64,000 nt of DNA, taken from Ruegeria arenilitoris. GTDB taxonomy: Bacteria > Pseudomonadota > Alphaproteobacteria > Rhodobacterales > Rhodobacteraceae. Positions 1 to 64,000 of the stretch are shown one piece after another. The stretch lies in the NCBI RefSeq assembly GCF_013032855.1, contig NZ_WQDA01000004.1, positions 248,001 through 312,000 on the forward strand, given 5' to 3'. Within the stretch, counting starts at the first letter, position 1. Each line of letters starts with the position of its first letter. The notes below the pieces were generated by a model, which searched no databases, was not told the DNA's origin, and saw nothing but the letters and a program-made list of their open reading frames with translations. A program made the position numbers and the translations under genes.

Positions 1-1
1 C

Positions 2-1045
2 AACGGCACGTGGAGCTTGAACGTACCTGCCACGGCGTTTTCGGGTACAACGGCGGGTGACTTTTTGAATTTTTCGGTTTCAGCGACGGTTTCCGGAGGA
101 CCGAACCCCCTACCCGCGACAGACCAGGCGACGGCTCACGTTCCAGCCGCCTATTTCATTTCCGAGGCAGGCCGGAGCGGGTCGACGATAACCTTGGAAA
201 TACATGCCGATGCGGACCGGGACATATCCAGTGGGTTGGCTTTCACGGCCAACTTGGGTTTTGACCCCGCGGTCGTGACCTATGACACGGGATCCGATGT
301 CGAAAACACCGATTTTGATCTGTTTCTGGCAAACCCGAACGGGGCGGCGGAAATTAGTTTTGGCGGGGCCGCGACCAGCTTCAGCGACCTGACCCAGCCT
401 GTCGTCACGTTCACAATGACGGTGCTGGACCCCACGAAGCCGATCGAGTTGACGATCAACACGCCCGACGGTGGCCCGACCCATTGGGTATTGGGAACAG
501 ACGGCGCAGACACATTGGCGGCCACGGGTATCGACGATGTCATCCGCGGTGGGGACGGCGACGATGTGATCGATCTGTCCGGCGCTGGCCGAGATCTTAT
601 CGTTTTCGAAGCGGACCCGACGGCCAACGGCACCGACATCGTAACGGGTTTCACCCTGGGGCCTGCAGCCGACATGGCCGACGCCATTATGTTCAGCGGG
701 TTGGATGTCTCATCGCTTCGCGGTGATGGAACAGGTGTCGAAACACTGGCGCTCGGCGACATGATCGCGGCCGACACAGGTTTTGTTGGGCTGACAACCA
801 CACTCACCGATCTGACAACCGATACTCTGGAAGCCGCCGCCGAAACGCTTACCGGGGCTCAAGCCGGAGATGAGATCTATCTGCTGGCCAGCGATGGAAC
901 TGACAGTGTGCTGGTCAAGGTGGACTATTCCGCCCCAACCTCTGCCACGGTCAGCACGGTCGCGCAGTTTGACGGCCTAGGTGATCTGAGCGGTCTGAGC
1001 AGCGACAACATCCTGCATACCGATCCGACCGGCGCGTCAAGTTGA
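2..1045 (+). CDS. C-terminal part of a large type I-secreted Ig-repeat/RTX-like surface protein (5' partial)
   Basis: The reading frame is already open at base 2, so this is the tail of a longer gene; the in-frame TTG at 17 is not a convincing start. The first residues (NGTWSLNVPA) resemble the last strand of a bacterial Ig-like adhesin repeat. A beta-rich, cohesin-like segment follows (about residues 55-145), then one RTX-type nonapeptide (GGDGDDVID, about residues 183-191) and an acidic C-terminus rich in Gly, Asp, Thr and Ser. There are no cysteines or membrane segments. This is the composition of adhesins exported by type I systems, whose uncleaved signal is C-terminal. The export genes follow directly, so this is the likely cargo. 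Specific adhesive function is inference. Confidence 0.75.
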   Translation, partial: NGTWSLNVPATAFSGTTAGDFLNFSVSATVSGGPNPLPATDQATAHVPAAYFISEAGRSGSTITLEIHADADRDISSGLAFTANLGFDPAVVTYDTGSDVENTDFDLFLANPNGAAEISFGGAATSFSDLTQPVVTFTMTVLDPTKPIELTINTPDGGPTHWVLGTDGADTLAATGIDDVIRGGDGDDVIDLSGAGRDLIVFEADPTANGTDIVTGFTLGPAADMADAIMFSGLDVSSLRGDGTGVETLALGDMIAADTGFVGLTTTLTDLTTDTLEAAAETLTGAQAGDEIYLLASDGTDSVLVKVDYSAPTSATVSTVAQFDGLGDLSGLSSDNILHTDPTGASS

Positions 1046-1109
1046 TCCTGACAAGCATGAAAAGGTGGGGCCGCCCCGGCCCTTTCTTAACGGACCAGCG
1101 GAGACATCA

Positions 1110-1934
1110 ATGGCACAGAACGGCCCAGTACCCGTCACTTTCGACAGACATTCCGATCGCTCGTGGCACAGATTTACATCCTACGATTTCGCGCGCTGCA
1201 GATTGGAGTGCGAGATCGTAAGTGCGGAAGTCTCAGAAGCCGCCGCCGCTTTTCCAATTGCGTTTCGATCCTCGGGGGGCGGGGTATCGCCGCATGCTAT
1301 TCTGGCGACCGCAGCTTCTCCGGAAACACCATTTGTTTCGGACCAAGGACGCTGGCGGGCCACCTATGTTCCTTCCTTGCTGAGATGCCATCCGTTTTCG
1401 ATCGAACTGGTCGGTGGCGAAGCAGGATCGCGCACCAGCTCAGGCAAGCTTGTTGTAGATGAAACCACCGGACTCGTGTCCTGTGACCAATCCGGCAGCC
1501 CGTTCTTCGCAAAGGACGGCTCGATCTCCTTTGAACTGGAAACCCTGAAAGGCTTCTTGAAGAGCTTTCTGGCCGATCGCAACGCAACCCGACGTGCCTG
1601 CGCGCTGATAAAGGAATTGGGCCTATTCGTCGAATTGACCCGTTTTAAGGATGCGGAGTTGCCCGACGGTTGGATGAGCGTGGACTTTCGACGCTTCAAC
1701 CAACTTGGGCCGGCGCAGACAGCGGTTCTGCAATCTAGCGGAGCGATGCAGTTGATTTACGCTCATCAAGTCTCGCTCAACCATCTTCTGTGGATGCACC
1801 ACTGCCAGACGCAACCTCCCAAGGTGATCAGCACTCCCGCAAACGGCAGGGACTCCGACCTTGTGGGGTTCTTGGATGCCATTGCCCGGGAACGAGACTT
1901 GTCGGATGCGGAGGCCAAATATGCCTACATCTGA
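1110..1934 (+). CDS. SapC-like family protein of a type I secretion locus
   Basis: 274 residues with the layout of the SapC family (named from the Campylobacter S-layer secretion locus): YVPSLLRCHPF in the first half, a substrate-like strand ending GSPFFAKDGSIS, then a helical C-terminal half. No signal peptide or membrane helix is visible, so it is probably cytoplasmic. The ATG at 1110 is preceded by GGAG six bases upstream; an in-frame start at 1065 has no comparable site. The gene lies between the exported protein and the TolC gene and overlaps the latter by 14 bases, so it is translationally coupled. The biochemical role of SapC proteins is not settled; a link with substrate export or assembly is inferred from position. 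Confidence 0.7.
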   Translation: MAQNGPVPVTFDRHSDRSWHRFTSYDFARCRLECEIVSAEVSEAAAAFPIAFRSSGGGVSPHAILATAASPETPFVSDQGRWRATYVPSLLRCHPFSIELVGGEAGSRTSSGKLVVDETTGLVSCDQSGSPFFAKDGSISFELETLKGFLKSFLADRNATRRACALIKELGLFVELTRFKDAELPDGWMSVDFRRFNQLGPAQTAVLQSSGAMQLIYAHQVSLNHLLWMHHCQTQPPKVISTPANGRDSDLVGFLDAIARERDLSDAEAKYAYI

Positions 1935-3258
1935 TCGACTCATCTTGCCTCTGCTGATCGGTTTGGTGGCCGTGCTCACTGCGGCTTGTGAGCCGGTTCC
2001 GGATCTTGCCCCGGTTGAGATGGCTTTTTCAGAGGGATCAACGGGTGCTGGCGCGACTAAGCCGTCGGACCATCTGACTCGCAGTTCATTTGGCCAGAGA
2101 ATACGGCGCGCGGTAGAAACCAGCCCGAACCTGGCGCAGAGCGAGACCGGCGTTGACGCCGCCTTTGCCGATATGGACGCGGCAAAAGGAGCCTTTCTTC
2201 CGCAGGTGTCACTTGGCGTGAATGCCCGATCGGAACGGGTGGACTCGGATATTGCGGATGTATCACCGTATCTGCGGGTTTCACAGCTAGTATACGACGG
2301 GGGAGCTGCCGCCGGAGACTTGGCAGCGGCGCGGGCCCGTGTCCTCGAAAGCCGCGGCGATCAGCTTCAAACCGCAGCCGCGACGGCCCTTGCCGCAATT
2401 GAAACCTATGTGTTGGTCATCGACCGGCGGAAAATCGTTGAAATCGCTTGGGAAAACGTCCGCCGCCATGAGGAGATCGAGAAGCAGATCTCCGACCGCG
2501 CCGCGCAAGGGGCCGGTTCCGCTGCCGACGTTCTGACGGCGCGTTCTCGGGTCGCGGATGCCAGGACCAAGTTGGCGGATGCCCGGGCTCAGGCTGATCG
2601 TGCCAATGCGCGATTCCAAGAGGTGTTCGGTACCCCACCAGGCAAACTGGATCCCCCTGTCCCAGCGCCCAACCTGTCGAGAAGCGACGCCGTCATCGTG
2701 ATGGACAGCCCGCAGGTTCGACGCGCAGACGCTGCGGTTCTGGCGGCACAGGCAGACCGCTCTGCCGCAACTGCGAGGCGTCAGCCGGACGTGCGGGTTT
2801 CGGCATTTGCCAACCAGGACGACAGCAGGGACGCTAATTTCGGCGTAGACCTCTCGGTCAACTACGAGCTGGACAGCACCGGTCAACGGCGGGCTGCAAT
2901 TGCCGCCGCCGAAGCGCGGGTCAAACAAGCAGAATATGCCCGTGAGGTTCTTGTTCGGGAAATCCAGCGCGAGCTAGGTTTCATTCGATCCGACCAAAAG
3001 GCCGGCGCCCAGCGTCTGCGCGAGGCCCGCATCGCAGTTGCCGCAAATGCCGACAGCGTTGCCGCCACTCAAGAGCAATTCCAGATCGGGCGCAGCAGCC
3101 TAATCGAAATACTGGACGCGCAGCGCGATTTTGTGAACGCCCAAGAGCGACTGATCCTGGCGGAGCAGAATTTCTTCCTAACGAACTACGCCGCGCTCAG
3201 CCTTACGGGCGACATCATTGATCTGCTCGGCATCCAGCTCAGAACATGGGGCAACTGA
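1921..3258 (+). CDS. TolC-family outer-membrane factor with a lipoprotein signal
   Basis: 445 residues. The N-terminus has a basic start, a hydrophobic stretch and a lipobox (LTAAC, Cys about residue 23), so the mature protein should be lipidated. The rest shows the TolC/OEP pattern: two repeats of long Ala/Gln/Arg-rich helices (about residues 65-240 and 265-435) separated by beta segments such as VSPYLRVSQLVYDGG. The start at 1921 has a GGAGG six bases upstream and overlaps the preceding stop; the longer frame from 1861 would bury the signal. It should form the outer-membrane duct for the exporter encoded next. Lipidation is familiar in NodT-type efflux factors and less so in TolC partners of type I secretion. 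Confidence 0.87.
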   Translation: MPTSDRLILPLLIGLVAVLTAACEPVPDLAPVEMAFSEGSTGAGATKPSDHLTRSSFGQRIRRAVETSPNLAQSETGVDAAFADMDAAKGAFLPQVSLGVNARSERVDSDIADVSPYLRVSQLVYDGGAAAGDLAAARARVLESRGDQLQTAAATALAAIETYVLVIDRRKIVEIAWENVRRHEEIEKQISDRAAQGAGSAADVLTARSRVADARTKLADARAQADRANARFQEVFGTPPGKLDPPVPAPNLSRSDAVIVMDSPQVRRADAAVLAAQADRSAATARRQPDVRVSAFANQDDSRDANFGVDLSVNYELDSTGQRRAAIAAAEARVKQAEYAREVLVREIQRELGFIRSDQKAGAQRLREARIAVAANADSVAATQEQFQIGRSSLIEILDAQRDFVNAQERLILAEQNFFLTNYAALSLTGDIIDLLGIQLRTWGN

Positions 3259-5408
3259 CCATGACCCAACGCAGCCAGCCTCCTACATCCCTGCCCCTCA
3301 CCAACTTTGAGGCATGTCTGCTGCATGTGGCGGCAGAGCTTGGCCGGCCATTGACCAAAGCCAGCCTTTTGGCGACCCAATCCTCGGTCTCTGGCGGGTT
3401 GAAGGTGCAGGACGCGACCGCACTGGCCCATGACCATGGATTGCAGGCGGGCTTCGGGCCGCGCCGGCTGTCGGAGTTTGATCCCAGCCTCGCACCGGCG
3501 ATACTGTTGCTCGAGGACCAGCGGGCCGTGGTCTACCATGGCCGTTCGAAGTCTGGCCGTCTGTTGATCCACGACCCAGAGCTTGGAGACAGCATTGGTG
3601 AGATGGATGAATGCCAGCTCGACACCGTCTATTCCGGCTATGCGATGTTGTTTCGTCGAGCATACTCCGAAGAAATCAAAAACAACCCAAGCCAACCAAG
3701 CCGTCACTGGTTCCGATCAGCGCTTGTGGCCAATCGTTGGTCGTACTTGCAGGTTGCTCTGGCCGCGGCTCTGACGAATATTCTGGGGCTTTCAACCTCG
3801 GTTTTCATCATGACCGTTTATGACCGGGTTCTGCCAAATGAAGCCGTGGAATCTCTGGTCGCATTGACCATCGGTGTCGGCATCGCGCTGTTTTTTGATT
3901 TTGTGCTGAAAATCCTGCGCGCCAGTTTCATCGACCGGGCAGGACAGAATGCGGACATGTTGATGGGTCGGCGTGTTTTCGATCAACTTCTGAATATCCA
4001 GATGAAGTCCCGAACCGGATCAACCGGCGCCATGGCGAACACGGTGCGTGAGTTCGAAACACTCCGCGAGTTCTTCACGTCGGCTACGCTGGTCATGGTG
4101 GTTGATTTGCCGTTCATCGGTCTGTTTTTGCTTACGATCTACATGGTCGGCGGACCGCTGGTTCTGATCCCAGCTCTCGCCGTACCAGTCGTGCTGATCG
4201 CCGGGCTCGCCATTCAGCCGCTTTTGTCCCGCTTGGCGGAAAGCAGTTTTTTGGATGGCCAGTCAAAGCAATCCGTGCTGATCGAAACTCTGGCCGGTCT
4301 GGAAACGATCAAGACGACCACTGCGGCCGGCACGATGCGGCGACGCTGGGAAGAGGCGATCGAACGACAATCCGGCAACAGTGTTCGGTCGCGTGCCATC
4401 ACTCAATTCGCATTGAACCTGACCGGTTTCACTCAGCAGGCGGCCCAGGTCCTGATCGTATTTTATGGTGTTTTTCTGATAGCGGACGGCCTGACCAGCA
4501 TGGGCGCCTTGGTCGCCTCAGTGATGCTGACCGGACGGGCTTTGGCACCTCTTGGTCAGCTGTCTCAAACACTGACTCGGTTCAACCAGGCGCGCAGTGC
4601 ATACCGGAACCTAGACGCAATGATGCAAGCCGACAGTGAGCGGCCGTCGGGGCGCACCTGGATCAGCCGCTCCAACTTCAAAGGGCGTATCACGTTCAAC
4701 AACGTGTATTTCGCCTACCCAGACCAGGATGAGGACACACTGAAAGGCGTGTCCTTCGACATCAAACCGGGGGAAAAAGTTGCGATTCTCGGGCGGATCG
4801 GATCAGGAAAAAGCACCATCGCAAGACTGCTTCTGGGATTGTACCAGCCCCGTATCGGTTCAGTTCTTTTGGATGGGATTGACATCCGCCAGATTGATCC
4901 GGGGGACCTTCGGCGCAACATTGGGTCGGTCCTGCAGGATATTTGGCTGTTTTCGGGCTCGGTCCGCGAAAACATTATGGCCGGTGCGGTCCGCCCGCGC
5001 GACGAAGATCTAATCCGGGCCGGGCGCATTTCGGGCGTCGAAGACTTTGTATCGCGGCATCCCAGCGGGTACGATCTGATGCTGGCCGAACGTGGCGAGG
5101 GGCTCTCGGGCGGGCAACGTCAGACCATCGCCCTAGCCCGGGCACTGATCGGGCAGCCGCCCGTCCTGTTGCTGGACGAACCCACCAGCGCGACGGATCT
5201 CAAGAACGAGGCAATCATCATTCAGCGGCTAAAGGCAGCGGCCGCGGATACGACTATGGTCATCGTTACCCATCGGGCCAGTCTGCTGGAACTGGTCGAC
5301 CGGGTCATCGTGATCGAAAACGGCAAAGTGGGCGTTGACGCCGTCAAGTCAGTTCTCACCAAACGAGCCAAAGACGCGCGGAGGCACGTGAATGTCGCAG
5401 CATCCTGA
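3246..5408 (+). CDS. Type I secretion ABC exporter, permease-ATPase with C39-like domain (LapB type)
   Basis: 720 residues with the domain order of RTX/adhesin exporters. An N-terminal C39-peptidase-like domain (about residues 15-140) lacks the catalytic cysteine, so it probably docks substrate rather than cutting it. An exporter membrane domain follows (about 155-430), then an ATPase with Walker A GRIGSGKST near residue 516, signature LSGGQRQ near 620 and Walker B LLLDEP near 640. Two starts are possible: ATG 3246, overlapping the upstream stop by 13 bases, and ATG 3261; the difference is five residues. The adaptor gene overlaps its 3' end by 17 bases. It should drive ATP-dependent export of the upstream protein across both membranes. 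Confidence 0.92.
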   Translation: MGQLTMTQRSQPPTSLPLTNFEACLLHVAAELGRPLTKASLLATQSSVSGGLKVQDATALAHDHGLQAGFGPRRLSEFDPSLAPAILLLEDQRAVVYHGRSKSGRLLIHDPELGDSIGEMDECQLDTVYSGYAMLFRRAYSEEIKNNPSQPSRHWFRSALVANRWSYLQVALAAALTNILGLSTSVFIMTVYDRVLPNEAVESLVALTIGVGIALFFDFVLKILRASFIDRAGQNADMLMGRRVFDQLLNIQMKSRTGSTGAMANTVREFETLREFFTSATLVMVVDLPFIGLFLLTIYMVGGPLVLIPALAVPVVLIAGLAIQPLLSRLAESSFLDGQSKQSVLIETLAGLETIKTTTAAGTMRRRWEEAIERQSGNSVRSRAITQFALNLTGFTQQAAQVLIVFYGVFLIADGLTSMGALVASVMLTGRALAPLGQLSQTLTRFNQARSAYRNLDAMMQADSERPSGRTWISRSNFKGRITFNNVYFAYPDQDEDTLKGVSFDIKPGEKVAILGRIGSGKSTIARLLLGLYQPRIGSVLLDGIDIRQIDPGDLRRNIGSVLQDIWLFSGSVRENIMAGAVRPRDEDLIRAGRISGVEDFVSRHPSGYDLMLAERGEGLSGGQRQTIALARALIGQPPVLLLDEPTSATDLKNEAIIIQRLKAAAADTTMVIVTHRASLLELVDRVIVIENGKVGVDAVKSVLTKRAKDARRHVNVAAS

Positions 5409-6702
5409 CCTTGAAAAATTGGCCCGCGAGATTAACGGCGGCTCGGGGTTTCACGGTTCGGTATTGCTGCTGGCCGTGTTGGGCTGCATGCTGACCGCCG
5501 GCGTATGGGCTTACGTCACCGAACTGGACGATGTGGTTCGCGCGGACGGTCGCGTTGTGCCTTCTGGCGACGTTCAGGTGATCGATGCAACCGAACCTGG
5601 GGTTCTTCAAGCTGTTCATGTTCAAGAGGGTCAGATCGTCGACAAGAACGCTTTGCTGCTGGAATTGGACGCGACACAAATCGGCAGCGAGCTGGACGCC
5701 GAGCGGCAAAGGGCATTGGGACTAAGGGCGCGTATTAAGAGATTGCAGGCCGAAATTGACGGATCCGATTTGCGGTTCGAGCCCGAGCTTGTGCAACAAG
5801 CACCGGACGTCGTTCGCTCGGAAACGGCTCTTTATCTCGGCCGAAGATCGGAGTTGGCCGACGAGATCGCCATTCTGGAACGCCAACGTGAGCAGAGGCA
5901 GCGCGAATTGGAAGAGGGGTTGGTGGACCGAGTCACTGCAGAAGAAACACTCAAGGTCCTGTCCGAAGAGCGCGCTTTGATGGAGCCTCTGGTCCGCCGC
6001 AAGATGGAACCTGCGACAACTCTGCTGGCCCTGCGACGCAGCGAGGCGGAATGGAAGGGGCGCAAGGTAAGGGCCGAGGCCGCGGCAAACCGTCTGGAAA
6101 CCGGGCTGAGTGAAATCGATGACCGCATCACGGCTACCAAAAGCCGGTTTCGCAGCGCGGCACTGACCGATCTTGCCATTGCCACTGCGCAGCTTGCGGC
6201 GCTTGAGCCCGCCCTGCCTGCGTTGGAGAACCGCGCGGCGCGCGCGCAGGTTCGTGCGCCAGTCCGGGGCATCATAAACCGAATCCACCGCACGACTTTG
6301 GGCGGTTTGGCCCGCAGCGGCGAGGATCTGGTCGAAATCGTTCCGCTGGACGACAACCTGCTGGTCGAAGCCTACGTCCGTCCTGACGACATCGCATTCC
6401 TGCGCGCGGGTCAGCAGGTCAAGGTCAAGATCACCGCATATGATTTTGCCAGATACGGCGCGCTGGACGGCGAAATTGTTCGCATCGGTGCGGATACGAT
6501 TACACGGTCAGAGCGGCAGGACGAGGAAGTCTTCGTCGTCGAAATCCGAACCAGCGGCACCTTGTTGGACGCCGATGGTTTGGCGGTAGAGATCATTCCG
6601 GGGATGATCGCACAAGTTGACATTCTGGCCGGCCGGAAGACCGTTCTCGACTATCTCATCCAGCCTGTTCTCAAGGTAAAGAACCAGGCTTTGCGGGATT
6701 GA
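5392..6702 (+). CDS. HlyD-family periplasmic adaptor of type I secretion (LapC/HlyD-like)
   Basis: 436 residues. One membrane helix near the N-terminus (about residues 20-40) anchors a periplasmic body. A biotinyl-lipoyl half-motif (EPGVLQAVHVQEGQIV) begins near residue 67, a long coiled coil rich in Glu, Arg and Leu spans about 95-275, and the second lipoyl half (VRAPVRGIINRIHRTTLGG) and beta-barrel domain complete it. This is the membrane-fusion component linking the ABC exporter to the TolC protein. The gene overlaps the ABC gene and ends exactly where the convergent exporter gene ends, closing a five-gene operon. Confidence 0.92.
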   Translation: MSQHPDLEKLAREINGGSGFHGSVLLLAVLGCMLTAGVWAYVTELDDVVRADGRVVPSGDVQVIDATEPGVLQAVHVQEGQIVDKNALLLELDATQIGSELDAERQRALGLRARIKRLQAEIDGSDLRFEPELVQQAPDVVRSETALYLGRRSELADEIAILERQREQRQRELEEGLVDRVTAEETLKVLSEERALMEPLVRRKMEPATTLLALRRSEAEWKGRKVRAEAAANRLETGLSEIDDRITATKSRFRSAALTDLAIATAQLAALEPALPALENRAARAQVRAPVRGIINRIHRTTLGGLARSGEDLVEIVPLDDNLLVEAYVRPDDIAFLRAGQQVKVKITAYDFARYGALDGEIVRIGADTITRSERQDEEVFVVEIRTSGTLLDADGLAVEIIPGMIAQVDILAGRKTVLDYLIQPVLKVKNQALRD

Positions 6703-8469
6703 TTATGCAGCCGGTGTCTTGAATTGCTGATCGAACAGGCGGCGGAAGCTGCCATTCTGTTCCATCAACTCATCCAACTTGCCCTGTTCGATCACCTGAC
6801 CATCCTGGACAACCATGATCTTGTCTGCCTCAAGCACGGTCGACAGACGGTGAGCGATGACGATCGTGGTCACGTTCTCCGTCAGCTTATCCAACGCCTG
6901 CTTCACCAGAGCCTCGGACTCGGCATCCAGCGCGCTGGTGGCTTCGTCGAGCAGCAGAATTTCAGCCTTCCGAAGAATGGCTCGGGCAATTGCCAGACGC
7001 TGTTTCTGCCCTCCCGACAGAAACGCACCGTTCTCTCCGACTTCGGTGTCGTATCCCTTGGGCAGCGACATGATGAAGTCATGCGCATGCGCGGCTTTGG
7101 CCGCATCGCGAATCTCGTCTTCGGTCGCATCGGGACGGGCATATCGCAGGTTTTCCATGACCGTCGCGGAGAACAAAAACGTATCCTGGCCAACATAAGA
7201 AATCTTGCGCCGCAGGGAGGCAAAGCTGACATCCTGCAAATTCTGTCCGTCGATCTCGACATAGCCTTGGTCAGGATCGTAGAACCGCATGATGAGGCCA
7301 AAGATCGTGGACTTGCCGCCACCCGACTGCCCCACCAGAGCGGTTGTCTTTCCAGCCTCGAAGGTCAGGTTCATTCCATTGATCACCGGCATACCACCGC
7401 TGTAGCCAAAGGTGACGTTCCGCAGGCGTACCTCGCCCGGACCGGACCGCAGCTCTTGGGGTTGCGGGCTTTCGCGCATTGGGTCTTCCTGATCCAGCAG
7501 TTCGAACATCATCTCGATCGGAACCAACGTGGATTCGATGGTCACCCGCATCCGGGACAGCCGCTTGGCCGGTTCATAGGCCATCAGAAGCGCCGTGATG
7601 AAGGACATCAGCTGACCCGCGGTCGGCGGTTCAGTTCCGGCAATTCCCATTGTGCTGACGACCAACACGCCGGCAACGGCAACTCCGGCAAGGAATTCCA
7701 TCATCGGGCTGGCGATGGACTGCAGCTTGGCAATTTCGTTCGATCGCTTTTCGACGCTGCGCACGGCTGCGGTCATCCGCTCGGTCATTCGGTCTTCCAG
7801 TGCGAAAACCTTGATGATTTTAATCCCTGAGGATGTTTCTTGCAGAACGCGGATGATCTCGGAAACAGACCTCAACTCGGATTGCATGATCGCGCGGACG
7901 CTTTTCAAAAGATAGCGCACACTCATCAGCGCAACCGGCCCAACGATGAAAAACAACGCCGAAAGCACAGGCTGCTGATAGACCATCACAAAGATGAGAC
8001 CCACGAGTGTCAGCGCATCCCGAACGAACGTGGTCACGATCACGTCGACCAGCGTTCGCGCTGCACCCGCGCCCCGGGTCACACGCATCAGAAGGTCCGA
8101 AGACTCGCTTTTGGAAAAGAAATCCACTCCACGCCGAAGCAGTTTTTTGTACAACTTCTCCTGTTGCTCGGCGATGATGCGGTTGCCGGCGCGCGCCAGA
8201 AACACGGACTGGACGTAAGAAGCCAGCGCCTTGACCAAGAACAGCACGATTACGGCTGACGCGATGATATGAACCTGAGACCGCATGTCAGGCGAAGTCA
8301 TGGCATCGACGATGTTTTCCATCATCCAAGCCGTCCCTGCGGTGGTCGCGGCAACGATCATCATGGCAAACATGGCAACCGCATATTTCTTGCCTTGCGC
8401 CCGCAAGCTGTCGCCCACCAGCCGACCGATATGGCCGGATCGCCACTTGGCCCAGGTTTTCCTGATCAT
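6703..8469 (-). CDS. MsbA-like ABC exporter (fused membrane and ATPase domains)
   Basis: 588 residues: a six-helix exporter domain (about 30-320) joined to an ATPase with Walker A GQSGGGKST, signature LSGGQKQ, Walker B ILLLDEATSALD and H-loop IAHRLST. Length and architecture fit half-size homodimeric lipid or drug exporters of the MsbA/LmrA group; substrate cannot be told from sequence. I prefer the ATG at 8469, with TTGGAGA about five bases upstream, over the TTG at 8481. The gene is convergent with the type I secretion operon with no intervening base, so transcripts from the two strands probably overlap. It is not part of the secretion operon. Confidence 0.87.
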   Translation of the reverse strand: MIRKTWAKWRSGHIGRLVGDSLRAQGKKYAVAMFAMMIVAATTAGTAWMMENIVDAMTSPDMRSQVHIIASAVIVLFLVKALASYVQSVFLARAGNRIIAEQQEKLYKKLLRRGVDFFSKSESSDLLMRVTRGAGAARTLVDVIVTTFVRDALTLVGLIFVMVYQQPVLSALFFIVGPVALMSVRYLLKSVRAIMQSELRSVSEIIRVLQETSSGIKIIKVFALEDRMTERMTAAVRSVEKRSNEIAKLQSIASPMMEFLAGVAVAGVLVVSTMGIAGTEPPTAGQLMSFITALLMAYEPAKRLSRMRVTIESTLVPIEMMFELLDQEDPMRESPQPQELRSGPGEVRLRNVTFGYSGGMPVINGMNLTFEAGKTTALVGQSGGGKSTIFGLIMRFYDPDQGYVEIDGQNLQDVSFASLRRKISYVGQDTFLFSATVMENLRYARPDATEDEIRDAAKAAHAHDFIMSLPKGYDTEVGENGAFLSGGQKQRLAIARAILRKAEILLLDEATSALDAESEALVKQALDKLTENVTTIVIAHRLSTVLEADKIMVVQDGQVIEQGKLDELMEQNGSFRRLFDQQFKTPAA

Positions 8470-8485
8470 AAGGGTCTCCAATCAA

Positions 8486-8509
8486 GCTGACGCTTTCTTG
8501 CGCGTCAGC
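8486..8509. promoter_or_regulatory. Hairpin in the leader of the MsbA-like gene
   Basis: An 8-base inverted repeat, GCTGACGC and GCGTCAGC, is separated by 8 bases and lies just upstream of the exporter start at 8469 on the minus strand. It could be an mRNA leader structure or an operator. The 200-base gap from 8482 to 8682 otherwise holds no ORF I can support. Confidence 0.3.
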
Positions 8510-8682
8510 GCAGAGTTTGCAAGCTGCCATAACTATGCGCTTCAACACTGCACCGAAAAAGTGCAGCCGGCAGAAGTTAGGGTCACTTCAGCTGGATTTC
8601 CAGAGGCAGCCCAAGAAACAAGACCGCTTCACCAGTGGTCTGGTTCGGCGTCGTGCAGGTCGAATTCAACCCGCAGAATTGG

Positions 8683-9384
8683 TCAGTCCCATGCGACATC
8701 CCCCAGAAAGATATACCCCGCGCCGTATATCGTCTTGATAAGGCGCGGGTTTTTCGGGTCTTCACCAAGTTTCGTGCGCAGGCGCGAAATACGCACGTCC
8801 ATCGCCCTGTCAAAGCTTTCACCGGCTGCGCCACCCAGTGTTTCCTGCATCTGCGCGCGGCTGATCAGGCGTTTGGGGCTTTCCAGGAACAACCGCAACA
8901 CTTCGCCTTCGGCATGGCTGAACGGTGTTTCAGCGCCGGTATCGGACAGCAACACATAGCGATCGAAATAGGCAGTCCAGCCGTTGAACCGAGCCACATC
9001 CGAATGGTGTTGCTGTGCCTTGGGCGCACGCAGACGGGCGCGGATGCGGGCCACCACCTCAGCCGGGTCAAAGGGTTTGGTGATGTAGTCATCTGCCCCC
9101 AACTCCAGCCCCGTCACCCGGTCCTGTACCTGTGCCCGCCCCGAGATGATGATGACCGCCGCCCCCTGTTCCAGCGCCAGCCGATGCACCAGCGCCAACC
9201 CGTCTGTATCCGGCAGCGACAAGTCCACCAGGCAGACATCCGGCGTAACCCGTTTCAGTGACGCTTCGAATTCGCGGGCGCGGGCAAAACTCTGCGTTCT
9301 AAACCCGGCATCCTCCAGCGCTTCGGTCAGAATCCGGCGGATCTCGGGTTCGTCGTCCAGAATGGTCACCAGGGGTTGGGTCAT
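8683..9384 (-). CDS. OmpR/PhoB-type response regulator
   Basis: 233 residues. The N-terminal receiver has the acidic pocket (DDE at 10-12), the phospho-acceptor Asp54 in CLVDLSLPD, and the conserved Lys in DYITKPFDP. The C-terminal half is a winged-helix DNA-binding domain with the family-typical ending about VRISRLRTKLGEDPKNPRLIKTIYG. It should be a transcription factor switched by the upstream kinase, whose TGA overlaps this ATG by one base. Targets cannot be read from the sequence. Stimulus and regulon are unknown. Confidence 0.92.
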   Translation of the reverse strand: MTQPLVTILDDEPEIRRILTEALEDAGFRTQSFARAREFEASLKRVTPDVCLVDLSLPDTDGLALVHRLALEQGAAVIIISGRAQVQDRVTGLELGADDYITKPFDPAEVVARIRARLRAPKAQQHHSDVARFNGWTAYFDRYVLLSDTGAETPFSHAEGEVLRLFLESPKRLISRAQMQETLGGAAGESFDRAMDVRISRLRTKLGEDPKNPRLIKTIYGAGYIFLGDVAWD

Positions 9385-11279
9385 CAGGCGGCCTCGGTTC
9401 GGATCAGCGCGGACAATTGCGCGCGGGTGAAGGGTTTGCGCAGGACCGGCGCCTTGGCAAGAGCCTGACGGTGCAGCGGGTCATCATAGGGTAGCGAGGT
9501 CATCAGGATCACCGGGATTGGCAGAGCAAGCCGTTCGACCAGATCAATGCCGGTGGCAGCGCCCTCCAGCCGGATGTCCGACAGGATCACCGAGATATCG
9601 TCCAGGCTGGTGGCCAGGACCAGCGCCTCATCCGCCGAGGTCGCCTCGATCACCGACAGGCCCAGATCGACCAGCATGTCGCGGAACTGGTGGCGCAAGT
9701 CGTCGCTGTCTTCGACCAGCAGCGCCAAGCCCGACTGGACAGGCGGAGCGGGCCGGTAGGGCAGCCGCAGCATCACGGATGCGCCCGAGGGCGTATTGCG
9801 CAGTTGCAGGTCTCCGCCTGCCAGCTTGACCGTGTCATAGACCATCGGCAGGCCCAGCCCCGACCCCTTGCTGCCCTTGGTGGTGAAAAACGGGTTGAGC
9901 GCCTTGTCCAGCGCATCCGGCGAAAACCCCGGACCGGTATCGGATACGGTGATTTCCACCCAGATCCGGCCGATCGCATGGGCACTGATGGTAATCTGCC
10001 CGCTGCTGCCGCAGGCGTCGCGGGCGTTCAGCACCAGGTTCAACAACGCGTCCTGCACCATGCCCGGGTCCAGCATCAGCGCCTCGTCCGGCAGATTGTT
10101 GACCACCGACAGCCCCACGCCACGCGGAAGCGAAGGCGAGGCCAGCACGCGCAGATCCTCGAGCAGGCCGCGCATGTCGGTGGCCTGCGGCTGCGGGGTG
10201 CGGTTGCCGGTCATGTCGGCAATGCGGTTCAGCAGCTGCCCGCCGCGTCGTGCGGTCTGCTGGGTTGCGGCCACAAGCTCGGCGGCGTCTTCGGGCAGGT
10301 CCATCTTTTCCAGTTTGGCCTGCATGCCCAGGATGATGGTCAGCAGGTTCGAGAAATCATGCGCCAGCCCGCTGGTCATCTGCGCGGCCATCGCCCGGCG
10401 TCGGGTCTGCTGCAGGGCCACGCGGGCCTGCGTTTCCTCGGTGATGTCCACCGACATGACGTAGACGCCGCCCGTGCCATCGGGCGTGAACGAGACACGG
10501 ATGCGGCGCGAATCCTGATCCTCGGTGAATTCGAACACCGAGGCCTGACCGTCATAGGCCTGTTGCAGATGCGGCCGGACCCGCTCGTAGGCATGCGCGC
10601 CGAGCGCCTGCGAGATGTGCAGCCCGAGGATGTCCGACGGCCGCCCCGGCAGGACCGAACTGAGCCGCCGGTTGGAATAGTCGTACCGCCCCTCGGCATC
10701 CAGATGCGCGATATGGGCGGGCATCATCTCGGTGGTCATGCGGGTGCGCGCTTCTATCTCGGTCAGCTGGCGCTTGGCCTCTTCCAGCGCGCTGATCGTG
10801 GCGGCCAGTTGCCGGTTGGTGGCCGAAAGCTCTTCGGCATGGCTCAGCAACTGGTCCGACAGCTCCTCAGACCGGCTGCGCAGCAGTTCTTCGACCCGCT
10901 TGGTGCTGGTGATGTCGGTATAGACCGCGACCCAGCCACCGGTGGGCAGCGGCGCGCCCTCGATCGAGATCACCTGGCCGTTGGGACGCACGCGCTCCAT
11001 GTAGTGCGGCTCGAACGCCAAGGCCTGTTCGACCCGGACGCTGACCAGATCCTCGACCGATTGATCGTGGCCATATTCGCCCCGGCTGGCCAGAAAATGG
11101 ATCGTGTCGCTGAACAGCGCGCCGGGCTGCACCAGGGCTTCGGGCAGGTCGAACATTTCCTGAAAGCGCTTGTTGCTGACCACAAGGCGCAGCTTGTCGT
11201 CATAGATCGACAGGGCCTGACCGATCAGGTTAAGCCCTGCGGTGGTCATCTCCTTGATGCGCTGTTCGGATATGTCCAA
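9384..11279 (-). CDS. Soluble PAS-domain hybrid histidine kinase
   Basis: 631 residues without a membrane helix, so a cytoplasmic sensor. A PAS domain (about 10-125), a coiled coil (about 130-175) and a second PAS domain (about 170-290) precede a HisKA region with phospho-acceptor His near 307 (LAHDFSN), an ATP lid with DTGPGFS and GSGLGLP, and a C-terminal receiver with Asp near 567 (VILSDIRLEG). The start appears to be TTG at 11279, because GGGAGG lies about seven bases upstream; the next ATG (11249) has its AGGAG immediately adjacent. It is coupled to the downstream response regulator. The terminal receiver may regulate the kinase or relay phosphate. Confidence 0.88.
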   Translation of the reverse strand: MDISEQRIKEMTTAGLNLIGQALSIYDDKLRLVVSNKRFQEMFDLPEALVQPGALFSDTIHFLASRGEYGHDQSVEDLVSVRVEQALAFEPHYMERVRPNGQVISIEGAPLPTGGWVAVYTDITSTKRVEELLRSRSEELSDQLLSHAEELSATNRQLAATISALEEAKRQLTEIEARTRMTTEMMPAHIAHLDAEGRYDYSNRRLSSVLPGRPSDILGLHISQALGAHAYERVRPHLQQAYDGQASVFEFTEDQDSRRIRVSFTPDGTGGVYVMSVDITEETQARVALQQTRRRAMAAQMTSGLAHDFSNLLTIILGMQAKLEKMDLPEDAAELVAATQQTARRGGQLLNRIADMTGNRTPQPQATDMRGLLEDLRVLASPSLPRGVGLSVVNNLPDEALMLDPGMVQDALLNLVLNARDACGSSGQITISAHAIGRIWVEITVSDTGPGFSPDALDKALNPFFTTKGSKGSGLGLPMVYDTVKLAGGDLQLRNTPSGASVMLRLPYRPAPPVQSGLALLVEDSDDLRHQFRDMLVDLGLSVIEATSADEALVLATSLDDISVILSDIRLEGAATGIDLVERLALPIPVILMTSLPYDDPLHRQALAKAPVLRKPFTRAQLSALIRTEAA

Positions 11280-11356
11280 GCCGATCCTCCCCTGGGCACA
11301 GGCCTATCACCAGTTTTCGGGCAGGTGTAGGGGGGCCGGATGCGACCGGTTGGCCC

Positions 11357-12115
11357 CTAGCCGTGTTTGCGGGCGATGATCCAGACGGGGTGATAGGTCA
11401 GGCGCACGCCTTCGGGGCCGGAAAACGCGGCGCGATAACGCGTACTGAAATCGGTCAGGTCGGCGCGGGTCCAGACCTGCGCCGCGCGGCCGTTCACCCC
11501 GGTCTCCCGCAGGTGGCGCAGCACGTCCAACGGCGTGTCGAACCAAAGCGGTTGCCGATCCTGCCAAAGGTCGAGGATTTCAACCTCGGGGCCGATCCCC
11601 GCGGCGAGATCATCAGGGGCGCGCAAGCCGGGGGCGCGGGCGGCCGACCCCAGCGCGGAAAGCTCGGTGTACTGGTCGGGGCCAAATCCCGAAATGGCCA
11701 CCCAGCCTCCGGGTGCAACCTGATGCAGGGCGCGGCGAACCACGGCCGCCGGATCGTCCAGCCATTGGACCGTCGAGGCCGAGGCGATCAGGTCGGGCCG
11801 CGCGGGCCATGTCACATTGCGGATATCGCCGGGCAGGAAATCCGCGCCCCATCGCCGCGCGGTGTCCCGGGCCTCGACCATCAGGTCGTTGAGCGTGGAC
11901 CGGCCGAACGAAAACTGCTGGTGCAGCGCCTCGGTCAGATGGCCGGTGCCGCAGCCGATTTCGAACAGGGTGCCAAACTGGCGGGGCGCCCCGAGATCGA
12001 CCAGCCGCTGCGCCAATGCGCGGGCGATCCGGGCCTGCGGGCCAGCGGCGCAGTGATAGCTGTCGAAGCTGCGGCTGAAACTGCGCCGGATGCGGTCCGT
12101 GGGCATGGCGTTCAT
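11357..12115 (-). CDS. bioC: Malonyl-[ACP] O-methyltransferase BioC
   Basis: 252 residues, class I SAM-dependent methyltransferase with motif I LFEIGCGTGHLTEAL (about residues 48-62) and a later STVQWLDDP typical of BioC. It methylates the free carboxyl of malonyl-ACP so that fatty acid synthesis can build the pimeloyl chain. The ATG at 12115 overlaps the bioG stop as ATGA; the longer frame to 12511 reads through bioG in another frame and is rejected. It is the last gene of the biotin operon. Pairing with BioG, which removes the methyl group, is chemically consistent. Confidence 0.88.
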   Translation of the reverse strand: MNAMPTDRIRRSFSRSFDSYHCAAGPQARIARALAQRLVDLGAPRQFGTLFEIGCGTGHLTEALHQQFSFGRSTLNDLMVEARDTARRWGADFLPGDIRNVTWPARPDLIASASTVQWLDDPAAVVRRALHQVAPGGWVAISGFGPDQYTELSALGSAARAPGLRAPDDLAAGIGPEVEILDLWQDRQPLWFDTPLDVLRHLRETGVNGRAAQVWTRADLTDFSTRYRAAFSGPEGVRLTYHPVWIIARKHG

Positions 12116-12729
12116 GCGAACCACTCCGCCCAGGTCTGCCCCGCCGCGAAAGGCTGGTGCGGGCCAGGAATGCGGCGCACGGTGTCCGATTGGCCCCAGG
12201 CCATTTCCTGCGCAGCCGTCGGCACCACGCGGTCCGAGGCGGAAATCCAGACCTGGTCGAACCCGGGATCGGGCGCAGGTCCGCGCGCTGCGATGGCCCG
12301 AAGTTCTTCGGCCGCGGCGGCAAAATCGATCTCGGGTGCGGCGCCATCCAGCCCGGCACGGCGGCAGAACCGGGCAAAGCTGGCCGCGCTCAGGCCATCG
12401 GCCGTGGCCGCCACCGTCTCGGGTGCGATGCCCCGGACTGCATCCGCCGGAAACAGCGTGCCGTTGACCGCAACCTTGCGGGCGCAGGTCAGCCCGTGAC
12501 CCGCCAGCCAATGCGCAGCCGACGCGACGCCGAAGGAATAGGCCAGCAAGCGGACCGTGTCATAATCGCCGGTTTCGGGCAGGGCGTCATCGAGGTTGCG
12601 ATAGTCGTCAACCAGCAGAACATCCGCCGCCCCGGTCAGGTGCGCAAACGGCGCAGGCCCCAGCGCCCACCCGCCGAACACCAGCGTCAACTGCGCTCCA
12701 CCGTCACGGGTTAACCAGTGCCGCCTCAT
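12112..12729 (-). CDS. bioG: Pimeloyl-[ACP] methyl ester esterase BioG
   Basis: 205 residues, compact alpha/beta-hydrolase of the DUF452/BioG family: LVFGGWALGPAPF near the N-terminus, a nucleophile elbow in LAYSFGVASA, and a His in GPHQPF near the C-terminus. BioG replaces E. coli BioH and hydrolyses pimeloyl-ACP methyl ester, ending BioC-initiated synthesis. The start at 12729 overlaps the bioA stop (ATGA), and its stop overlaps the bioC start. Position and family agree, so the call is firm although BioG sequences vary. Confidence 0.85.
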   Translation of the reverse strand: MRRHWLTRDGGAQLTLVFGGWALGPAPFAHLTGAADVLLVDDYRNLDDALPETGDYDTVRLLAYSFGVASAAHWLAGHGLTCARKVAVNGTLFPADAVRGIAPETVAATADGLSAASFARFCRRAGLDGAAPEIDFAAAAEELRAIAARGPAPDPGFDQVWISASDRVVPTAAQEMAWGQSDTVRRIPGPHQPFAAGQTWAEWFA

Positions 12730-14012
12730 GCGTCGCCCCGCGCCAGTTCGACCATGGCCGCCGTCACCCGGCTCAGCTCGTCGCCCGAGATCACATAGGG
12801 CGGCATACAGTAGATGTTGCGCGCGAAGGGACGCAGCCAGACACCGGTTTCCGGCGCCCGCCGATGCGCGATGCGCGGATCGACCGTGTGCTCCATCTCG
12901 ATCACGCCTATGGCGCCCAGCACCCGCACATCGGCGACGCCGGGCAGGCCGCGCGCCGGTGCCAGCTCGGCCTTCATCTGCGCCTCGATGGCCCGCACTC
13001 GAGCCTGCCAGCCGCCGTCTTCCAGCAGCCCCAGGCTGGCGATGCCGGCAGCGCAGGCCAGCGGATTGGCCATGTAGGTGGGCCCATGCATGAACACGCA
13101 AGCCTCGCTGTTGCCGATGCCATGGGCGACCTGTTCGGTGGTTACCGTTGCGGCGAACGAGATGTGCCCCCCCGTCAACGCCTTGCCCAGGCAGATGATG
13201 TCCGGCGTCACGCCCGCATGGGTGGTGGCAAACAGCTCTCCGGTACGGCCGAATCCGGTGGCGATTTCATCGAAGATCACCAGAACGTCATGGGCCTGAC
13301 ACAGAGCTTTGGCCCGGCGCAGCCACTCGGGGTGATAGAAATACATGCCGCCCGCGCCCTGCACGACCGGTTCAAGCACCAGCGCAGCCAGCCGGTGCGC
13401 TTTGTCCCGCAGCAACTGTTCCAGAGCGTCGAGCCCGTTCTGCGCCGGGTTTTCGGACCAATCGCAGCTCAGGCGAACGGACGGGCGCGGCAGAAAGTGC
13501 TGGATCGACAGCGCGCCGCGGAACAGCCCGTGCATGCCGTTGACGGGGTCGCAGACGCTCATCGCCTTCCAGGTGTCGCCGTGATAGCCACCGCGGATCG
13601 TGGCGAACTCGACCTTGTCGGTGCGGCCATGGGCCATCTGGAACTGCACCGCCATCTTCATCGCCACCTCGATCGAGACCGAGCCGCTGTCGCAATAGAA
13701 GATCCGGTCCAGCCCGTCGGGCAGCAGGGCCACCATCTTGCGGCCCAAATCAATGGCGGGCCGGTGGGTCAGACCGCCGAACATGACATGGGGCATCCGG
13801 TCCAGCTGCTGCTGCATGGCGGCGGTGATCGCAGGGTGACGGTGCCCATGGATGGCGCACCACCACGAGGACATGGCGTCGATCATCTTCACCCCATCCT
13901 CGCGGTACAGATACACGCCCTCGGCCCGGTCGATCAGATGCATCGGGCCCGGGTCGGCCACGTTCGTGTAGGGGTGCCACAGGTGGCGGGCGTCAAATTC
14001 CAGCGGGGTCAC
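12726..14012 (-). CDS. bioA: Adenosylmethionine-8-amino-7-oxononanoate aminotransferase
   Basis: 428 residues, class III PLP aminotransferase. BioA signatures include HLWHPYTN near the N-terminus, [13 protein letters not shown] (about 50-62), the cofactor region [14 protein letters not shown] and the PLP lysine in [10 protein letters not shown]. It converts KAPA to DAPA using S-adenosylmethionine as amino donor. The start is GTG at 14012, overlapping the bioD stop as GTGA; the frame upstream to 14189 lies inside bioD and is discarded. Confidence 0.95.
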
Positions 14013-14629
14013 AGGGCACCTCGGATCGTGTCCATGTCGATCGCCTCGAAGGCGTGAAGCAGGGTGTCGGGTGTCAGAGTCTCGATCCGGCCGAGGCGTC
14101 CCAGGTGGGGCACCTGCGACATCTGGATGATGGTTTGTTCGACCGCGGGCTCGGGGTCGCCGATAAAGGCCACGCCGACCACCGGGCAACCGGCGCCGCG
14201 CAGCGCCATCAGCGACAGGGTCGTGTGGTTGATCGTGCCAAGGGCCGTCCGGGCCACCAGGATCACGGGCGCCTGCCAGCGGGCGAACAGGTCAAGGTAA
14301 TAGGCCTGCCGGGTCAGCGGCACCATGACGCCCCCTGCCCCTTCGACCACCAGCGGGCCATCGGTCTGCGGCAGGGTCAGCCGGTCAAGGTCGATCTCGA
14401 CCCCCTCGGCCTCGGCCGACAGGTGCGGCGAGGCGGGCAGGTTCAGCAGATAGGCCTCGGGCAGGACCGGTTGGCCGGACAGGCGCGCCACGATCTGGCT
14501 GTCGGTTTCGTCCTCAAGCCCCGATTGCACGGGCTTCCAGTACTGCGCGCCAAGGGCCGCGGTCAGCCCGGCGGAAAACACGGTCTTGCCGACGCCGGTG
14601 TCGGTTCCGGTCACGATCACTGTGGTCAT
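14009..14629 (-). CDS. bioD: Dethiobiotin synthetase
   Basis: 206 residues. Residues 8-16 form the P-loop GTDTGVGKT characteristic of BioD, followed by YWKPVQSG and [12 protein letters not shown]. The enzyme closes the ureido ring of dethiobiotin from DAPA, CO2 and ATP. It overlaps bioF upstream and bioA downstream by four bases each, so the operon is translated as a coupled unit. The length is close to the family norm. Confidence 0.95.
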
Positions 14630-15756
14630 GCGGTTCCTGCCTGTTGTTCGGCGATGGCCTCAAACACCGCCGTGATGTCCTGCGCGCCCACGTTGCCGGT
14701 GATCGAGACCCGCAGCCGCGAGCTGCCACGCGGCACGGTGGGCGGGCGGATCCCGCGCACGTCAAAGCCCGTATTTTGGAGGTTCGCCGCGCGATCCATC
14801 GTGGCCGCGTCCGCGCCCACGATGACGGGCATGATCTGGCTGTGAAATCCGATCAACCCGCACAGACGCGCGGCCTCGGCGTGGGCATGGGCCATCCGGT
14901 TGCGCGCGGCCAATGTCAGGCCCGGGTCCTGTCCGACGGCCCGCAACGCGCCCCGCACGATGGCGGCGTCCAATGGCGACGGGGCAGTCGCAAAGATGAA
15001 CGGTCGTGCCCGGTTGATCAGGGTGTCGATCATTTCACGCGGTCCGCAGATCAGCCCGCCGCTGGCGCCCAGCCCCTTGCCGCAGGTGTGCAGGGTCAGC
15101 ACCTCGGCGTCCAACCCATGGGCCAGCCCTTGCCCGTTCGGGCCGAAGACGCCCGTGGCGTGGGCCTCGTCCACCACCAGAACCGCCTGCTCGGCTCGGG
15201 CCAGCTTGGCCAAGGCGGTCAACGGGGCCAAATCGCCCTCCATCGAATAGACGCTTTCGACCGCGATCCAGACCTGGCCCGTGCCGCCTTGCGCACGCCA
15301 GTCGGCCAACACCGCGCGAGCCGCCGAAATGTCGTTATGCGCAAAGCCACGGGTCTCGGCCCGACCCAGGCGCATGCCTTCATGCGCGCTGGCATGGACC
15401 AACTCGTCATGCAGGATCAGATCCCCAGCGCCGGGCAGGGTCGAGAAAATGGCTTGATTGGCCTGAAACCCGCCGCCCATGTACAGCGCCGCCTCGGCGC
15501 CGAAAAAGGCGGCGGCTTCGGCTTCCAGCGCCTCGTGCTCGGGGTGGTTGCCACGCAGCAGGCGCGACCCGCCCGAGCCCAGCGGAACGCCCCGGTCCAG
15601 CGCGTCCTGCGCCGCGCGCTTCAGAACGTCGGACCCGGCCAGACCCAGATAGTCGTTGGATGCGAAATCCAGCCCCGTGCGGGGCGCAAGCCTGCGCAGC
15701 CGATGGCGCGTTTCCAGCACCTTCAGCGCATTGCCCAGCCTTGCGGTCGCTGTCAT
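14626..15756 (-). CDS. bioF: 8-amino-7-oxononanoate synthase
   Basis: 376 residues, alpha-oxoamine synthase fold. Visible markers are [10 protein letters not shown] near residue 31, [16 protein letters not shown], the PLP aspartate region [12 protein letters not shown] and the PLP lysine in [13 protein letters not shown]. It condenses pimeloyl thioester with alanine to give KAPA. The ATG at 15756 overlaps the bioB stop; the longer frame to 15906 runs inside bioB. It is the second gene of the biotin operon. Confidence 0.95.
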
Positions 15757-16733
15757 TCGGCCGCGTCCACGCGGGCCTGGGACTCCGCCTCCATCGGCTG
15801 GATGCCCAGCTTGGCGAACAGGATCGCGTCCTTGCTTTCCTCGGGGTTTTCGGCGGTCAGCAGCGTGTCGCCGGCAAAGATCGAGTTGGCACCGGCAAAG
15901 AAGCACATGGCCTGCATCTCGTCGCTCATGTCGCTGCGACCAGCGGACAGGCGGACATGGGATTTCGGCATCATGATCCGAGCCAGCGCGATGATGCGCA
16001 CGAAATCGATCGGGTCGATCGGCTTGGCGTCAGCCAGCGGGGTGTCGGCCTGCGGCATCAGCATGTTGATCGGAACCGAGTCCGGCGCCTCGGGCAGGTT
16101 GGCCAGCGTCACCAGCATGTCGATCCGGTCCTCGCCGTTTTCGCCCATGCCCAGAATGCCACCCGAGCAGACCTTCATCCCCGCCTCGCGCACGCGGTTC
16201 AGCGTGTCGATCCGGTCGGCGAAGGTGCGGGTGGTGATGACCTCGGGGTAATAACGCTCGGACGTGTCGATGTTGTGGTTGTAATAATCCAGCCCGGCAT
16301 CGCGCAGCTGCACCACCTGGGTGTCGTCCAGCATGCCCAGCGTCATACAGGTTTCCATGCCCATTTCCTTGACGCCCTGAATCATCGCCACCAGTGCATC
16401 CATGTCGCGCGCCTTCGGCTCTCGCCAGGCGGCGCCCATGCAGAACCGGGTCGAGCCGGACTCGCGCGCCTTGCGGGCCTCGGCCAGAACGCGCTCGACC
16501 TCGATCAGTTTCGAGGCGCTCAGCTTGGAGCCGTTGCGCGCGGATTGCGAGCAATAGGCGCAATCCTCGGCGCAGCCGCCGGTCTTGATCGACAGAAGCC
16601 GCGACATCTGCACCTTGTTGGGGTCAAAATTCTCGCGATGTACGGTCTGCGCCCGATACAGAAGATCCATCAGCGGCAGGTCATAGATGGCCTGAGCGGT
16701 TTCGCGGGTCCAGGTGTTCGATGTAGCCGACAT
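15753..16733 (-). CDS. bioB: Biotin synthase
   Basis: 326 residues, radical-SAM enzyme with the cluster cysteines at 54, 58 and 61 ([13 protein letters not shown]) and conserved downstream motifs such as YYNHNIDTS and [10 protein letters not shown]. It inserts sulfur into dethiobiotin. The start at 16733 places the protein at family length; the extension to 16814 would read through the BioR box and lacks a better ribosome site. First gene of the operon, and the gene next to the operator, so BioR repression would act on all six genes. Confidence 0.95.
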
Positions 16734-16734
16734 T

Positions 16735-16744
16735 TTATAGATAA
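16735..16744 (-). promoter_or_regulatory. BioR operator
   Basis: TTATAGATAA on the plus strand (TTATCTATAA on the coding strand) matches the published alphaproteobacterial BioR consensus TTATMKATAA exactly. It sits one base before the bioB ATG, where bound repressor could block transcription. A bioR gene is not adjacent; the GntR gene at 56 kb belongs to a different pathway. Confidence 0.8.
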
Positions 16745-16774
16745 TTTTTCCCGATGATTCAGATTTACCCGGGT

Positions 16775-16784
16775 TTATCAATAA
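16775..16784 (-). promoter_or_regulatory. Possible second BioR half of a tandem operator
   Basis: TTATCAATAA differs from the BioR consensus at one central position and lies 40 bases centre-to-centre from the exact box, within the 116-base space between bioB and the aspartate decarboxylase gene. Tandem BioR sites would allow cooperative binding. It may equally be part of an AT-rich promoter. Confidence 0.4.
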
Positions 16785-16849
16785 AGCCGAAAAACGCAAC
16801 ATCTGCGATGTCACAGGCGCAGAAAATGACCGTGACCGCTAACGGCGAT

Positions 16850-18466
16850 TCAACCGTGAAGTGGCTTGTTGTTCGCCGCCCGATAGGCCTGCACATAACC
16901 GCGCGCGACCGAACGGACGGCGCAGCCGATCTGGGTGTATGCCTCGTCCGGCAAGTTGGCGAAAGACACCCGGGCGGACCAGTTCGGCGCATCGAAACCG
17001 CTGCCGTTCAGCAGCACGATCCCATAGTCCTCGGCCAGCTTGAACGCGATGTCCAACGGGTGGACGTTCTTCTTGATCCAGTCCACAACCTCTTCGCCGA
17101 CGTATTTGCGCAGCCAGAATTCGAAGTCGATGATGCCGTAGTAGGCATCGTAGTGATCGCCCGGCTGGACCTCGATCCCCAAGGCTTCGGTCAGCAGGTG
17201 GAACCGTCGATGCACCAGTTCGATACAGGCGGTCTGATAGGCTTTCTTTGTGTCGACCAACTCGCAGAGCGAGAACAACGTCATCATGACCTGCTGCGGC
17301 AGGGACAATCCGGCGGTGTGGTTCAGGGCCACATCCCGGCTGTCGGCCACGAGCCTGTCGACGAATTTGATTTCGCTGGGATGCAGGCTGAGCGTGCCGT
17401 AACGCTTGTCGAGCTTCTGCTTGATCTCGGCAGGATGCGCGGCGAGCTTTTCGTCGAAGATATTGTCCTGCGCGACGGCGATCACGCCGAGCCGCCAACC
17501 GGTGCAGCCGAAATATTTCGAATAGGAATAAACACCGATCGTGTTGCGGGGCATGTAGCCCATGACCGAGGTGAAATCATGTACGAAAGTGCCGTACACA
17601 TCATCAGTCAGGACAATCAGGTCCGGCCTGTGGTTCTCGACCAAATCCGCGAGTTTGCGCAGAGAAGCATTGCTAAGGGCCACCGACGACGGGTTGCCCG
17701 GATTGACCAGAAAGAAGGCCTTGACCTTGGGGTCCTTCAGCTTTTCGACTGCAGCATCGGTCAGTTGGAACCCATCTTCCTCGTCCGTTTCCACGTGAAC
17801 GGACTCGAGGCTGTAATCCTCAAGTTCGGGCATTTCGAGGTAGGGCGTGAAGATCGGCGTGCACAGGGCGATCGTGTCGCCCGGGTTCAACAGCCGGTTG
17901 GCCTTGAGCGATTTGAAGATATAGCACATGGCCGCCGTGCCGCCTTCCACCGCAAACAGGTCGAACTGCGCATCGGGACGGTGCCCGGCACACATGGCCC
18001 ACATCAGGTATTCATGGGCGATGGCGGCGTTGTGCTTCAGAATACGGTCGGGAACAGGGTAGTTGTCGCCGATGATCGAGTCCGTCAGTTCGTGCACGAA
18101 TTCGTCAGCGTCGAAACCGAAGGCCCGGATGGCGTGGTCGATCACATCCAAAAGCGTGTCGGCGCCCGGCATCTCGGAATTGGCCCTGCCCCACTCCAAC
18201 AGACGGTCATGGCAACCTGCCATTGCCGGCATCCCCCCAAGGCCCGCCGGATGATTCATGACGCGGCGCGACTCGGTAACGGCAAACTGGCCAAGCGCAA
18301 AGAAAGCTTCACGCGGGCGGGTGGCGACCCAATTGGGATTGCCCCGGCCGGCATTCAAAAAGGCGCTGTTGGATTTGCGCGCCTCGACCGAGGCCAGCTT
18401 AATCAGCTCGTCCTTGATCTGAAAGGGGCTGAGGGCTTCGTAATCGTGCAGCTTCAATCTGTCCAT
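16850..18466 (-). CDS. aspD: Aspartate 4-decarboxylase / aspartate aminotransferase (PLP)
   Basis: 538 residues, longer than ordinary class I aminotransferases (about 400), as expected for bifunctional aspartate beta-decarboxylase (EC 4.1.1.12). Markers are NAGRGNPNWVATRPREAF near the N-terminus, VEGGTAAMCYIF, FFLVNPGNPSS and the PLP-lysine segment YSYSKYFGCTGWRLG. It converts L-aspartate to L-alanine and CO2, consuming a proton. The antiporter gene lies 20 bases upstream on the same strand, so the pair probably forms one transcript, antiporter first. Confidence 0.92.
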   Translation of the reverse strand: MDRLKLHDYEALSPFQIKDELIKLASVEARKSNSAFLNAGRGNPNWVATRPREAFFALGQFAVTESRRVMNHPAGLGGMPAMAGCHDRLLEWGRANSEMPGADTLLDVIDHAIRAFGFDADEFVHELTDSIIGDNYPVPDRILKHNAAIAHEYLMWAMCAGHRPDAQFDLFAVEGGTAAMCYIFKSLKANRLLNPGDTIALCTPIFTPYLEMPELEDYSLESVHVETDEEDGFQLTDAAVEKLKDPKVKAFFLVNPGNPSSVALSNASLRKLADLVENHRPDLIVLTDDVYGTFVHDFTSVMGYMPRNTIGVYSYSKYFGCTGWRLGVIAVAQDNIFDEKLAAHPAEIKQKLDKRYGTLSLHPSEIKFVDRLVADSRDVALNHTAGLSLPQQVMMTLFSLCELVDTKKAYQTACIELVHRRFHLLTEALGIEVQPGDHYDAYYGIIDFEFWLRKYVGEEVVDWIKKNVHPLDIAFKLAEDYGIVLLNGSGFDAPNWSARVSFANLPDEAYTQIGCAVRSVARGYVQAYRAANNKPLHG

Positions 18467-18486
18467 GACTCAAGACCTTTCCAAAA

Positions 18487-20172
18487 TCAACTGAGGATCA
18501 AAACGACGACCATCCCGAATATCGTCAGCAGTGTGTTTCCGATCGCGTAGGGCATGCCGTAGCCCAGGGCTGGAATCCGGCTTTGCGCGGCCTCCTGGAT
18601 CATGCCGAGCGCAGCCGTCGTGGTCCGGGCGCCCGCGCAGGCGCCAAACAGGATGGCGGGATGAAACTTGAATATGTAATGCCCGACATAAACCGAGAAA
18701 ATCATCGGCAAAGACGTGGCCACAATACCCCATAACAACAGCGCGATACCCGCCTGCTGCAAACCGGCCACGAAACCGGGCCCGGCCGATATCCCGATGA
18801 CCGCGATGAAGACATTCAGGCCCAGCGTATTCATCAACCACAGCGACGGTGCGGGAATGCGACCGAAGGTCGGGTGAACGGTGCGCAGCCACCCCAGCAG
18901 CAGCCCGGCCAGCAACGCGCCACCAGTGGTAGAAAGGCTGATCGGAAAACCGCCCATTGTAATTGCAAGCGTGCCGATGACACCCCCGATGAAAATGCCC
19001 CAGCCCACAAAGGCCAGATCGGTCGTGTCAACGGGCCGGTCGGCGTACCCGATTTCGGCGATGGCCGCCTCGACATGGCGCTTGCTGCCCAGAATGGTCA
19101 GAATGTCACCGCGATGCAGAACCGTGCCCGGCAGCAGCGGCAGATCAATCATATTGCGCGTCAGCTTAGACACATACACGCCACGGGCCTGAGGCATCTT
19201 GCTGAGCTCATCCAATGTCTTGCCGTGCACGTCCTTGCTTGTGATCAGAACATCCAGTTTTTCCGATGGGATGCTCAGCAGTTCGGGCGCATCCGCTTCC
19301 TTGAGGCTGGGTTCGAGCGCTCCGACAAGATCACCGCGCCGGCCTGAGAACATCACGACATCACCCGCTTGCAGCACCGTGTCCGCGTCAACCTCGACGA
19401 TCTTGCCACCTCGGCTGAGGCGTTCGGCATAGACGCGGACGGCGGGCAACAGGTCCTTGACCGGCTGGCCGAGCAATTCGCTGCCTTCGGGAATTTCAAA
19501 GGCGCGCGCCTCGATCGCGCGATAGGCCGAAACGATGCCGCCTCCGGTCTCGACATCCTCGCCGCCACTCAGCTTGGCCTCGTATTCCTTGCAGGCTGCC
19601 ACCAGATCGACACCGATCAGACGCGGGCCGATCTTGGCCAGGATGATCGCCGACCCGATCGTGCCGTAGATATATGTCACCGCATAGGCGACCGGGATCT
19701 GGTTGGAATAGGTTTTGGCCTGCTCGGCCGACAAACCCAACTGGTTGATCTGGTCGGTCGCCACTCCGATCGCCGCCGAAATCGTTTGCGACCCGGCATA
19801 CAGGCCCGCGGCGTAGCCAAGCTCGAGCCCGGCGATCTTGGCCGACACGACCGGCACGATCAGACAAAGGGCTAAAACACTTAGCGCAAAAAGCACCTCG
19901 CGCGCGCCGTCAACCTTGAGGCCGCGAATGAACTGTGGCCCAACGCCGTAACCAACTGCGAAGATGAACAGGATGAAGAAGGTGGACTTCACCGCTGAAT
20001 CGATACTGATCTGTGCCTGCCCGATCACGACGGCCGCCAACAGGGTGCCCGTTACCGAACCCAGGCTGAACCCCATGACCTTGATTGGTCCGACCAAAAA
20101 CCCGATGCCGATGGCGAGAAAGACAGCCAGTTCCGGATAGGTTTGCAGGATATTCACCAGCCAATCGACCAT
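18487..20172 (-). CDS. aspT: Aspartate:alanine antiporter
   Basis: 561 residues with two blocks of membrane helices (about 5-180 and 375-560) separated by a soluble region with two TrkA-C-like domains (about 200-370), the architecture of AspT/YidE transporters. The first block includes GIGFLVGPIKVMGFSLGS. AspT exchanges external aspartate for internal alanine; with the decarboxylase it gives an electrogenic cycle that raises proton motive force. This role is known for the family; here it is inferred from the adjacent aspD. The 220 bases upstream (20173-20392) hold its probable promoter and an imperfect hairpin near 20339-20362. Confidence 0.9.
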   Translation of the reverse strand: MVDWLVNILQTYPELAVFLAIGIGFLVGPIKVMGFSLGSVTGTLLAAVVIGQAQISIDSAVKSTFFILFIFAVGYGVGPQFIRGLKVDGAREVLFALSVLALCLIVPVVSAKIAGLELGYAAGLYAGSQTISAAIGVATDQINQLGLSAEQAKTYSNQIPVAYAVTYIYGTIGSAIILAKIGPRLIGVDLVAACKEYEAKLSGGEDVETGGGIVSAYRAIEARAFEIPEGSELLGQPVKDLLPAVRVYAERLSRGGKIVEVDADTVLQAGDVVMFSGRRGDLVGALEPSLKEADAPELLSIPSEKLDVLITSKDVHGKTLDELSKMPQARGVYVSKLTRNMIDLPLLPGTVLHRGDILTILGSKRHVEAAIAEIGYADRPVDTTDLAFVGWGIFIGGVIGTLAITMGGFPISLSTTGGALLAGLLLGWLRTVHPTFGRIPAPSLWLMNTLGLNVFIAVIGISAGPGFVAGLQQAGIALLLWGIVATSLPMIFSVYVGHYIFKFHPAILFGACAGARTTTAALGMIQEAAQSRIPALGYGMPYAIGNTLLTIFGMVVVLILS

Positions 20173-20392
20173 ACTGCGCCTTTCGGGTTTGTTGCGTCGC
20201 TCAGCCCACCCTGAACGTAAGCTGTCCGGAGGCCCGGACGATTGCGATCAGCGCAGGAATTTCCAAGGTCACGATACCCCACGGAAACCGTTTGTCCATT
20301 GAATTATCTGAATTTGTTTGGCACCGGGGCCGCGCGGAACTGTGTCCGCCAGCGGCGGCACAGATTTTGAAAATCGTCGGCAACCGAATGGA

Positions 20393-21928
20393 TCAATCGA
20401 ACCTGCGCACTGATTTCGGCCCCTGCGATGTCACGGAATACAGGGACAGGGAATGATCCATGTTCCGCATACGGTGGCGCAGCATTTCACGACCAAGCCG
20501 CGCCAAATCAGCTGCATAGTCAGGGTTTGCGGCGACATTCTCGGCCTCGCCCCGACTGTGGTGGTCGAACAACAACGGCGGCAGGTCGGCTGCAAACTCG
20601 ACCAAGGTAAAGCGCTCGTCACGCAGGATGCCCAGACACGAGTCGCTGTGACCCGTCCCAAGATCACGCTGAAACTGAGTAGGCGTCAGCGGATCGGCAA
20701 AGTCCAGCTCACTGAAGGAATACCGGCGCCAGTCCTGAGGCACGGCGCCTCGCAGCAGCGGCAGCAAGGATCGACCATCCATCGAGTTCGGGATCTCTTG
20801 CCCTACCCAGTCCAGGATCGTGGGTGCGACATCAATTGACTCGGTCGGCACTTCGACACGCTGGCCGGCCATCTGAGCGTTGCCAGGCATGCGAATGATC
20901 AGCGGCGTGTGGTAAGCCGCGTCATACACCGACATTTTGCCCCAGGAAAAATGATCGCCCAGCATCTCACCATGATCCGCGGTGATCACCACCAGCGTGT
21001 CATCGTACTGGCCGCTGTCCTTGAGAAACCGGATGACCCGGCCGATATGATGGTCAACCTCGGTTGCCAATCCAAGATAGACGGCCCGCAGGGTCTGCGT
21101 GTTCTCACCCGTCGGCTCCACCTCGGCAAAACCTTGCACGCAGTCTTTTGGTGTATTCGAGTCCAGAGCGGGTCCAAAGAACGGGTGCACGGCCTTTTCG
21201 TCCTCGGGGCAGGGCAGACGGTTTGGCAAAGGCAACGCGTCGGGATCGTACATCCGGTTGTAGGGCGCGGGGGCCACCAGTGGCGGATGCGGACGGATAT
21301 ACGTCAAATGCGCGAACCATCCCGAGCTCCGATAGGCGGTAATTCCGTCCAGAAAACTGTTGGTCAGAAATGCGGTGTCGCTGTCCTCGGCCGTGTAGAG
21401 GGCCGGGTCGTTCAATTTTGGGGCCGACCCATCCGGCGAAACCGGCTTGTAGAGATCCCAGTAGTCTTCAAACTCGTATCCCCGGCGCATCAAGTAGGAC
21501 CGCCAAGGATAGGACTCCTCAAGGCGCATTTCGAGTACTTCGTGAAACCCGTGCATCGGGTTTTCGTAGGTCTTCACCGATGGATCATTCGGATGATGAA
21601 CCCGAGGATCGGCCGAGGTGTCCGTATAGCCGAACAGCATCGGCAGATAGCCGGCTTTTCGCATCTCGGTCGCGATGTTCGGCGTGTCATGACGCAGCGG
21701 CGTGCCATTGCGGACCGAACGATGGTTCATCGCATATTGCCCGGTCAGGATCGAGGCGCGGGACGGTCCGCAGGGATTGGTTACGGAAAAATGCCGGTCG
21801 AACGAAACGGCCTCGTCCATGAAGGCGCGCAGATTGGGCAGGTTGACATGATCAGCCAGAGCACCGCGCAGACAATCGGCCCGCAATTGGTCGATGATGA
21901 TGAAAAGAACGTTTCCTGCTTGGCTCAT
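20393..21928 (-). CDS. Sulfatase-superfamily hydrolase (arylsulfatase/phosphonate monoester hydrolase-like)
   Basis: 511 residues, alkaline phosphatase-like fold. The N-terminal metal site begins VLFIIIDQLRADCLRG, the nucleophile motif NPCGPSRASILTG (about 50-62) has the Cys of a C-x-P-S-R formylglycine site, and the second metal site is VVITADHGEMLGDH. The Cys must be oxidised to formylglycine by an enzyme not in this window. The length and sequence resemble phosphonate monoester hydrolases and choline-sulfatase-like enzymes; substrate is undetermined. The start at 21928 gives the family N-terminus; the open frame up to 22447 is antisense to the next gene and not coding. No signal peptide, so cytoplasmic. 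Confidence 0.85.
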   Translation of the reverse strand: MSQAGNVLFIIIDQLRADCLRGALADHVNLPNLRAFMDEAVSFDRHFSVTNPCGPSRASILTGQYAMNHRSVRNGTPLRHDTPNIATEMRKAGYLPMLFGYTDTSADPRVHHPNDPSVKTYENPMHGFHEVLEMRLEESYPWRSYLMRRGYEFEDYWDLYKPVSPDGSAPKLNDPALYTAEDSDTAFLTNSFLDGITAYRSSGWFAHLTYIRPHPPLVAPAPYNRMYDPDALPLPNRLPCPEDEKAVHPFFGPALDSNTPKDCVQGFAEVEPTGENTQTLRAVYLGLATEVDHHIGRVIRFLKDSGQYDDTLVVITADHGEMLGDHFSWGKMSVYDAAYHTPLIIRMPGNAQMAGQRVEVPTESIDVAPTILDWVGQEIPNSMDGRSLLPLLRGAVPQDWRRYSFSELDFADPLTPTQFQRDLGTGHSDSCLGILRDERFTLVEFAADLPPLLFDHHSRGEAENVAANPDYAADLARLGREMLRHRMRNMDHSLSLYSVTSQGPKSVRRFD

Positions 21929-22125
21929 GCCGTGATTCCCATTGGAAAACTGGTGTTCGACGGTGCGGACTGTGTCGGGGTTCCCTCGGGCAGGCAACCG
22001 GTTTTGCGCCAATTCTCGCCCCTTGGGCGACCCGGGCCGTGCAAACCGGTAACCCCCGCACCCAAATCGCCGCCCGGTTGAACAAAGCCATTGCGGCCCG
22101 GAACGGTTTCCCGTCTGATACCGGC

Positions 22126-23250
22126 ATGACGAAACCCTCGATCGCAGTCGAACAGGAAGGCAGCACAGCGCGCGTGATTGTGTCTGGCGAGATGCTGACA
22201 CAGTCGTTGAGTGCCGTCGAAGACGCCTTTCGCGCCACCCGCCCGGATGCGGCGCATGTGACGGTCGATATGTCCGAAATCGATGCGCTGGACACCGGCG
22301 GCGCGTGGCTGATCGCGGACCTGAAAAACCGCTGCGCAGCCATGGGGGCGACCGTGGCTTTCGACGGGTTGAAACCGGCACATTCCGCGTTGCTGGAAAC
22401 CGTCTCGGAGAACATTCCCAAGGACATTCCCGCCGAAGCCCCGCCAAAAGGCTTCATGCCTTGGCTTGAGAGCCTGGGCCAATCAACGGTGGGCGCCGGG
22501 CGCGACACCGTGTCGATCCTCGGCTTTCTGGGCCTGACCCTGCACCGGCTGGGCCGCACGATGATCATGCCGTGGCGCCTGCGCCGCGCCGCGGTCGTGT
22601 CGCAGATGGAGGAAACCGGGTTCAAGGCCCTGCCCATCGTGGCGTTGATGGGATTTCTGATCGGCGTGGTTCTGGCTTTTCAGGGGGCCACCCAGTTGAA
22701 ACAGTTCGGCGCGGAAATTTTCGTGGTCGAGCTGATCTCGATCTCGGTACTGCGCGAGCTGGGTATCCTGCTGACCGCCATCATCGTGGCTGGTCGATCC
22801 GGCTCGGCCTTCACGGCCTCGATCGGCTCGATGAAAGTGCAGGAAGAAATCGACGCCATGCGCACATTGGGTCTGGACCCGATCGAGGTGCTCGTCATTC
22901 CACGGGTTCTTGCACTGCTGATCATGCTGCCGATACTGGGCTTCGTGGCCGATATCGCCGGCCTTTTTGGCGGCGCCCTGATGAGCTGGATCGATCTGGG
23001 CGTCAGCCCCGGAATGTTCATTACGCGCCTGAAGGAAAACACCAGCGTCTGGCACCTGGCGGTTGGGCTGATCAAGGCTCCGTTCTTTGCCATGGTCATC
23101 GGGGTAATCGCCTGTTGGCAGGCAATGCAGGTCAAGGGTTCCGCCCAAAGCGTCGGCCAACGCACCACCGCGTCAGTTGTTCAGTCGATTTTCATGGTCA
23201 TTGCCATTGACGCGCTGTTTTCCATTTTCTTCTCCGAGATCGGTGTCTGA
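22126..23250 (+). CDS. mlaE: MlaE-family lipid transport permease with N-terminal STAS domain
   Basis: 374 residues. Residues 1-95 form a STAS domain (VTVDMSEIDALDTGGAWLIA) fused to the MlaE permease (about 110-374) with GFLIGVVLAFQGATQLKQFG and the conserved RELGILLTAIIVAGRSGSAF. In E. coli the STAS partner MlaB is separate; here it is fused. The ATG at 22126 starts just before the STAS strand; the GTG at 22039 has no support. First gene of a four-gene operon for phospholipid-type transport between the membranes. The divergent 197 bases to the sulfatase gene should hold both promoters. Confidence 0.9.
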   Translation: MTKPSIAVEQEGSTARVIVSGEMLTQSLSAVEDAFRATRPDAAHVTVDMSEIDALDTGGAWLIADLKNRCAAMGATVAFDGLKPAHSALLETVSENIPKDIPAEAPPKGFMPWLESLGQSTVGAGRDTVSILGFLGLTLHRLGRTMIMPWRLRRAAVVSQMEETGFKALPIVALMGFLIGVVLAFQGATQLKQFGAEIFVVELISISVLRELGILLTAIIVAGRSGSAFTASIGSMKVQEEIDAMRTLGLDPIEVLVIPRVLALLIMLPILGFVADIAGLFGGALMSWIDLGVSPGMFITRLKENTSVWHLAVGLIKAPFFAMVIGVIACWQAMQVKGSAQSVGQRTTASVVQSIFMVIAIDALFSIFFSEIGV

Positions 23251-23251
23251 C

Positions 23252-24067
23252 ATGGATGGATCTGCTCAGACATCGACCGCCAAGCTGGACGCGCAGCGCG
23301 AAGCGGTGATCCGTGTGCGCAATCTGCGCAACCAGTTCGGTCCGCAGGTGGTGCATGACGACCTGAACCTGGATGTCTGGCGTGGCGAAGTGCTGGGCAT
23401 TGTCGGGGGGTCCGGGACCGGCAAGTCCGTCCTTCTGCGCACCATCGTCGGGCTGAACAAACCGGCGGCAGGCAGTATCGAAGTTTTGGGTGTCGACGTG
23501 CTGAACGGCCCCGAGGCCGACCGACGCCGCATCGAGAAACGCTGGGGCGTGGCCTTTCAGGACGGGGCACTGTTTTCCTCGCTGACCGTGCTTCAGAACG
23601 TCATGGCCCCGTTGCGCGAACACACCGGTCTGAGCGAGAGCTTGATGCGGGCGCTCGGCAGCCTCAAGATCAGCCTTGTGGGGCTGCCACAGCTGAGTTG
23701 CGGCAAGTTCCCGTCAGAGCTGTCAGGCGGAATGCGCAAGCGGGCCGCGCTGGCCCGAGCATTGGCATTGGACCCCGAGATCGTGTTTCTGGACGAGCCC
23801 ACCGCCGGGCTGGATCCCATCGGCGCCGCGGCCTACGACGAATTGATCGGAGAATTGCAACAGGCCTTGGGATTGACCGTTTTCATGGTAACACATGACC
23901 TGGACAGCTTGTACGCGATCTGCGACCGCGTTGCGGTTCTTGCAGAAAAGCGCGTGCTAGTGGAAGGTCCGATTGAAGACATGACCAAGGTCGACCACCC
24001 TTGGGTGCAGGAGTACTTCACAGGCCCCCGGGCCCGCGCGGCGCAACAGAAGGGGCAGGACAGGTAG
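23252..24067 (+). CDS. mlaF: MlaF-type ATPase of the lipid ABC transporter
   Basis: 271 residues. Walker A GGSGTGKS at 52-59, signature ELSGGMRKR, Walker B IVFLDEPTAGLDP and H-loop MVTHD are all present. The starting ATG lies one base after the mlaE stop. It powers the permease and, with the MCE protein encoded next, moves lipids across the periplasm. The C-terminal extension (WVQEYFTGPRARAA) is typical of MlaF proteins, where it contacts the partner subunit. Confidence 0.93.
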   Translation: MDGSAQTSTAKLDAQREAVIRVRNLRNQFGPQVVHDDLNLDVWRGEVLGIVGGSGTGKSVLLRTIVGLNKPAAGSIEVLGVDVLNGPEADRRRIEKRWGVAFQDGALFSSLTVLQNVMAPLREHTGLSESLMRALGSLKISLVGLPQLSCGKFPSELSGGMRKRAALARALALDPEIVFLDEPTAGLDPIGAAAYDELIGELQQALGLTVFMVTHDLDSLYAICDRVAVLAEKRVLVEGPIEDMTKVDHPWVQEYFTGPRARAAQQKGQDR

Positions 24068-24072
24068 AGGCG

Positions 24073-25389
24073 ATGGAAACCCGGGCGAACTATATCCTGA
24101 TCGGCGCGTTTACACTGGCGGGCATCCTGAGCGCGTTCGGCTTCTTCCTGTGGCTGGCCAAGTTCGAAGTCACGCGCCAATACGCTTACTATGACGTGCT
24201 GTTCGACAACGTGTCGGGCCTGTCAGCCGCCGGTGGCGTCAGCTATAACGGCCTGCCCGTGGGACAGGTCATTTCGCTGGACCTGGATGACGATGACCCG
24301 TCCAAAGTAAGGGTCCGGCTTGAGGTTGATGCTGACATTCCGGTGACCACGGACACGATCGCGCAGTTGCAGTCGCTGGGAGTGACCGGCGTCAGCTATG
24401 TCGAGTTGTCGGGCGGGTCGCCCGATGCCGAACGGCTGCCGCAGAACAGCGTCATCAAAAGCAAGCGCAGCGCCATCCAATCCCTGTTCGAAGGCGCACC
24501 CAAGGTCCTGGACGAGGCTGTGACCTTGCTGGAAAACCTGAATGCAGTGGTGGATGACAACAATCGCAAGGCCGTGTCGGACATTCTCGACAACCTGGCT
24601 TCGGCCTCGGGCCGCTTGGACAAGACTCTGAACGATTTTGAATCCCTGTCCAGCGATCTGGGCGGCGCGGCAAAAGACATCGGGGCCTTCACCAAACGCC
24701 TGGATCAGTTGGCCGATACTGCAGAAACCACGCTGACCACCGGAACTGATACGCTGAACAGCATCAAAACGGCCTCGGAATCGGCCAAAACCGCACTGGA
24801 CAGCGCGAACCAGACGCTGGCGACAGCCAACAAGGTCATCGAAGACGACGTCCGCCCCTTCATCGAGCGCGGGTCGCAACTCGCGGACCGCCTGATCGGG
24901 TTGTCGGATGAAGCCGCGGTAACCATGGCAACCGTCAACAATACATTTGCCAACGCCAACCAAACGCTCGACTCGGTGACCGCGGCCATGGATTCGGCGA
25001 AAGGAACTCTGGCATCCGCAGAACGCGCGTTCGACTCGGCCAATCGCGTAATGGACGAAGACGTTGCACAGGTTGTTGACGACATCCGAAACGCCGCCAC
25101 CAAAGTGGCCGAAACGGTAACGAACGTGACCGACAAGATCGACCAGATTTCAGCGGACGTTCTGAGCGCGTCGCAATCGGCATCGGACCTGTTGGGAACG
25201 ATCGACGGCATCGTTCAACAAAACCGCCGGCAGGTTTCGGACTTCCTGCGGGTCGGACTGCCTCAATTCGTTCGTTTCGTGGAAGAATCCCAACGCCTTG
25301 TCATCAGCCTGGACCGTCTTGTCGACAAGGTCGAGCGCGACCCCGCGCGTTTCCTTCTGGGCACCCAAGCATCGGAGTTCCGTCAATGA
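24073..25389 (+). CDS. mlaD: MlaD-type MCE-domain protein with long helical C-terminus
   Basis: 438 residues. A membrane helix near the N-terminus (about 8-28) is followed by one MCE domain (about 35-115, NVSGLSAAGGVSYNGLPVG). The remaining 300 residues are a low-complexity helical region with recurring Asp, Ala, Ser and Thr (for example ASAERAFDSANRVMDED), more like PqiB/LetB or mycobacterial Mce needles than the short E. coli MlaD. It may form a tube or coil across the periplasm. AGAGG lies just before the ATG at 24073. It overlaps the next gene by four bases. Confidence 0.9.
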   Translation: METRANYILIGAFTLAGILSAFGFFLWLAKFEVTRQYAYYDVLFDNVSGLSAAGGVSYNGLPVGQVISLDLDDDDPSKVRVRLEVDADIPVTTDTIAQLQSLGVTGVSYVELSGGSPDAERLPQNSVIKSKRSAIQSLFEGAPKVLDEAVTLLENLNAVVDDNNRKAVSDILDNLASASGRLDKTLNDFESLSSDLGGAAKDIGAFTKRLDQLADTAETTLTTGTDTLNSIKTASESAKTALDSANQTLATANKVIEDDVRPFIERGSQLADRLIGLSDEAAVTMATVNNTFANANQTLDSVTAAMDSAKGTLASAERAFDSANRVMDEDVAQVVDDIRNAATKVAETVTNVTDKIDQISADVLSASQSASDLLGTIDGIVQQNRRQVSDFLRVGLPQFVRFVEESQRLVISLDRLVDKVERDPARFLLGTQASEFRQ

Positions 25390-26042
25390 TCAGGCCCCTT
25401 CTTCTGACCCTTGCAATCACGACGCTGGGCGGATGTGCCGGTCTGGGCACGTTGAAACAGGCCTCGAAACCGAACGACCTGTATCTGCTGACCCCCAAGA
25501 GCACGTTCTCGCAGTCTTTGCCCCGGGTGCAGAAACAGATCGTCATCCAGGAACCCACTGCGACCGCTGCGGTGAACACCGACCAGATTGCCGTGCAGCC
25601 GACGCCCCTGCAGGTCCAGTATCTGCCGCGTGCCCGGTGGGTGGACCGAGCACCTTTGATCGTTCAGGCGTTGATGGTCGAAAGCTTTGAAAACAGCGGT
25701 CGCGTCGCCGCCGTGGGTCGTTCGACGGTCGGCCTGCGCGCCGACTACGTCATCGTTCCGGACCTGCGCGAGTTTCAAGGGATTGTCGTCGGAGAAACCG
25801 AAAACTCGAAAACCGTAAAAATCGAAGTGCGAATGAACATCAAGATCATCGACGAGTTCGAAGACAAGATCATCGCTTCAAGCTCGTTCCAGGAAGCCGT
25901 TGTCTCGACCAGCGACGAGACGCCGGATCTTGTTACCGCTTTTGACACCGCCTTGGGCAAAACCATGCGAGACGCAGTTGAGTGGAGCGTGCGGAAGATT
26001 CATTCGCACGCTGCCAACAATCCGCGCCCGTCGTTGAACTGA
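25386..26042 (+). CDS. ABC-type transport auxiliary lipoprotein (PqiC/LinL-like)
   Basis: 218 residues with a lipoprotein signal (LTLAITTLGGC, Cys about 17) and the ABC_trans_aux fold, recognisable from DLYLLTPK near the N-terminus and ADYVIVPDLREFQG in the middle. Such lipoproteins complete Mce/Mla systems at the outer membrane in proteobacteria. Translationally coupled to mlaD by ATGA. No mlaC gene is present, which supports a PqiABC/LinKLMN-like layout rather than canonical MlaFEDCB. Confidence 0.82.
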   Translation: MIRPLLLTLAITTLGGCAGLGTLKQASKPNDLYLLTPKSTFSQSLPRVQKQIVIQEPTATAAVNTDQIAVQPTPLQVQYLPRARWVDRAPLIVQALMVESFENSGRVAAVGRSTVGLRADYVIVPDLREFQGIVVGETENSKTVKIEVRMNIKIIDEFEDKIIASSSFQEAVVSTSDETPDLVTAFDTALGKTMRDAVEWSVRKIHSHAANNPRPSLN

Positions 26043-26059
26043 CACGGATTGCCCACCCT

Positions 26060-27991
26060 TTATTTTGACAGGGATTGCGCCAGACGCATCAGGGTCACGG
26101 CTTCGGTCCGGTACCCGAAAGGATCGGCCCCACGGGCTGTGTTGCCCATCGCGATTGCATCATCATAGCTCCAGTCGGACAGGTAAGTGCCGCCGCGCAA
26201 CAACTGGCCGAGACCTGCAATCGCGACGGAAAACCTCACGTCGTCCGTCTGGTGGCCCTGCCCGTCCATGATCGGTTGCTCGATCAACTGGCTGCGCGTG
26301 TCGCCGGGTGTTTTGTACCGCAGCTTGAAATAGCCGATTTCATCACTGCCCGAAGCGGGGGCGGTGTTTCCATACCGTAGCGGTGCATTGCGAATTGCGT
26401 TGGAGCCGACCGGCGTGACTTCGTAAATCGCGGTCACGCTGTGGCCAGCACCTATGTCGCCCGCATCAACAGTGTCATTCAAAAAGTCCTCGCGGCGCAA
26501 AGCGCGGGTTTCGTATCCGATCAGGCGGTATTCGGCGATTTGGGCAGGGTTGAATTCGACCTGAATCTTGACGTCGTTGGCAATCGGAAACAGCGCACCG
26601 GTCAGTTGGTCAACCAGCACTTTGCGGGCCTCACCCAGCGTGTCGATGTAAGCCGCCTGTCCGTTTCCGTTCTGGGCCAGGGCCTGCATCGTCGCGTCAT
26701 CAAGGTTACCGCGCCCGAAACCCAGAACGCTCAGATATGTTCCGCTGTCGCGCTTGTCAGAGATAAACTCCTTGAGAGCTTCGGGATCGGACAGGCCAAC
26801 GTTGAAATCCCCGTCCGTGGCCAGAATGACTCGCGTCACCTCGCCCTCGGCGGCCATGTCTGCAGCAACCTGATAGGCTTGCTGAAGCCCGGCTTGTCCC
26901 GCTGTGGATCCGCCCGCGTCCAAGTGTTCGAGCGCCCGCAGGATCTTGGCCTGATCGGCTGCAGATGTCGGCTCCAGAACCTGGCCCGCACTGCCGGCAT
27001 AGGTCACGATCGACACCTGATCCTCGGGTCGCAACTCGGGCAACATCAGGCGCAGGGACTGTTTCAACAAGGGCAACTTGTTGGCGTCCTGCATCGAGCC
27101 CGAGGTGTCGATGAGAAAGACAAGATTGAGCGCCGGACGCTCCTCGATCACCGGAAGCGTTCCCTGAATGCCAATATGGACCAGTCGAGTACCGGTATTC
27201 CAGGGGCTGGGCATGACCGTGATGCTTGGCTGAAACGGCACCGCGCCGTCCGGCGCCGGATAGGAATAGGGAAAATAGTTTACCATTTCTTCAATCCGCA
27301 CCGCGTCACGCGGGGGCAAGTGACCAGCCAGAAGCGAGGACCTGACGATGGCGTAAGATGCGGTATCGACATCAATCGAAAACGTCGAAACCGGTTCTTC
27401 CGCGGTGACCTTGAGTGAGTTGGTTTCGGCGTTTGCAAATTCTTCGGACGACTGCTCGGGTCGCGCTGGCGGACGAAAAGCGTCGCTCGAAACCGAAGGG
27501 GCCACTGTGCTGTCGACGAGGCGGCCTTGCGAAAGAAGGCTGCGTTTTGCCAGAGGTTCCCGGGCTTCATCCACAACCATCGGCGCTTCGACAACGGGTT
27601 CCTCGAGATCCATCTCGGCCGTTTCAGCGTCTGATTGTCCGGATGGTCGAACCGCCTGCGGCTGGCCGGTCACCCGGGTCTCGGTACCGAGCCTGGGGGA
27701 CAGCACACCGTCCCGCGTCTGCGGCACGATCATGATCAGTGCCACGGCAGCGATGGCAGTTGTGGCGGCCAGCGTGCCGCGGGTCGAAATTGCATTCAAC
27801 ATGGCTTTGGTTCCTTCTGTCACGCGGGCCAACGGGCCTCGCTTGACATTGGGACGCGTACCGGGTCGGGATCCTTGGAGATCAGCAAAGTTTTTTCTGG
27901 CCAGCTCCAAATTGACGGCCCGCCGCTTTTCATCTGCTGCAGGCGTTGCGGCATCCATCAGTGTTTTCAGATCATCGAGCTCATCACTCAT
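26060..27991 (-). CDS. Membrane-anchored von Willebrand factor A protein (YfbK-like), coupled to ECF sigma factor
   Basis: 643 residues. A polar N-terminal segment (1-70, MSDELDDLKTLMDAATP) precedes one membrane helix (about 72-92), a variable linker, a YfbK-type N-terminal domain (about 200-285, FSIDVDTASYAIVRSSL) and a VWA domain with an intact MIDAS DTSGSMQ near 295 and ILATDGDFNVG. A C-terminal DUF3520-like region ends the protein. The start overlaps the sigma factor stop (ATGA). The cytosolic N-terminus before the helix is placed like an anti-sigma domain, with the VWA outside; this is inference. No peptidase motif is seen. Confidence 0.85.
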   Translation of the reverse strand: MSDELDDLKTLMDAATPAADEKRRAVNLELARKNFADLQGSRPGTRPNVKRGPLARVTEGTKAMLNAISTRGTLAATTAIAAVALIMIVPQTRDGVLSPRLGTETRVTGQPQAVRPSGQSDAETAEMDLEEPVVEAPMVVDEAREPLAKRSLLSQGRLVDSTVAPSVSSDAFRPPARPEQSSEEFANAETNSLKVTAEEPVSTFSIDVDTASYAIVRSSLLAGHLPPRDAVRIEEMVNYFPYSYPAPDGAVPFQPSITVMPSPWNTGTRLVHIGIQGTLPVIEERPALNLVFLIDTSGSMQDANKLPLLKQSLRLMLPELRPEDQVSIVTYAGSAGQVLEPTSAADQAKILRALEHLDAGGSTAGQAGLQQAYQVAADMAAEGEVTRVILATDGDFNVGLSDPEALKEFISDKRDSGTYLSVLGFGRGNLDDATMQALAQNGNGQAAYIDTLGEARKVLVDQLTGALFPIANDVKIQVEFNPAQIAEYRLIGYETRALRREDFLNDTVDAGDIGAGHSVTAIYEVTPVGSNAIRNAPLRYGNTAPASGSDEIGYFKLRYKTPGDTRSQLIEQPIMDGQGHQTDDVRFSVAIAGLGQLLRGGTYLSDWSYDDAIAMGNTARGADPFGYRTEAVTLMRLAQSLSK

Positions 27992-28533
27992 TGGGCAAGC
28001 TCCTCTTGTTTGATCGCGCGCAGGCGCTTTCGGGCTTCGGACAGGCGCCATGAGACCGTGCCCTCGGACACGCCCAGCACGTCGGCGGCCTGTGCATGGG
28101 TCATTTCATCATCTAGCGTCAGCGCCAGTGTCTGACGCAGATCTTCGGGCAAGCTCTGCATGGCCCGTTGCAGCCATGACAGGGCCTCGGCCGTCTCGAC
28201 GGCTTCGGCGCGCCGCATCTTTTCCACATCGCCCCAGCCGATTGCTGCACGGTTTCGGCTGGCCGTTCGACGCCGCGCATCGTGTGCCGCGTTGCAGACG
28301 ACCCGATACAGCCAGGTCGTGAACTTTGAACTCGCTCGAAAGCCGACAATTTTGGCGGGCAAGGCGGCACATATGTCCTGCGTCAGATCTTCGGCGACCT
28401 CGGCGCTGCCGGTCAGCCGAAAGGCCAGCCGGAACACGCGGTCATAGTGCCGCCCAAGCAGCGTCGCGAACGCTTCCGCGTCCCCGTTGGTGGCCGCATG
28501 GGCCAATTCTTCATCCGAGGTCAGTTTGCTCAT
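27988..28533 (-). CDS. ECF-type RNA polymerase sigma factor
   Basis: 181 residues with sigma region 2 (DRVFRLAFRLTGSAEVAEDLTQD, shown here in part: AEVAEDLTQD) and region 4 HTH (AQAADVLGVSEGTVSWRLSEARKRL), joined by a short linker. This is the minimal extracytoplasmic-function form. It is the first gene of a two-gene unit with the VWA protein. ECF factors often direct their own transcription, but I found no convincing repeat of a GGAAC/CGT-type promoter in the 54 bases upstream. Confidence 0.93.
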   Translation of the reverse strand: MSKLTSDEELAHAATNGDAEAFATLLGRHYDRVFRLAFRLTGSAEVAEDLTQDICAALPAKIVGFRASSKFTTWLYRVVCNAAHDARRRTASRNRAAIGWGDVEKMRRAEAVETAEALSWLQRAMQSLPEDLRQTLALTLDDEMTHAQAADVLGVSEGTVSWRLSEARKRLRAIKQEELAQ

Positions 28534-28587
28534 TCTGACTATTCAGACGCAAGACAGGAACGGATCCTTGGAACATTCGAGAAAAAA

Positions 28588-30168
28588 TCAGAAATGGCTC
28601 GCCGACGCCTTCTGCCAATCCGCTGCAAATTCCTGCGGCACTGAATCTTTCAACAAGGCACCTGGCTCGATAATGGTGTAAAGTTCCGCGTATGAGCACT
28701 CGCGCTCGTTGGCAATTCGGCGGTAGATATCGGATGGGCCGAGGTCAGATACGCGCTCTTTCCCCATTGCACCCAATATTTCGCGAAAGCTTTCCAGAGT
28801 GGCGTCATGAAAGCGGTGAACCCGCTTGCGTTTCTGCGGCACGTTGACCGCGCGCCCGCGAATGGGATCTTGTGTTGCGACGCCAGACGGGCAGCGGTTC
28901 GTATTGCAATGCAGGGCCTGAATGCAGCCCACGGCGAACATCATCGCCCGCGCCGCATTGCACATGTCAGCCCCCAGCGCGAATTTCTCGATCATGTCAT
29001 AGCCGGTTGCCACTTTGCCTGAACAGATCACCCGGATCTTGTCCCGCAAACCTACTCCGCGCAGACAGTTGTTCACGAAGATCAGCCCTTCGTTCAACGG
29101 TACGCCCAGGCGGTTGGTAAATTCCACAGGCGCCGCGCCGGTCCCGCCCTCGGCCCCGTCAACGGTGATGAAATCGGGCAGAATGCCCGTTTCCAACATA
29201 GCCTTGCAGATCCCCATGAACTCGGACCGGTTGCCGATGCACAGCTTGAACCCGACGGGTTTGCCCCCGGACATTTCGCGCAGGTGCTGCACGAAATGCA
29301 TCAGGCCCGTTGGCCCGTCAAAGGCCGAGTGAATGGGTGGCGAAATCACATCCTGATGCACTGGTACGCCACGAATAAGCGCGATCTCTTCATCGACCTT
29401 GGCCGCGGGTAGAACACCACCATGGGACGGTTTCGCGCCTTGGGACAGCTTGATCTCAATCGCCTTCACGACCTCCTTCTGGGCATTCTGGGCGAACTTG
29501 TCCTTGTCAAAGCCGCCCTCTGCCGTCCGACATCCGAAGTATCCGGTGCCAATCTGCCAGATGATATCGCCGCCTTCGGCAAGATGGTGCGGCGACAGCC
29601 CGCCCTCGCCCGTGTTGTGTGCGAAACCACCATCCTTGGCCCCGCCGTTAAGGGCGCGGATCGCGTTGGCGCTGAGTGCTCCGAAGCTCATCGCTGAAAC
29701 GTTCAGCCGCGATGCGAGATAGGGCTTTTCACACTGAGGACCGCCCAGCATCACACGCTCTTCGCTTTCCGGAACATCCTTGGGTGCAAGCGAATGGTTG
29801 GCCCGGTGATACCCGACTTCGGTGATATCGTACTGGGTTCCAAAGGCCTGAGTGTCGACCTGGCCCTTTGCTCGTGAATACACCAGCGCGCGAATGATCC
29901 TGTTGAAGGGCCGCCCGCTTTCGTTGGTTTCCACAAAATACTGGCGGATTTCCGGGCTGACGAACTCCAGCATATACCGGAAATGGCCCAGAACCGGATA
30001 GTTGTTCAGTACGTTGTGTTTGGTGGTCAGCATGTCGTACAGCCCGACCAACGCGTAAGGGACCAGCAAAATCAGCAGCCAGAATGCCGGAGGCCAGTAC
30101 AAACCCCAGACCACGGTCAAAGGCAGAACCACATAGGTCACGACATAATATATTCGACGTACGATCAT
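28588..30168 (-). CDS. FMN-binding glutamate synthase-family protein, membrane-associated
   Basis: 526 residues. Two hydrophobic helices at the N-terminus (about 5-45) precede a GltB central-domain-like barrel with NVSAMSFGALS, HNTGEGGLSPHH, FITVDGAEGGTGAAP and the iron-sulfur cysteines CIQALHCNTNRCPSG. Glutamine amidotransferase and GltD parts are absent, so it is not a complete glutamate synthase. Family members act as stand-alone FMN/Fe-S proteins of uncertain substrate. GGGAGAG precedes the ATG. The PoxB-like gene lies 24 bases upstream on the same strand, so the two are probably co-transcribed. Confidence 0.88.
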   Translation of the reverse strand: MIVRRIYYVVTYVVLPLTVVWGLYWPPAFWLLILLVPYALVGLYDMLTTKHNVLNNYPVLGHFRYMLEFVSPEIRQYFVETNESGRPFNRIIRALVYSRAKGQVDTQAFGTQYDITEVGYHRANHSLAPKDVPESEERVMLGGPQCEKPYLASRLNVSAMSFGALSANAIRALNGGAKDGGFAHNTGEGGLSPHHLAEGGDIIWQIGTGYFGCRTAEGGFDKDKFAQNAQKEVVKAIEIKLSQGAKPSHGGVLPAAKVDEEIALIRGVPVHQDVISPPIHSAFDGPTGLMHFVQHLREMSGGKPVGFKLCIGNRSEFMGICKAMLETGILPDFITVDGAEGGTGAAPVEFTNRLGVPLNEGLIFVNNCLRGVGLRDKIRVICSGKVATGYDMIEKFALGADMCNAARAMMFAVGCIQALHCNTNRCPSGVATQDPIRGRAVNVPQKRKRVHRFHDATLESFREILGAMGKERVSDLGPSDIYRRIANERECSYAELYTIIEPGALLKDSVPQEFAADWQKASASHF

Positions 30169-30192
30169 CTTGCTCTCCCTTGGGCCAATCGG

Positions 30193-31938
30193 TCAGAGGT
30201 TGGCCTTGAGTTCCTTGACCCAGTTGTCCCACTGCGCATGTTCACCCTTGGCCAGCAGGATGCCTTCTTTCAGTTTCGACATGCCGAAACCCCAGGCCAT
30301 CTTGGTATCGATATGCGGAGGCATGACCAACTCGCCGGGCGTGACCATGGCGTCGATGATGAATGGCTTTCGGCTCTCTTTGGCCCGCGCGACGGCCTCG
30401 GGGATGTCAGCCGCATGTTCCACACGGACCCCATCCCCACCGCAAACCCTCGCGTATTCCGCAAAGTCCGGGTTCACCAGATCGGTAGCAGCGGGGTTCA
30501 GCGGATAACCCGCCACCTCCATCTCCATCTTCACGAAGCCCAGCGTCTGGTTGTTAAAGACCAGCACCTTAATGGGCCACTCGTAGCGCACGGCAGTCAC
30601 GAAATCCTGCATGGACATGCCGAATCCGCCATCCCCGCAGAACGCCCAAACCTCGCGCTGCGGATCCAGCGCGGCGGCTCCCAACGCCGACGGCAACCCG
30701 GACCCCAGTGACGAATGGTTGAACGACCCCACCATGCGCCGTCCGCCTTTCATCCGCGTCTGACGCGCCACCCAGACCGTGCATTCGCCGATATCCATTG
30801 CAAATATCGCGTCATCGGCAGCCTTGTCGGAGACCTGCCGCGCGAATAGCTGCGGGTGGAGTGGCTCGGTGTCGCGCTCGAGACTGGAGTCGCGGTCTTG
30901 CTGCGCCAGCCATTTCGTACACAGCTTGACTTGACGATCGGCAAACGCCCTGTCGTCCTTTGCGGCCAGCTTTGGCAAGAGCAAATCCAGCGTCGCGCCC
31001 ACATCTCCCAGCAATCCCGATGCGATGGGCGCGCGGCGTCCCAGATGTTCGACGTTGCGATCGATCTGGATGATTTTCGCGTTTTCCGGCAGGAACCACT
31101 CGTATGGGAAGTCCGTCCCCAGCATCACCAGCACATCGCAGTCGCGCACTGCATGATACCCGCCGGGATTGCCGATCAACCCGGTCATCCCGACCACGTT
31201 GGGATCATCATAGTCAAAAATGTCCTTGCCCTTGAGGGAATGCGTGATCGGCGCGTTCAGCCGTTGGGACAGAGCCAGAACCTTGTCTTTGGCTTCTCTG
31301 CATCCCACGCCGGCGAAAAGAGCGACTTTCCTGCCCGCGTTGATGATCTCAGCCGCACGGTCGATTTCGGATTCGGGCGGGATCAGCGTTGATGGCGTTT
31401 TCAGGATCGGGTGCAGTTGGTGCAAGCTGGGCACCTGCTGTTCGGATATGTCGATGGGCAGTTCGATCCGCACGACCTCGCGGTTGATCAAGGCGCGTTG
31501 CACGGCGATCTGAGCCAGTCGCGGCATCTGGTCCGGCGAATTGATCACGGCCTGGTAGCCGCAGACATCCTCGAACACTTTCTCAAGATTGACTTCCTGG
31601 TGGTATCCGGTCCCGCGCTCCCGATGAGCGACCTGACCTGTGATCGCCACGACCCCTGCACCCTCACGCCGGGCGTTGTACAGTCCATTGATCAGGTGAA
31701 GCGCGCCGGGACCGACGGTTCCGGCACAAATCCCGATCCCGCCGGTCAGATGCGCCTGGGCATAGGCTGCATAGGCTGCGTTTTCCTCGTGCCTGACCCC
31801 GATCCATTCGAACCGGCTATCCCCGCGCATGGCTTCAAGCAGGGGGTTGAGCGCATCGCCCGTCACGCCGAAGATCTGGCACCCTCCGGCATCCGCGAGA
31901 ATATCCAGCAATACCTTGCATACGGAATTCGACGTCAT
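30193..31938 (-). CDS. ThDP-dependent enzyme, pyruvate dehydrogenase (quinone)/PoxB-like
   Basis: 581 residues with the three-domain acetolactate synthase/pyruvate oxidase fold. The catalytic Glu lies in IGVRHEENAAYAAYA (about residue 50), the middle domain carries RKVALFAGVGCREA, and the ThDP-Mg motif begins FCGDGGFGMSMQDF and continues to FNNQTLGF. The sequence most resembles PoxB-type pyruvate:quinone oxidoreductases, but a role in another 2-oxo acid reaction is possible. The ATG at 31938 follows GAGGGCAGG. PoxB uses a C-terminal amphipathic helix to bind membranes; the last residues here (AQWDNWVKELKANL) could serve, but this is inference. Confidence 0.8.
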   Translation of the reverse strand: MTSNSVCKVLLDILADAGGCQIFGVTGDALNPLLEAMRGDSRFEWIGVRHEENAAYAAYAQAHLTGGIGICAGTVGPGALHLINGLYNARREGAGVVAITGQVAHRERGTGYHQEVNLEKVFEDVCGYQAVINSPDQMPRLAQIAVQRALINREVVRIELPIDISEQQVPSLHQLHPILKTPSTLIPPESEIDRAAEIINAGRKVALFAGVGCREAKDKVLALSQRLNAPITHSLKGKDIFDYDDPNVVGMTGLIGNPGGYHAVRDCDVLVMLGTDFPYEWFLPENAKIIQIDRNVEHLGRRAPIASGLLGDVGATLDLLLPKLAAKDDRAFADRQVKLCTKWLAQQDRDSSLERDTEPLHPQLFARQVSDKAADDAIFAMDIGECTVWVARQTRMKGGRRMVGSFNHSSLGSGLPSALGAAALDPQREVWAFCGDGGFGMSMQDFVTAVRYEWPIKVLVFNNQTLGFVKMEMEVAGYPLNPAATDLVNPDFAEYARVCGGDGVRVEHAADIPEAVARAKESRKPFIIDAMVTPGELVMPPHIDTKMAWGFGMSKLKEGILLAKGEHAQWDNWVKELKANL

Positions 31939-32162
31939 GACCTGCCCTCTGGTTCCGACCCCATCGGGCCTGTCCGGATAGATCGTGGGCAGGTTGCCCT
32001 TTGATTGCAAGCCTTTGTACGGCCACCCCTAGCATCGGGCGGATTTGCGGTGGCTTGGTTGCGGCGGTTGAACCCGGGCGGTACAGCCGCTATCCAAATC
32101 CAAACCCCACAGGCGGAGAAGCGTCCTTGGCCAAAACTCAGGCGGCAGTTTCGGGAAAGCCC

Positions 32163-32534
32163 ATGATGTACGCCGCCGTCTTTGTCGGCGGGGCGGCTGG
32201 GTCGATCCTACGCGAACTGTTTGCGCTGGAAATCCCGGGGATGCCGTTGCTGACATCGACCTTCGGCATCAATGTCGTGGCCTGTTTCATTCTGGGATGG
32301 CTCTACGCCATACGGGGCCGGGTGCATGCCCATGTTCTGCACCTCGGGGCCGTTGGTTTCTGCGGCGGATTGTCGACGTTTTCGTCCTTTGCCGCCGAAC
32401 TGGAACGGATCGCTGAAACCGACGGCTGGTCGGTCATCTTCCCGTTGGCGGCCGAAGTTATCTGTGGTTTGGGCGCGGCCATTCTGGGCGAGGCAATCGG
32501 ACGCCGCCGCCACTCAGGAGGGCGGGCCGAATGA
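32163..32534 (+). CDS. crcB: Fluoride channel subunit CrcB/Fluc (first of pair)
   Basis: 123 residues, four short membrane helices. GGAAGSILREL near the N-terminus corresponds to the family GG-x-x-G-x-x-R motif, NVVACFILGWL to the conserved Asn helix, and GGLSTFSSF to the TFSS phenylalanine-box helix. Fluc proteins export fluoride as antiparallel dimers. The start at 32163, with GGGAAA upstream, is preferred because the first helix follows at once; the frame open from 32001 would add a polar 54-residue leader. It overlaps the second copy by four bases. Confidence 0.87.
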   Translation: MMYAAVFVGGAAGSILRELFALEIPGMPLLTSTFGINVVACFILGWLYAIRGRVHAHVLHLGAVGFCGGLSTFSSFAAELERIAETDGWSVIFPLAAEVICGLGAAILGEAIGRRRHSGGRAE

Positions 32535-32893
32535 CCGATCTGTATCTGCATGCGGTGTTTGGGCTGGGCGGCGGACTGGGAGCAGTCCTTCGCCACTGGG
32601 TCGCGCGGGCCATCACCCACGACCTGCCGGTCTCGACGCTGGTCGTAAACGTATTGGGCAGCCTGTTGTTGGGGCTTTGGATCGGGTACCTGGGCGGGCC
32701 CGTGGAGATGGCCGAAGAAGAAAAGCGCCTGGTTTTCGGCTTTTGCGGAGGGTTCACGACATTCTCCAGCTTTGCCTACCAGTCTCTTGAACTGCAGCGT
32801 GAGCGGACGATTGTCCTTGCGGGTGGAAACATCCTGCTCAGCCTCGGACTGTGCTGGCTGGCCCTGTGGCTGGGACTGTGGGTGATGGGCTAG
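32531..32893 (+). CDS. crcB: Fluoride channel subunit CrcB/Fluc (second of pair)
   Basis: 120 residues, four helices with GGGLGAVLRHWVAR, LVVNVLGSLLLG and GFTTFSSFAYQS. The sequence is clearly different from the upstream copy, so the two probably assemble a heterodimeric channel, as known for tandem crcB genes in Gram-positive bacteria. ATGA overlap ensures equal translation. The gene ends seven bases from the convergent cyoD. No fluoride riboswitch was recognised in the 224 bases upstream of the pair. Confidence 0.9.
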   Translation: MTDLYLHAVFGLGGGLGAVLRHWVARAITHDLPVSTLVVNVLGSLLLGLWIGYLGGPVEMAEEEKRLVFGFCGGFTTFSSFAYQSLELQRERTIVLAGGNILLSLGLCWLALWLGLWVMG

Positions 32894-32900
32894 CCGGTCG

Positions 32901-33227
32901 CTACATGCCCGGCATGTGCATCCGCATTGCAAGATTGCCCAGGATCCAGACCGTTCCAAGGATGATAATCAGCAGAACCAGCGTCGAGAACAGGACCAAA
33001 TCCAGATCTTCGCGGCTGCTGCGGCGACGGTCGATATGCAGGAAATAGACCAGCTGAACAATCAGCTGCGCCAGACCCAACAGCCCAATTGCCAGATAGA
33101 CACCCTTGGTCTCGATGCCGAACCAGTAGGCGATCGCAAACACGGTGAGTGTCAGCAACAGCGAGCCGCCATAGCCGATCACATACCGGCGCCGCTCGCG
33201 TCTGTGCATCTCGGACCGTTTATCCAT
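32901..33227 (-). CDS. cyoD: Cytochrome o ubiquinol oxidase subunit IV
   Basis: 108 residues with three membrane helices (about 14-35, 42-63, 78-100) and the family marker VYFLHIDRR. It is the small subunit that stabilises the quinol oxidase. The start overlaps the cyoC stop by eight bases. Last gene of cyoABCD; no cyoE (haem O synthase) follows, so that enzyme must be encoded elsewhere. Confidence 0.9.
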   Translation of the reverse strand: MDKRSEMHRRERRRYVIGYGGSLLLTLTVFAIAYWFGIETKGVYLAIGLLGLAQLIVQLVYFLHIDRRRSSREDLDLVLFSTLVLLIIILGTVWILGNLAMRMHMPGM

Positions 33228-33852
33228 AGGTCAGCCCTCCGAAATACACGATGGTGATGATGCCGATCCAGATCAGATCAAGGAAGTGCCAGAACAGTGC
33301 CAGCCGCACCACGCGCGAAATCACGAGGTCGGTCATCCCCATGACCCGCAGTTGAATGCCCAGAACGACCAGCCACACACAGCCCGCCGCCACATGCAGC
33401 CCGTGCAGAGGCACCAGCCCATAGAAAGCGGACAGGAAACCGCTGCGCTGCGGGATGCCGCCCTTTTCCGCCATCGACATGAAATCGCGGATCTCGAGGA
33501 CTAGAAAACTCAGCCCAAGCAGCAGCGTGACCCCGAACCACAGGACGATCCGACCGCGCGGCAGGTTGTATTTCAGCGCCAGCATGGCAAGTCCAACAGT
33601 CAGGCTGCTGGTCAACAAGATCAGCGTCTGGGCAAAGATGCTGTAGAGATCGAACAACTCGCGCGGACCCGGACCACCGGCCTGCGCGTCGATCATGGTG
33701 ATGTAAACGCCGAACATCAGCCCGAAATAGACCAGGTCGCTCATCAGAAAGACCCAGAAACCGAAGGTCACCACTTCGGTCGCCTTGTGGGCGCTGGCAT
33801 GACGCCGCCCAAGGTTCAGACCGGGGTAACTGTGGGTTGGTGCAGGCTTCAT
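33220..33852 (-). CDS. cyoC: Cytochrome o ubiquinol oxidase subunit III
   Basis: 210 residues, five membrane helices, with FWVFLMSDLVYFGLMF, a conserved Glu near VLEIRDF, and GLVPLHGLHVAAG typical of haem-copper oxidase subunit III. It supports proton entry and the stability of subunit I. ATGA overlap with cyoB upstream and an overlap with cyoD downstream show a tightly coupled operon. Confidence 0.92.
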   Translation of the reverse strand: MKPAPTHSYPGLNLGRRHASAHKATEVVTFGFWVFLMSDLVYFGLMFGVYITMIDAQAGGPGPRELFDLYSIFAQTLILLTSSLTVGLAMLALKYNLPRGRIVLWFGVTLLLGLSFLVLEIRDFMSMAEKGGIPQRSGFLSAFYGLVPLHGLHVAAGCVWLVVLGIQLRVMGMTDLVISRVVRLALFWHFLDLIWIGIITIVYFGGLTYG

Positions 33853-35939
33853 GTCGCTGCCTCCAGATCCGGTCGGGCAAGCCCGGTGTTTTCTGGGGCG
33901 CCTTCGTGATCCCGGTTCACAGGGGTCGCGTTGCGGACCAGGTCCAGCCAGGCCTCGTGCTGCCTGCGCACGTCTTCAGCAGAAATCACTTCTTCGGTAT
34001 CGGTCTGAAAGGTCCACAGGATGAATGACAGGATCATCATCACTGTCATCAGCGCCGCCAGCCACCAGATCCACCAGACCAGCGCAAACATCCACACACC
34101 GCTGAGCACGCAGAGCACGAAACCGAGGCCGGTGTTGCGCGGCATGGTGATGTCCTCGTACTGATCGGGGTGCGGGTATGCCTCGCCACGCTCTTTCGCG
34201 GCGGCAAAATCGTCGCGGTCCGTGACATGCGGGATGATCGCGAAATTGTAGGGCGGCGGCGGGGCCGGAATCGACCATTCCAGCGTGCGGGCGTCCCAGG
34301 GGTCGCCAACCGGAACGCGGCTTTGTTCGCGGTTCCGGATGCTGACCCACAGCTGCACGACGACCGAAAGCAAAGCCGCCAGAATGACCAGCGCGCCGAT
34401 GACGGCCGTGATCATGTAGGGGTGAAAGCTCGGGTCCTCCCAGCTGTAGGAGCGGCGCGGCATCCCCATCAGCCCCACGAAATACAGCGGCAGGAAGGTC
34501 AGCATGAAGCCCACCGTCCACAGCACGACCGATGTCCGCCCCCAGGCCTCATCCAGGCGGAAGCCGAACGCCTTGGGAAACCAGTAGTTGTAGCCCGCCA
34601 GCAGGCCGAACAGGACACCCGGAAGCAACACGTTGTGGAAATGCGCGACCAGGAACAGCGTATTGTGCACCTGATAATCGACGGTCGGATTGGCGAGGAT
34701 CACCCCGCTGAGCCCCCCGATCACGAACAGCATCAGAAAGGCCAGCCCGTACAGCATCGGCACCGAGAACCGGATACGGCCGCGATACAGGGTGGCCATC
34801 CAGTCATAGACCTTAACGCCGGTTGGAATGGCGATCAGCATCGTGGCGATGCCGAAGACCGCGTTGATCAGGGCGCTTTGGCCCATGGTGAAGAAATGGT
34901 GCAGCCAGACGGTAAACGACAGCACCGCAATCGACATGGTCGCGATCACCAGCGAGTTGTAGCCATAGAGCCGCTTGGCCGAGAAGGTCGCGAAGACTTC
35001 GGAATAGATGCCATAGGCCGGCAGAACCAGCAGGTAGACCTCGGGGTGGCCGAACAGCCAGAACAGGTTGGCATAGTTCATCATGTTGCCGCCCAGGTCA
35101 TTGGTGAAGAAATGGAAATCAAGATACCGGTCAGCGGCCAGCAACAGCGCCGCCACCCCCAAAGGCGGCATGGCGAACACGATCAGGATCGAACTGCAGA
35201 TGATCGTCCAGCAATACATCGGCAACCGCATGAATTTCATCCCCGGCGCGCGCAACTTGTAGATCGTGACGGCAAAGTTGATTCCCGTCAGGGTGGTGCC
35301 GATGCCCGACACCACGATCGCCCAGATCCAGTAATCCGGCCCCACACCCGGATTGAAGGCCGCGCCGGTATAGGGCGGATAGGCCGTCCAGCCGCCGGTG
35401 GAAAACTCGCCCACCACCAGTGAGACCATTAACATCATCCCAGCCGAAACCGTCAGGCCGAGGCTGATCTGGTTCATCACCGGAAAGGCCACGTCGCGTG
35501 CGCCGATCATCAGCGGGACGAGGAAATTCGCCAGTCCGAACACGAAGGGCACCGCGACGAAGAAGATCATAATCGTGCCGTGGGTGCTGAACAACTCGGC
35601 AAAGTGTTCGGCCTCGAGGAACCCCTCGCCCGGCCCGGCCGCCTGTTGGGCGCGCATAACGACGCCTTCCAGAACGCCGCGCGCCAGCATGACGATGGCG
35701 AAGACGATATACATGATGCCGATCTTCTTGTGATCCGCGCTGGTCAGCCAGTCGCGCCACAGCGGCCCCCACAGGCGAAACCAGGTGAGCAGTCCCAGAA
35801 CCGCGGCCACCCCCACGATCACCACGCCCGCCGCGGCATTGGCCACGATTTCATTCGTATTGGGATCCTGGATCAGCCCGGCGATGGGGAAAGCATCCCA
35901 GTTCAGACGGCCGAAGAAACCGGACTCGGCAGATGTCAT
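33849..35939 (-). CDS. cyoB: Cytochrome o ubiquinol oxidase subunit I
   Basis: 696 residues and about fifteen membrane helices. The catalytic core shows FSTHGTIMIFFVAVPF (haem-ligand His), WLFGHPEVYLLVLPAYG (CuB His and cross-linked Tyr), HHFFTMG and VAHFHNVL. Length exceeds cytochrome c oxidase subunit I, as expected for the quinol oxidase, with the extra C-terminal extension. It reduces oxygen to water with quinol electrons and pumps protons. ATGA links to cyoA and cyoC. Confidence 0.96.
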   Translation of the reverse strand: MTSAESGFFGRLNWDAFPIAGLIQDPNTNEIVANAAAGVVIVGVAAVLGLLTWFRLWGPLWRDWLTSADHKKIGIMYIVFAIVMLARGVLEGVVMRAQQAAGPGEGFLEAEHFAELFSTHGTIMIFFVAVPFVFGLANFLVPLMIGARDVAFPVMNQISLGLTVSAGMMLMVSLVVGEFSTGGWTAYPPYTGAAFNPGVGPDYWIWAIVVSGIGTTLTGINFAVTIYKLRAPGMKFMRLPMYCWTIICSSILIVFAMPPLGVAALLLAADRYLDFHFFTNDLGGNMMNYANLFWLFGHPEVYLLVLPAYGIYSEVFATFSAKRLYGYNSLVIATMSIAVLSFTVWLHHFFTMGQSALINAVFGIATMLIAIPTGVKVYDWMATLYRGRIRFSVPMLYGLAFLMLFVIGGLSGVILANPTVDYQVHNTLFLVAHFHNVLLPGVLFGLLAGYNYWFPKAFGFRLDEAWGRTSVVLWTVGFMLTFLPLYFVGLMGMPRRSYSWEDPSFHPYMITAVIGALVILAALLSVVVQLWVSIRNREQSRVPVGDPWDARTLEWSIPAPPPPYNFAIIPHVTDRDDFAAAKERGEAYPHPDQYEDITMPRNTGLGFVLCVLSGVWMFALVWWIWWLAALMTVMMILSFILWTFQTDTEEVISAEDVRRQHEAWLDLVRNATPVNRDHEGAPENTGLARPDLEAAT

Positions 35940-36898
35940 TGCTTGTCCTCCTGGCCGAATTGGGCGGTTCCCGGTTGCTGATCCTGTGGCAGAGGTTGCC
36001 CGTTGTGATACCGGCCCAGAATGCTGTGGAACAGATCGCCATCATCCAGACGGAAATACAGCGCATTATCGGGCATCTGCGCGGTGCCAAGCGCGGCCTG
36101 AACCTCGTCCCGGTCCGTCCGCATGGCCAGTGTCCGATAGGTTGCCGGGTCCAGAACGATACCGTTCTGCCGAACACGGTCGACCCATGAGTCGAAATCC
36201 GGCGGCGGCATCGCGACCGTCTGGAACTTCTGCTTGGTGAAGCCGCGCCCATTGTACTGGGTGTTTTCGCCCTGCATTTGTCCGGGGGCATCAGCCACGA
36301 GATGCAATTGGGTCGTCATGCCGGGCATGGCATAGATCTGCCCCGCCAGCGCGGGAACCATGAATGACTGCATCACCGTGTCCGTCGTCAATGTTAGCGC
36401 GACTTGTTGTTTTGTTGGCACCCCGAACTCACCCACCGTCGCGATGCCCAGGTCGGGGTAGATGAACAGCCATTTCCAATCCAGCCCCACCACCTGCACG
36501 CGCAAGGCCGGTTCATCGCCGAACGGGGCCGCGTAAGGGTCCAACCGATGGGTTGCTTTCCAAAGATAAAAGGACAGCAGCGCCACGATCACCACCGGCA
36601 CACCCCACATCGCGGTTTCCAGCAGGGGCGAGAAATCCCATTTTGGCCGATAGGCAGCAGGGCTTTGCGCGCGGCGGCGATAGCGTAGAGCGATCAAGGG
36701 AACCAGAACCAAAACCGGAATGACCGCAATCAGGATCAACGCGGTCGCGCGCACCAGGTGTGTTTTTTGGACCGCCGCAATAGGGCCTTGAGGATCCATG
36801 AAACTGTCGCTGGCCAGAGCCGATTGCGCCGCGCCCAACCACAATACGACCACGATCAGCGCTGTCAGTACCGCAGGTATCGTCCTGTTTCCGCTCAC
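35936..36898 (-). CDS. cyoA: Cytochrome o ubiquinol oxidase subunit II
   Basis: 320 residues: signal-like N-terminus, two membrane helices (about 48-72 and 88-112) and a periplasmic cupredoxin domain with VVGLDWKWLFIYPD. The CuA cysteines are missing, which marks a quinol rather than cytochrome c oxidase. The signal region (LGAAQSALASD) has no lipobox cysteine, unlike E. coli CyoA. The start is GTG at 36898 with GAGG upstream. First gene of the operon; the promoter should lie in the 139 bases shared with the divergent transglycosylase gene. Confidence 0.92.
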   Translation of the reverse strand: MSGNRTIPAVLTALIVVVLWLGAAQSALASDSFMDPQGPIAAVQKTHLVRATALILIAVIPVLVLVPLIALRYRRRAQSPAAYRPKWDFSPLLETAMWGVPVVIVALLSFYLWKATHRLDPYAAPFGDEPALRVQVVGLDWKWLFIYPDLGIATVGEFGVPTKQQVALTLTTDTVMQSFMVPALAGQIYAMPGMTTQLHLVADAPGQMQGENTQYNGRGFTKQKFQTVAMPPPDFDSWVDRVRQNGIVLDPATYRTLAMRTDRDEVQAALGTAQMPDNALYFRLDDGDLFHSILGRYHNGQPLPQDQQPGTAQFGQEDKQ

Positions 36899-37037
36899 GC
36901 CGGATCGCCCTCATCAAACCTCAGGTTGGTGCAACTATCGGCAGAGTCAGCAGATTTCACAAGGTTTTTCCCGGGCGGCCGTAACCCACGTCACCGTCGA
37001 GTTGACTTGCCCAGTGGGTCGGGTCAGTCATTGGGTC

Positions 37038-38273
37038 ATGCGTTTACTGCTTATTCTGATTGGACTGATCGCGTTTTCCGGCGCAGCGATCGCGCAGGAC
37101 CGAGCCGCGGTCGAGCGGCAGTTTCAGGACTGGTTGCAGCAACAGGTCTGGCCGTTGGCTCGGGCGCAGGGTGTATCGCGCCGCACGTTTTACAGCGCAA
37201 CCGACGGGGTTCGCCTGAATTGGGAACTGCCCGATCTTGTTCCGCCGGGCTCTCCGGCGCGGACGCCCAAAAAGCAAAGGCAAGCCGAGTTCGGGTCCCC
37301 CGGCCGGTATTTCAACGCAAATTCGGTTCAGGGTGCCGCCGCCGGCGGTCGGCGTATGGCCAAGCGTCATGCGGAAACGCTGCGCCGGGTCGAGGAACAG
37401 ACCGGCGTTCCCGCCCGGATCATCCTTGCGGTCTGGGGCCGCGAGAGCGGCTATGGGCAGGTTCCGATCCGGCATAACGCAATCCAGGTGCTGGCCACCA
37501 AGGGGTTCATGAGCACGCGCGCAGAGTATTTCACCGGCGAACTGATCGCCGCGCTGCAGATCGTAGAGGCCGGTCACGTGAACGGCCGCGCGATGAAAAG
37601 CAGCTGGGCCGGCGCGTTGGGCCAGCCCCAATTCATGCCGACCAGCTTTTTGAACCACGCGACCGACGGCAATGCAGACGGCCGGGCCGACATATGGGGG
37701 TCGGCCGACGACACGATCGCATCGATCGGAAACTACCTCGCGCGGCACGGTTGGGTCAGCGGCCGCGATTGGGGGTTCGAGGTGACGGTACCGGCATCTG
37801 TGTCCTGCGCGCTTGAGGGTCCCGATCAGGGTCGCCCGATCCGCGACTGGGTTGCTATGGGCATCACACGCGTCTCGGGCCGCCCCTTCCCCGAACACGA
37901 GCTGCGCGGCGAGGGCTACCTGATGATGCCGGCTGGCCGGAATGGTCCGGCTTTTGTCGTAACGCCCAATTTTTACGTTCTCAAAGACTACAACATGAGC
38001 GATCTCTACGCCTTGTTCGTGGGCCATGTGGGCGATCGCATTCAGTATGGCGTGGGCGATTTCAAAGGGCGCTGGGGCAAGGTGGGCGGTCTGTACCGAT
38101 CGGATATCGCGACCATGCAGCAGGCGTTGATCGCGATGGGGCACGACGTGGGCGGTGCCGACGGGCTCCCGGGATACAAAACCCGCCGGTCGATCGGCCG
38201 CTGGCAGGAAGAAACCAGCAAGCGCCCCACCTGCTTCCCCGAGGCCGGGATGAAGTCGCGGTTGCGTCCCTGA
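37038..38273 (+). CDS. Periplasmic lytic murein transglycosylase (MltB family, SLT_2 plus peptidoglycan-binding domain)
   Basis: 411 residues. A cleavable signal peptide (LLILIGLIAFSGAAIAQ) is followed by the SLT_2 catalytic domain (about 50-325), with the acid Glu in ILAVWGRESGYG, then FMPTSFLNHATDGNADGR and NYLARHGWVSG. A C-terminal peptidoglycan-binding domain is visible in DIATMQQALIAMGHDVGGADG. It cleaves murein glycan strands to anhydro-muropeptides. The ATG at 37038 begins the signal peptide; the frame from 36798 overlaps cyoA and is rejected. Divergent from cyoA. Confidence 0.9.
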   Translation: MRLLLILIGLIAFSGAAIAQDRAAVERQFQDWLQQQVWPLARAQGVSRRTFYSATDGVRLNWELPDLVPPGSPARTPKKQRQAEFGSPGRYFNANSVQGAAAGGRRMAKRHAETLRRVEEQTGVPARIILAVWGRESGYGQVPIRHNAIQVLATKGFMSTRAEYFTGELIAALQIVEAGHVNGRAMKSSWAGALGQPQFMPTSFLNHATDGNADGRADIWGSADDTIASIGNYLARHGWVSGRDWGFEVTVPASVSCALEGPDQGRPIRDWVAMGITRVSGRPFPEHELRGEGYLMMPAGRNGPAFVVTPNFYVLKDYNMSDLYALFVGHVGDRIQYGVGDFKGRWGKVGGLYRSDIATMQQALIAMGHDVGGADGLPGYKTRRSIGRWQEETSKRPTCFPEAGMKSRLRP

Positions 38274-38691
38274 CCGTTGGCGATTCGCCTGATCGGGCGA
38301 AAGCGAGCGGCGAAATTCTGCCGAAACAGATCGCGCCTCGGGCTGCAATCCGAGCGGCTCGGGCACGAAAATATCGCAACGATACACGCCATCGTTACAA
38401 AATTTCAGCGACCACGCGTCACGAAGTTTCTTTCTACCTTTAGGCGATCCGGACTCATGGGAAGGCTTTAACCCTGCCCAAAATAGTGGCACGGTCTCGG
38501 CCAGCGAGAGGAAGCTCTTGCATCCACTTCACCGACTGCAATCCAGAAAGCTGCGACGCAGTGTTCCTTGCGAATTGGCACAACCCAAAATTCAAAAGAA
38601 CCGGGTCCCAGCGGATGTCGGGCAACCAGGGCCGCCGGACGCCATCCCATATGGATGCGCAGACCGCCGCCACAATAATTGGGAGAAGATC
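38274..38691 (+). other. 418-base non-coding region before the peptide-transport operon
   Basis: No supportable ORF. A weak 6-base stem (TTCGCC/GGCGAA, 38284-38301) lies just after the transglycosylase gene without a T-run. The rest presumably contains the promoter and a long leader for oppA; no riboswitch was recognised. Confidence 0.4.
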
Positions 38692-40320
38692 ATGAACACC
38701 ATCCTTCGAAACTCGGTGGCGGGCCTGCTGTGCTCGACCTTCATCACCGGAGCCGCGCTGGCCGCGGGCACCCATCCGGTCACCGGCGAGCCGCTGGCCG
38801 ATGACCAGACCTTCGTCTACCGCGTGCTGGACGAGCACAGCTCGGTCGACCCGCAGGTGGTCGAGGACGTGTCGGGCGCCGAGATTGTCCGCGACCTGTT
38901 CGAAGGTCTGATGAACCAGGACGAAGACGGCAACCTGGTTCCGGGCGTGGCCACCGGCTATACCACCAACGAAACTAAGGACGTTTACACCTTCACCCTG
39001 CGCGACAACGCCAAGTGGTCGAACGGCGATCCGGTCACCGCACATGATTTCGTTTTTGCGTGGAAACGCGCCGTCGATCCGGCCCTGTCCTCGCCCTATG
39101 CCTGGTTCATGGAACTGATGTCGATCGAGAACGCCGCCGAGATCATCGCGGGCGACAAGCCGGTCGACGACCTGGGCGTCAAGGCGATCGACGACCACAC
39201 GCTGGAAGTGAAACTGAGCGCGCCGCTGCCCTATTTCCCGCAGATGACCACGCACTCGACCACCTTCCCAGCCCCGCAGAAGGTCATCGAGCAGTTCGGC
39301 GATGAATGGACCAAGCCCGGCAACATCGTCTCGAACGGCGCCTATGTCCTGACCGAGCACCTGCCCAACGAACGCTCGGTGCGCGAGCGCAACCCGATGT
39401 ACTGGGACAACGACAACACCATCATCGACAAGGTCGTGGCGCTGGTCATCAACGATGAAAACGTGGCCCTGACCCGCTATCTGGCCGGTGAGCTGGACCG
39501 CACCGAGGTGCCCGCAGGCCAGTTTCCGCGCCTGAAGAAAGAATACCCGAACGAGGCGATCAGCTTCCCGCGCCTGTGCAACTACTACTACACGTTCAAC
39601 CTGTCCGACGGCGGCCCCGAGGCCTTCAAGGACCCGAACGTGCGTCAGGCCCTGTCGCTGGCGGTTGACCGCAAGATCATCACCGAGAACATCCTGGCCG
39701 GCGGTCAGCCCGAAGCCTATACCTTCGTGCCCGAAGCCACCGCAGGGTTCACCCCGCCGGTCGTGGAAATGGCGTCGATGACGCAAGCCGAGCGCGACGA
39801 GCTGGCCAAGGAACTGCTGGCCGAGGCCGGATACGGTCCCGACAACCCGCTGAGCTTCGCGATGGTCTACAACACCTCCGAGGCGCACAAGAAAGTCGCC
39901 GTGGCCCTTAGCCAGATGTGGAAGCAGAAGCTGGGTGCCCAGGTCGAGCTGGCCAACATGGAATGGAAGATCTTCCTGGAAGAGCGCGGCAACCAGAACT
40001 TTGAACTGGCCCGCGGCGCATGGTGCGGCGACTACAACGAAGCCTCGACCTTCCTGGACCTGCTGCAGTCGGATTCCGGCTATAACGACGGCAAGTACAA
40101 CAATGCCAAGGTCGACGAGCTGCTGGCTCAGGCCAAAACCTCAGACGATCCGGCCCCGCTGTACACCGAGGTTGAGCGGATCATCGCACAGGAAACCCCT
40201 GTGATCCCGATCTACCACTACGCCGGTGTCTACATGATGGACAGCGACGTGGGGAACTGGCCGGTGAACAACGTCGAGCAGAACTGGTACTCGAAGAACC
40301 TCTACAAGATCGCCGAGTAA
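38692..40320 (+). CDS. oppA: Oligopeptide ABC transporter substrate-binding protein
   Basis: 542 residues, SBP family 5 (OppA/DppA). A signal peptide of about 26 residues ends in GAALAAG; VLDEHSSVDPQ then starts the mature protein and LRDNAKWSNGDPVTAHDF is the family signature. Similarity to OppA/MppA and to periplasmic murein-peptide receptors suggests oligopeptides as substrate. GGGAGAAG lies seven bases before the ATG. It heads oppABC-DF; a stable hairpin follows the stop and probably sets its higher expression over the permease genes. Confidence 0.9.
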   Translation: MNTILRNSVAGLLCSTFITGAALAAGTHPVTGEPLADDQTFVYRVLDEHSSVDPQVVEDVSGAEIVRDLFEGLMNQDEDGNLVPGVATGYTTNETKDVYTFTLRDNAKWSNGDPVTAHDFVFAWKRAVDPALSSPYAWFMELMSIENAAEIIAGDKPVDDLGVKAIDDHTLEVKLSAPLPYFPQMTTHSTTFPAPQKVIEQFGDEWTKPGNIVSNGAYVLTEHLPNERSVRERNPMYWDNDNTIIDKVVALVINDENVALTRYLAGELDRTEVPAGQFPRLKKEYPNEAISFPRLCNYYYTFNLSDGGPEAFKDPNVRQALSLAVDRKIITENILAGGQPEAYTFVPEATAGFTPPVVEMASMTQAERDELAKELLAEAGYGPDNPLSFAMVYNTSEAHKKVAVALSQMWKQKLGAQVELANMEWKIFLEERGNQNFELARGAWCGDYNEASTFLDLLQSDSGYNDGKYNNAKVDELLAQAKTSDDPAPLYTEVERIIAQETPVIPIYHYAGVYMMDSDVGNWPVNNVEQNWYSKNLYKIAE

Positions 40321-40338
40321 TCATCATCCTTTGATCGC

Positions 40339-40369
40339 GCCCTGCCCCGGACATGCTCTGGGGCAGGGC
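40339..40369 (+). terminator. Intercistronic hairpin between oppA and oppB
   Basis: GCCCTGCCCC pairs perfectly with GGGGCAGGGC across an 11-base loop that can itself add three pairs. There is no T-run, so it more likely protects the oppA mRNA 3' end or attenuates than ends transcription, a common arrangement behind binding-protein genes. Confidence 0.75.
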
Positions 40370-40388
40370 CAATAATTGGGGGCATGAA

Positions 40389-41312
40389 ATGCTTGCCTAT
40401 GTCATCCGGCGACTGCTGATCGCCGTTCCGACGATCCTGTTGCTGATCGTCGCCAGTTTCTTTCTGATGCACTTCGCGCCCGGCGGGCCCTTCACCTCGG
40501 AGCGGCCGTTGCCGCCGCAGGTTCTGGCCAATATCGAGGCGCGCTACGGGCTGGACCAGCCGCTGTGGAAACAGCTGTGGGATTACCTGTACAACATCGT
40601 GGTGCATTTCGATTTCGGCCCGTCCTTCAAGTTCAAGGACCGTGACGTGAACGACATCATCGCGCAGGGCTTTCCGATTTCGCTGACCTACGGGATGCTG
40701 TCCTTCATCGTGGCCACGCTGGTGGGCGTCGGGCTGGGCATCGCCGCCGCGATCCGCCACAACAGCTGGATCGATTATTTCGCCGTGGGTCTGGGCATCG
40801 CCGCGCAAGCGCTGCCGAACTTCATCATGGGCCCGATCCTGATCCTGACCTTCACCCTGTGGCTGGGCTGGCTGCCGGGCGGCGGCTGGAACGGGGGCCA
40901 ATGGCAATATTTGATCATGCCCGTCATTGCGCTTGCGACGTCGTACATGGGCTCGATCGCGCGGATCACGCGGTCGTCGATGCTCGAGGTTCTGAATTCG
41001 AACTTCATCCGCACCGCGCGGGCCAAGGGCCTGCCCACCCGCACCGTGATCTGGCGCCATGCGCTGAAACCCACGCTGCTGCCGGTGGTGTCCTACCTGG
41101 GGCCGGTCTTCGTCTATGTGCTGACCGGTTCGGTGTTTGTGGACATCTATTTCTCGACCGGCGGGCTGGGGCAGGCCTATGTGGGTTCGGCCCTGTCGCG
41201 CGACTATGCGGTGCTGCTGGGGGTCACGATCCTCTATGGCGTGCTGACCGTTCTGGTGAACCTGCTGACCGACCTGGCTTATGCCTGGTTCGATCCGAAA
41301 ATCCGTTACTGA
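40389..41312 (+). CDS. oppB: Peptide ABC transporter permease OppB
   Basis: 307 residues, six membrane helices, starting MLAYVIRRLLIAVPTILLL as OppB/DppB proteins do. The periplasmic loop has FAPGGPFTSERPLPP and the coupling motif is EVLNSNFIRTARAKGLP. It forms half of the inner-membrane channel. ATG at 40389 follows GGGGGC; the frame from 40353 lies over the hairpin. Twelve bases separate it from oppC. Confidence 0.93.
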   Translation: MLAYVIRRLLIAVPTILLLIVASFFLMHFAPGGPFTSERPLPPQVLANIEARYGLDQPLWKQLWDYLYNIVVHFDFGPSFKFKDRDVNDIIAQGFPISLTYGMLSFIVATLVGVGLGIAAAIRHNSWIDYFAVGLGIAAQALPNFIMGPILILTFTLWLGWLPGGGWNGGQWQYLIMPVIALATSYMGSIARITRSSMLEVLNSNFIRTARAKGLPTRTVIWRHALKPTLLPVVSYLGPVFVYVLTGSVFVDIYFSTGGLGQAYVGSALSRDYAVLLGVTILYGVLTVLVNLLTDLAYAWFDPKIRY

Positions 41313-41324
41313 GGGGGCTGGCAA

Positions 41325-42254
41325 ATGCTTGGAAAATCTCAGAAAGCCGCCCATCTGGCCGAAGACATCACCGATTACACGGTCATTCAGGGACGTTCGC
41401 TTTGGCAGGACGCGCGGATGCGTTTTGTCCGCAACAAGGCCGCCATGGCCAGCGTGTTCATCCTGGGCCTGATCGTTCTGTTCACGATCATCGGGCCCTA
41501 CTTTGCCGTCTGGAGCAACGAGGAAATCGACTGGAACGTCATGGGCGACGTGGCCGGCATGGGAATGCCGTCCATCGAGACAGGGCACTATTTCGGCGTC
41601 GACGATCTGGGGCGCGACCTGTACAGCCGGGTCATCCAGGCCACCACAACCTCGTTGCTGGTGGGTCTGATCGGGGCGGCCACCGCGCTGATCGTGGGCA
41701 CGTGCTATGGCATCGCCGCCGGATATATCGGCGGGCGCGTCGACGGCGTGATGATGCGCTTCGTCGACATCCTGCTGGCCATTCCGGCCACGCTGGTCAT
41801 CATCCTGCTGCTGGTCGTGGCGGGGCGGTCGTTCTTCATGCTGTTCATCGCGCTAGGTGCGGTGGGCTGGCTGACCATGGCGCGGATCGTGCGCGGCCAG
41901 ACCCTGACCCTGAAGAACCGCGAGTTCATCGAGGCCGCCCGCGCCGCCGGTGTCAGCGAGTTCACCATCATGTACCGCCACATCCTGCCCAACCTGCTGG
42001 GCGTTGTGATCGTCTATGCTTCGCTGCTGGTGCCCGAGATGATCCTGACGGAGAGCTTCATCTCGTTCCTGGGGCTGGGGATTTCCGAGCCCTATACCTC
42101 GTTGGGTCGTCTGATCGCCGAGGGCGCTGGAACCATGGGTTACGGCACGTTGTGGCAACTGATGTACCCCCTGGCATTTTACGTCACCATCATCATAACG
42201 ATGTTCTTCATCGGCGATGGCCTGCGTGACGCACTGGATCCGAAGGACCGCTGA
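41325..42254 (+). CDS. oppC: Peptide ABC transporter permease OppC
   Basis: 309 residues, six membrane helices plus an N-terminal cytoplasmic segment of OppC type ([20 protein letters not shown]). The periplasmic loop carries [17 protein letters not shown] and the coupling motif is [14 protein letters not shown]. It pairs with OppB. One base separates its stop from the ATPase start. Confidence 0.93.
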
Positions 42255-42255
42255 C

Positions 42256-44061
42256 ATGAGCCTGCTTTCCGTAAAGAACCTGAGCGTTCAGTTCGACACG
42301 TCCGACGGGGTGGTCGAGGCCGTCAAGAACATCAGCTTTGACATCGCGCCGGGCGAATGCCTGGGCATCGTCGGCGAAAGCGGGTCAGGCAAAAGCCAGA
42401 CGTTCATGGCCGCGATGGGGCTGCTGCCGCCGGCGGGCCGGGCCACCGGGTCGGTGCTGCTGAACGGGCAGGAAATTCTGAACCTGCCCGTGAACAAGCT
42501 GAACCAGATCCGCGGCGATGACGTGGGCATGATTTTTCAGGACCCGCTGACTGCCCTGACCCCGCATTTGCGGGTCGGCCAGCAGATGCGCGAAGTCTTG
42601 CAGGTGCACGAAGGCCTGCAGGGTTCGGCCGCGCGGCAACGGTGCCTGGAATGGCTGGACCGCGTGCGCATACCCGAGGCCGCGCGCCGGCTGGACCAGT
42701 TCCCGCACGAGCTGTCGGGCGGGATGCGCCAGCGGGTGATGATCGCCATGTCGATGCTGTGCAATCCCAAACTGCTGATCGCCGACGAACCGACCACCGC
42801 GCTGGACGTGACCGTTCAGGCCGACATCCTGGACCTCATGGTGCGTCTACAAAAGGACGAAGGCACGGCCATCGCCCTGATCACGCATGACATGGGCGTC
42901 GTGGCCCGCATGTGCGACCGGGTGCAGGTCATGCGCCTGGGTGAGTTCGTCGAGGCCGGTGACACGCGCGAGATCTTCCACGCGCCCAAGCACGACTATA
43001 CCCGCACTCTGATCGAGGCCATGCCCCGCATCGACGCGGGCGACGCGCCCAAGGCAGTGGAAACCGACGAGGCGCCGCTGCTGAAGGTCGATGACGTCAA
43101 GGTGCATTTCCCGATCCACGTTCCGGGCGGCATCTTCGGCCGCAAGGTGCCTTTGAAGGCGGTGAACGGCGTCAGCTTTGACATCCGCAAAGGTGAAACC
43201 CTCGGCGTGGTCGGTGAATCGGGCTGCGGCAAGTCCACCCTCGCCCGTGCCGTGCTGCAGCTGATCGAGCCGAGCGCCGGCAATGTCAGCTGGCTGGGCC
43301 ATCCGATCGTCGGGCTGAAACGGGCCGAGCTGAACAAGTACCGTAAGGATCTGCAGATCGTGTTCCAAGACCCGCTGGCCAGCCTGGACCCGCGGATGAC
43401 GATTTCGGCCTCGATCGCGGAACCGCTGAAAACCTATCGCCCCGACCTGACCGAGCGCGAGCGCAAGCAGATGGTCGCCGAGATGATGGAACGGGTCGGC
43501 CTGAACGCCAACATGATCAACCGCTACCCGCACGAGCTGTCGGGCGGCCAGAACCAGCGGGTGGGCATCGCCCGGGCGATGATCAACAAGCCCAAGCTGA
43601 TCATCTGCGACGAGGCGGTCTCGGCGCTGGACGTGTCGATTCAGGCGCAGATCGTGCAGCTGCTGAAGGAACTGCAGCAGGAATTCGGCCTGTCGATGAT
43701 CTTCATCAGCCACGACCTGTCGGTGGTGCGCGCGGTGTCGAACCGGATCATGGTTCTGTATCTGGGTCGCATCGTCGAGCTGGGCGATGGCGAGGTGATC
43801 TGCGCGAACCCGGTTCATCCCTACACGCAATCGCTGATCTCGGCGGTTCCGATCCCGGACCCGGATGTCGAGCGCAGCCGCCAGCGGCTGAAACTGCCCG
43901 GCGAACTGCCCTCGCCCATGGATCCCAAGGCAGCGCTGCGGTTCCTGCCCAGCCGTCTGGCGGCGGGTCAGACCGACTATGTTCCCGCGCTCAGCGAGAT
44001 TGCGCCTGGGCACTTCGTGGCCGAGCATGATCCGCTGGAAGCGATCATGGCAAACGCTTGA
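42256..44061 (+). CDS. Fused dual-ATPase subunit of the peptide transporter (OppD-OppF)
   Basis: 601 residues with two complete ABC domains: Walker A GESGSGKS near residue 38 and GESGCGKS near 320, signatures ELSGGMRQR and ELSGGQNQR, Walker [14 protein letters not shown] and [13 protein letters not shown]. Each has the oligopeptide C-terminal extension ([16 protein letters not shown] in the second). Many transporters have separate oppD and oppF genes; here they are one polypeptide, as in YejF/GsiA-like systems. The second Walker B has DEAVSALD, a common OppF form. The gene ends just before a strong hairpin. Confidence 0.92.
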
Positions 44062-44067
44062 TCCTGT

Positions 44068-44095
44068 CCCCGAAGCCGGACAACCGGCTTCGGGG
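44068..44095 (+). terminator. Terminator-like hairpin after the opp operon
   Basis: A perfect 12-base stem, CCCCGAAGCCGG with CCGGCTTCGGGG, encloses the loop ACAA and begins six bases after the ATPase stop. There is no clear T-run, so termination efficiency is uncertain. The remaining 184 bases before galU carry AT-richer promoter-like sequence. Confidence 0.75.
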
Positions 44096-44279
44096 CGCTT
44101 GCCCGTTAGGGCAGTGTTATTGGGACTGGGTGTTTTGACTTTGCCATGACCAGATGGCACCCTTCGGTCGTTTTCGGCCTGTTTTTTCGGGCATCATTGA
44201 TTGATCCGGTTTCGCAGCCTAAGAGGAAGCCCCGGATGCACCACATCCGCCGGCTAAGTTTTTGAAATTGAGAGGTCAC

Positions 44280-45173
44280 ATGTCACGCAAGGTCACCAAG
44301 GCGATTTTCCCTGTCGCAGGATTGGGCACCCGGTTTCTTCCGGCAACGAAATCCGTTCCGAAGGAAATCATGACGCTGGTTGACCGGCCTCTCGTTCAAT
44401 ATGCCATCGACGAAGCCCGCGCTGCGGGTATTACCGAGTTCATCTTCGTCACATCACGCGGGAAATCGGCGCTCGAAGACTATTTCGACCACAATCTCGT
44501 GCTGGAGCAGGAGCTGAAGGCCAAAGGCAAGGATGATTTGCTGGAGGTTCTCGAGAACACCAACATGGAAAGCGGTGCTATCGCCTATATCCGCCAACAC
44601 AAGGCATTGGGCTTGGGACACGCCGTCTGGTGCGCCCGCCGTCTGATCGGCGATGAACCCTTTGCGGTCATGCTGCCGGACGACGTTATTGCGGCCGACA
44701 AACCCTGCCTGCAGCAGATGGTCGAGGCTTATGAGGAAACCGGCGGCAACATGGTCGCCGCGATGGAGGTCGCACCCGAAAAAACCAGCTCGTACGGGAT
44801 ACTGGACGCCGCCGACAGTTCCGGCAAGGTGATCCGCGCCCGCGGCATGGTTGAAAAGCCCAAGGCCGACGAGGCACCGTCGAACATGGCAGTGATCGGT
44901 CGATACATTTTGGGGCCGTCGGTGCTGTACAACCTCAATCAGATGAAGAAAGGCAGCGGCGGAGAGATCCAGCTGACCGATGCCATCGCCGAAGACATCG
45001 GCAACGGTGTCCCCGTTTTCGGATACCGCTTTGATGGTCAACGCTTCGACTGCGGATCAAAAGCGGGCTTCCTACAGGCCACCGTGGCCTTTGCCCTGGC
45101 CCGGAATGACCTGCGCGACGACCTGAGCGCCTATCTGAATGATATTGTTGCCACAGGTCGGGCTGCCCAATAA
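44280..45173 (+). CDS. galU: UTP-glucose-1-phosphate uridylyltransferase
   Basis: 297 residues, nucleotidyltransferase with KAIFPVAGLGTRFLPATKS (about 7-25), ESGAIAYIRQHKALGLGHAV in the middle and VEKPKADEAPSN. It makes UDP-glucose from UTP and glucose-1-phosphate, the precursor of UDP-glucuronate (ugd, 50.3 kb) and of surface polysaccharides. The ATG at 44280 follows AGAGG by five bases. manC follows after 72 bases on the same strand, possibly co-transcribed. Confidence 0.95.
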   Translation: MSRKVTKAIFPVAGLGTRFLPATKSVPKEIMTLVDRPLVQYAIDEARAAGITEFIFVTSRGKSALEDYFDHNLVLEQELKAKGKDDLLEVLENTNMESGAIAYIRQHKALGLGHAVWCARRLIGDEPFAVMLPDDVIAADKPCLQQMVEAYEETGGNMVAAMEVAPEKTSSYGILDAADSSGKVIRARGMVEKPKADEAPSNMAVIGRYILGPSVLYNLNQMKKGSGGEIQLTDAIAEDIGNGVPVFGYRFDGQRFDCGSKAGFLQATVAFALARNDLRDDLSAYLNDIVATGRAAQ

Positions 45174-45245
45174 GCGGCGGTCCTTCACCCACCCTGTGAT
45201 GACTGCGATAAAACGTCAGAAAACCAGCCGAAAAGCCCATTCGTC

Positions 45246-46682
45246 ATGACCACCATCTATCCTGTCATTCTGTGCGGCGGCTCCGGAACCCGGCTTTGGC
45301 CGCTGTCCCGAAAAAGCTATCCCAAACAGTTCGTGCCTCTAGTCGGAAACAGCAGCCTGTTGCAGGACTGTGCGGACAGGATGCGAGGGCCCAAGGACGC
45401 ACCGTACGCCAAGCCCCTGATACTCACCAATGAATCGTTCCGCTTCATCGTCACCGAGCAGCTTACCGCCATTGGTGTCGACCCGGGTCCGATCCTTATT
45501 GAGCCTGAGGGCCGCAACACGGCTCCGGCGGTCTTGGCGGCCGCGCTTTACCTGTCCAAGGTAGACCCGGATGCTTTGATGCTGGTGGCGCCGTCCGATC
45601 ACGTCGTTCCCGACAAATCCGCGTTCCACGCGGCGGTTTCGCAAGGTGTGACCGCCATCGAGAGGGACCGCCATCTGGTGACGTTCGGGATCACTCCGGA
45701 CCGGCCGGAAACCGGATATGGATATCTGAAGTTAAGCGCTGCGCCCGACGCGACAGGTGCTGCGGTCGCATTGGACCGTTTCGTTGAAAAGCCCGATCTG
45801 GATCGGGCCAAGGCCATGATTTCCGATGGCAGTTACCTGTGGAATTCCGGCATTTTCCTGTTTGCGGTGCGCGACATCATCGCTGCGTTCCAGGATCATG
45901 CACCCAATTTGTTGCCGCCGGTTCAGACTGCCGTCGAGGACGCGAAGGCCGATCTTGGCTTTCTGCGACTGGACGCATTGGCCTGGGGGAAAGTCGAAGA
46001 CATTTCGATCGACTACGCGGTCATGGAACGGGCCAAAAACCTGAGCGTTGTTCCCTATGCCGCCGGCTGGTCGGATGTCGGCAGCTGGTCGGCCGTCCAG
46101 GAGCTGAGCAGCCCCGACGAAAACGGCGTTGCGACCACCGGTGAGGTGACGACGATCGACTGTAACAACGTGTTGATCCGGTCCGAGTCAGCCTCCCAAG
46201 AAGTCGTGGCCATGGGGCTCGAGAACATGATCGCTGTGGCCATGCCGGATGCCGTTCTGGTGGCCAGCATGGACAAGGCACAGGATGTCAAACAGGCCGT
46301 GGCCGCCCTGAAGGCCAAAGGGGCACCGCAGGCCGAAGCTCTGCCGGTCGACCATCGCCCCTGGGGCTGGTTCGAGAGCCTGGTCGTGGGCGAACGATTC
46401 CAGGTCAAACGGATTCACGTAAACCCCGGCGCGGCCCTGAGCCTGCAGTCCCACCACCACAGGTCCGAGCATTGGATCGTCGTAGAAGGTACCGCCAAGG
46501 TCACGATCGATGACGAGGTTCGTCTGGTCAGCGAAAACCAGTCTGTCTACATCCCCCTTGGCGCGGTTCACCGGATGGAAAACCCCGGCAAGGTGCCTAT
46601 GGTCCTGATCGAGGTCCAGACCGGCGCCTACCTCGGAGAAGACGATATTATCCGGTACGAGGATGTCTACGCCCGCAACTGA
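45246..46682 (+). CDS. manC: Mannose-1-phosphate guanylyltransferase / mannose-6-phosphate isomerase
   Basis: 478 residues, the bifunctional AlgA/ManC/CpsB type. The N-terminal pyrophosphorylase has LCGGSGTRLWPLSRKSYPKQ (about 9-28) and FVEKPDLDRA; the C-terminal cupin has SLQSHHHRSEHWIVVEGTA. It produces GDP-mannose, which Gmd and Fcl (48-50 kb) turn into GDP-L-fucose. A rho-independent terminator follows 97 bases after the stop. Confidence 0.94.
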   Translation: MTTIYPVILCGGSGTRLWPLSRKSYPKQFVPLVGNSSLLQDCADRMRGPKDAPYAKPLILTNESFRFIVTEQLTAIGVDPGPILIEPEGRNTAPAVLAAALYLSKVDPDALMLVAPSDHVVPDKSAFHAAVSQGVTAIERDRHLVTFGITPDRPETGYGYLKLSAAPDATGAAVALDRFVEKPDLDRAKAMISDGSYLWNSGIFLFAVRDIIAAFQDHAPNLLPPVQTAVEDAKADLGFLRLDALAWGKVEDISIDYAVMERAKNLSVVPYAAGWSDVGSWSAVQELSSPDENGVATTGEVTTIDCNNVLIRSESASQEVVAMGLENMIAVAMPDAVLVASMDKAQDVKQAVAALKAKGAPQAEALPVDHRPWGWFESLVVGERFQVKRIHVNPGAALSLQSHHHRSEHWIVVEGTAKVTIDDEVRLVSENQSVYIPLGAVHRMENPGKVPMVLIEVQTGAYLGEDDIIRYEDVYARN

Positions 46683-46778
46683 TCCTGGCTGAACACCTCG
46701 GCTCCGGTCGCCAACGGTTCACGCTTTGGGCGTACAGGTCAGAATCAGCTGACCGACCTCCATACTAAAAATATCCAC

Positions 46779-46805
46779 AGCCGCCCCAAAAGGGCGGCTT
46801 TGTTT
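46779..46805 (+). terminator. Rho-independent terminator downstream of manC
   Basis: AGCCGCCC, loop CAAAA, GGGCGGCT, then TTTGTTT: an 8-base GC-rich stem with a T-run on the plus strand. It ends galU-manC transcription and isolates the next gene. The remaining bases to 46937 hold only that gene's leader. Confidence 0.88.
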
Positions 46806-46937
46806 CGTATTTGGAAATCCACAAGTAACCAAATCCTTTTTGTGTCGTTCGCACGTGAAAGCGGGGATTCATCCCATCCGCGGCAGGGTGGCGCGCAGCG
46901 AATTCCGTGAATCGATGGCCCAAGGAGGATCCCGCCC

Positions 46938-48014
46938 GTGTCCCAAAACACCCCCCGTTTGAATCTGCCGTTTCTGCAACCCTCACAGGCGCAAAAACAC
47001 GTTACCCACAACGAAGCGCTGCGGCAGCTGGACCTGATCGTGCAGCTGAGTGTTGTGGCTCTGGATGAAACCATTCCACCTGCGGCACCAGATCAAGGTG
47101 CCATCTACGGCTTGGGGGCCAGCCCGACAGGCGCCTGGGCGGGGAAGCCTGGGCAACTCGCGGCTTGGTTGGACAATGCTTGGGTCTTTGTCACTCCGGC
47201 AAACGGATGGCGCGTTTGGGACCAAGCCGGCGCCGCACTCAAGGTTTGGGACAACGGGGGATGGATCGATCCTCCGATCAATACAGCGAACCTTGCCGGG
47301 GTCGGGGTCGCAACCGGATACGATCCGACCAATCGCCTGTCGGTTCGGGGTCCCGCCACATTGCTGAGCCATGACGGGAGCGGTCACCAGTTGAAGATCA
47401 ACAAGGCGAGCGCGACTGACACGGCCTCCCTCCTGTTTCAGTCCAACTGGACCGGTCACGCCGAGATGGGCCTTGCGGGCAATACCGATTTTTCCATCAA
47501 GGTTTCACCGGACGGAGGCTCTTGGACCGAGGCGGTGCGCGTGGATGCCACATCGGGAACGATCAGCGGCGCGGCCGTTCAAGCCACCCCTGAAGATGTA
47601 ACACCCGGACGGCTGATGCGAGCCGACTACGGATATTGCCCCGGCAACCTCGTGGGTCCGGTGACGCAGTCTGGCGGGACCCCGACCGGCGCAGTGATCG
47701 AACGCGGCGCAAATGCGAACGGCGAATTCGTTCGTTTCGCGGATGGAACCCAGATCTGCACCCTCGCGGCGAGCGCGGTGGCCTGTACTGTCGGCAAGGG
47801 GCCACTGTTTGCAAGCGCCCAGAATACTTGGACTTTCCCCGCGCCTTTTGCTGTGGGCAGTACTCCAACCCTAAGCGGCAGCGGTAATGCCCTGGGACGG
47901 TTCATCAGCTTCGATTTGCCGACCGAAACGCAGGTAGCGTGGCAAGTTCTGTCGCCGGTATCCGATCCGGCGGCAATACCCCCGGCGGTCTCGGCCATCG
48001 GTCGCTGGTTCTGA
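46938..48014 (+). CDS. DUF2793 phage/GTA tail-spike-like protein
   Basis: 358 residues. The N-terminal 110 residues are a DUF2793 domain, a module of alphaproteobacterial phage and gene-transfer-agent spike or fibre proteins (RLNLPFLQPSQAQKHVTHN, then KPGQLAAWLDNAWVFVTP). A beta-rich middle resembles fibre repeats, and the C-terminus AIGRWF is the common end of fibre proteins. The start is GTG at 46938 with AAGGAGGA eight bases upstream, an almost perfect ribosome site. No other phage gene is near. It lies between two terminators among capsule-sugar genes. A GTA head-spike or surface-glycan-binding role is inference. Confidence 0.8.
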   Translation: MSQNTPRLNLPFLQPSQAQKHVTHNEALRQLDLIVQLSVVALDETIPPAAPDQGAIYGLGASPTGAWAGKPGQLAAWLDNAWVFVTPANGWRVWDQAGAALKVWDNGGWIDPPINTANLAGVGVATGYDPTNRLSVRGPATLLSHDGSGHQLKINKASATDTASLLFQSNWTGHAEMGLAGNTDFSIKVSPDGGSWTEAVRVDATSGTISGAAVQATPEDVTPGRLMRADYGYCPGNLVGPVTQSGGTPTGAVIERGANANGEFVRFADGTQICTLAASAVACTVGKGPLFASAQNTWTFPAPFAVGSTPTLSGSGNALGRFISFDLPTETQVAWQVLSPVSDPAAIPPAVSAIGRWF

Positions 48015-48023
48015 TCAGCGAAC

Positions 48024-48047
48024 GCACCCGGTCTTTGGGCCGGGTGC
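48024..48047. terminator. Bidirectional terminator between DUF2793 gene and fcl
   Basis: GCACCCGG and CCGGGTGC form a perfect 8-base stem with an 8-base loop in the 33-base gap between two convergent stops. It can serve both strands; T-runs are short (CTATTT on plus). Confidence 0.75.
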
Positions 48048-49025
48048 CTATTTGGCCCGCAGGTCGTCGGTCGATTGATCAAGGAACCAGGCATAGGTCT
48101 CGCGGATACCATCTTCGAGGCCTATGCGTGCCTTCCAGCCCATCTTGGCCAACCGGGAAACGCCCATCAGCTTGCGCATCGTACCATCTGGCTTGGTGGT
48201 GTCCTGCGTGATCCGGCCGGTATATCGGGTGATTTCGGCGATCAGTGCGGCCAGCTCGGCAATCGAAACGTCCTGCCCGCAGCCCACGTTTATGTGGCTC
48301 AGCATGGGTTGCGTATTGGCCTGATACACGTCCTGCGGCAAATCCATTACGAACAGCGATGCCTCGGCCATGTCATCGACATGCAGGAATTCACGCCGCG
48401 GCTTCCCAGTTCCCCAGATCACCACTTCGTCCAGCCCGTCGCGTTTGGCTTCGTGGAAGCGGCGGATCAGTGCTGGCAGAACATGGCTGTTCTCAGGGTG
48501 GAAATTGTCGCCCGGCCCATACAGGTTGGTCGGCATGACCGACCGGTAGTCGACCCCGTGCTGGCGGTTGTAGCTTTCGCACAGCTTGATCCCGGCGATC
48601 TTGGCAACCGCATATGGTTCGTTCGTCGGCTCCAAAACACCCGTCAGCAACGCGTCTTCGCGCATCGGCTGCGCTGCTTCACGCGGGTAGATGCAGGAAC
48701 TGCCCAGCTGCAGAAGACGCCGTACACCGGCCGCAAAAGCCTGATGGATCACGTTGCACTCGATCATCAGATTTTCGTAAATGAAATCTGCAGGATACGT
48801 GTTGTTGGCGTGAATCCCACCGACCTTTGCAGCAGCCAGGATCACGACGTCTGGGCGCTCGGCCTGCATGAAGGCACGGACGGCCGCCTGATCGGTCAGA
48901 TCCAATTCGGAATGGGTTCGGGTCACCAGTTCAAGCGGCTCGCCATCGGCCTGGCGCGCCTTGAGCTGACGCAGGATTGCTCCACCTACCATGCCACGAT
49001 GTCCGGCGATGTAGATCTTGCGCAT
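48048..49025 (-). CDS. fcl: GDP-L-fucose synthase
   Basis: 325 residues, extended short-chain dehydrogenase. NADP-binding [10 protein letters not shown] lies at 8-17, and family residues follow in [23 protein letters not shown] and YAVAKIAG (catalytic Tyr and Lys). The epimerase-reductase converts GDP-4-keto-6-deoxymannose to GDP-L-fucose. It follows gmd by ten bases on the same strand, so the two are one operon. Its 3' end faces the DUF2793 gene across a terminator. Confidence 0.95.
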
Positions 49026-49035
49026 TTCTGCCTCC

Positions 49036-50160
49036 TCAGCCGTTTTCCAGGCTGACCGGCAATTCGAACCCGTGCTCTTTCAACAAGGCGTGGCGCTTGG
49101 CGGTTTTGAGGTCTTCCAGAACCATCTCTGCGCACATTTCCTGCACGGTCAGCTCCGGCTCCCATCCCAATTTGGCCTTGGCGTTCGACGGGTCACCCAG
49201 CAGAGTGTCCACCTCGGCTGGTCGGAAATACTGCGGGTCGATCCGTATGATCACGTCACCGGGTTTCAGCGCTGGGGCGTTGTCGCCGTCGATCGCCGTC
49301 ACCGTTGCAACCTCGTCCACACCGCTGCCCGAAAACTCCAAGGTGAGCCCAAGCTCGGCCGCCGACCATTCGATGAATTGCCGCACGGAATACTGCTTGC
49401 CGGTGGCAATAACGAAATCCTCGGGCTTGTCCTGCTGCAGCATCATCCACTGCATCCGCACGTAGTCCTTGGCATGGCCCCAATCGCGCAGACTGTCGAT
49501 ATTCCCCATGTAAAGGCACTTCTCCAAGCCCTGGGCGATGTTGGCCAGACCACGCGTGATCTTGCGGGTGACAAAGGTTTCGCCGCGGCGCGGGCTTTCA
49601 TGATTGAACAGGATTCCGTTGCAGGCATACATCCCGTACGCCTCGCGATAATTGACCGTGATCCAATACGAATACAGTTTGGCCACCGCGTAGGGCGAGC
49701 GGGGATAGAACGGGGTCGTTTCGCGCTGCGGAGTTTCCTGAACCAGCCCGTAGAGTTCCGACGTGGACGCCTGATAGAACCGGGTCTTGTTCTCAAGTCC
49801 CAGGAACCGGATCGCCTCAAGCAGGCGCAGGGTGCCGATGGCATCGACATCCGCGGTATATTCCGGCGACTCGAAGCTGACGGCCACGTGAGATTGGGCG
49901 CCCAGGTTGTAGACTTCGTCGGGCTGAACCTCCTGAATGATGCGGGTCAGGTTCGAGGTATCGCTCAGATCGCCGTAGTGCAGGCGCAGCTTCGGATCAG
50001 GCTCGTGGGGGTCCTGATAGATGTGGTCGATCCGCTGGGTGTTGAACGAGGATGCCCGACGCTTGATCCCGTGAACTTCATAGCCCTTTGCCAACAGAAA
50101 TTCGGCCAGGTAAGACCCGTCCTGTCCTGTAACTCCAGTGATCAGCGCTTTTTTGGTCAT
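49036..50160 (-). CDS. gmd: GDP-mannose 4,6-dehydratase
   Basis: 374 residues with [15 protein letters not shown] (about 9-23), [22 protein letters not shown] and [12 protein letters not shown] (Tyr/Lys pair). It makes GDP-4-keto-6-deoxy-D-mannose from the GDP-mannose supplied by ManC. First gene of gmd-fcl; the 161 bases to the divergent ugd gene should carry both promoters. Confidence 0.96.
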
Positions 50161-50321
50161 CAGTTTGTTCCACCAGTTTCATGGACGCCCATTTGTCGCC
50201 CCAAAAACAGCAAGATGTCATGGAATGCAACCCGAGGCCACCGTCAGGCATTGAAACCGGCGGAAGTTTCTCCGAATGTGTGGCCGCCCGAGGTGGCATT
50301 GGTAACAAGGGAATTTGAATA

Positions 50322-51626
50322 ATGCGTATTGCGATGATCGGCACGGGATATGTGGGTCTGGTGTCGGGTGTGTGCTTCTCGGATTTCGGTCATGACGTCA
50401 TTTGCGTCGACAAGGCCGAAGCTAAGATCCAGATGCTGCAGGACGGAAAAGTTCCAATCTACGAACCGGGACTGGATGTTCTGATGGCCAAGAACGTGGC
50501 CGCCGGCCGGCTGAGCTTTACCACCGATCTGGCGAATGCAGTGAAAGGCGCGGATGCCGTCTTTATCGCTGTCGGGACACCAACCCGCCGCGGCGACGGC
50601 CATGCGGATCTGACCTATGTGATGGCAGCGGCCGAGGAAATCGCCCATGCGATGGATGGCTACACCGTGGTGGTGACCAAATCCACGGTTCCGGTCGGGA
50701 CCAACCGCAAGGTTCAGGAAGTTGTCGCGGCGGCAAACCCCAAGGCAGACTTTGATGTCGCCTCGAACCCGGAATTCCTGCGCGAAGGCGCTGCGATCGA
50801 CGATTTCATGCGTCCTGACCGCGTCGTTGTAGGGGTCGAGAACGACCGCGCCGCCGAGGTGATGGCCGAAATCTACCGCCCACTTTACCTGCGCGATTTT
50901 CCGATCCTGACGACGGATCTGGAAAGCGCCGAAATGATCAAATACGCGGCAAACGCCTTTCTCGCCACCAAGATCACATTCATCAACGAAATCGCTGGCC
51001 TGTGCGAGCGGGTCGGTGGCGACGTCAAGGAAGTGGCGCGCGGCATCGGCTTGGATGGGCGAATCGGAAACAAGTTCCTGCATGCCGGCCCCGGCTACGG
51101 CGGATCATGCTTTCCCAAGGACACCGCGGCGCTTGCGCGGATCGGACAGGAACATGCCTTTCCAATGCAGATCACCGAAACCGTCATGCGCGTGAATGAC
51201 GAGGTCAAAAAACGCATGATCGAAAAGATCCGCGAAGCTTGCGACGACAGTTTCAACGGCAAGACCGTGGCGGTTTTGGGAGTGACGTTCAAACCCAACA
51301 CCGACGACATGCGTGACGCTCCATCACTGACCATCGTGCCCGCCCTGATCGGTGGCGGCGCCAAAGTTCGCGTGGTCGACCCTCAGGGCCGATCCGAGGG
51401 TGAGGCTCTGCTGCCGGGTGTAGAGTGGGTCGAAGACCCGTATGCCGCTGCCAAGGACGCGGACGCAGTGGTGCTGTTGACCGAATGGAACGAGTTCCGC
51501 GCGCTGAACCTGACGCAGATGGCCGCTGAGATGAAATCTCCACGCATGGTCGACCTGCGGAACATCTATTCACGCGACAAGGTCAAGAAATCCGGTTTTG
51601 AAACCTATGTCGGGGTTGGGCGCTAG
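50322..51626 (+). CDS. ugd: UDP-glucose 6-dehydrogenase
   Basis: 434 residues. The NAD site is GTGYVGLVSG (about 7-16), the substrate-binding region has STVPVGTNRKV, and the catalytic Cys is in GPGYGGSCFPKD near residue 262. The C-terminal domain has GVTFKPNTDDMRDAPS. It oxidises UDP-glucose (from GalU) to UDP-glucuronate for acidic surface polysaccharide. AAGGGA precedes the ATG. A hairpin overlapping its stop separates it from the convergent dioxygenase gene. Confidence 0.95.
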   Translation: MRIAMIGTGYVGLVSGVCFSDFGHDVICVDKAEAKIQMLQDGKVPIYEPGLDVLMAKNVAAGRLSFTTDLANAVKGADAVFIAVGTPTRRGDGHADLTYVMAAAEEIAHAMDGYTVVVTKSTVPVGTNRKVQEVVAAANPKADFDVASNPEFLREGAAIDDFMRPDRVVVGVENDRAAEVMAEIYRPLYLRDFPILTTDLESAEMIKYAANAFLATKITFINEIAGLCERVGGDVKEVARGIGLDGRIGNKFLHAGPGYGGSCFPKDTAALARIGQEHAFPMQITETVMRVNDEVKKRMIEKIREACDDSFNGKTVAVLGVTFKPNTDDMRDAPSLTIVPALIGGGAKVRVVDPQGRSEGEALLPGVEWVEDPYAAAKDADAVVLLTEWNEFRALNLTQMAAEMKSPRMVDLRNIYSRDKVKKSGFETYVGVGR

Positions 51627-51639
51627 GCGTCCAATCCCC
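51612..51639. terminator. Imperfect hairpin at the convergent ends of ugd and the PhyH gene
   Basis: GGGGTTGGGCGC pairs with GCGTCCAATCCCC with one bulged base and a G-T pair; the 3-base loop is the ugd stop codon TAG. It lies between convergent genes and has no strong T-run. Confidence 0.45.
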
Positions 51640-51663
51640 TGGCCTTTGGGTTTCGAACCCGGC

Positions 51664-52542
51664 TCAATCATAGAGCGGAACGGTGGCCTTGGCCCCAGCT
51701 GCCAGCGCCTTGCCCAGATCGCGGCGCACCTGTTCGTACAGGGCAAGCGACTCGTCGGAAAACAGGGTGGCGGGCGGATCGACATGGATGAAGTTTCCCT
51801 GCCGGTCCTCTCCGCGCGCGACCATCGCGTAGTCGCGGTCCGCCACCAACTGCTTCGCATTCGGGCTGATATAGCGGATGGCCATCCCGATACGCCGATC
51901 GTCCGACCGGTTCGGACCCGAGCCATGAATGGTCAGCCCGTGGTGAAGTGACATCTGCCCGGGCGCCAGTTCGATATGGGTTTTGTCTTCCTCGGCCACT
52001 TCGACCGCAATCTCCTGCCCGCGCGACAGCAGGTTGGTCTCGGAATAGGTGTCATTGTGCGGAAGAATGGGGTTCTTGTGACTGCCCCGGACAAAATCCA
52101 TGCAGCCGCTTTCCACGGTTGCCGGCGACAGGGCCAGCCAGGCCGTAACCTGATCCGGGGTCTCGCCCATCCCCCAATAGGTCAGGTCCTGATGCATGCC
52201 AACTGTCTGGACGGTGCGTGGTTCTTTGATGAAAAATTCGGCCGACCAGATCATGATGTCCGGACCCAAGACGCCTTCGACGGCATCCAGTATACGCGGG
52301 TCCATGGCCAGTCGCGCCGCCAGCGGCATGACGAGGTGTGAGTTCACGCGCTTGTAGGTATTCAGCGGCAGAGGCAGATCGGCGGCCATCCAGTCGCGTT
52401 CAATCTGCTCGAGTTCCGAGCGCACCTGCGCGGGCTCGTCAGCAGACAGAATATCCAGCGGAAACAGGAAGCCGTCTTCCCAGTATTGCGCTGCTTGCGA
52501 TGGGGTCAGTTTGTGCCGGGCCAGGTCTTGGATGTCGGGCAT
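51664..52542 (-). CDS. Phytanoyl-CoA dioxygenase-family Fe(II)/2-oxoglutarate oxygenase
   Basis: 292 residues, PhyH fold. The iron facial triad is seen as H-x-D in VGMHQDLTYWG and the distal His in MSLHHGLTIHGSGPN, with a later Arg in RRIGMAIRY to bind 2-oxoglutarate. Family members hydroxylate fatty acyl-CoAs, ectoine, amino acids or small metabolites; the sequence alone does not settle which. The ATG at 52542 has AAAGG upstream. Divergent from a LysR regulator with 106 bases between, suggesting control by it. Confidence 0.87.
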   Translation of the reverse strand: MPDIQDLARHKLTPSQAAQYWEDGFLFPLDILSADEPAQVRSELEQIERDWMAADLPLPLNTYKRVNSHLVMPLAARLAMDPRILDAVEGVLGPDIMIWSAEFFIKEPRTVQTVGMHQDLTYWGMGETPDQVTAWLALSPATVESGCMDFVRGSHKNPILPHNDTYSETNLLSRGQEIAVEVAEEDKTHIELAPGQMSLHHGLTIHGSGPNRSDDRRIGMAIRYISPNAKQLVADRDYAMVARGEDRQGNFIHVDPPATLFSDESLALYEQVRRDLGKALAAGAKATVPLYD

Positions 52543-52648
52543 GGGTGCACCTTTTCGGATCGTTTCACGCACAGCCTAGCCGAACCGGTCTTGCGACGAG
52601 AACGCAAAGCCTTGCCTGTCAGGACAAGTTCAGCTTAGCCTGATTGCC

Positions 52649-53539
52649 ATGTCGACCCGCATCCCCTCTCTCAACTGGCTGCGCGTTTTCGAGGCCGCGG
52701 CCCGCACCGAAAGCTTTGCCCGTGCTGCCGCCCAGCTGAACATGTCGGCCGCCGCCGTCAGCCAACAGGTCAAGGCACTGGAAACTCGTCTGGGCACGCC
52801 GCTGTTTCATCGCCATGCCCATGCCGTCACTTTGACCGAGGCCGGGAGGGCGTACCTGCCGGTCGTGCAGCAATCGCTGGTGATGCTGGACTCAGCCACT
52901 ACCGGCCTGTTCGGCCAGACCCGGGACCAACGGCTGTATGTCCAATCCGTGTTGTTGTTCGCGCAAGGGGTGCTTGCGGCGGGCCTGACCCAGTTCCAAA
53001 AATCCCATCCTCAGATCAACCTGTCCCTGACGACCGGGAACCGGATGGCCGACTTCGCCAATCGTTTTACCGACCTGCAGATCGTGTTCGGCAACCCGAC
53101 GCTGTTCGGCGCCGAAGGTGACATGCTGTTGACCGAGACCCTTTTTCCCGTGGCACCACCGGACATTGCCGACCAGATCAGCACTCCGCTGGATCTGGCC
53201 CGGTTTCCGCTGATCGAGGTTTCGACCCACCGGGCCAGTTGGCCGCACGTGTTCGAAGCCCTGCGGCTGCCGACCGGGCAGGCTCAGTATTTCTTCGCGG
53301 ACAACTCAGTGATGGCGGCCGAGCTATCCGCGCAAGGGGTCGGGATCGCCCTGGCCCGCGCGCCCGCGTCTGACCGGATCATGCGGATGTCTGGCCTGGT
53401 GCCATGTCTGCCCGAGGTGGCCGTGCCGGGCCGGGATGCCTACCACCTGATCTACCCTTCACGGGCCACATTGCGGCCACCCGCGCGCGCGTTCCGTGAA
53501 TGGTTGTTGGACTACAGCGCGGCAGCCCAAACCCGATAA
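52649..53539 (+). CDS. LysR-family transcriptional regulator (GcvA-like)
   Basis: 296 residues. The N-terminal HTH reads FEAAARTESFARAAAQLN then AAAVSQQVKALETRLG, the GcvA-like subclass. An effector-binding domain fills residues 90-290. It likely controls itself and the divergent PhyH gene. The 3' end overlaps the convergent DUF1612-like gene by 28 bases. Confidence 0.92.
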   Translation: MSTRIPSLNWLRVFEAAARTESFARAAAQLNMSAAAVSQQVKALETRLGTPLFHRHAHAVTLTEAGRAYLPVVQQSLVMLDSATTGLFGQTRDQRLYVQSVLLFAQGVLAAGLTQFQKSHPQINLSLTTGNRMADFANRFTDLQIVFGNPTLFGAEGDMLLTETLFPVAPPDIADQISTPLDLARFPLIEVSTHRASWPHVFEALRLPTGQAQYFFADNSVMAAELSAQGVGIALARAPASDRIMRMSGLVPCLPEVAVPGRDAYHLIYPSRATLRPPARAFREWLLDYSAAAQTR

Positions 53540-54600
53540 CGGCCCTGCCCGGTCACTTCGCGGATCAACCCACGTTCGGTGAACTTGTCGAGATTGCGCT
53601 GCACGGCCGCACGCGATGCCTGCGTCAACTCCTCGGCCAATGGCGCAGATACCATGGGCCATGCGGTCAGCACATCGATCAGGACCGGCGGCGTCCGCCC
53701 GCTGAGACCCTTGGTGGCCTCGCGTGCCCGGGCCTCCCACGCGCTGACGCGATCCAGGTGCAGCAGCGCGGCCAAGGCCGCCTGCCCTGCCCCACGAACC
53801 CAAGCGTTGAGTTTTTCCTCTGGCGTGCCGATGCCGCGCAGCGCCCCGGGGCCCGACAGTGCCAGCGGCATGAACAGTGCCCCGCCCCGACCCATCGTGG
53901 CCGCATGCCGCGCAGCGATCACCGCTGCTTCGGTATCCTGTCCATTTCCTTGCGAAAGCGCGCGCCACGCGTGAAAGGCAATGGCCGACTGCGTGACAGG
54001 GTGCAGGGCTTGTGCGCTATCCATCACTTCGGCCAAGTCCGCGACCGCCTCTGGGACTTCGTCTATCCCCTGAGCCATCCGGTCCAGAAAGGCGGCCAGT
54101 CCCGATTGCCAGCCGCCGTCCGACGGCCCTGCGCCCGAAGTCAGTCGCCGAACCGCCCAACCCGCCCGAAACAATGCTTGCACATCGTCCCCGGTGGCTC
54201 CGATACGCAATCCGGTCCACAGGGCAAGCCGATCAACGCTGATCCGGTCACCGGTCCACCACCCCAGGTCGGATACGTCCATCAGGGCCAGCCGGTGGGT
54301 CCACCCCTTTGGACCACTGCGCAACCGCTCGTCCAACGCCCCGAAGGTCAAGGTCAGATCCGCCAAACCCTGCGCCACTTCTGCCTGAGCTGCGCGCCAG
54401 TCCCGCGGGTCGAACAAAGCGCCCCGATCGGCACGCGGACCCGGCGGCAACATGTCCTCGGGCGCCGCTGCATCTTCGGGCGGCAAAAACCAAAGGTCTT
54501 CGTCGTCCGGCGGATCGACGTCATAGATACTGCGCGGCCCGTCCAGGACATCGTCCTCGTCCGGGTCCGGGTTCGTGGCCTTGGTCGTCATGCCATGCAT
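53512..54600 (-). CDS. DUF1612/HTH_13-like (RHE_PE00001-type) putative DNA-binding protein
   Basis: 362 residues. The acidic N-terminus (DPDEDDVLDG) is disordered-looking; the middle is helical (LTLTFGALDERL, GWTHRLALMDVSDLGWW), and the last 55 residues are a winged HTH (PMVSAPLAEELTQASRAAVQ followed by LIREVTGQGRYRVW). The pattern fits DUF1612 plus HTH_13 proteins known from rhizobial replicons; the match is by eye and moderate. Function is unknown, presumably transcriptional. A second ATG at 54591 is possible. It overlaps the lysR 3' end tail to tail. Confidence 0.6.
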   Translation of the reverse strand: MHGMTTKATNPDPDEDDVLDGPRSIYDVDPPDDEDLWFLPPEDAAAPEDMLPPGPRADRGALFDPRDWRAAQAEVAQGLADLTLTFGALDERLRSGPKGWTHRLALMDVSDLGWWTGDRISVDRLALWTGLRIGATGDDVQALFRAGWAVRRLTSGAGPSDGGWQSGLAAFLDRMAQGIDEVPEAVADLAEVMDSAQALHPVTQSAIAFHAWRALSQGNGQDTEAAVIAARHAATMGRGGALFMPLALSGPGALRGIGTPEEKLNAWVRGAGQAALAALLHLDRVSAWEARAREATKGLSGRTPPVLIDVLTAWPMVSAPLAEELTQASRAAVQRNLDKFTERGLIREVTGQGRYRVWAAAL

Positions 54601-54647
54601 TGTTCGGCCAATCGCACCGGTTCACAAGAGGTTTTGCGCAAGGCGGC

Positions 54648-55379
54648 TCAGCCGGCGAATGTCTGGGCCAGGTAATCCAGCTGCACGGTCAAATCGTTGT
54701 CCGGCCGGTTCCCCAACAGCATGTATCCGTACCCGTCGCGCGCCCACCGGGCCGTTGCAAGCCCGCTCAGGACTTCCTGCTTCAACTCTGAATTCGGCGC
54801 GCCATCGCCCTGACGGATCACGCACAGCGCAAAGGGATTGCCATCAGCGTCGGCAAAAACGATCTGAACCAATGGTTTGCCCTTGAAGGACAAAACCTGC
54901 GCGGCCTTCAGTTCCAGCCCCGGCAAACCTTCAAGCGAATCCCGGTTCAGCGGGCGGCCCAGTTTCTCTTCGGCCAATGAGATCTGGGCGTCGACGAGCG
55001 CCGGCGGGTATTCCAGCGTTGCAATCGAATCCGCCGTGTAAAGCGACTGGTACAGGGCCGCCTGCTCCGCCCATCCCATCGGCTGTGGGCGGGTCAGCCA
55101 AATGGTCAGAGATACGGCCAACACGGCCGCGGCAGCCGCGACGCCAAACAGGCGCCAGGGCCCCGCCAAAGCCGGAACCCTAGGCGGCAGTTCAACTTGT
55201 GGCGCGGCGGCGGGAATGTCTCGGAACACCTCGCGAACCACCGGCGCGATCGGATCCAGATCCATCAGGCGCTGCTCCAGTTCCGGATCGTTCTCAACAG
55301 CGGCCTCGATGGCATCGCTTTCCCCAGACCCCAATGAGCCTTGCAGATAGGCCTTTAGCGTATCGTCGGAAAAGGTCAT
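54648..55379 (-). CDS. Anti-sigma factor, membrane-spanning
   Basis: 243 residues. A short cytoplasmic N-terminus (MTFSDDTLKAYLQGSLGSGE) with the layout of anti-sigma domains precedes one membrane helix (about 73-92) and a periplasmic domain (LATARWARDGYGYMLLG). No zinc H-x3-C-x2-C motif is present. The ATG at 55379 overlaps the sigma factor stop. It should hold the ECF factor at the membrane until a periplasmic signal arrives. The longer frame to 55727 is inside the sigma gene. Confidence 0.82.
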   Translation of the reverse strand: MTFSDDTLKAYLQGSLGSGESDAIEAAVENDPELEQRLMDLDPIAPVVREVFRDIPAAAPQVELPPRVPALAGPWRLFGVAAAAAVLAVSLTIWLTRPQPMGWAEQAALYQSLYTADSIATLEYPPALVDAQISLAEEKLGRPLNRDSLEGLPGLELKAAQVLSFKGKPLVQIVFADADGNPFALCVIRQGDGAPNSELKQEVLSGLATARWARDGYGYMLLGNRPDNDLTVQLDYLAQTFAG

Positions 55380-55945
55380 GAGTCCCTCCGTCGGTCGGAC
55401 GCAGCGGCATCCTGCGGCATCGCAGCTTGCAGTTTCTTGCGGGCATTGGAAAGCCGGCTCATGATCGTACCAATCGGAACCTCCAGCAACGCGGCGGCCT
55501 CGCGATAACTGTAGCCCTCGACAAAGACCAGCATGACCGTTTCGCGTTGCGCCTCGGGCAGTTGCATCACCTGTGTAAACACTTCCCGCGCAAAAATATT
55601 CATTTCGGCGTCGGTACCCGGCGCGATCAATTCGGCGTCCGGCGTTGCGGCCAACCCCTGGGACTTGCGCACGGTCCGCGCCCGCAGCTCGTTCAACCAG
55701 ATTGACCGGCAGATCGTCATCAGCCACGAATCCAACCGATCAGTATGCGTAACCTGATGGCTTCGCTCCAACGCGCGCAGGCAAGTGGCCTGGGTCAGGT
55801 CGTCGGCAACATCCTGCGCCCCCGACAGAGCCAGCGCAAACCGCCAGACGCGTCTGGAATACGCCCCAATCGCCTGACGCACGGCCTGTTCCGAACTGTT
55901 GAGGTCATCACTGGGCACTTGGTCGATCCATGTTTCGGCACGCAT
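55376..55945 (-). CDS. ECF-type RNA polymerase sigma factor
   Basis: 189 residues. Region 2 is FALALSGAQDVADDLTQAT with LDSWLMTICRSIWLNELRAR; region 4 is LPEAQRETVMLVFVEGYSYR and LEVPIGTIMSRLSNARKKL. First gene of a sigma/anti-sigma unit, translationally coupled (ATGA) to the anti-sigma gene. It shares little with the ECF factor at 28 kb, so the regulons are probably separate. Target promoters are not recognisable here. Confidence 0.93.
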   Translation of the reverse strand: MRAETWIDQVPSDDLNSSEQAVRQAIGAYSRRVWRFALALSGAQDVADDLTQATCLRALERSHQVTHTDRLDSWLMTICRSIWLNELRARTVRKSQGLAATPDAELIAPGTDAEMNIFAREVFTQVMQLPEAQRETVMLVFVEGYSYREAAALLEVPIGTIMSRLSNARKKLQAAMPQDAAASDRRRDS

Positions 55946-56011
55946 CCCGCGACGCCAGAACTGGCACAGACAGAGAAGAATTGAAAACGCTTTCTTTCCG
56001 GTCGCTTGGCG

Positions 56012-56701
56012 TCAGCGTCCGATCGCTTCCTCGGACGCTCGCTTGGCAGCCACCAGTGCCAACAATTGGTCCTTGGTTCGTCCGATATGCGCGGACAGAA
56101 GCGCACAAGCCTGCTCGACCTGTCCATCCCGGGCAAGGCGCAGCAATTCGCGATGCTCTTTGCGGGCCGGTTCGCGTTGTTGCATCACACTGAGATGCAT
56201 TCGGATATACCGGTCCGACTGCAGGCTCACACGGTGCAGCAGCTCGTTGGTCAGGCTTCGGTTCGCGGCCGCATAGAGGGCCGAATGGTACTGGTAGTTC
56301 AGCGCGCCCCACCGGCTGACGTCGTTGGCGTCGTACGACGCCTCCATCTGCTCCAGCAGTTGTTCGCAGCGCGCAAAGTCAGATTGGGTCATCTGCGGAA
56401 TTGCCCGACGGAACAGGTCGGTCTCCAACAGCGACCGCAGGTCGAAGATCTCGCCGATTTCGGACAGGGAATGGCGCGTGACCCGCGCCCCGCGATTGTT
56501 CGTCAGCTGAACCAGTCCTTCGGCATCAAGCTGTTTCAGCGCCTCGCGCACCGGCATGCGCGACACGTCATAGTCTTCGGCCAATGCCTCCTGACGGATC
56601 GTCTCGCCTTCCGCCAGATCACCGCTGAGAATGCGTTCACGCAAGTCGGACGCGATTGCATCGGGAAGGCTTTGACGGGTGATTGCGCGTTTTGCTGCCA
56701 A
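56012..56701 (-). CDS. GntR-family (FadR/FCD) regulator of the hydroxyproline cluster
   Basis: 229 residues from a TTG start at 56701. N-terminal winged HTH (LAEDYDVSRMPVREALKQLD) and C-terminal all-helical FCD ligand domain (LRSLLETDLFRRAIP, then ALNYQYHSALYAAA and a His-containing HLSVMQQ). The frame has no ATG near the correct start, and the TTG leaves the palindrome at 56720-56734 in the leader; the start is therefore uncertain. Divergent from the pyrroline-carboxylate reductase gene and close to the hydroxyproline operon, it likely represses both until substrate binds. Confidence 0.85.
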   Translation of the reverse strand: MAAKRAITRQSLPDAIASDLRERILSGDLAEGETIRQEALAEDYDVSRMPVREALKQLDAEGLVQLTNNRGARVTRHSLSEIGEIFDLRSLLETDLFRRAIPQMTQSDFARCEQLLEQMEASYDANDVSRWGALNYQYHSALYAAANRSLTNELLHRVSLQSDRYIRMHLSVMQQREPARKEHRELLRLARDGQVEQACALLSAHIGRTKDQLLALVAAKRASEEAIGR

Positions 56702-56719
56702 GGGTCTGTCCGCATTTGC

Positions 56720-56734
56720 ATTTTGGATACAAAT
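56720..56734. promoter_or_regulatory. Candidate GntR operator (gntR / reductase intergenic region)
   Basis: ATTTTGGATACAAAT contains a near-palindrome (TTGGATACAA, close to the FadR-subfamily TTGTATACAA type) in the 132-base space between the divergent genes. Its first 14 bases recur before the hydroxyproline operon at 62076-62091 on the opposite strand. Confidence 0.65.
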
Positions 56735-56833
56735 ATCCGCCCCGAGGCGCTTTTCCAACCGCCTATCGGGTTGAACAGGGCTAGGGTTCCCCGCTACCCC
56801 TTTGGCAACCGAGATCAAACCCAGGAACGGAAC

Positions 56834-57850
56834 ATGAGCGAAACGGTACGGCTGACGCCTAAAGAAATGACCGATCTGAGCCTGAAGGTTCTGTCCCATG
56901 TGGGTTATGGCCCCGACCACGCGCGGGCGATCGCGGAACTGCTGACCACCTGCCAAATGGACGATTGCCAGTCGCACGGTCTGTTTCGTCTGTTCATGTG
57001 CGCCCAGACCATGCAGGCGGGCAAGATCGACGGCCATGCGCAGCCCCAGGTCGCCGCCTCGGACAATGCCATCGTGCGCGTCGACGCACAGCGCGGCATG
57101 TCGTTGCTGGCGTTCCAGAAAGGCTTGCCGCGGCTGGTCGAGAAGACCCGCACCCACGGGATCGCGGCCATGGCGATCAAACGCTGTTTTCATTTCTCGG
57201 CCCTGTGGCCCGAGGTGGAGGCCCTGTCGGCCAAGGGGCTTGCAGCCATGGCGATGGTGCCCAGCCATTCCTGGGTGGCCCCTGCGGGGGGCACGCGCGG
57301 CAGCCTGGGCACCAACCCACTGGCCTTCAGCTGGCCCCGCATGGGCAAAGACCCGTTCACCTTCGATTTCGCGACCAGCGCCTTCGCCCGCGGCGAGATC
57401 GAGCTGTACAAGCGCGCGGGCAAACCCTTGCCCGAAGGCGTGGCGATCGACAAAGACGGCAACCCCACGACCGACCCGCAAGCGGCGCTGGACGGCGCGA
57501 TGCTGACTTTCGGCGGCTACAAAGGCTCGGCCCTGTCGATCATGATCGAACTTCTGGCCGGCCCGCTGATCGATGACCTGACCAGCCTGGAGAGCATGGA
57601 GTTCGCCCAAGGCACGGGCGGCGCGCCTTACCACGGCGACATCATCATCGCCTTCGACCCCGACCAGTTCAGCGGCGGGCGACGACAGGCCAACGACGCG
57701 CGGGCCGAGCGCCTGTTTGCCGATATCCTCGATCAAGGCGCGCGCCTGCCGTCACAGCGCCGCTTTGCCGCCCGCGCGCGCAATACCACCCGGGGATATG
57801 CCGAGGTTTCCGCGCAACTGCACCGCGATCTGCTGGCCCTTCTGGACTAG
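56834..57850 (+). CDS. Ldh2/malate dehydrogenase-like oxidoreductase, probable delta-1-pyrroline-2-carboxylate reductase
   Basis: 338 residues of the type 2 malate/lactate dehydrogenase fold. [27 protein letters not shown] and NPLAFSWPR are typical, and SHG includes the conserved His. Members next to T3LHyp dehydratase genes reduce delta-1-pyrroline-2-carboxylate to L-proline with NAD(P)H. AGGAACGGA precedes the ATG at 56834; the frame open from 56006 is antisense to gntR. It converges on the dehydratase gene and overlaps it by four bases. Function by family and context; other 2-oxo/imino acids are possible. Confidence 0.85.
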
Positions 57851-58872
57851 GCACCCCAGGTGTCGCGCAGGCGGTAACCTTGCGGCCAGGGGTCGTCGGG
57901 GTCCAGCATGTGCTGGTGGATGCCGGTGATCCATCCGCGGCCCGAGATCTCGGGCAGGATGGCTGGATGGTCGCCGACATGGGTCGTGCCCAGTATACGG
58001 CCGGCAAACCGCGAGCCGATGATCGACACCGCGTCAAAGCTCTGGCCCGGCCGCATCTGCCCCCGCGCGGCCATCAGCGCCATGCGGGCCGAAACGGCGG
58101 TACCGGTGGGCGAGCGGTCGACCTTGCCGGGCTGGATCGCCACCGCGGATCGGCCGGTCAGGCCGGTTTCTGTTTCGGCAAGCGGTCCGCAGAACGCGCA
58201 GAACGAGATGTGGTTCCAATCCGGGTTTTCGGGATGCGCAAAGCCCAGCTGCGCATTGGCAGCGTCGGTGATCGCCACCCCCAGACGGGCGATGTCGGCG
58301 GCCTCGTCCTCGGTGATGCGCAGCCCCAGCGCCGCGGCGTCGACCACGACGAAACTGTCCCCGCCATAGGCGGTGTCCACCGTCAGGGTTCCCAGCCCCT
58401 CGACCTCGAGCGGCGCGGCGAGGCGGTCGGCAAAGCTGGGCAGGTTCTGGACGTAGATCCGTACTGCCTTGCCGTTGCGGCATTCGGCCCGCACCCGCAC
58501 CAGCCCGCCCGGCGCCTCGAGCGTCAGGTGGGTTTCCGGTTCGGTCATCGGCAGGATGCCCCCGTCCAGCAGCACTGTCGCCACGCATATCGCGTTCGAG
58601 CCGGACATGGGCGGCGTATCCTCGGGCTCCATTATGATGAAGGCGGCGTCGGCATCAGGATGTTTGGGCGGCACCAGCAGGTTGACATGGCGGAACACCC
58701 CGCCGCGCGGCTCGTTCAGCACGAAGTTGCGCAGGGTCTGGTCGCGGGCGATGAAGCTGCGTTGCGCCCAGATCGTGTCGCCGGGCGGCGGGGCGACACC
58801 GCCGACGATCACATCCCCCACTTCACCCTCGGCATGGGCCGAGATCACGTGGATGGTCTTGCTGCTGCGCAT
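57847..58872 (-). CDS. Trans-3-hydroxy-L-proline dehydratase (proline racemase superfamily, Ser/Thr type)
   Basis: 341 residues. In the proline racemase fold the first catalytic position is Ser90 (PPMSGSN) and the second is Thr256 (DRSPTGT), instead of the two cysteines of racemases and epimerases. This replacement is characteristic of trans-3-hydroxy-L-proline dehydratases, which need one base only and release delta-1-pyrroline-2-carboxylate. The product is the substrate of the adjacent reductase. Last gene of the minus-strand operon, seven bases after the oxidase gene. Confidence 0.88.
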
Positions 58873-58879
58873 CCCCCGC

Positions 58880-60118
58880 TCAGAACCGGGTGGCGGCGAA
58901 GGGATCGACCGGGATGGACGGATCGGTGCCGTCGATCAGCGCGCCCACCAGTTCGGCGGTCCCCGCCGACTGGGTCAGGCCCAGATGGCCGTGCCCGAAG
59001 GCGTAGATCAGGTTCGGCGATTTCGAAGACCGTCCGATCACCGGAATGCTGTCGGGCAGCGAGGGGCGGAACCCCATCCACTGCGTCCCGCCTTCGGTCT
59101 TCAACCCCGGTAGGAACTGGCGCGCCTTGTTCAGCAAGGTATCGGCGCGTTTGAAATTGGGCGGCAGGTCAAGCCCGCCCAGTTCGACCGCGCCGCCGAT
59201 GCGCACACCGCCGTTAATCTTGGTGGCCACGAAAGCATGCCGCGAGAAGGCAAGGTGCAGCCGCAGGTCGAACGCGCCCGGCGGCAGGGTCGTGTTATAG
59301 CCCCGCTCGGTCTCGAGCGGGATCCGGTCGCCCACCGTGCGGGTCAGGTGGTGCGACCACGCCCCGGCGGCCACGACCACCTTGCTGGCATCCGCCGCAC
59401 CCTGGTCGAAGCGCACCCAGACGCCCGTGTCCGACAGCTCCAGCGCGCGTACGGGGCGCGTTTCGATCACCCCGCCACGGTCGCGAAACACCTGTGCCAG
59501 ATGCTCGACCCAGCGTTTGGGATCGACGGTATTCCACCAGTGTGGCGTGAACCCGGCATGGGAAAAACGCGGGCTGAGCCCGGGCTGGATCTCGGCGATC
59601 GCTTCGGGGCTTTCCAGCAGATCGAAGGCGATGCCATGCCGGCGACGCAACTCCCACGTGGGCAAGGCGGCGCGGAACTCGGCCGCGCTTTCGTACAACT
59701 GCAACTGCCCGTCGCGCTGCATCATCGCCTCGCCACCCGTATCGGCGATCTGCCGTTCGGTCGCGGCCTGGCACAGGCGCATCAGGTTGGCCTGCGCGGC
59801 GACCAGCGCCTGGTACCGGCTGGGGCGGCTGGCCCGCCAGAACCGCCACATCCACGGCGCGATCTGCAGGGCATAGGCGGGCGGGATCGACAGCGGCCCC
59901 AACGGATCGAGCAGCCATTTCGGGGCCTTTTTCATGATCCCCGGCGTGGCCAGAGGTTCGACCTCGGGGAAGGCGAACGCCCCGGCATTTCCCGCCGAAC
60001 TGCCCGCGGCCACGCCTTCGCGGTCCAGTATCTGAACCGTGTAACCCCGACGCTGCAATTCCAGCGCCGCGCTGATACCAACGACGCCGGCACCTATGAC
60101 GATGACATCTTTCTTCAT
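58880..60118 (-). CDS. FAD-dependent D-amino acid (cis-4-hydroxy-D-proline) dehydrogenase/oxidase
   Basis: 412 residues, DAO/DadA fold. The FAD motif is [20 protein letters not shown] near the N-terminus; [10 protein letters not shown] and [16 protein letters not shown]-like text ([16 protein letters not shown]) at the C-terminus are typical. In this operon it should oxidise cis-4-hydroxy-D-proline to delta-1-pyrroline-4-hydroxy-2-carboxylate. ATGA overlap with the epimerase gene upstream. A broader D-amino acid range cannot be excluded. Confidence 0.88.
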
Positions 60119-61050
60119 GTGATCTCTATACCCGAACGGAATGGATCGGCGGGATCAAAAATCAAGCGGCTTTCGGCCATCACGAAAGCCTGACCGGTGA
60201 TCGAGGGGATCACCCCGCCGTTCGGACCCGGCTGATAGGACAGCCTATAGGGGCTGCCGATGACGCTAGCCTGCACGATTTCTTCACCCGGCGCCAAGCG
60301 CCCATCGGCCGCCAGACAGGCCAACCGCGCCGAACTGCCCGTGCCGCAGGGCGAGCGGTCATAGGCGTCATCGGGGCACAGAACGAAGTTTCGGCTGTGG
60401 ACGCCGGAGGCCGGCGCGGTCTCCTGAAAAATCACATGATCGATCGGCTCGCCCGCTTCGCCGCCCACGCCCTGCGCGACCGAGGCCTGCCGAATGGCGA
60501 CGCCCAGATCGGTCAGTTGCCGGATGTTCGCGGGCTCGACCGGCACCGGGCTGGGATCGACGATAAAGAACCAATTGCCGCCATAGGCCACATCACCTGT
60601 AACCGGCCCGAAATCCGGAACCTCGATCGTCACGGCCTGATGCACCCGCCGGCTTTCGATGTTGGTTACTGTCACTGTGTTGGGATCGTGCAGCTCCACC
60701 GTGACCACACCCGCTGGGGTTTCGATCCGGTGGATGCCAACACCGATCCGCCCAAGATGGGCCAGCGTCACGGTCAACCCAATCGTGCCATGCCCGCACA
60801 TGCCAAGCACCGCATCCACGTCGAAGAAGATCACCCCGGTCACGCAGGACGGATCGACCGAAGGCACCAGCAGCGCCCCCACCATCGCTGGCTGACCGCG
60901 CGGCTCCAGCATGACCGAGCGCCAGAACGGGCGGTGCTGGGTCGCCAAAAGCCCTGCGCGTTCGGATAGAGGACCGCTGCCCAGATCGGGCGCGCCGTCC
61001 AGAATCACGCGCGTCGGCTCTCCGCCGGTATGGCTGTCGATCACATGCAC
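60115..61050 (-). CDS. 4-hydroxyproline 2-epimerase (proline racemase superfamily, Cys/Cys type)
   Basis: 311 residues starting from GTG 61050 (M-HVIDSHTGGEPTRV). Both catalytic cysteines are present: Cys85 in GMCGHGTIG and Cys235 in DRSPCGTGSS, with the DSHTGGEPTR opening. This type epimerises trans-4-hydroxy-L-proline to cis-4-hydroxy-D-proline. The start overlaps the upstream stop by ten bases; GTG at 61044 is an alternative. The contrast of Cys/Cys here and Ser/Thr in the paralogue two genes down shows the two have separate reactions. Confidence 0.9.
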   Translation of the reverse strand: MHVIDSHTGGEPTRVILDGAPDLGSGPLSERAGLLATQHRPFWRSVMLEPRGQPAMVGALLVPSVDPSCVTGVIFFDVDAVLGMCGHGTIGLTVTLAHLGRIGVGIHRIETPAGVVTVELHDPNTVTVTNIESRRVHQAVTIEVPDFGPVTGDVAYGGNWFFIVDPSPVPVEPANIRQLTDLGVAIRQASVAQGVGGEAGEPIDHVIFQETAPASGVHSRNFVLCPDDAYDRSPCGTGSSARLACLAADGRLAPGEEIVQASVIGSPYRLSYQPGPNGGVIPSITGQAFVMAESRLIFDPADPFRSGIEIT

Positions 61051-62000
61051 GCGGCAATCACCCCGCCTTGCCTTGACCAGTCTGCAAACCAGGCGCGAAA
61101 CAAGCTGTACTGCTGTTCGCAATAGTTGCGCTGCGCATCGGTCAGCGCGTCAGTTTCGTTGAAGTGCAAGCGGTATTCATCCTCGCCGTTCAGAACCAGA
61201 AGGTGCTTGTAGTACAGAACCAGATCGGGGCCTTCATCGAAACTGGACAGCACGTGGATGGCCTCTGTCAACTCCTGTGCGCGCTGGCGGGCCTCGGCAT
61301 TGCCAGTGGCCGCTTTTTTCGACAAAGCGGTCAGCAGCAGAACCTCTTTGGGCAGTACATTACCGATGCCGGTGATTGCGCCGGTTGCGCCACAGTTGAC
61401 GATGCCATGGTAGACGGCCGTATCGACCCCCACCATCAGCGTCACCTGGTCATCACGGCTGGTGATGTTCTCAGCCGCATAGCGCAGATCGTCCTTGCCA
61501 CCGAATTCCTTGAAGCCCACCAGATTGGAGTGCTCGGCCCGCAGCGCAAAGAAAAGGTCGGCGCGTGTGGCGAATCCATAATACGGACTGTTGTAGATGA
61601 CCGCCGGAATATCCGGTGCCGCCGACAGGATGGCCTTGAAATGGTTGCGCTGCGCCGTGACCGAACTGCCGCGCGACAGGACCCGCGGGATAACCATCAG
61701 CCCAGCTGCACCCACCTTTTGCGCATGCGCCGCGTGTGCCACGGCGGATTGCGTATTGACCGCCCCGGTGCCCACCACGACGGGCAGGCCGGCGCCGATC
61801 AACCGCTCGACCCCTTCCATCCGCTGTTCGTCGGTCAGCAGTGGCCAGTCGCCCATCGACCCGCAGTAGACGACTGCGGACATGCCCGCCTCGATCATCT
61901 GCTGACCCTTTCGCACCAAGGCGTCAAAGTCGGGCTGACGGTCGGGCGTACAAGGGGTCATGAGCGCGGGCATGGTGCCGGTAAAGACGTCGGGTGACAT
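61041..62000 (-). CDS. DHDPS-family lyase, probable delta-1-pyrroline-4-hydroxy-2-carboxylate deaminase
   Basis: 319 residues, dihydrodipicolinate synthase/N-acetylneuraminate lyase fold. AVIYNSPYYGFATRADLFF holds the conserved Tyr and LVGFKEFGGKDD the Schiff-base Lys; the N-terminus is MSPDVFTGTMPALMTP. In hydroxyproline pathways this family deaminates the pyrroline to 2-oxoglutarate semialdehyde. The ATG at 62000 has GGAAAGGA upstream; a start at 62033 is less supported. First gene of the operon (deaminase-epimerase-oxidase-dehydratase). A semialdehyde dehydrogenase is not in the window. Confidence 0.87.
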   Translation of the reverse strand: MSPDVFTGTMPALMTPCTPDRQPDFDALVRKGQQMIEAGMSAVVYCGSMGDWPLLTDEQRMEGVERLIGAGLPVVVGTGAVNTQSAVAHAAHAQKVGAAGLMVIPRVLSRGSSVTAQRNHFKAILSAAPDIPAVIYNSPYYGFATRADLFFALRAEHSNLVGFKEFGGKDDLRYAAENITSRDDQVTLMVGVDTAVYHGIVNCGATGAITGIGNVLPKEVLLLTALSKKAATGNAEARQRAQELTEAIHVLSSFDEGPDLVLYYKHLLVLNGEDEYRLHFNETDALTDAQRNYCEQQYSLFRAWFADWSRQGGVIAACM

Positions 62001-62075
62001 GTGGCCGATCCTTTCCAAGTTGCCCGCGTCCATCGCCGGGCGGTCAGATTTCCTGTCTCAACCCCGCAGTATCGG

Positions 62076-62091
62076 ATTTTGTATCCAAAAT
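62076..62091 (-). promoter_or_regulatory. Candidate GntR operator before the hydroxyproline operon
   Basis: ATTTTGTATCCAAAAT lies 76 bases upstream of the deaminase start. Its reverse complement shares 14 consecutive bases (ATTTTGGATACAAA) with the sequence at 56720, next to gntR. It is a near-perfect palindrome. Confidence 0.65.
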
Positions 62092-62116
62092 CCATAGGAT
62101 TCGTCTGGCAAAAGGA

Positions 62117-62147
62117 AAACGCGCCAGGCAGAGGGCCCGGCGCGTTT
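62117..62147 (-). terminator. Terminator of the iclR-ATPase transcript
   Basis: AAACGCGCC and GGCGCGTTT form a 9-base stem with a 13-base loop. On the minus strand the stem is followed by TTCCTTTTG, so it ends transcription from the ATPase gene 24 bases upstream, before the hydroxyproline promoter. Confidence 0.75.
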
Positions 62148-62170
62148 ACATTTTCCAATTGAACAACGGT

Positions 62171-63229
62171 TCAGCGCAACCGCATCCCGCTTTCCGGGTC
62201 AAACAGCATGGCGCGTTCGGGCCGAACCGAGATTCCGATCCGTTCGCCCGTTTTGCTGCGCTGGTCGTCCCGCTCTTCGACGATCAACTTGTCACCGTTG
62301 GGCGTCAGCAAATAACTGTAGGAGACGCCGCCAAGCGCTTCGGTCAGATCGACGGTACAGGTGTCGCCGGACCGATCCACGGCAATATGTTCCGGGCGGA
62401 TTCCCAGGACCACCTTCTTGGCATCGGTCGGCACGCCATTGGTGACGGGGATCGAGTCCGTCAGAGCCGGGTGGCGCACCGTTCCTTCGACGACATCGCA
62501 ATCCAGAAAGTTCATTGCGGGCGAGCCGATGAACCCCGCCACGAACCGGTTGTCGGGGTCCCGATACAGATCCATCGGAGCGCCCACCTGCTCGATCCGG
62601 CCATCGCGCAGCACCACGATCTTGTCGGCCATGGTCATAGCTTCGACCTGGTCGTGGGTGACGTAGATCATCGTCGCGCCGATCTCCTGGTGCAGACGGG
62701 CGATCTCAACCCGCATTTCCACGCGCAGTTCGGCATCGAGGTTCGACAGCGGCTCGTCGAACAGAAAAACCTCGGGGCCGCGCACGATGGCCCGGCCGAT
62801 GGCGACCCGCTGACGCTGGCCACCCGACAAGGCCTTGGGCTTGCGCTTGAGATACTGGTCCAGTTTCAGGATTTCCGACGCTTCGGCGACCTTCTTGTCG
62901 ATCTCGGCCTTGGGCACACCGTTCATGCGCAGACCAAAGCCCATGTTCTCGGCCACGGACATGTGCGGATACAGGGCGTAGGTCTGGAACACCATCGCGA
63001 CACCGCGCTTGGCCGGGTCCATGTGGGTCACGTCACGCTGACCGATGCGGATTTCACCCTCGGTGGTTTCTTCCAGCCCGGCGATCATCCGCAACAGGGT
63101 GGATTTGCCACAGCCCGACGGCCCGACAAAAACGCAGAACTCGCCGTCCTCGATTTCCAGATCAATGCCGTGAATGACCTGGGTCTGGCCATAACGCTTG
63201 ATTGCGCCCTTCAGGGTAACGCCTGTCAT
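62171..63229 (-). CDS. ABC transporter ATPase, MalK/UgpC family
   Basis: 352 residues. Walker A GPSGCGKST, signature ALSGGQRQR, Walker B VFLFDEPLSNLD and H-loop YVTHDQ form the ABC domain; a C-terminal TOBE domain (about 240-352, VVLGIRPEHIAVD) marks the carbohydrate/glycerol-phosphate-importer class. Partner permease and binding protein are not in the window, so it may serve several importers. The ATG at 63229 overlaps the iclR stop; the longer frame lies inside iclR. Confidence 0.92.
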   Translation of the reverse strand: MTGVTLKGAIKRYGQTQVIHGIDLEIEDGEFCVFVGPSGCGKSTLLRMIAGLEETTEGEIRIGQRDVTHMDPAKRGVAMVFQTYALYPHMSVAENMGFGLRMNGVPKAEIDKKVAEASEILKLDQYLKRKPKALSGGQRQRVAIGRAIVRGPEVFLFDEPLSNLDAELRVEMRVEIARLHQEIGATMIYVTHDQVEAMTMADKIVVLRDGRIEQVGAPMDLYRDPDNRFVAGFIGSPAMNFLDCDVVEGTVRHPALTDSIPVTNGVPTDAKKVVLGIRPEHIAVDRSGDTCTVDLTEALGGVSYSYLLTPNGDKLIVEERDDQRSKTGERIGISVRPERAMLFDPESGMRLR

Positions 63230-64000
63230 GATGCTTGCATCCTGTCCTTGCGGCCCTCGGGGAACCGCCATGCTTCGGCTTCGGACCCGATCTGGTCGGC
63301 CGAACGCCGCACCCGAGGGACCCATTTCTTCAATTGGTCAAAATCCATGCGCTGGGTCGATCCGGTGATCGAGATCGCCCCCAGTACCCGCCCGCCCGAT
63401 GTCAGGATCGGACAGGCCACGCAGATGATGCCGGGCTCGTGCTCTTCATCATCCATGGCGAACCCCCGTTCGCGGATCCGGGCCAGATCCGCCCGCAGCA
63501 CCGCCTCCGAGGTCAGCGTCTTGTCGGTAAAGCGGTGAAAGCTTTGCTGCGAAATCGCTTTGTCCAGCCGGTCGTCATCCAGAAAGGCGAGCATCGCCTT
63601 CCCCACACCGGTGCAATAGGCCGGACCAACCTTTCCGGCCTCGGAATACATCTCGACCGGGTTTTTGGCATTGCGCTTGTCCACATACAGAACCTGACTG
63701 GAATCAAGCTGCGCAAGGTGCACCGTCTCGCCGGTTTCCAGGCTCAGCCCATCCAGGATCGGCCGCGCGATCGGCGCGAGCGAGCTTTGCGTCCAGGCCG
63801 AATGCGCCAGCCGCACCAGCCGCAGCCCCGGCGAATAGGTCTGCCGGTCTGGGTCGTAAGACAACATGCCCTGATTGGTCAGCGACTGCAGAAACCGGTA
63901 CAGGGAAGCCTTGGGAAAGCTGCTGCTTTCCAGCAATTCGGCGAACCGCACAGGCCGGCCGAACGCCGCGACCTGTTCCAGCACGTCACATGCCTTGCCG
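63226..64000 (-). CDS. IclR-family transcriptional regulator (5' end beyond the window)
   Basis: The frame stays open to the window edge, with residues GKACDVLEQVAAFG preceding the HTH as in full IclR proteins, so the start lies beyond base 64000. The visible part holds the winged HTH (FPKASLYRFLQSLTNQGML) and the effector domain (GPAYCTGVGKAMLAFL, GAISITGSTQRMD). It is coupled by ATGA to the sugar-type ATPase, a hint that it regulates that import system. Effector unknown. Confidence 0.92.
   Translation of the reverse strand, partial: GKACDVLEQVAAFGRPVRFAELLESSSFPKASLYRFLQSLTNQGMLSYDPDRQTYSPGLRLVRLAHSAWTQSSLAPIARPILDGLSLETGETVHLAQLDSSQVLYVDKRNAKNPVEMYSEAGKVGPAYCTGVGKAMLAFLDDDRLDKAISQQSFHRFTDKTLTSEAVLRADLARIRERGFAMDDEEHEPGIICVACPILTSGGRVLGAISITGSTQRMDFDQLKKWVPRVRRSADQIGSEAEAWRFPEGRKDRMQAS

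Follow-up and report, generated by a model that had tools for sequence, protein, structure and literature searches.

A probable tail-fibre gene of the RcGTA type beside surface-polysaccharide genes in Ruegeria arenilitoris and across related genera

The fibre locus

In the window, that is, the whole 64,000-nucleotide stretch of Ruegeria arenilitoris DNA that was analysed, a frame that begins with GTG (46938..48014, + strand) encodes a GTA tail-fibre protein of 358 aa with a DUF2793 domain, an assignment that draws on the frame itself, Pfam, PHROG, an AlphaFold model with its fold matches, and identity to an R. capsulatus protein. On the 5' side lie galU (44262..45173, +; TIGR01099) and manC for GDP-mannose (45246..46682, +; TIGR01479 GMP_PMI), and on the 3' side lie fcl for GDP-L-fucose synthase (48048..49025, -; NF047922), gmd for GDP-mannose 4,6-dehydratase (49036..50160, -; TIGR01472) and a nucleotide-sugar dehydrogenase gene, probably ugd (50322..51626, +; TIGR03026 subfamily), the substrate of which would be UDP-glucose. 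These neighbours were named by NCBIfam matches over curated cut-offs in a scan of the ten flanking proteins between 38.5 and 53.5 kb, and they bear out the first-pass annotation in its description of a lone GTA- or phage-type receptor-binding gene amid genes for polysaccharide precursors. Its observation that other phage genes are absent also holds, in that none of the ten flanking proteins matched a phage family of NCBIfam at E 1e-10 or better. No prophage was found around the fibre gene, and the genome's sole GTA_TIM match lies on another contig. The same annotation called the layout moron-like, which is a poor fit because the ten flanking proteins scanned gave no phage family and because the R. 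capsulatus orthologue of the fibre gene also lies outside the GTA cluster.

The gene appears to carry signals of its own. The Shine-Dalgarno-like motif AAGGAGG (46922..46928, +), read from the sequence, stands 9 nt 5' of the GTG, as expected from the earlier claim of a near-perfect ribosome site. Further upstream is a block (46815..46932, +), a putative promoter region for the fibre gene alone, that corresponds to about 120 bases conserved in Ruegeria-type fibre loci by an alignment of 15 upstream regions. An nhmmer search with a profile of the block, built with the window and without the same-genus locus L118, found it again at the fibre gene in both. The window's copy of the block holds no TTAAC half-site, a motif that bears on possible control by CtrA and GafA, and the block had no match among the best 60 listed in the GTA regions of the same genome (L084) or of R. 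capsulatus (L085).

Hairpins lie on either side of the gene. The one 3' of manC (46779..46799, +), previously called a rho-independent terminator, has a T-rich tail and a fold z of -4.3; its support comes from the fold, because the terminator scan counted 6 terminator-like sites in total against a mean of 6.0 in shuffled sequence, with no excess. A second hairpin (48024..48047), between the convergent fibre and fcl genes, folds on both strands (z -2.3 on + and -3.8 on -) as had been proposed, but a proper T-run is absent behind the hairpin on both strands; judged from the sequence, a role as bidirectional terminator is plausible. No Rfam family reached its gathering threshold within 44.0-50.5 kb.

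A probable tail fibre rather than a head spike

The DUF2793 assignment in the first-pass annotation is secure, since residues 24-109 match PF10983 with 99 bits against a cut-off of 27 (E 1.4e-28), and the fibre gene is the single DUF2793 match in a genome of 3.82 Mb with 99.5% completeness. Residues 233-358 match PHROG 2712, a family of phage tail fibres, the family profile matches an F2-pyocin side fibre at its residues 203-357 (E 2.4e-16), and residues 5-127 align with chain S of the roseophage R4C structure 8gtc (E 1.1e-12), reported as distal tail plus baseplate (PMC10276861), although that chain is the product of a phage gene, has a shorter length of 230 aa and carries the name 'Ribonuclease III' in its record. 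An AlphaFold model built from 30 sequences (mean pLDDT 80, pTM 0.38, foot pLDDT 88-97) places a helix at residues 15-35, a knob at about 41-110 and a lectin-like foot at about 251-358. In this predicted model the foot resembles R1-pyocin 6cxb (Z 10.4, rmsd 2.5 A over 98) and gp53 of phage AP22, 4mtm (Z 9.4, rmsd 2.7 A over 90). Weaker are its resemblance to snail H-type lectins (Z about 7) and that of residues 11-114 to a baseplate chain of JBD30 (Z 7.6, 4.9 A over 97), and fold matches with Z below 8 may reflect a common arrangement only. The likeness to the pyocin and AP22 tail fibres concerns the fold of the foot; those fibres, unlike the protein studied here, belong to a bacteriocin or a phage, and DUF2793 is not named in the matches.

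The nearest characterized system is that of R. capsulatus. The DUF2793 protein of RcGTA is reported to be the tail fibre Rcc00171 (PMC8265664, PMC10883770), with 371 residues arranged as rod, knob and foot (PMC7296036). In R. capsulatus SP108 a single DUF2793 gene was found (locus L035). Its 371-aa product is taken for that of the rcc00171 orthologue on the grounds of species, length and single occurrence rather than by locus tag, and residues 1-309 of the Ruegeria protein share 51% identity with it over 309 aa. The two therefore agree in the N-terminal DUF2793 domain, in the rod-knob-foot arrangement, in identity over 309 of 358 residues and in being the sole DUF2793 gene, and both are encoded apart from the head-tail cluster with a glycan gene close by, which in R. 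capsulatus is rmlA at 924 bp. They differ in their neighbours, GDP-mannose and GDP-fucose genes here as against dTDP-rhamnose genes in R. capsulatus, and in the last third of the foot, which has diverged.

The first-pass annotation had instead read the protein as a GTA head spike, a reading that can appeal to the similar layout of the RcGTA head spikes GhsA and GhsB (rcc01079-rcc01080), which are reported to be receptor-binding, to be encoded outside the cluster and to adjoin capsule genes with which they are co-regulated (PMC10218006). GhsA and GhsB are other proteins, however, described as sitting on the capsid and not on the baseplate (PMC7296036), and the head-spike fibre and the tail fibre are reported to have no homology detectable by BLASTp (PMC10218006). 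RcGTA head-spike chains are absent among the PDB sequence matches and fold rows listed, an absence that is not decisive. What speaks for a tail fibre rather than a head spike is the DUF2793 domain, the PHROG match, the identity to the R. capsulatus protein, the R4C match and a foot that, in the structure prediction, folds like R-pyocin and AP22 fibres, so the head-spike reading is highly improbable, and the earlier proviso that the protein might show no spike-like fold is answered by the predicted foot. The gene very probably encodes an RcGTA-type tail fibre, the orthologue of Rcc00171. By itself such a gene is ordinary; the point of interest is the pattern across genera described below.

A side observation concerns nomenclature. 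Several roseophage fibres of the DUF2793 type (8gtc chain S; H13, H21, H23 and others) bear the name 'ribonuclease III' in PDB or GenBank, which is apparently a spreading misannotation.

A probable fibre for the GTA of the same genome

An RcGTA-type head-tail cluster with its megatron lies on contig C2, and the fibre gene lies outside it, on C4. The cluster includes genes for terminase, portal, capsid, head-tail connector, head-completion protein, GTA-gp10 tail tube and hub, together with an NlpC/P60 protein just below the cut-off and a megatron of 1321 aa that carries GTA_TIM and Rcc01698_C; the scan covered the cluster apart from its tape measure and some of the small genes. The same cluster holds, between its terminase and portal genes, a plus-strand ORF of 280 aa (L084:15457-16299) that looks by eye like a short-chain dehydrogenase.

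Among 199 genomes of the family, 151 hold both DUF2793 and GTA_TIM, 5 DUF2793 alone, 20 GTA_TIM alone and 23 neither, a co-occurrence with p 7e-14 in a test that ignores kinship. In some other genomes (for example on G010:C2, G031:C1, G104:C2 and G134:C1) a short DUF2793 gene, with a frame of about 260-280 aa, is found no more than about 2 kb from the megatron, so that fibre genes have two kinds of location. Published work on RcGTA suggests that its tail fibres bind cell-surface receptors and reports them essential for transfer (PMC7296036), describes better binding of a tagged tail fibre to encapsulated cells (PMC10218006), and reports that rcc00171 is triggered by CtrA-P with GafA (PMC9638019). 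In the mechanism that we propose, GTA induction would lead to fibre production from the gene's own promoter at its separate locus, the rod and DUF2793 knob of the N-terminal part would attach to the baseplate megatron, and the C-terminal lectin-like foot would bind the recipient's surface glycan; assembly into particles, co-regulation with the GTA and a glycan ligand are thus what we infer for this protein.

It could be argued that the protein has a role unconnected with GTAs, either binding glycans for the host or belonging to some other particle. Three genomes (G041, G129 and G187; loci L171, L188 and L121) keep an orphan fibre gene beside rml or ugd genes with GTA_TIM, gp10 and hub undetected, a fourth (G066; locus L172) has the same arrangement with gp10 found and GTA_TIM and hub not, and phage proteins share either the N-terminal or the C-terminal part of the fibre. 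Against this stand the strong co-occurrence of DUF2793 with GTA_TIM and the reported need for the tail fibre in RcGTA transfer (PMC7296036), and we consider a function outside GTAs improbable. The best explanation of the whole, and a likely one, is a tail fibre of the genome's own RcGTA-type GTA, encoded at its own locus and equipped with a glycan-binding foot.

Conservation and divergence

The closest named relatives of the fibre gene are in Ruegeria loci, where the order galU-manC-fibre-fcl-gmd is often kept. Departures from it include six loci in which manC was not found at this place (L004, L007, L009, L010, L021 and L022), two in which fcl and gmd were not found there (L012 and L021), and L013, where galU and manC are more distant by some kilobases. 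A full-length frame is present in the window and in 12 of the 14 Ruegeria-type loci; in L021 and L022 (R. atlantica HKCCD9103 and R. meonggei CECT 8411) the frame is broken, possibly through sequencing error. Such conservation, which extends across genera, disposes of the earlier concern that the gene might be a random relic in this genome only.

Among 13 Ruegeria-type sequences the mean amino-acid identity of the fibre is 0.67 (0.71 in the N-terminal and 0.62 in the C-terminal part), and the corresponding values for its neighbours are 0.89 for galU, 0.82 for manC (9 sequences), 0.86 for fcl and 0.90 for gmd (12 sequences each). In all five genes synonymous sites have reached saturation or are close to it, and an identity of 0.67 on that background indicates that the fibre gene is constrained but fast-evolving, fastest in the foot. 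Across genera the first 210 residues are best kept and the C-termini form several types.

Orphan fibre genes lie near polysaccharide genes

The synteny of fibre and polysaccharide genes was surveyed by searching the fibre against the 199 genomes and keeping each genome's best match if its E was no higher than about 1e-45 (1.1e-45 for the weakest one retained) and if no listed GTA_TIM match lay close by; G098 was excluded on that ground and G004 entered with its second match. The outcome was 80 loci in addition to the window, with one per genus except for G000 and G039, which share a genus, and some loci were shortened by contig ends. For controls, random stretches were taken from the same contigs at a distance of 20 kb or more from the fibre gene (78 drawn, 60 obtained), none of them anchored on other island genes. 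Glycan ORFs were called alike in both sets by phmmer at E 1e-8 with 34 E. coli K-12 proteins of colanic-acid, O-antigen and LPS-core synthesis as queries, and loci were counted if both flanks reached at least 5 kb, with L197 left out because it holds hub and megatron genes.

Of the 64 fibre loci, 42 have a glycan ORF no more than 5 kb away, compared with 6 of 60 controls when distance is taken from the control's central gene and 6.5 of 60 when the controls are averaged over all suitable anchor genes; the remaining 22 fibre loci have no glycan hit within that distance. For the 43 genomes in which fibre locus and control could be paired, both had such an ORF in 4, the fibre locus only in 26, the control only in 2 and neither in 11 (exact p 3e-6). 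In 29 of 80 loci a gene directly next to the fibre gene is of glycan type. Pfam families of the 154 flanking proteins give the same picture, with Glycos_transf_2 in at least 9, NTP_transferase in 10, UDPG_MGDP_dh in 7, Epimerase in 12, Polysacc_synt_2 in 8 and Wzz in at least 5, as against 5 Glycos_transf_2 and no more than one of each other family among 115 control proteins, the counts being taken from the 25 commonest families listed per half and from a protein list in which the fibre ORF was assigned to the wrong strand in 14 of 80 loci. For Poly_export (Wza), 6 of the 19 orphan-fibre genomes (41 searched) have a match no more than 12 kb from the fibre where 0.32 were expected (p 5e-7), a distance picked after the list was seen, and the window's genome is not among the six. 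The nearest glycan hit within 5 kb, among 75 loci that could be classed, belongs to manC/gmd/fcl in 13, rml in 11, wza/wzc in 9, ugd in 8, glycosyltransferase or other in 8 and glf in 3, with none in 23 (L197 included).

The suspicion in the first-pass annotation that the placing beside sugar genes is no coincidence thus gains support from the locus counts, the paired genomes and Wza, and the enrichment is general in a set with nearly one genome per genus. Orphan fibre genes lie near surface-polysaccharide genes, and very probably this is a real pattern. In the parts of the open-licence literature that were searched, no statement was found that places tail-fibre genes in polysaccharide loci; GTA virion genes are described as spread over several loci, an arrangement said to let some evolve faster (PMC13420450).

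In a separate observation, the flanks of three fibre loci encode replication initiator protein A (PF10134; 3 of 77 flanking proteins, alignment A1), which indicates that some fibre copies are plasmid-borne.

Does the foot match the neighbouring sugar genes?

In Ruegeria the C-terminal identity of the fibre is 0.630 within the four manC-less loci tested and 0.623 between groups, which shows no correspondence between fibre allele and the presence of manC. Across genera the mutual information between C-terminal type and neighbour class has p 0.002 for 60 loci and 0.0004 for the 43 glycan-flanked loci, counting C-types of three or more members. Once the fibre tree is taken into account, 2 and 3 supported independent pairs remain, and these are too few for the association to be tested on the tree. 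Agreement of labels over all C-terminal BLAST links does not exceed chance, at 126 of 648 where 113 are expected, and 321 of 2000 shuffles were as high.

Why the fibre gene lies where it does

The least certain step is the reason for the placing. We tentatively favour, at somewhat below an even chance, a benefit of linking a receptor-binding gene to the genes that shape the receptor, because the controls come from the same contigs and because the placing contrasts with that of tspA. The RcGTA tailspike TspA (rcc02623) is a different protein from the fibre but resembles it as the product of another GTA gene outside the cluster and is reported to act on extracellular polysaccharide, yet its gene is described as staying throughout in a conserved place beside lysS (PMC13420450). 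Simple linkage is weakened by the three genomes with an orphan fibre and no detected GTA genes (G041, G129 and G187), by the absence of allele matching in Ruegeria and by the loci that lack a glycan neighbour.

It is quite possible, though again short of even, that the protein is a GTA tail fibre and its linkage to glycan genes has no function, the genes having come together in shared variable islands or through one landing followed by gene turnover. The fibre tree groups the wza/wzc loci together (1 of 500 shuffles as low) and the ugd loci less so (17 of 500), so part of the placing pattern reflects shared descent, and the replication-initiator neighbours in three loci also fit with a functionless association. 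Because only 5 of 78 branches of the tree are starred as supported, no number of independent origins is given, and one old origin would be compatible with the tree. Set against these points are the drawing of controls from the same contigs, the reported constancy of tspA beside lysS (PMC13420450), and the fact that the best fibre tree requires at least 43 changes of neighbour class, which is close to the mean of the shuffles.

Further still goes the unlikely proposal that Rhodobacteraceae hold a linked recognition cassette in which adjoining genes for the fibre and for its receptor glycan are passed on or swapped as a unit, perhaps carried in the DNA of a single GTA particle. If so, the DNA of dying producers would go preferentially to cells with a matching coat, a greenbeard-like way of keeping lethal gene donation among kin. 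GTA donation kills the donor cell, and its persistence despite cheaters is an open question, for which a published model of GTA upkeep relies on biofilm structure (PMC10883770); a recurrent link between fibre and glycan genes would offer a genetic mechanism that is directly testable, and the neighbourhood of the fibre gene would let the host range of a GTA be guessed.

Another feature of the flanking proteins is the presence of RTX calcium-binding repeats (PF00353), found in 12 of the 154 proteins beside the fibre (loci L118-L197) and in no more than one of the 115 control proteins; repression of RcGTA by an RTX-like protein has been reported (PMC13420450).
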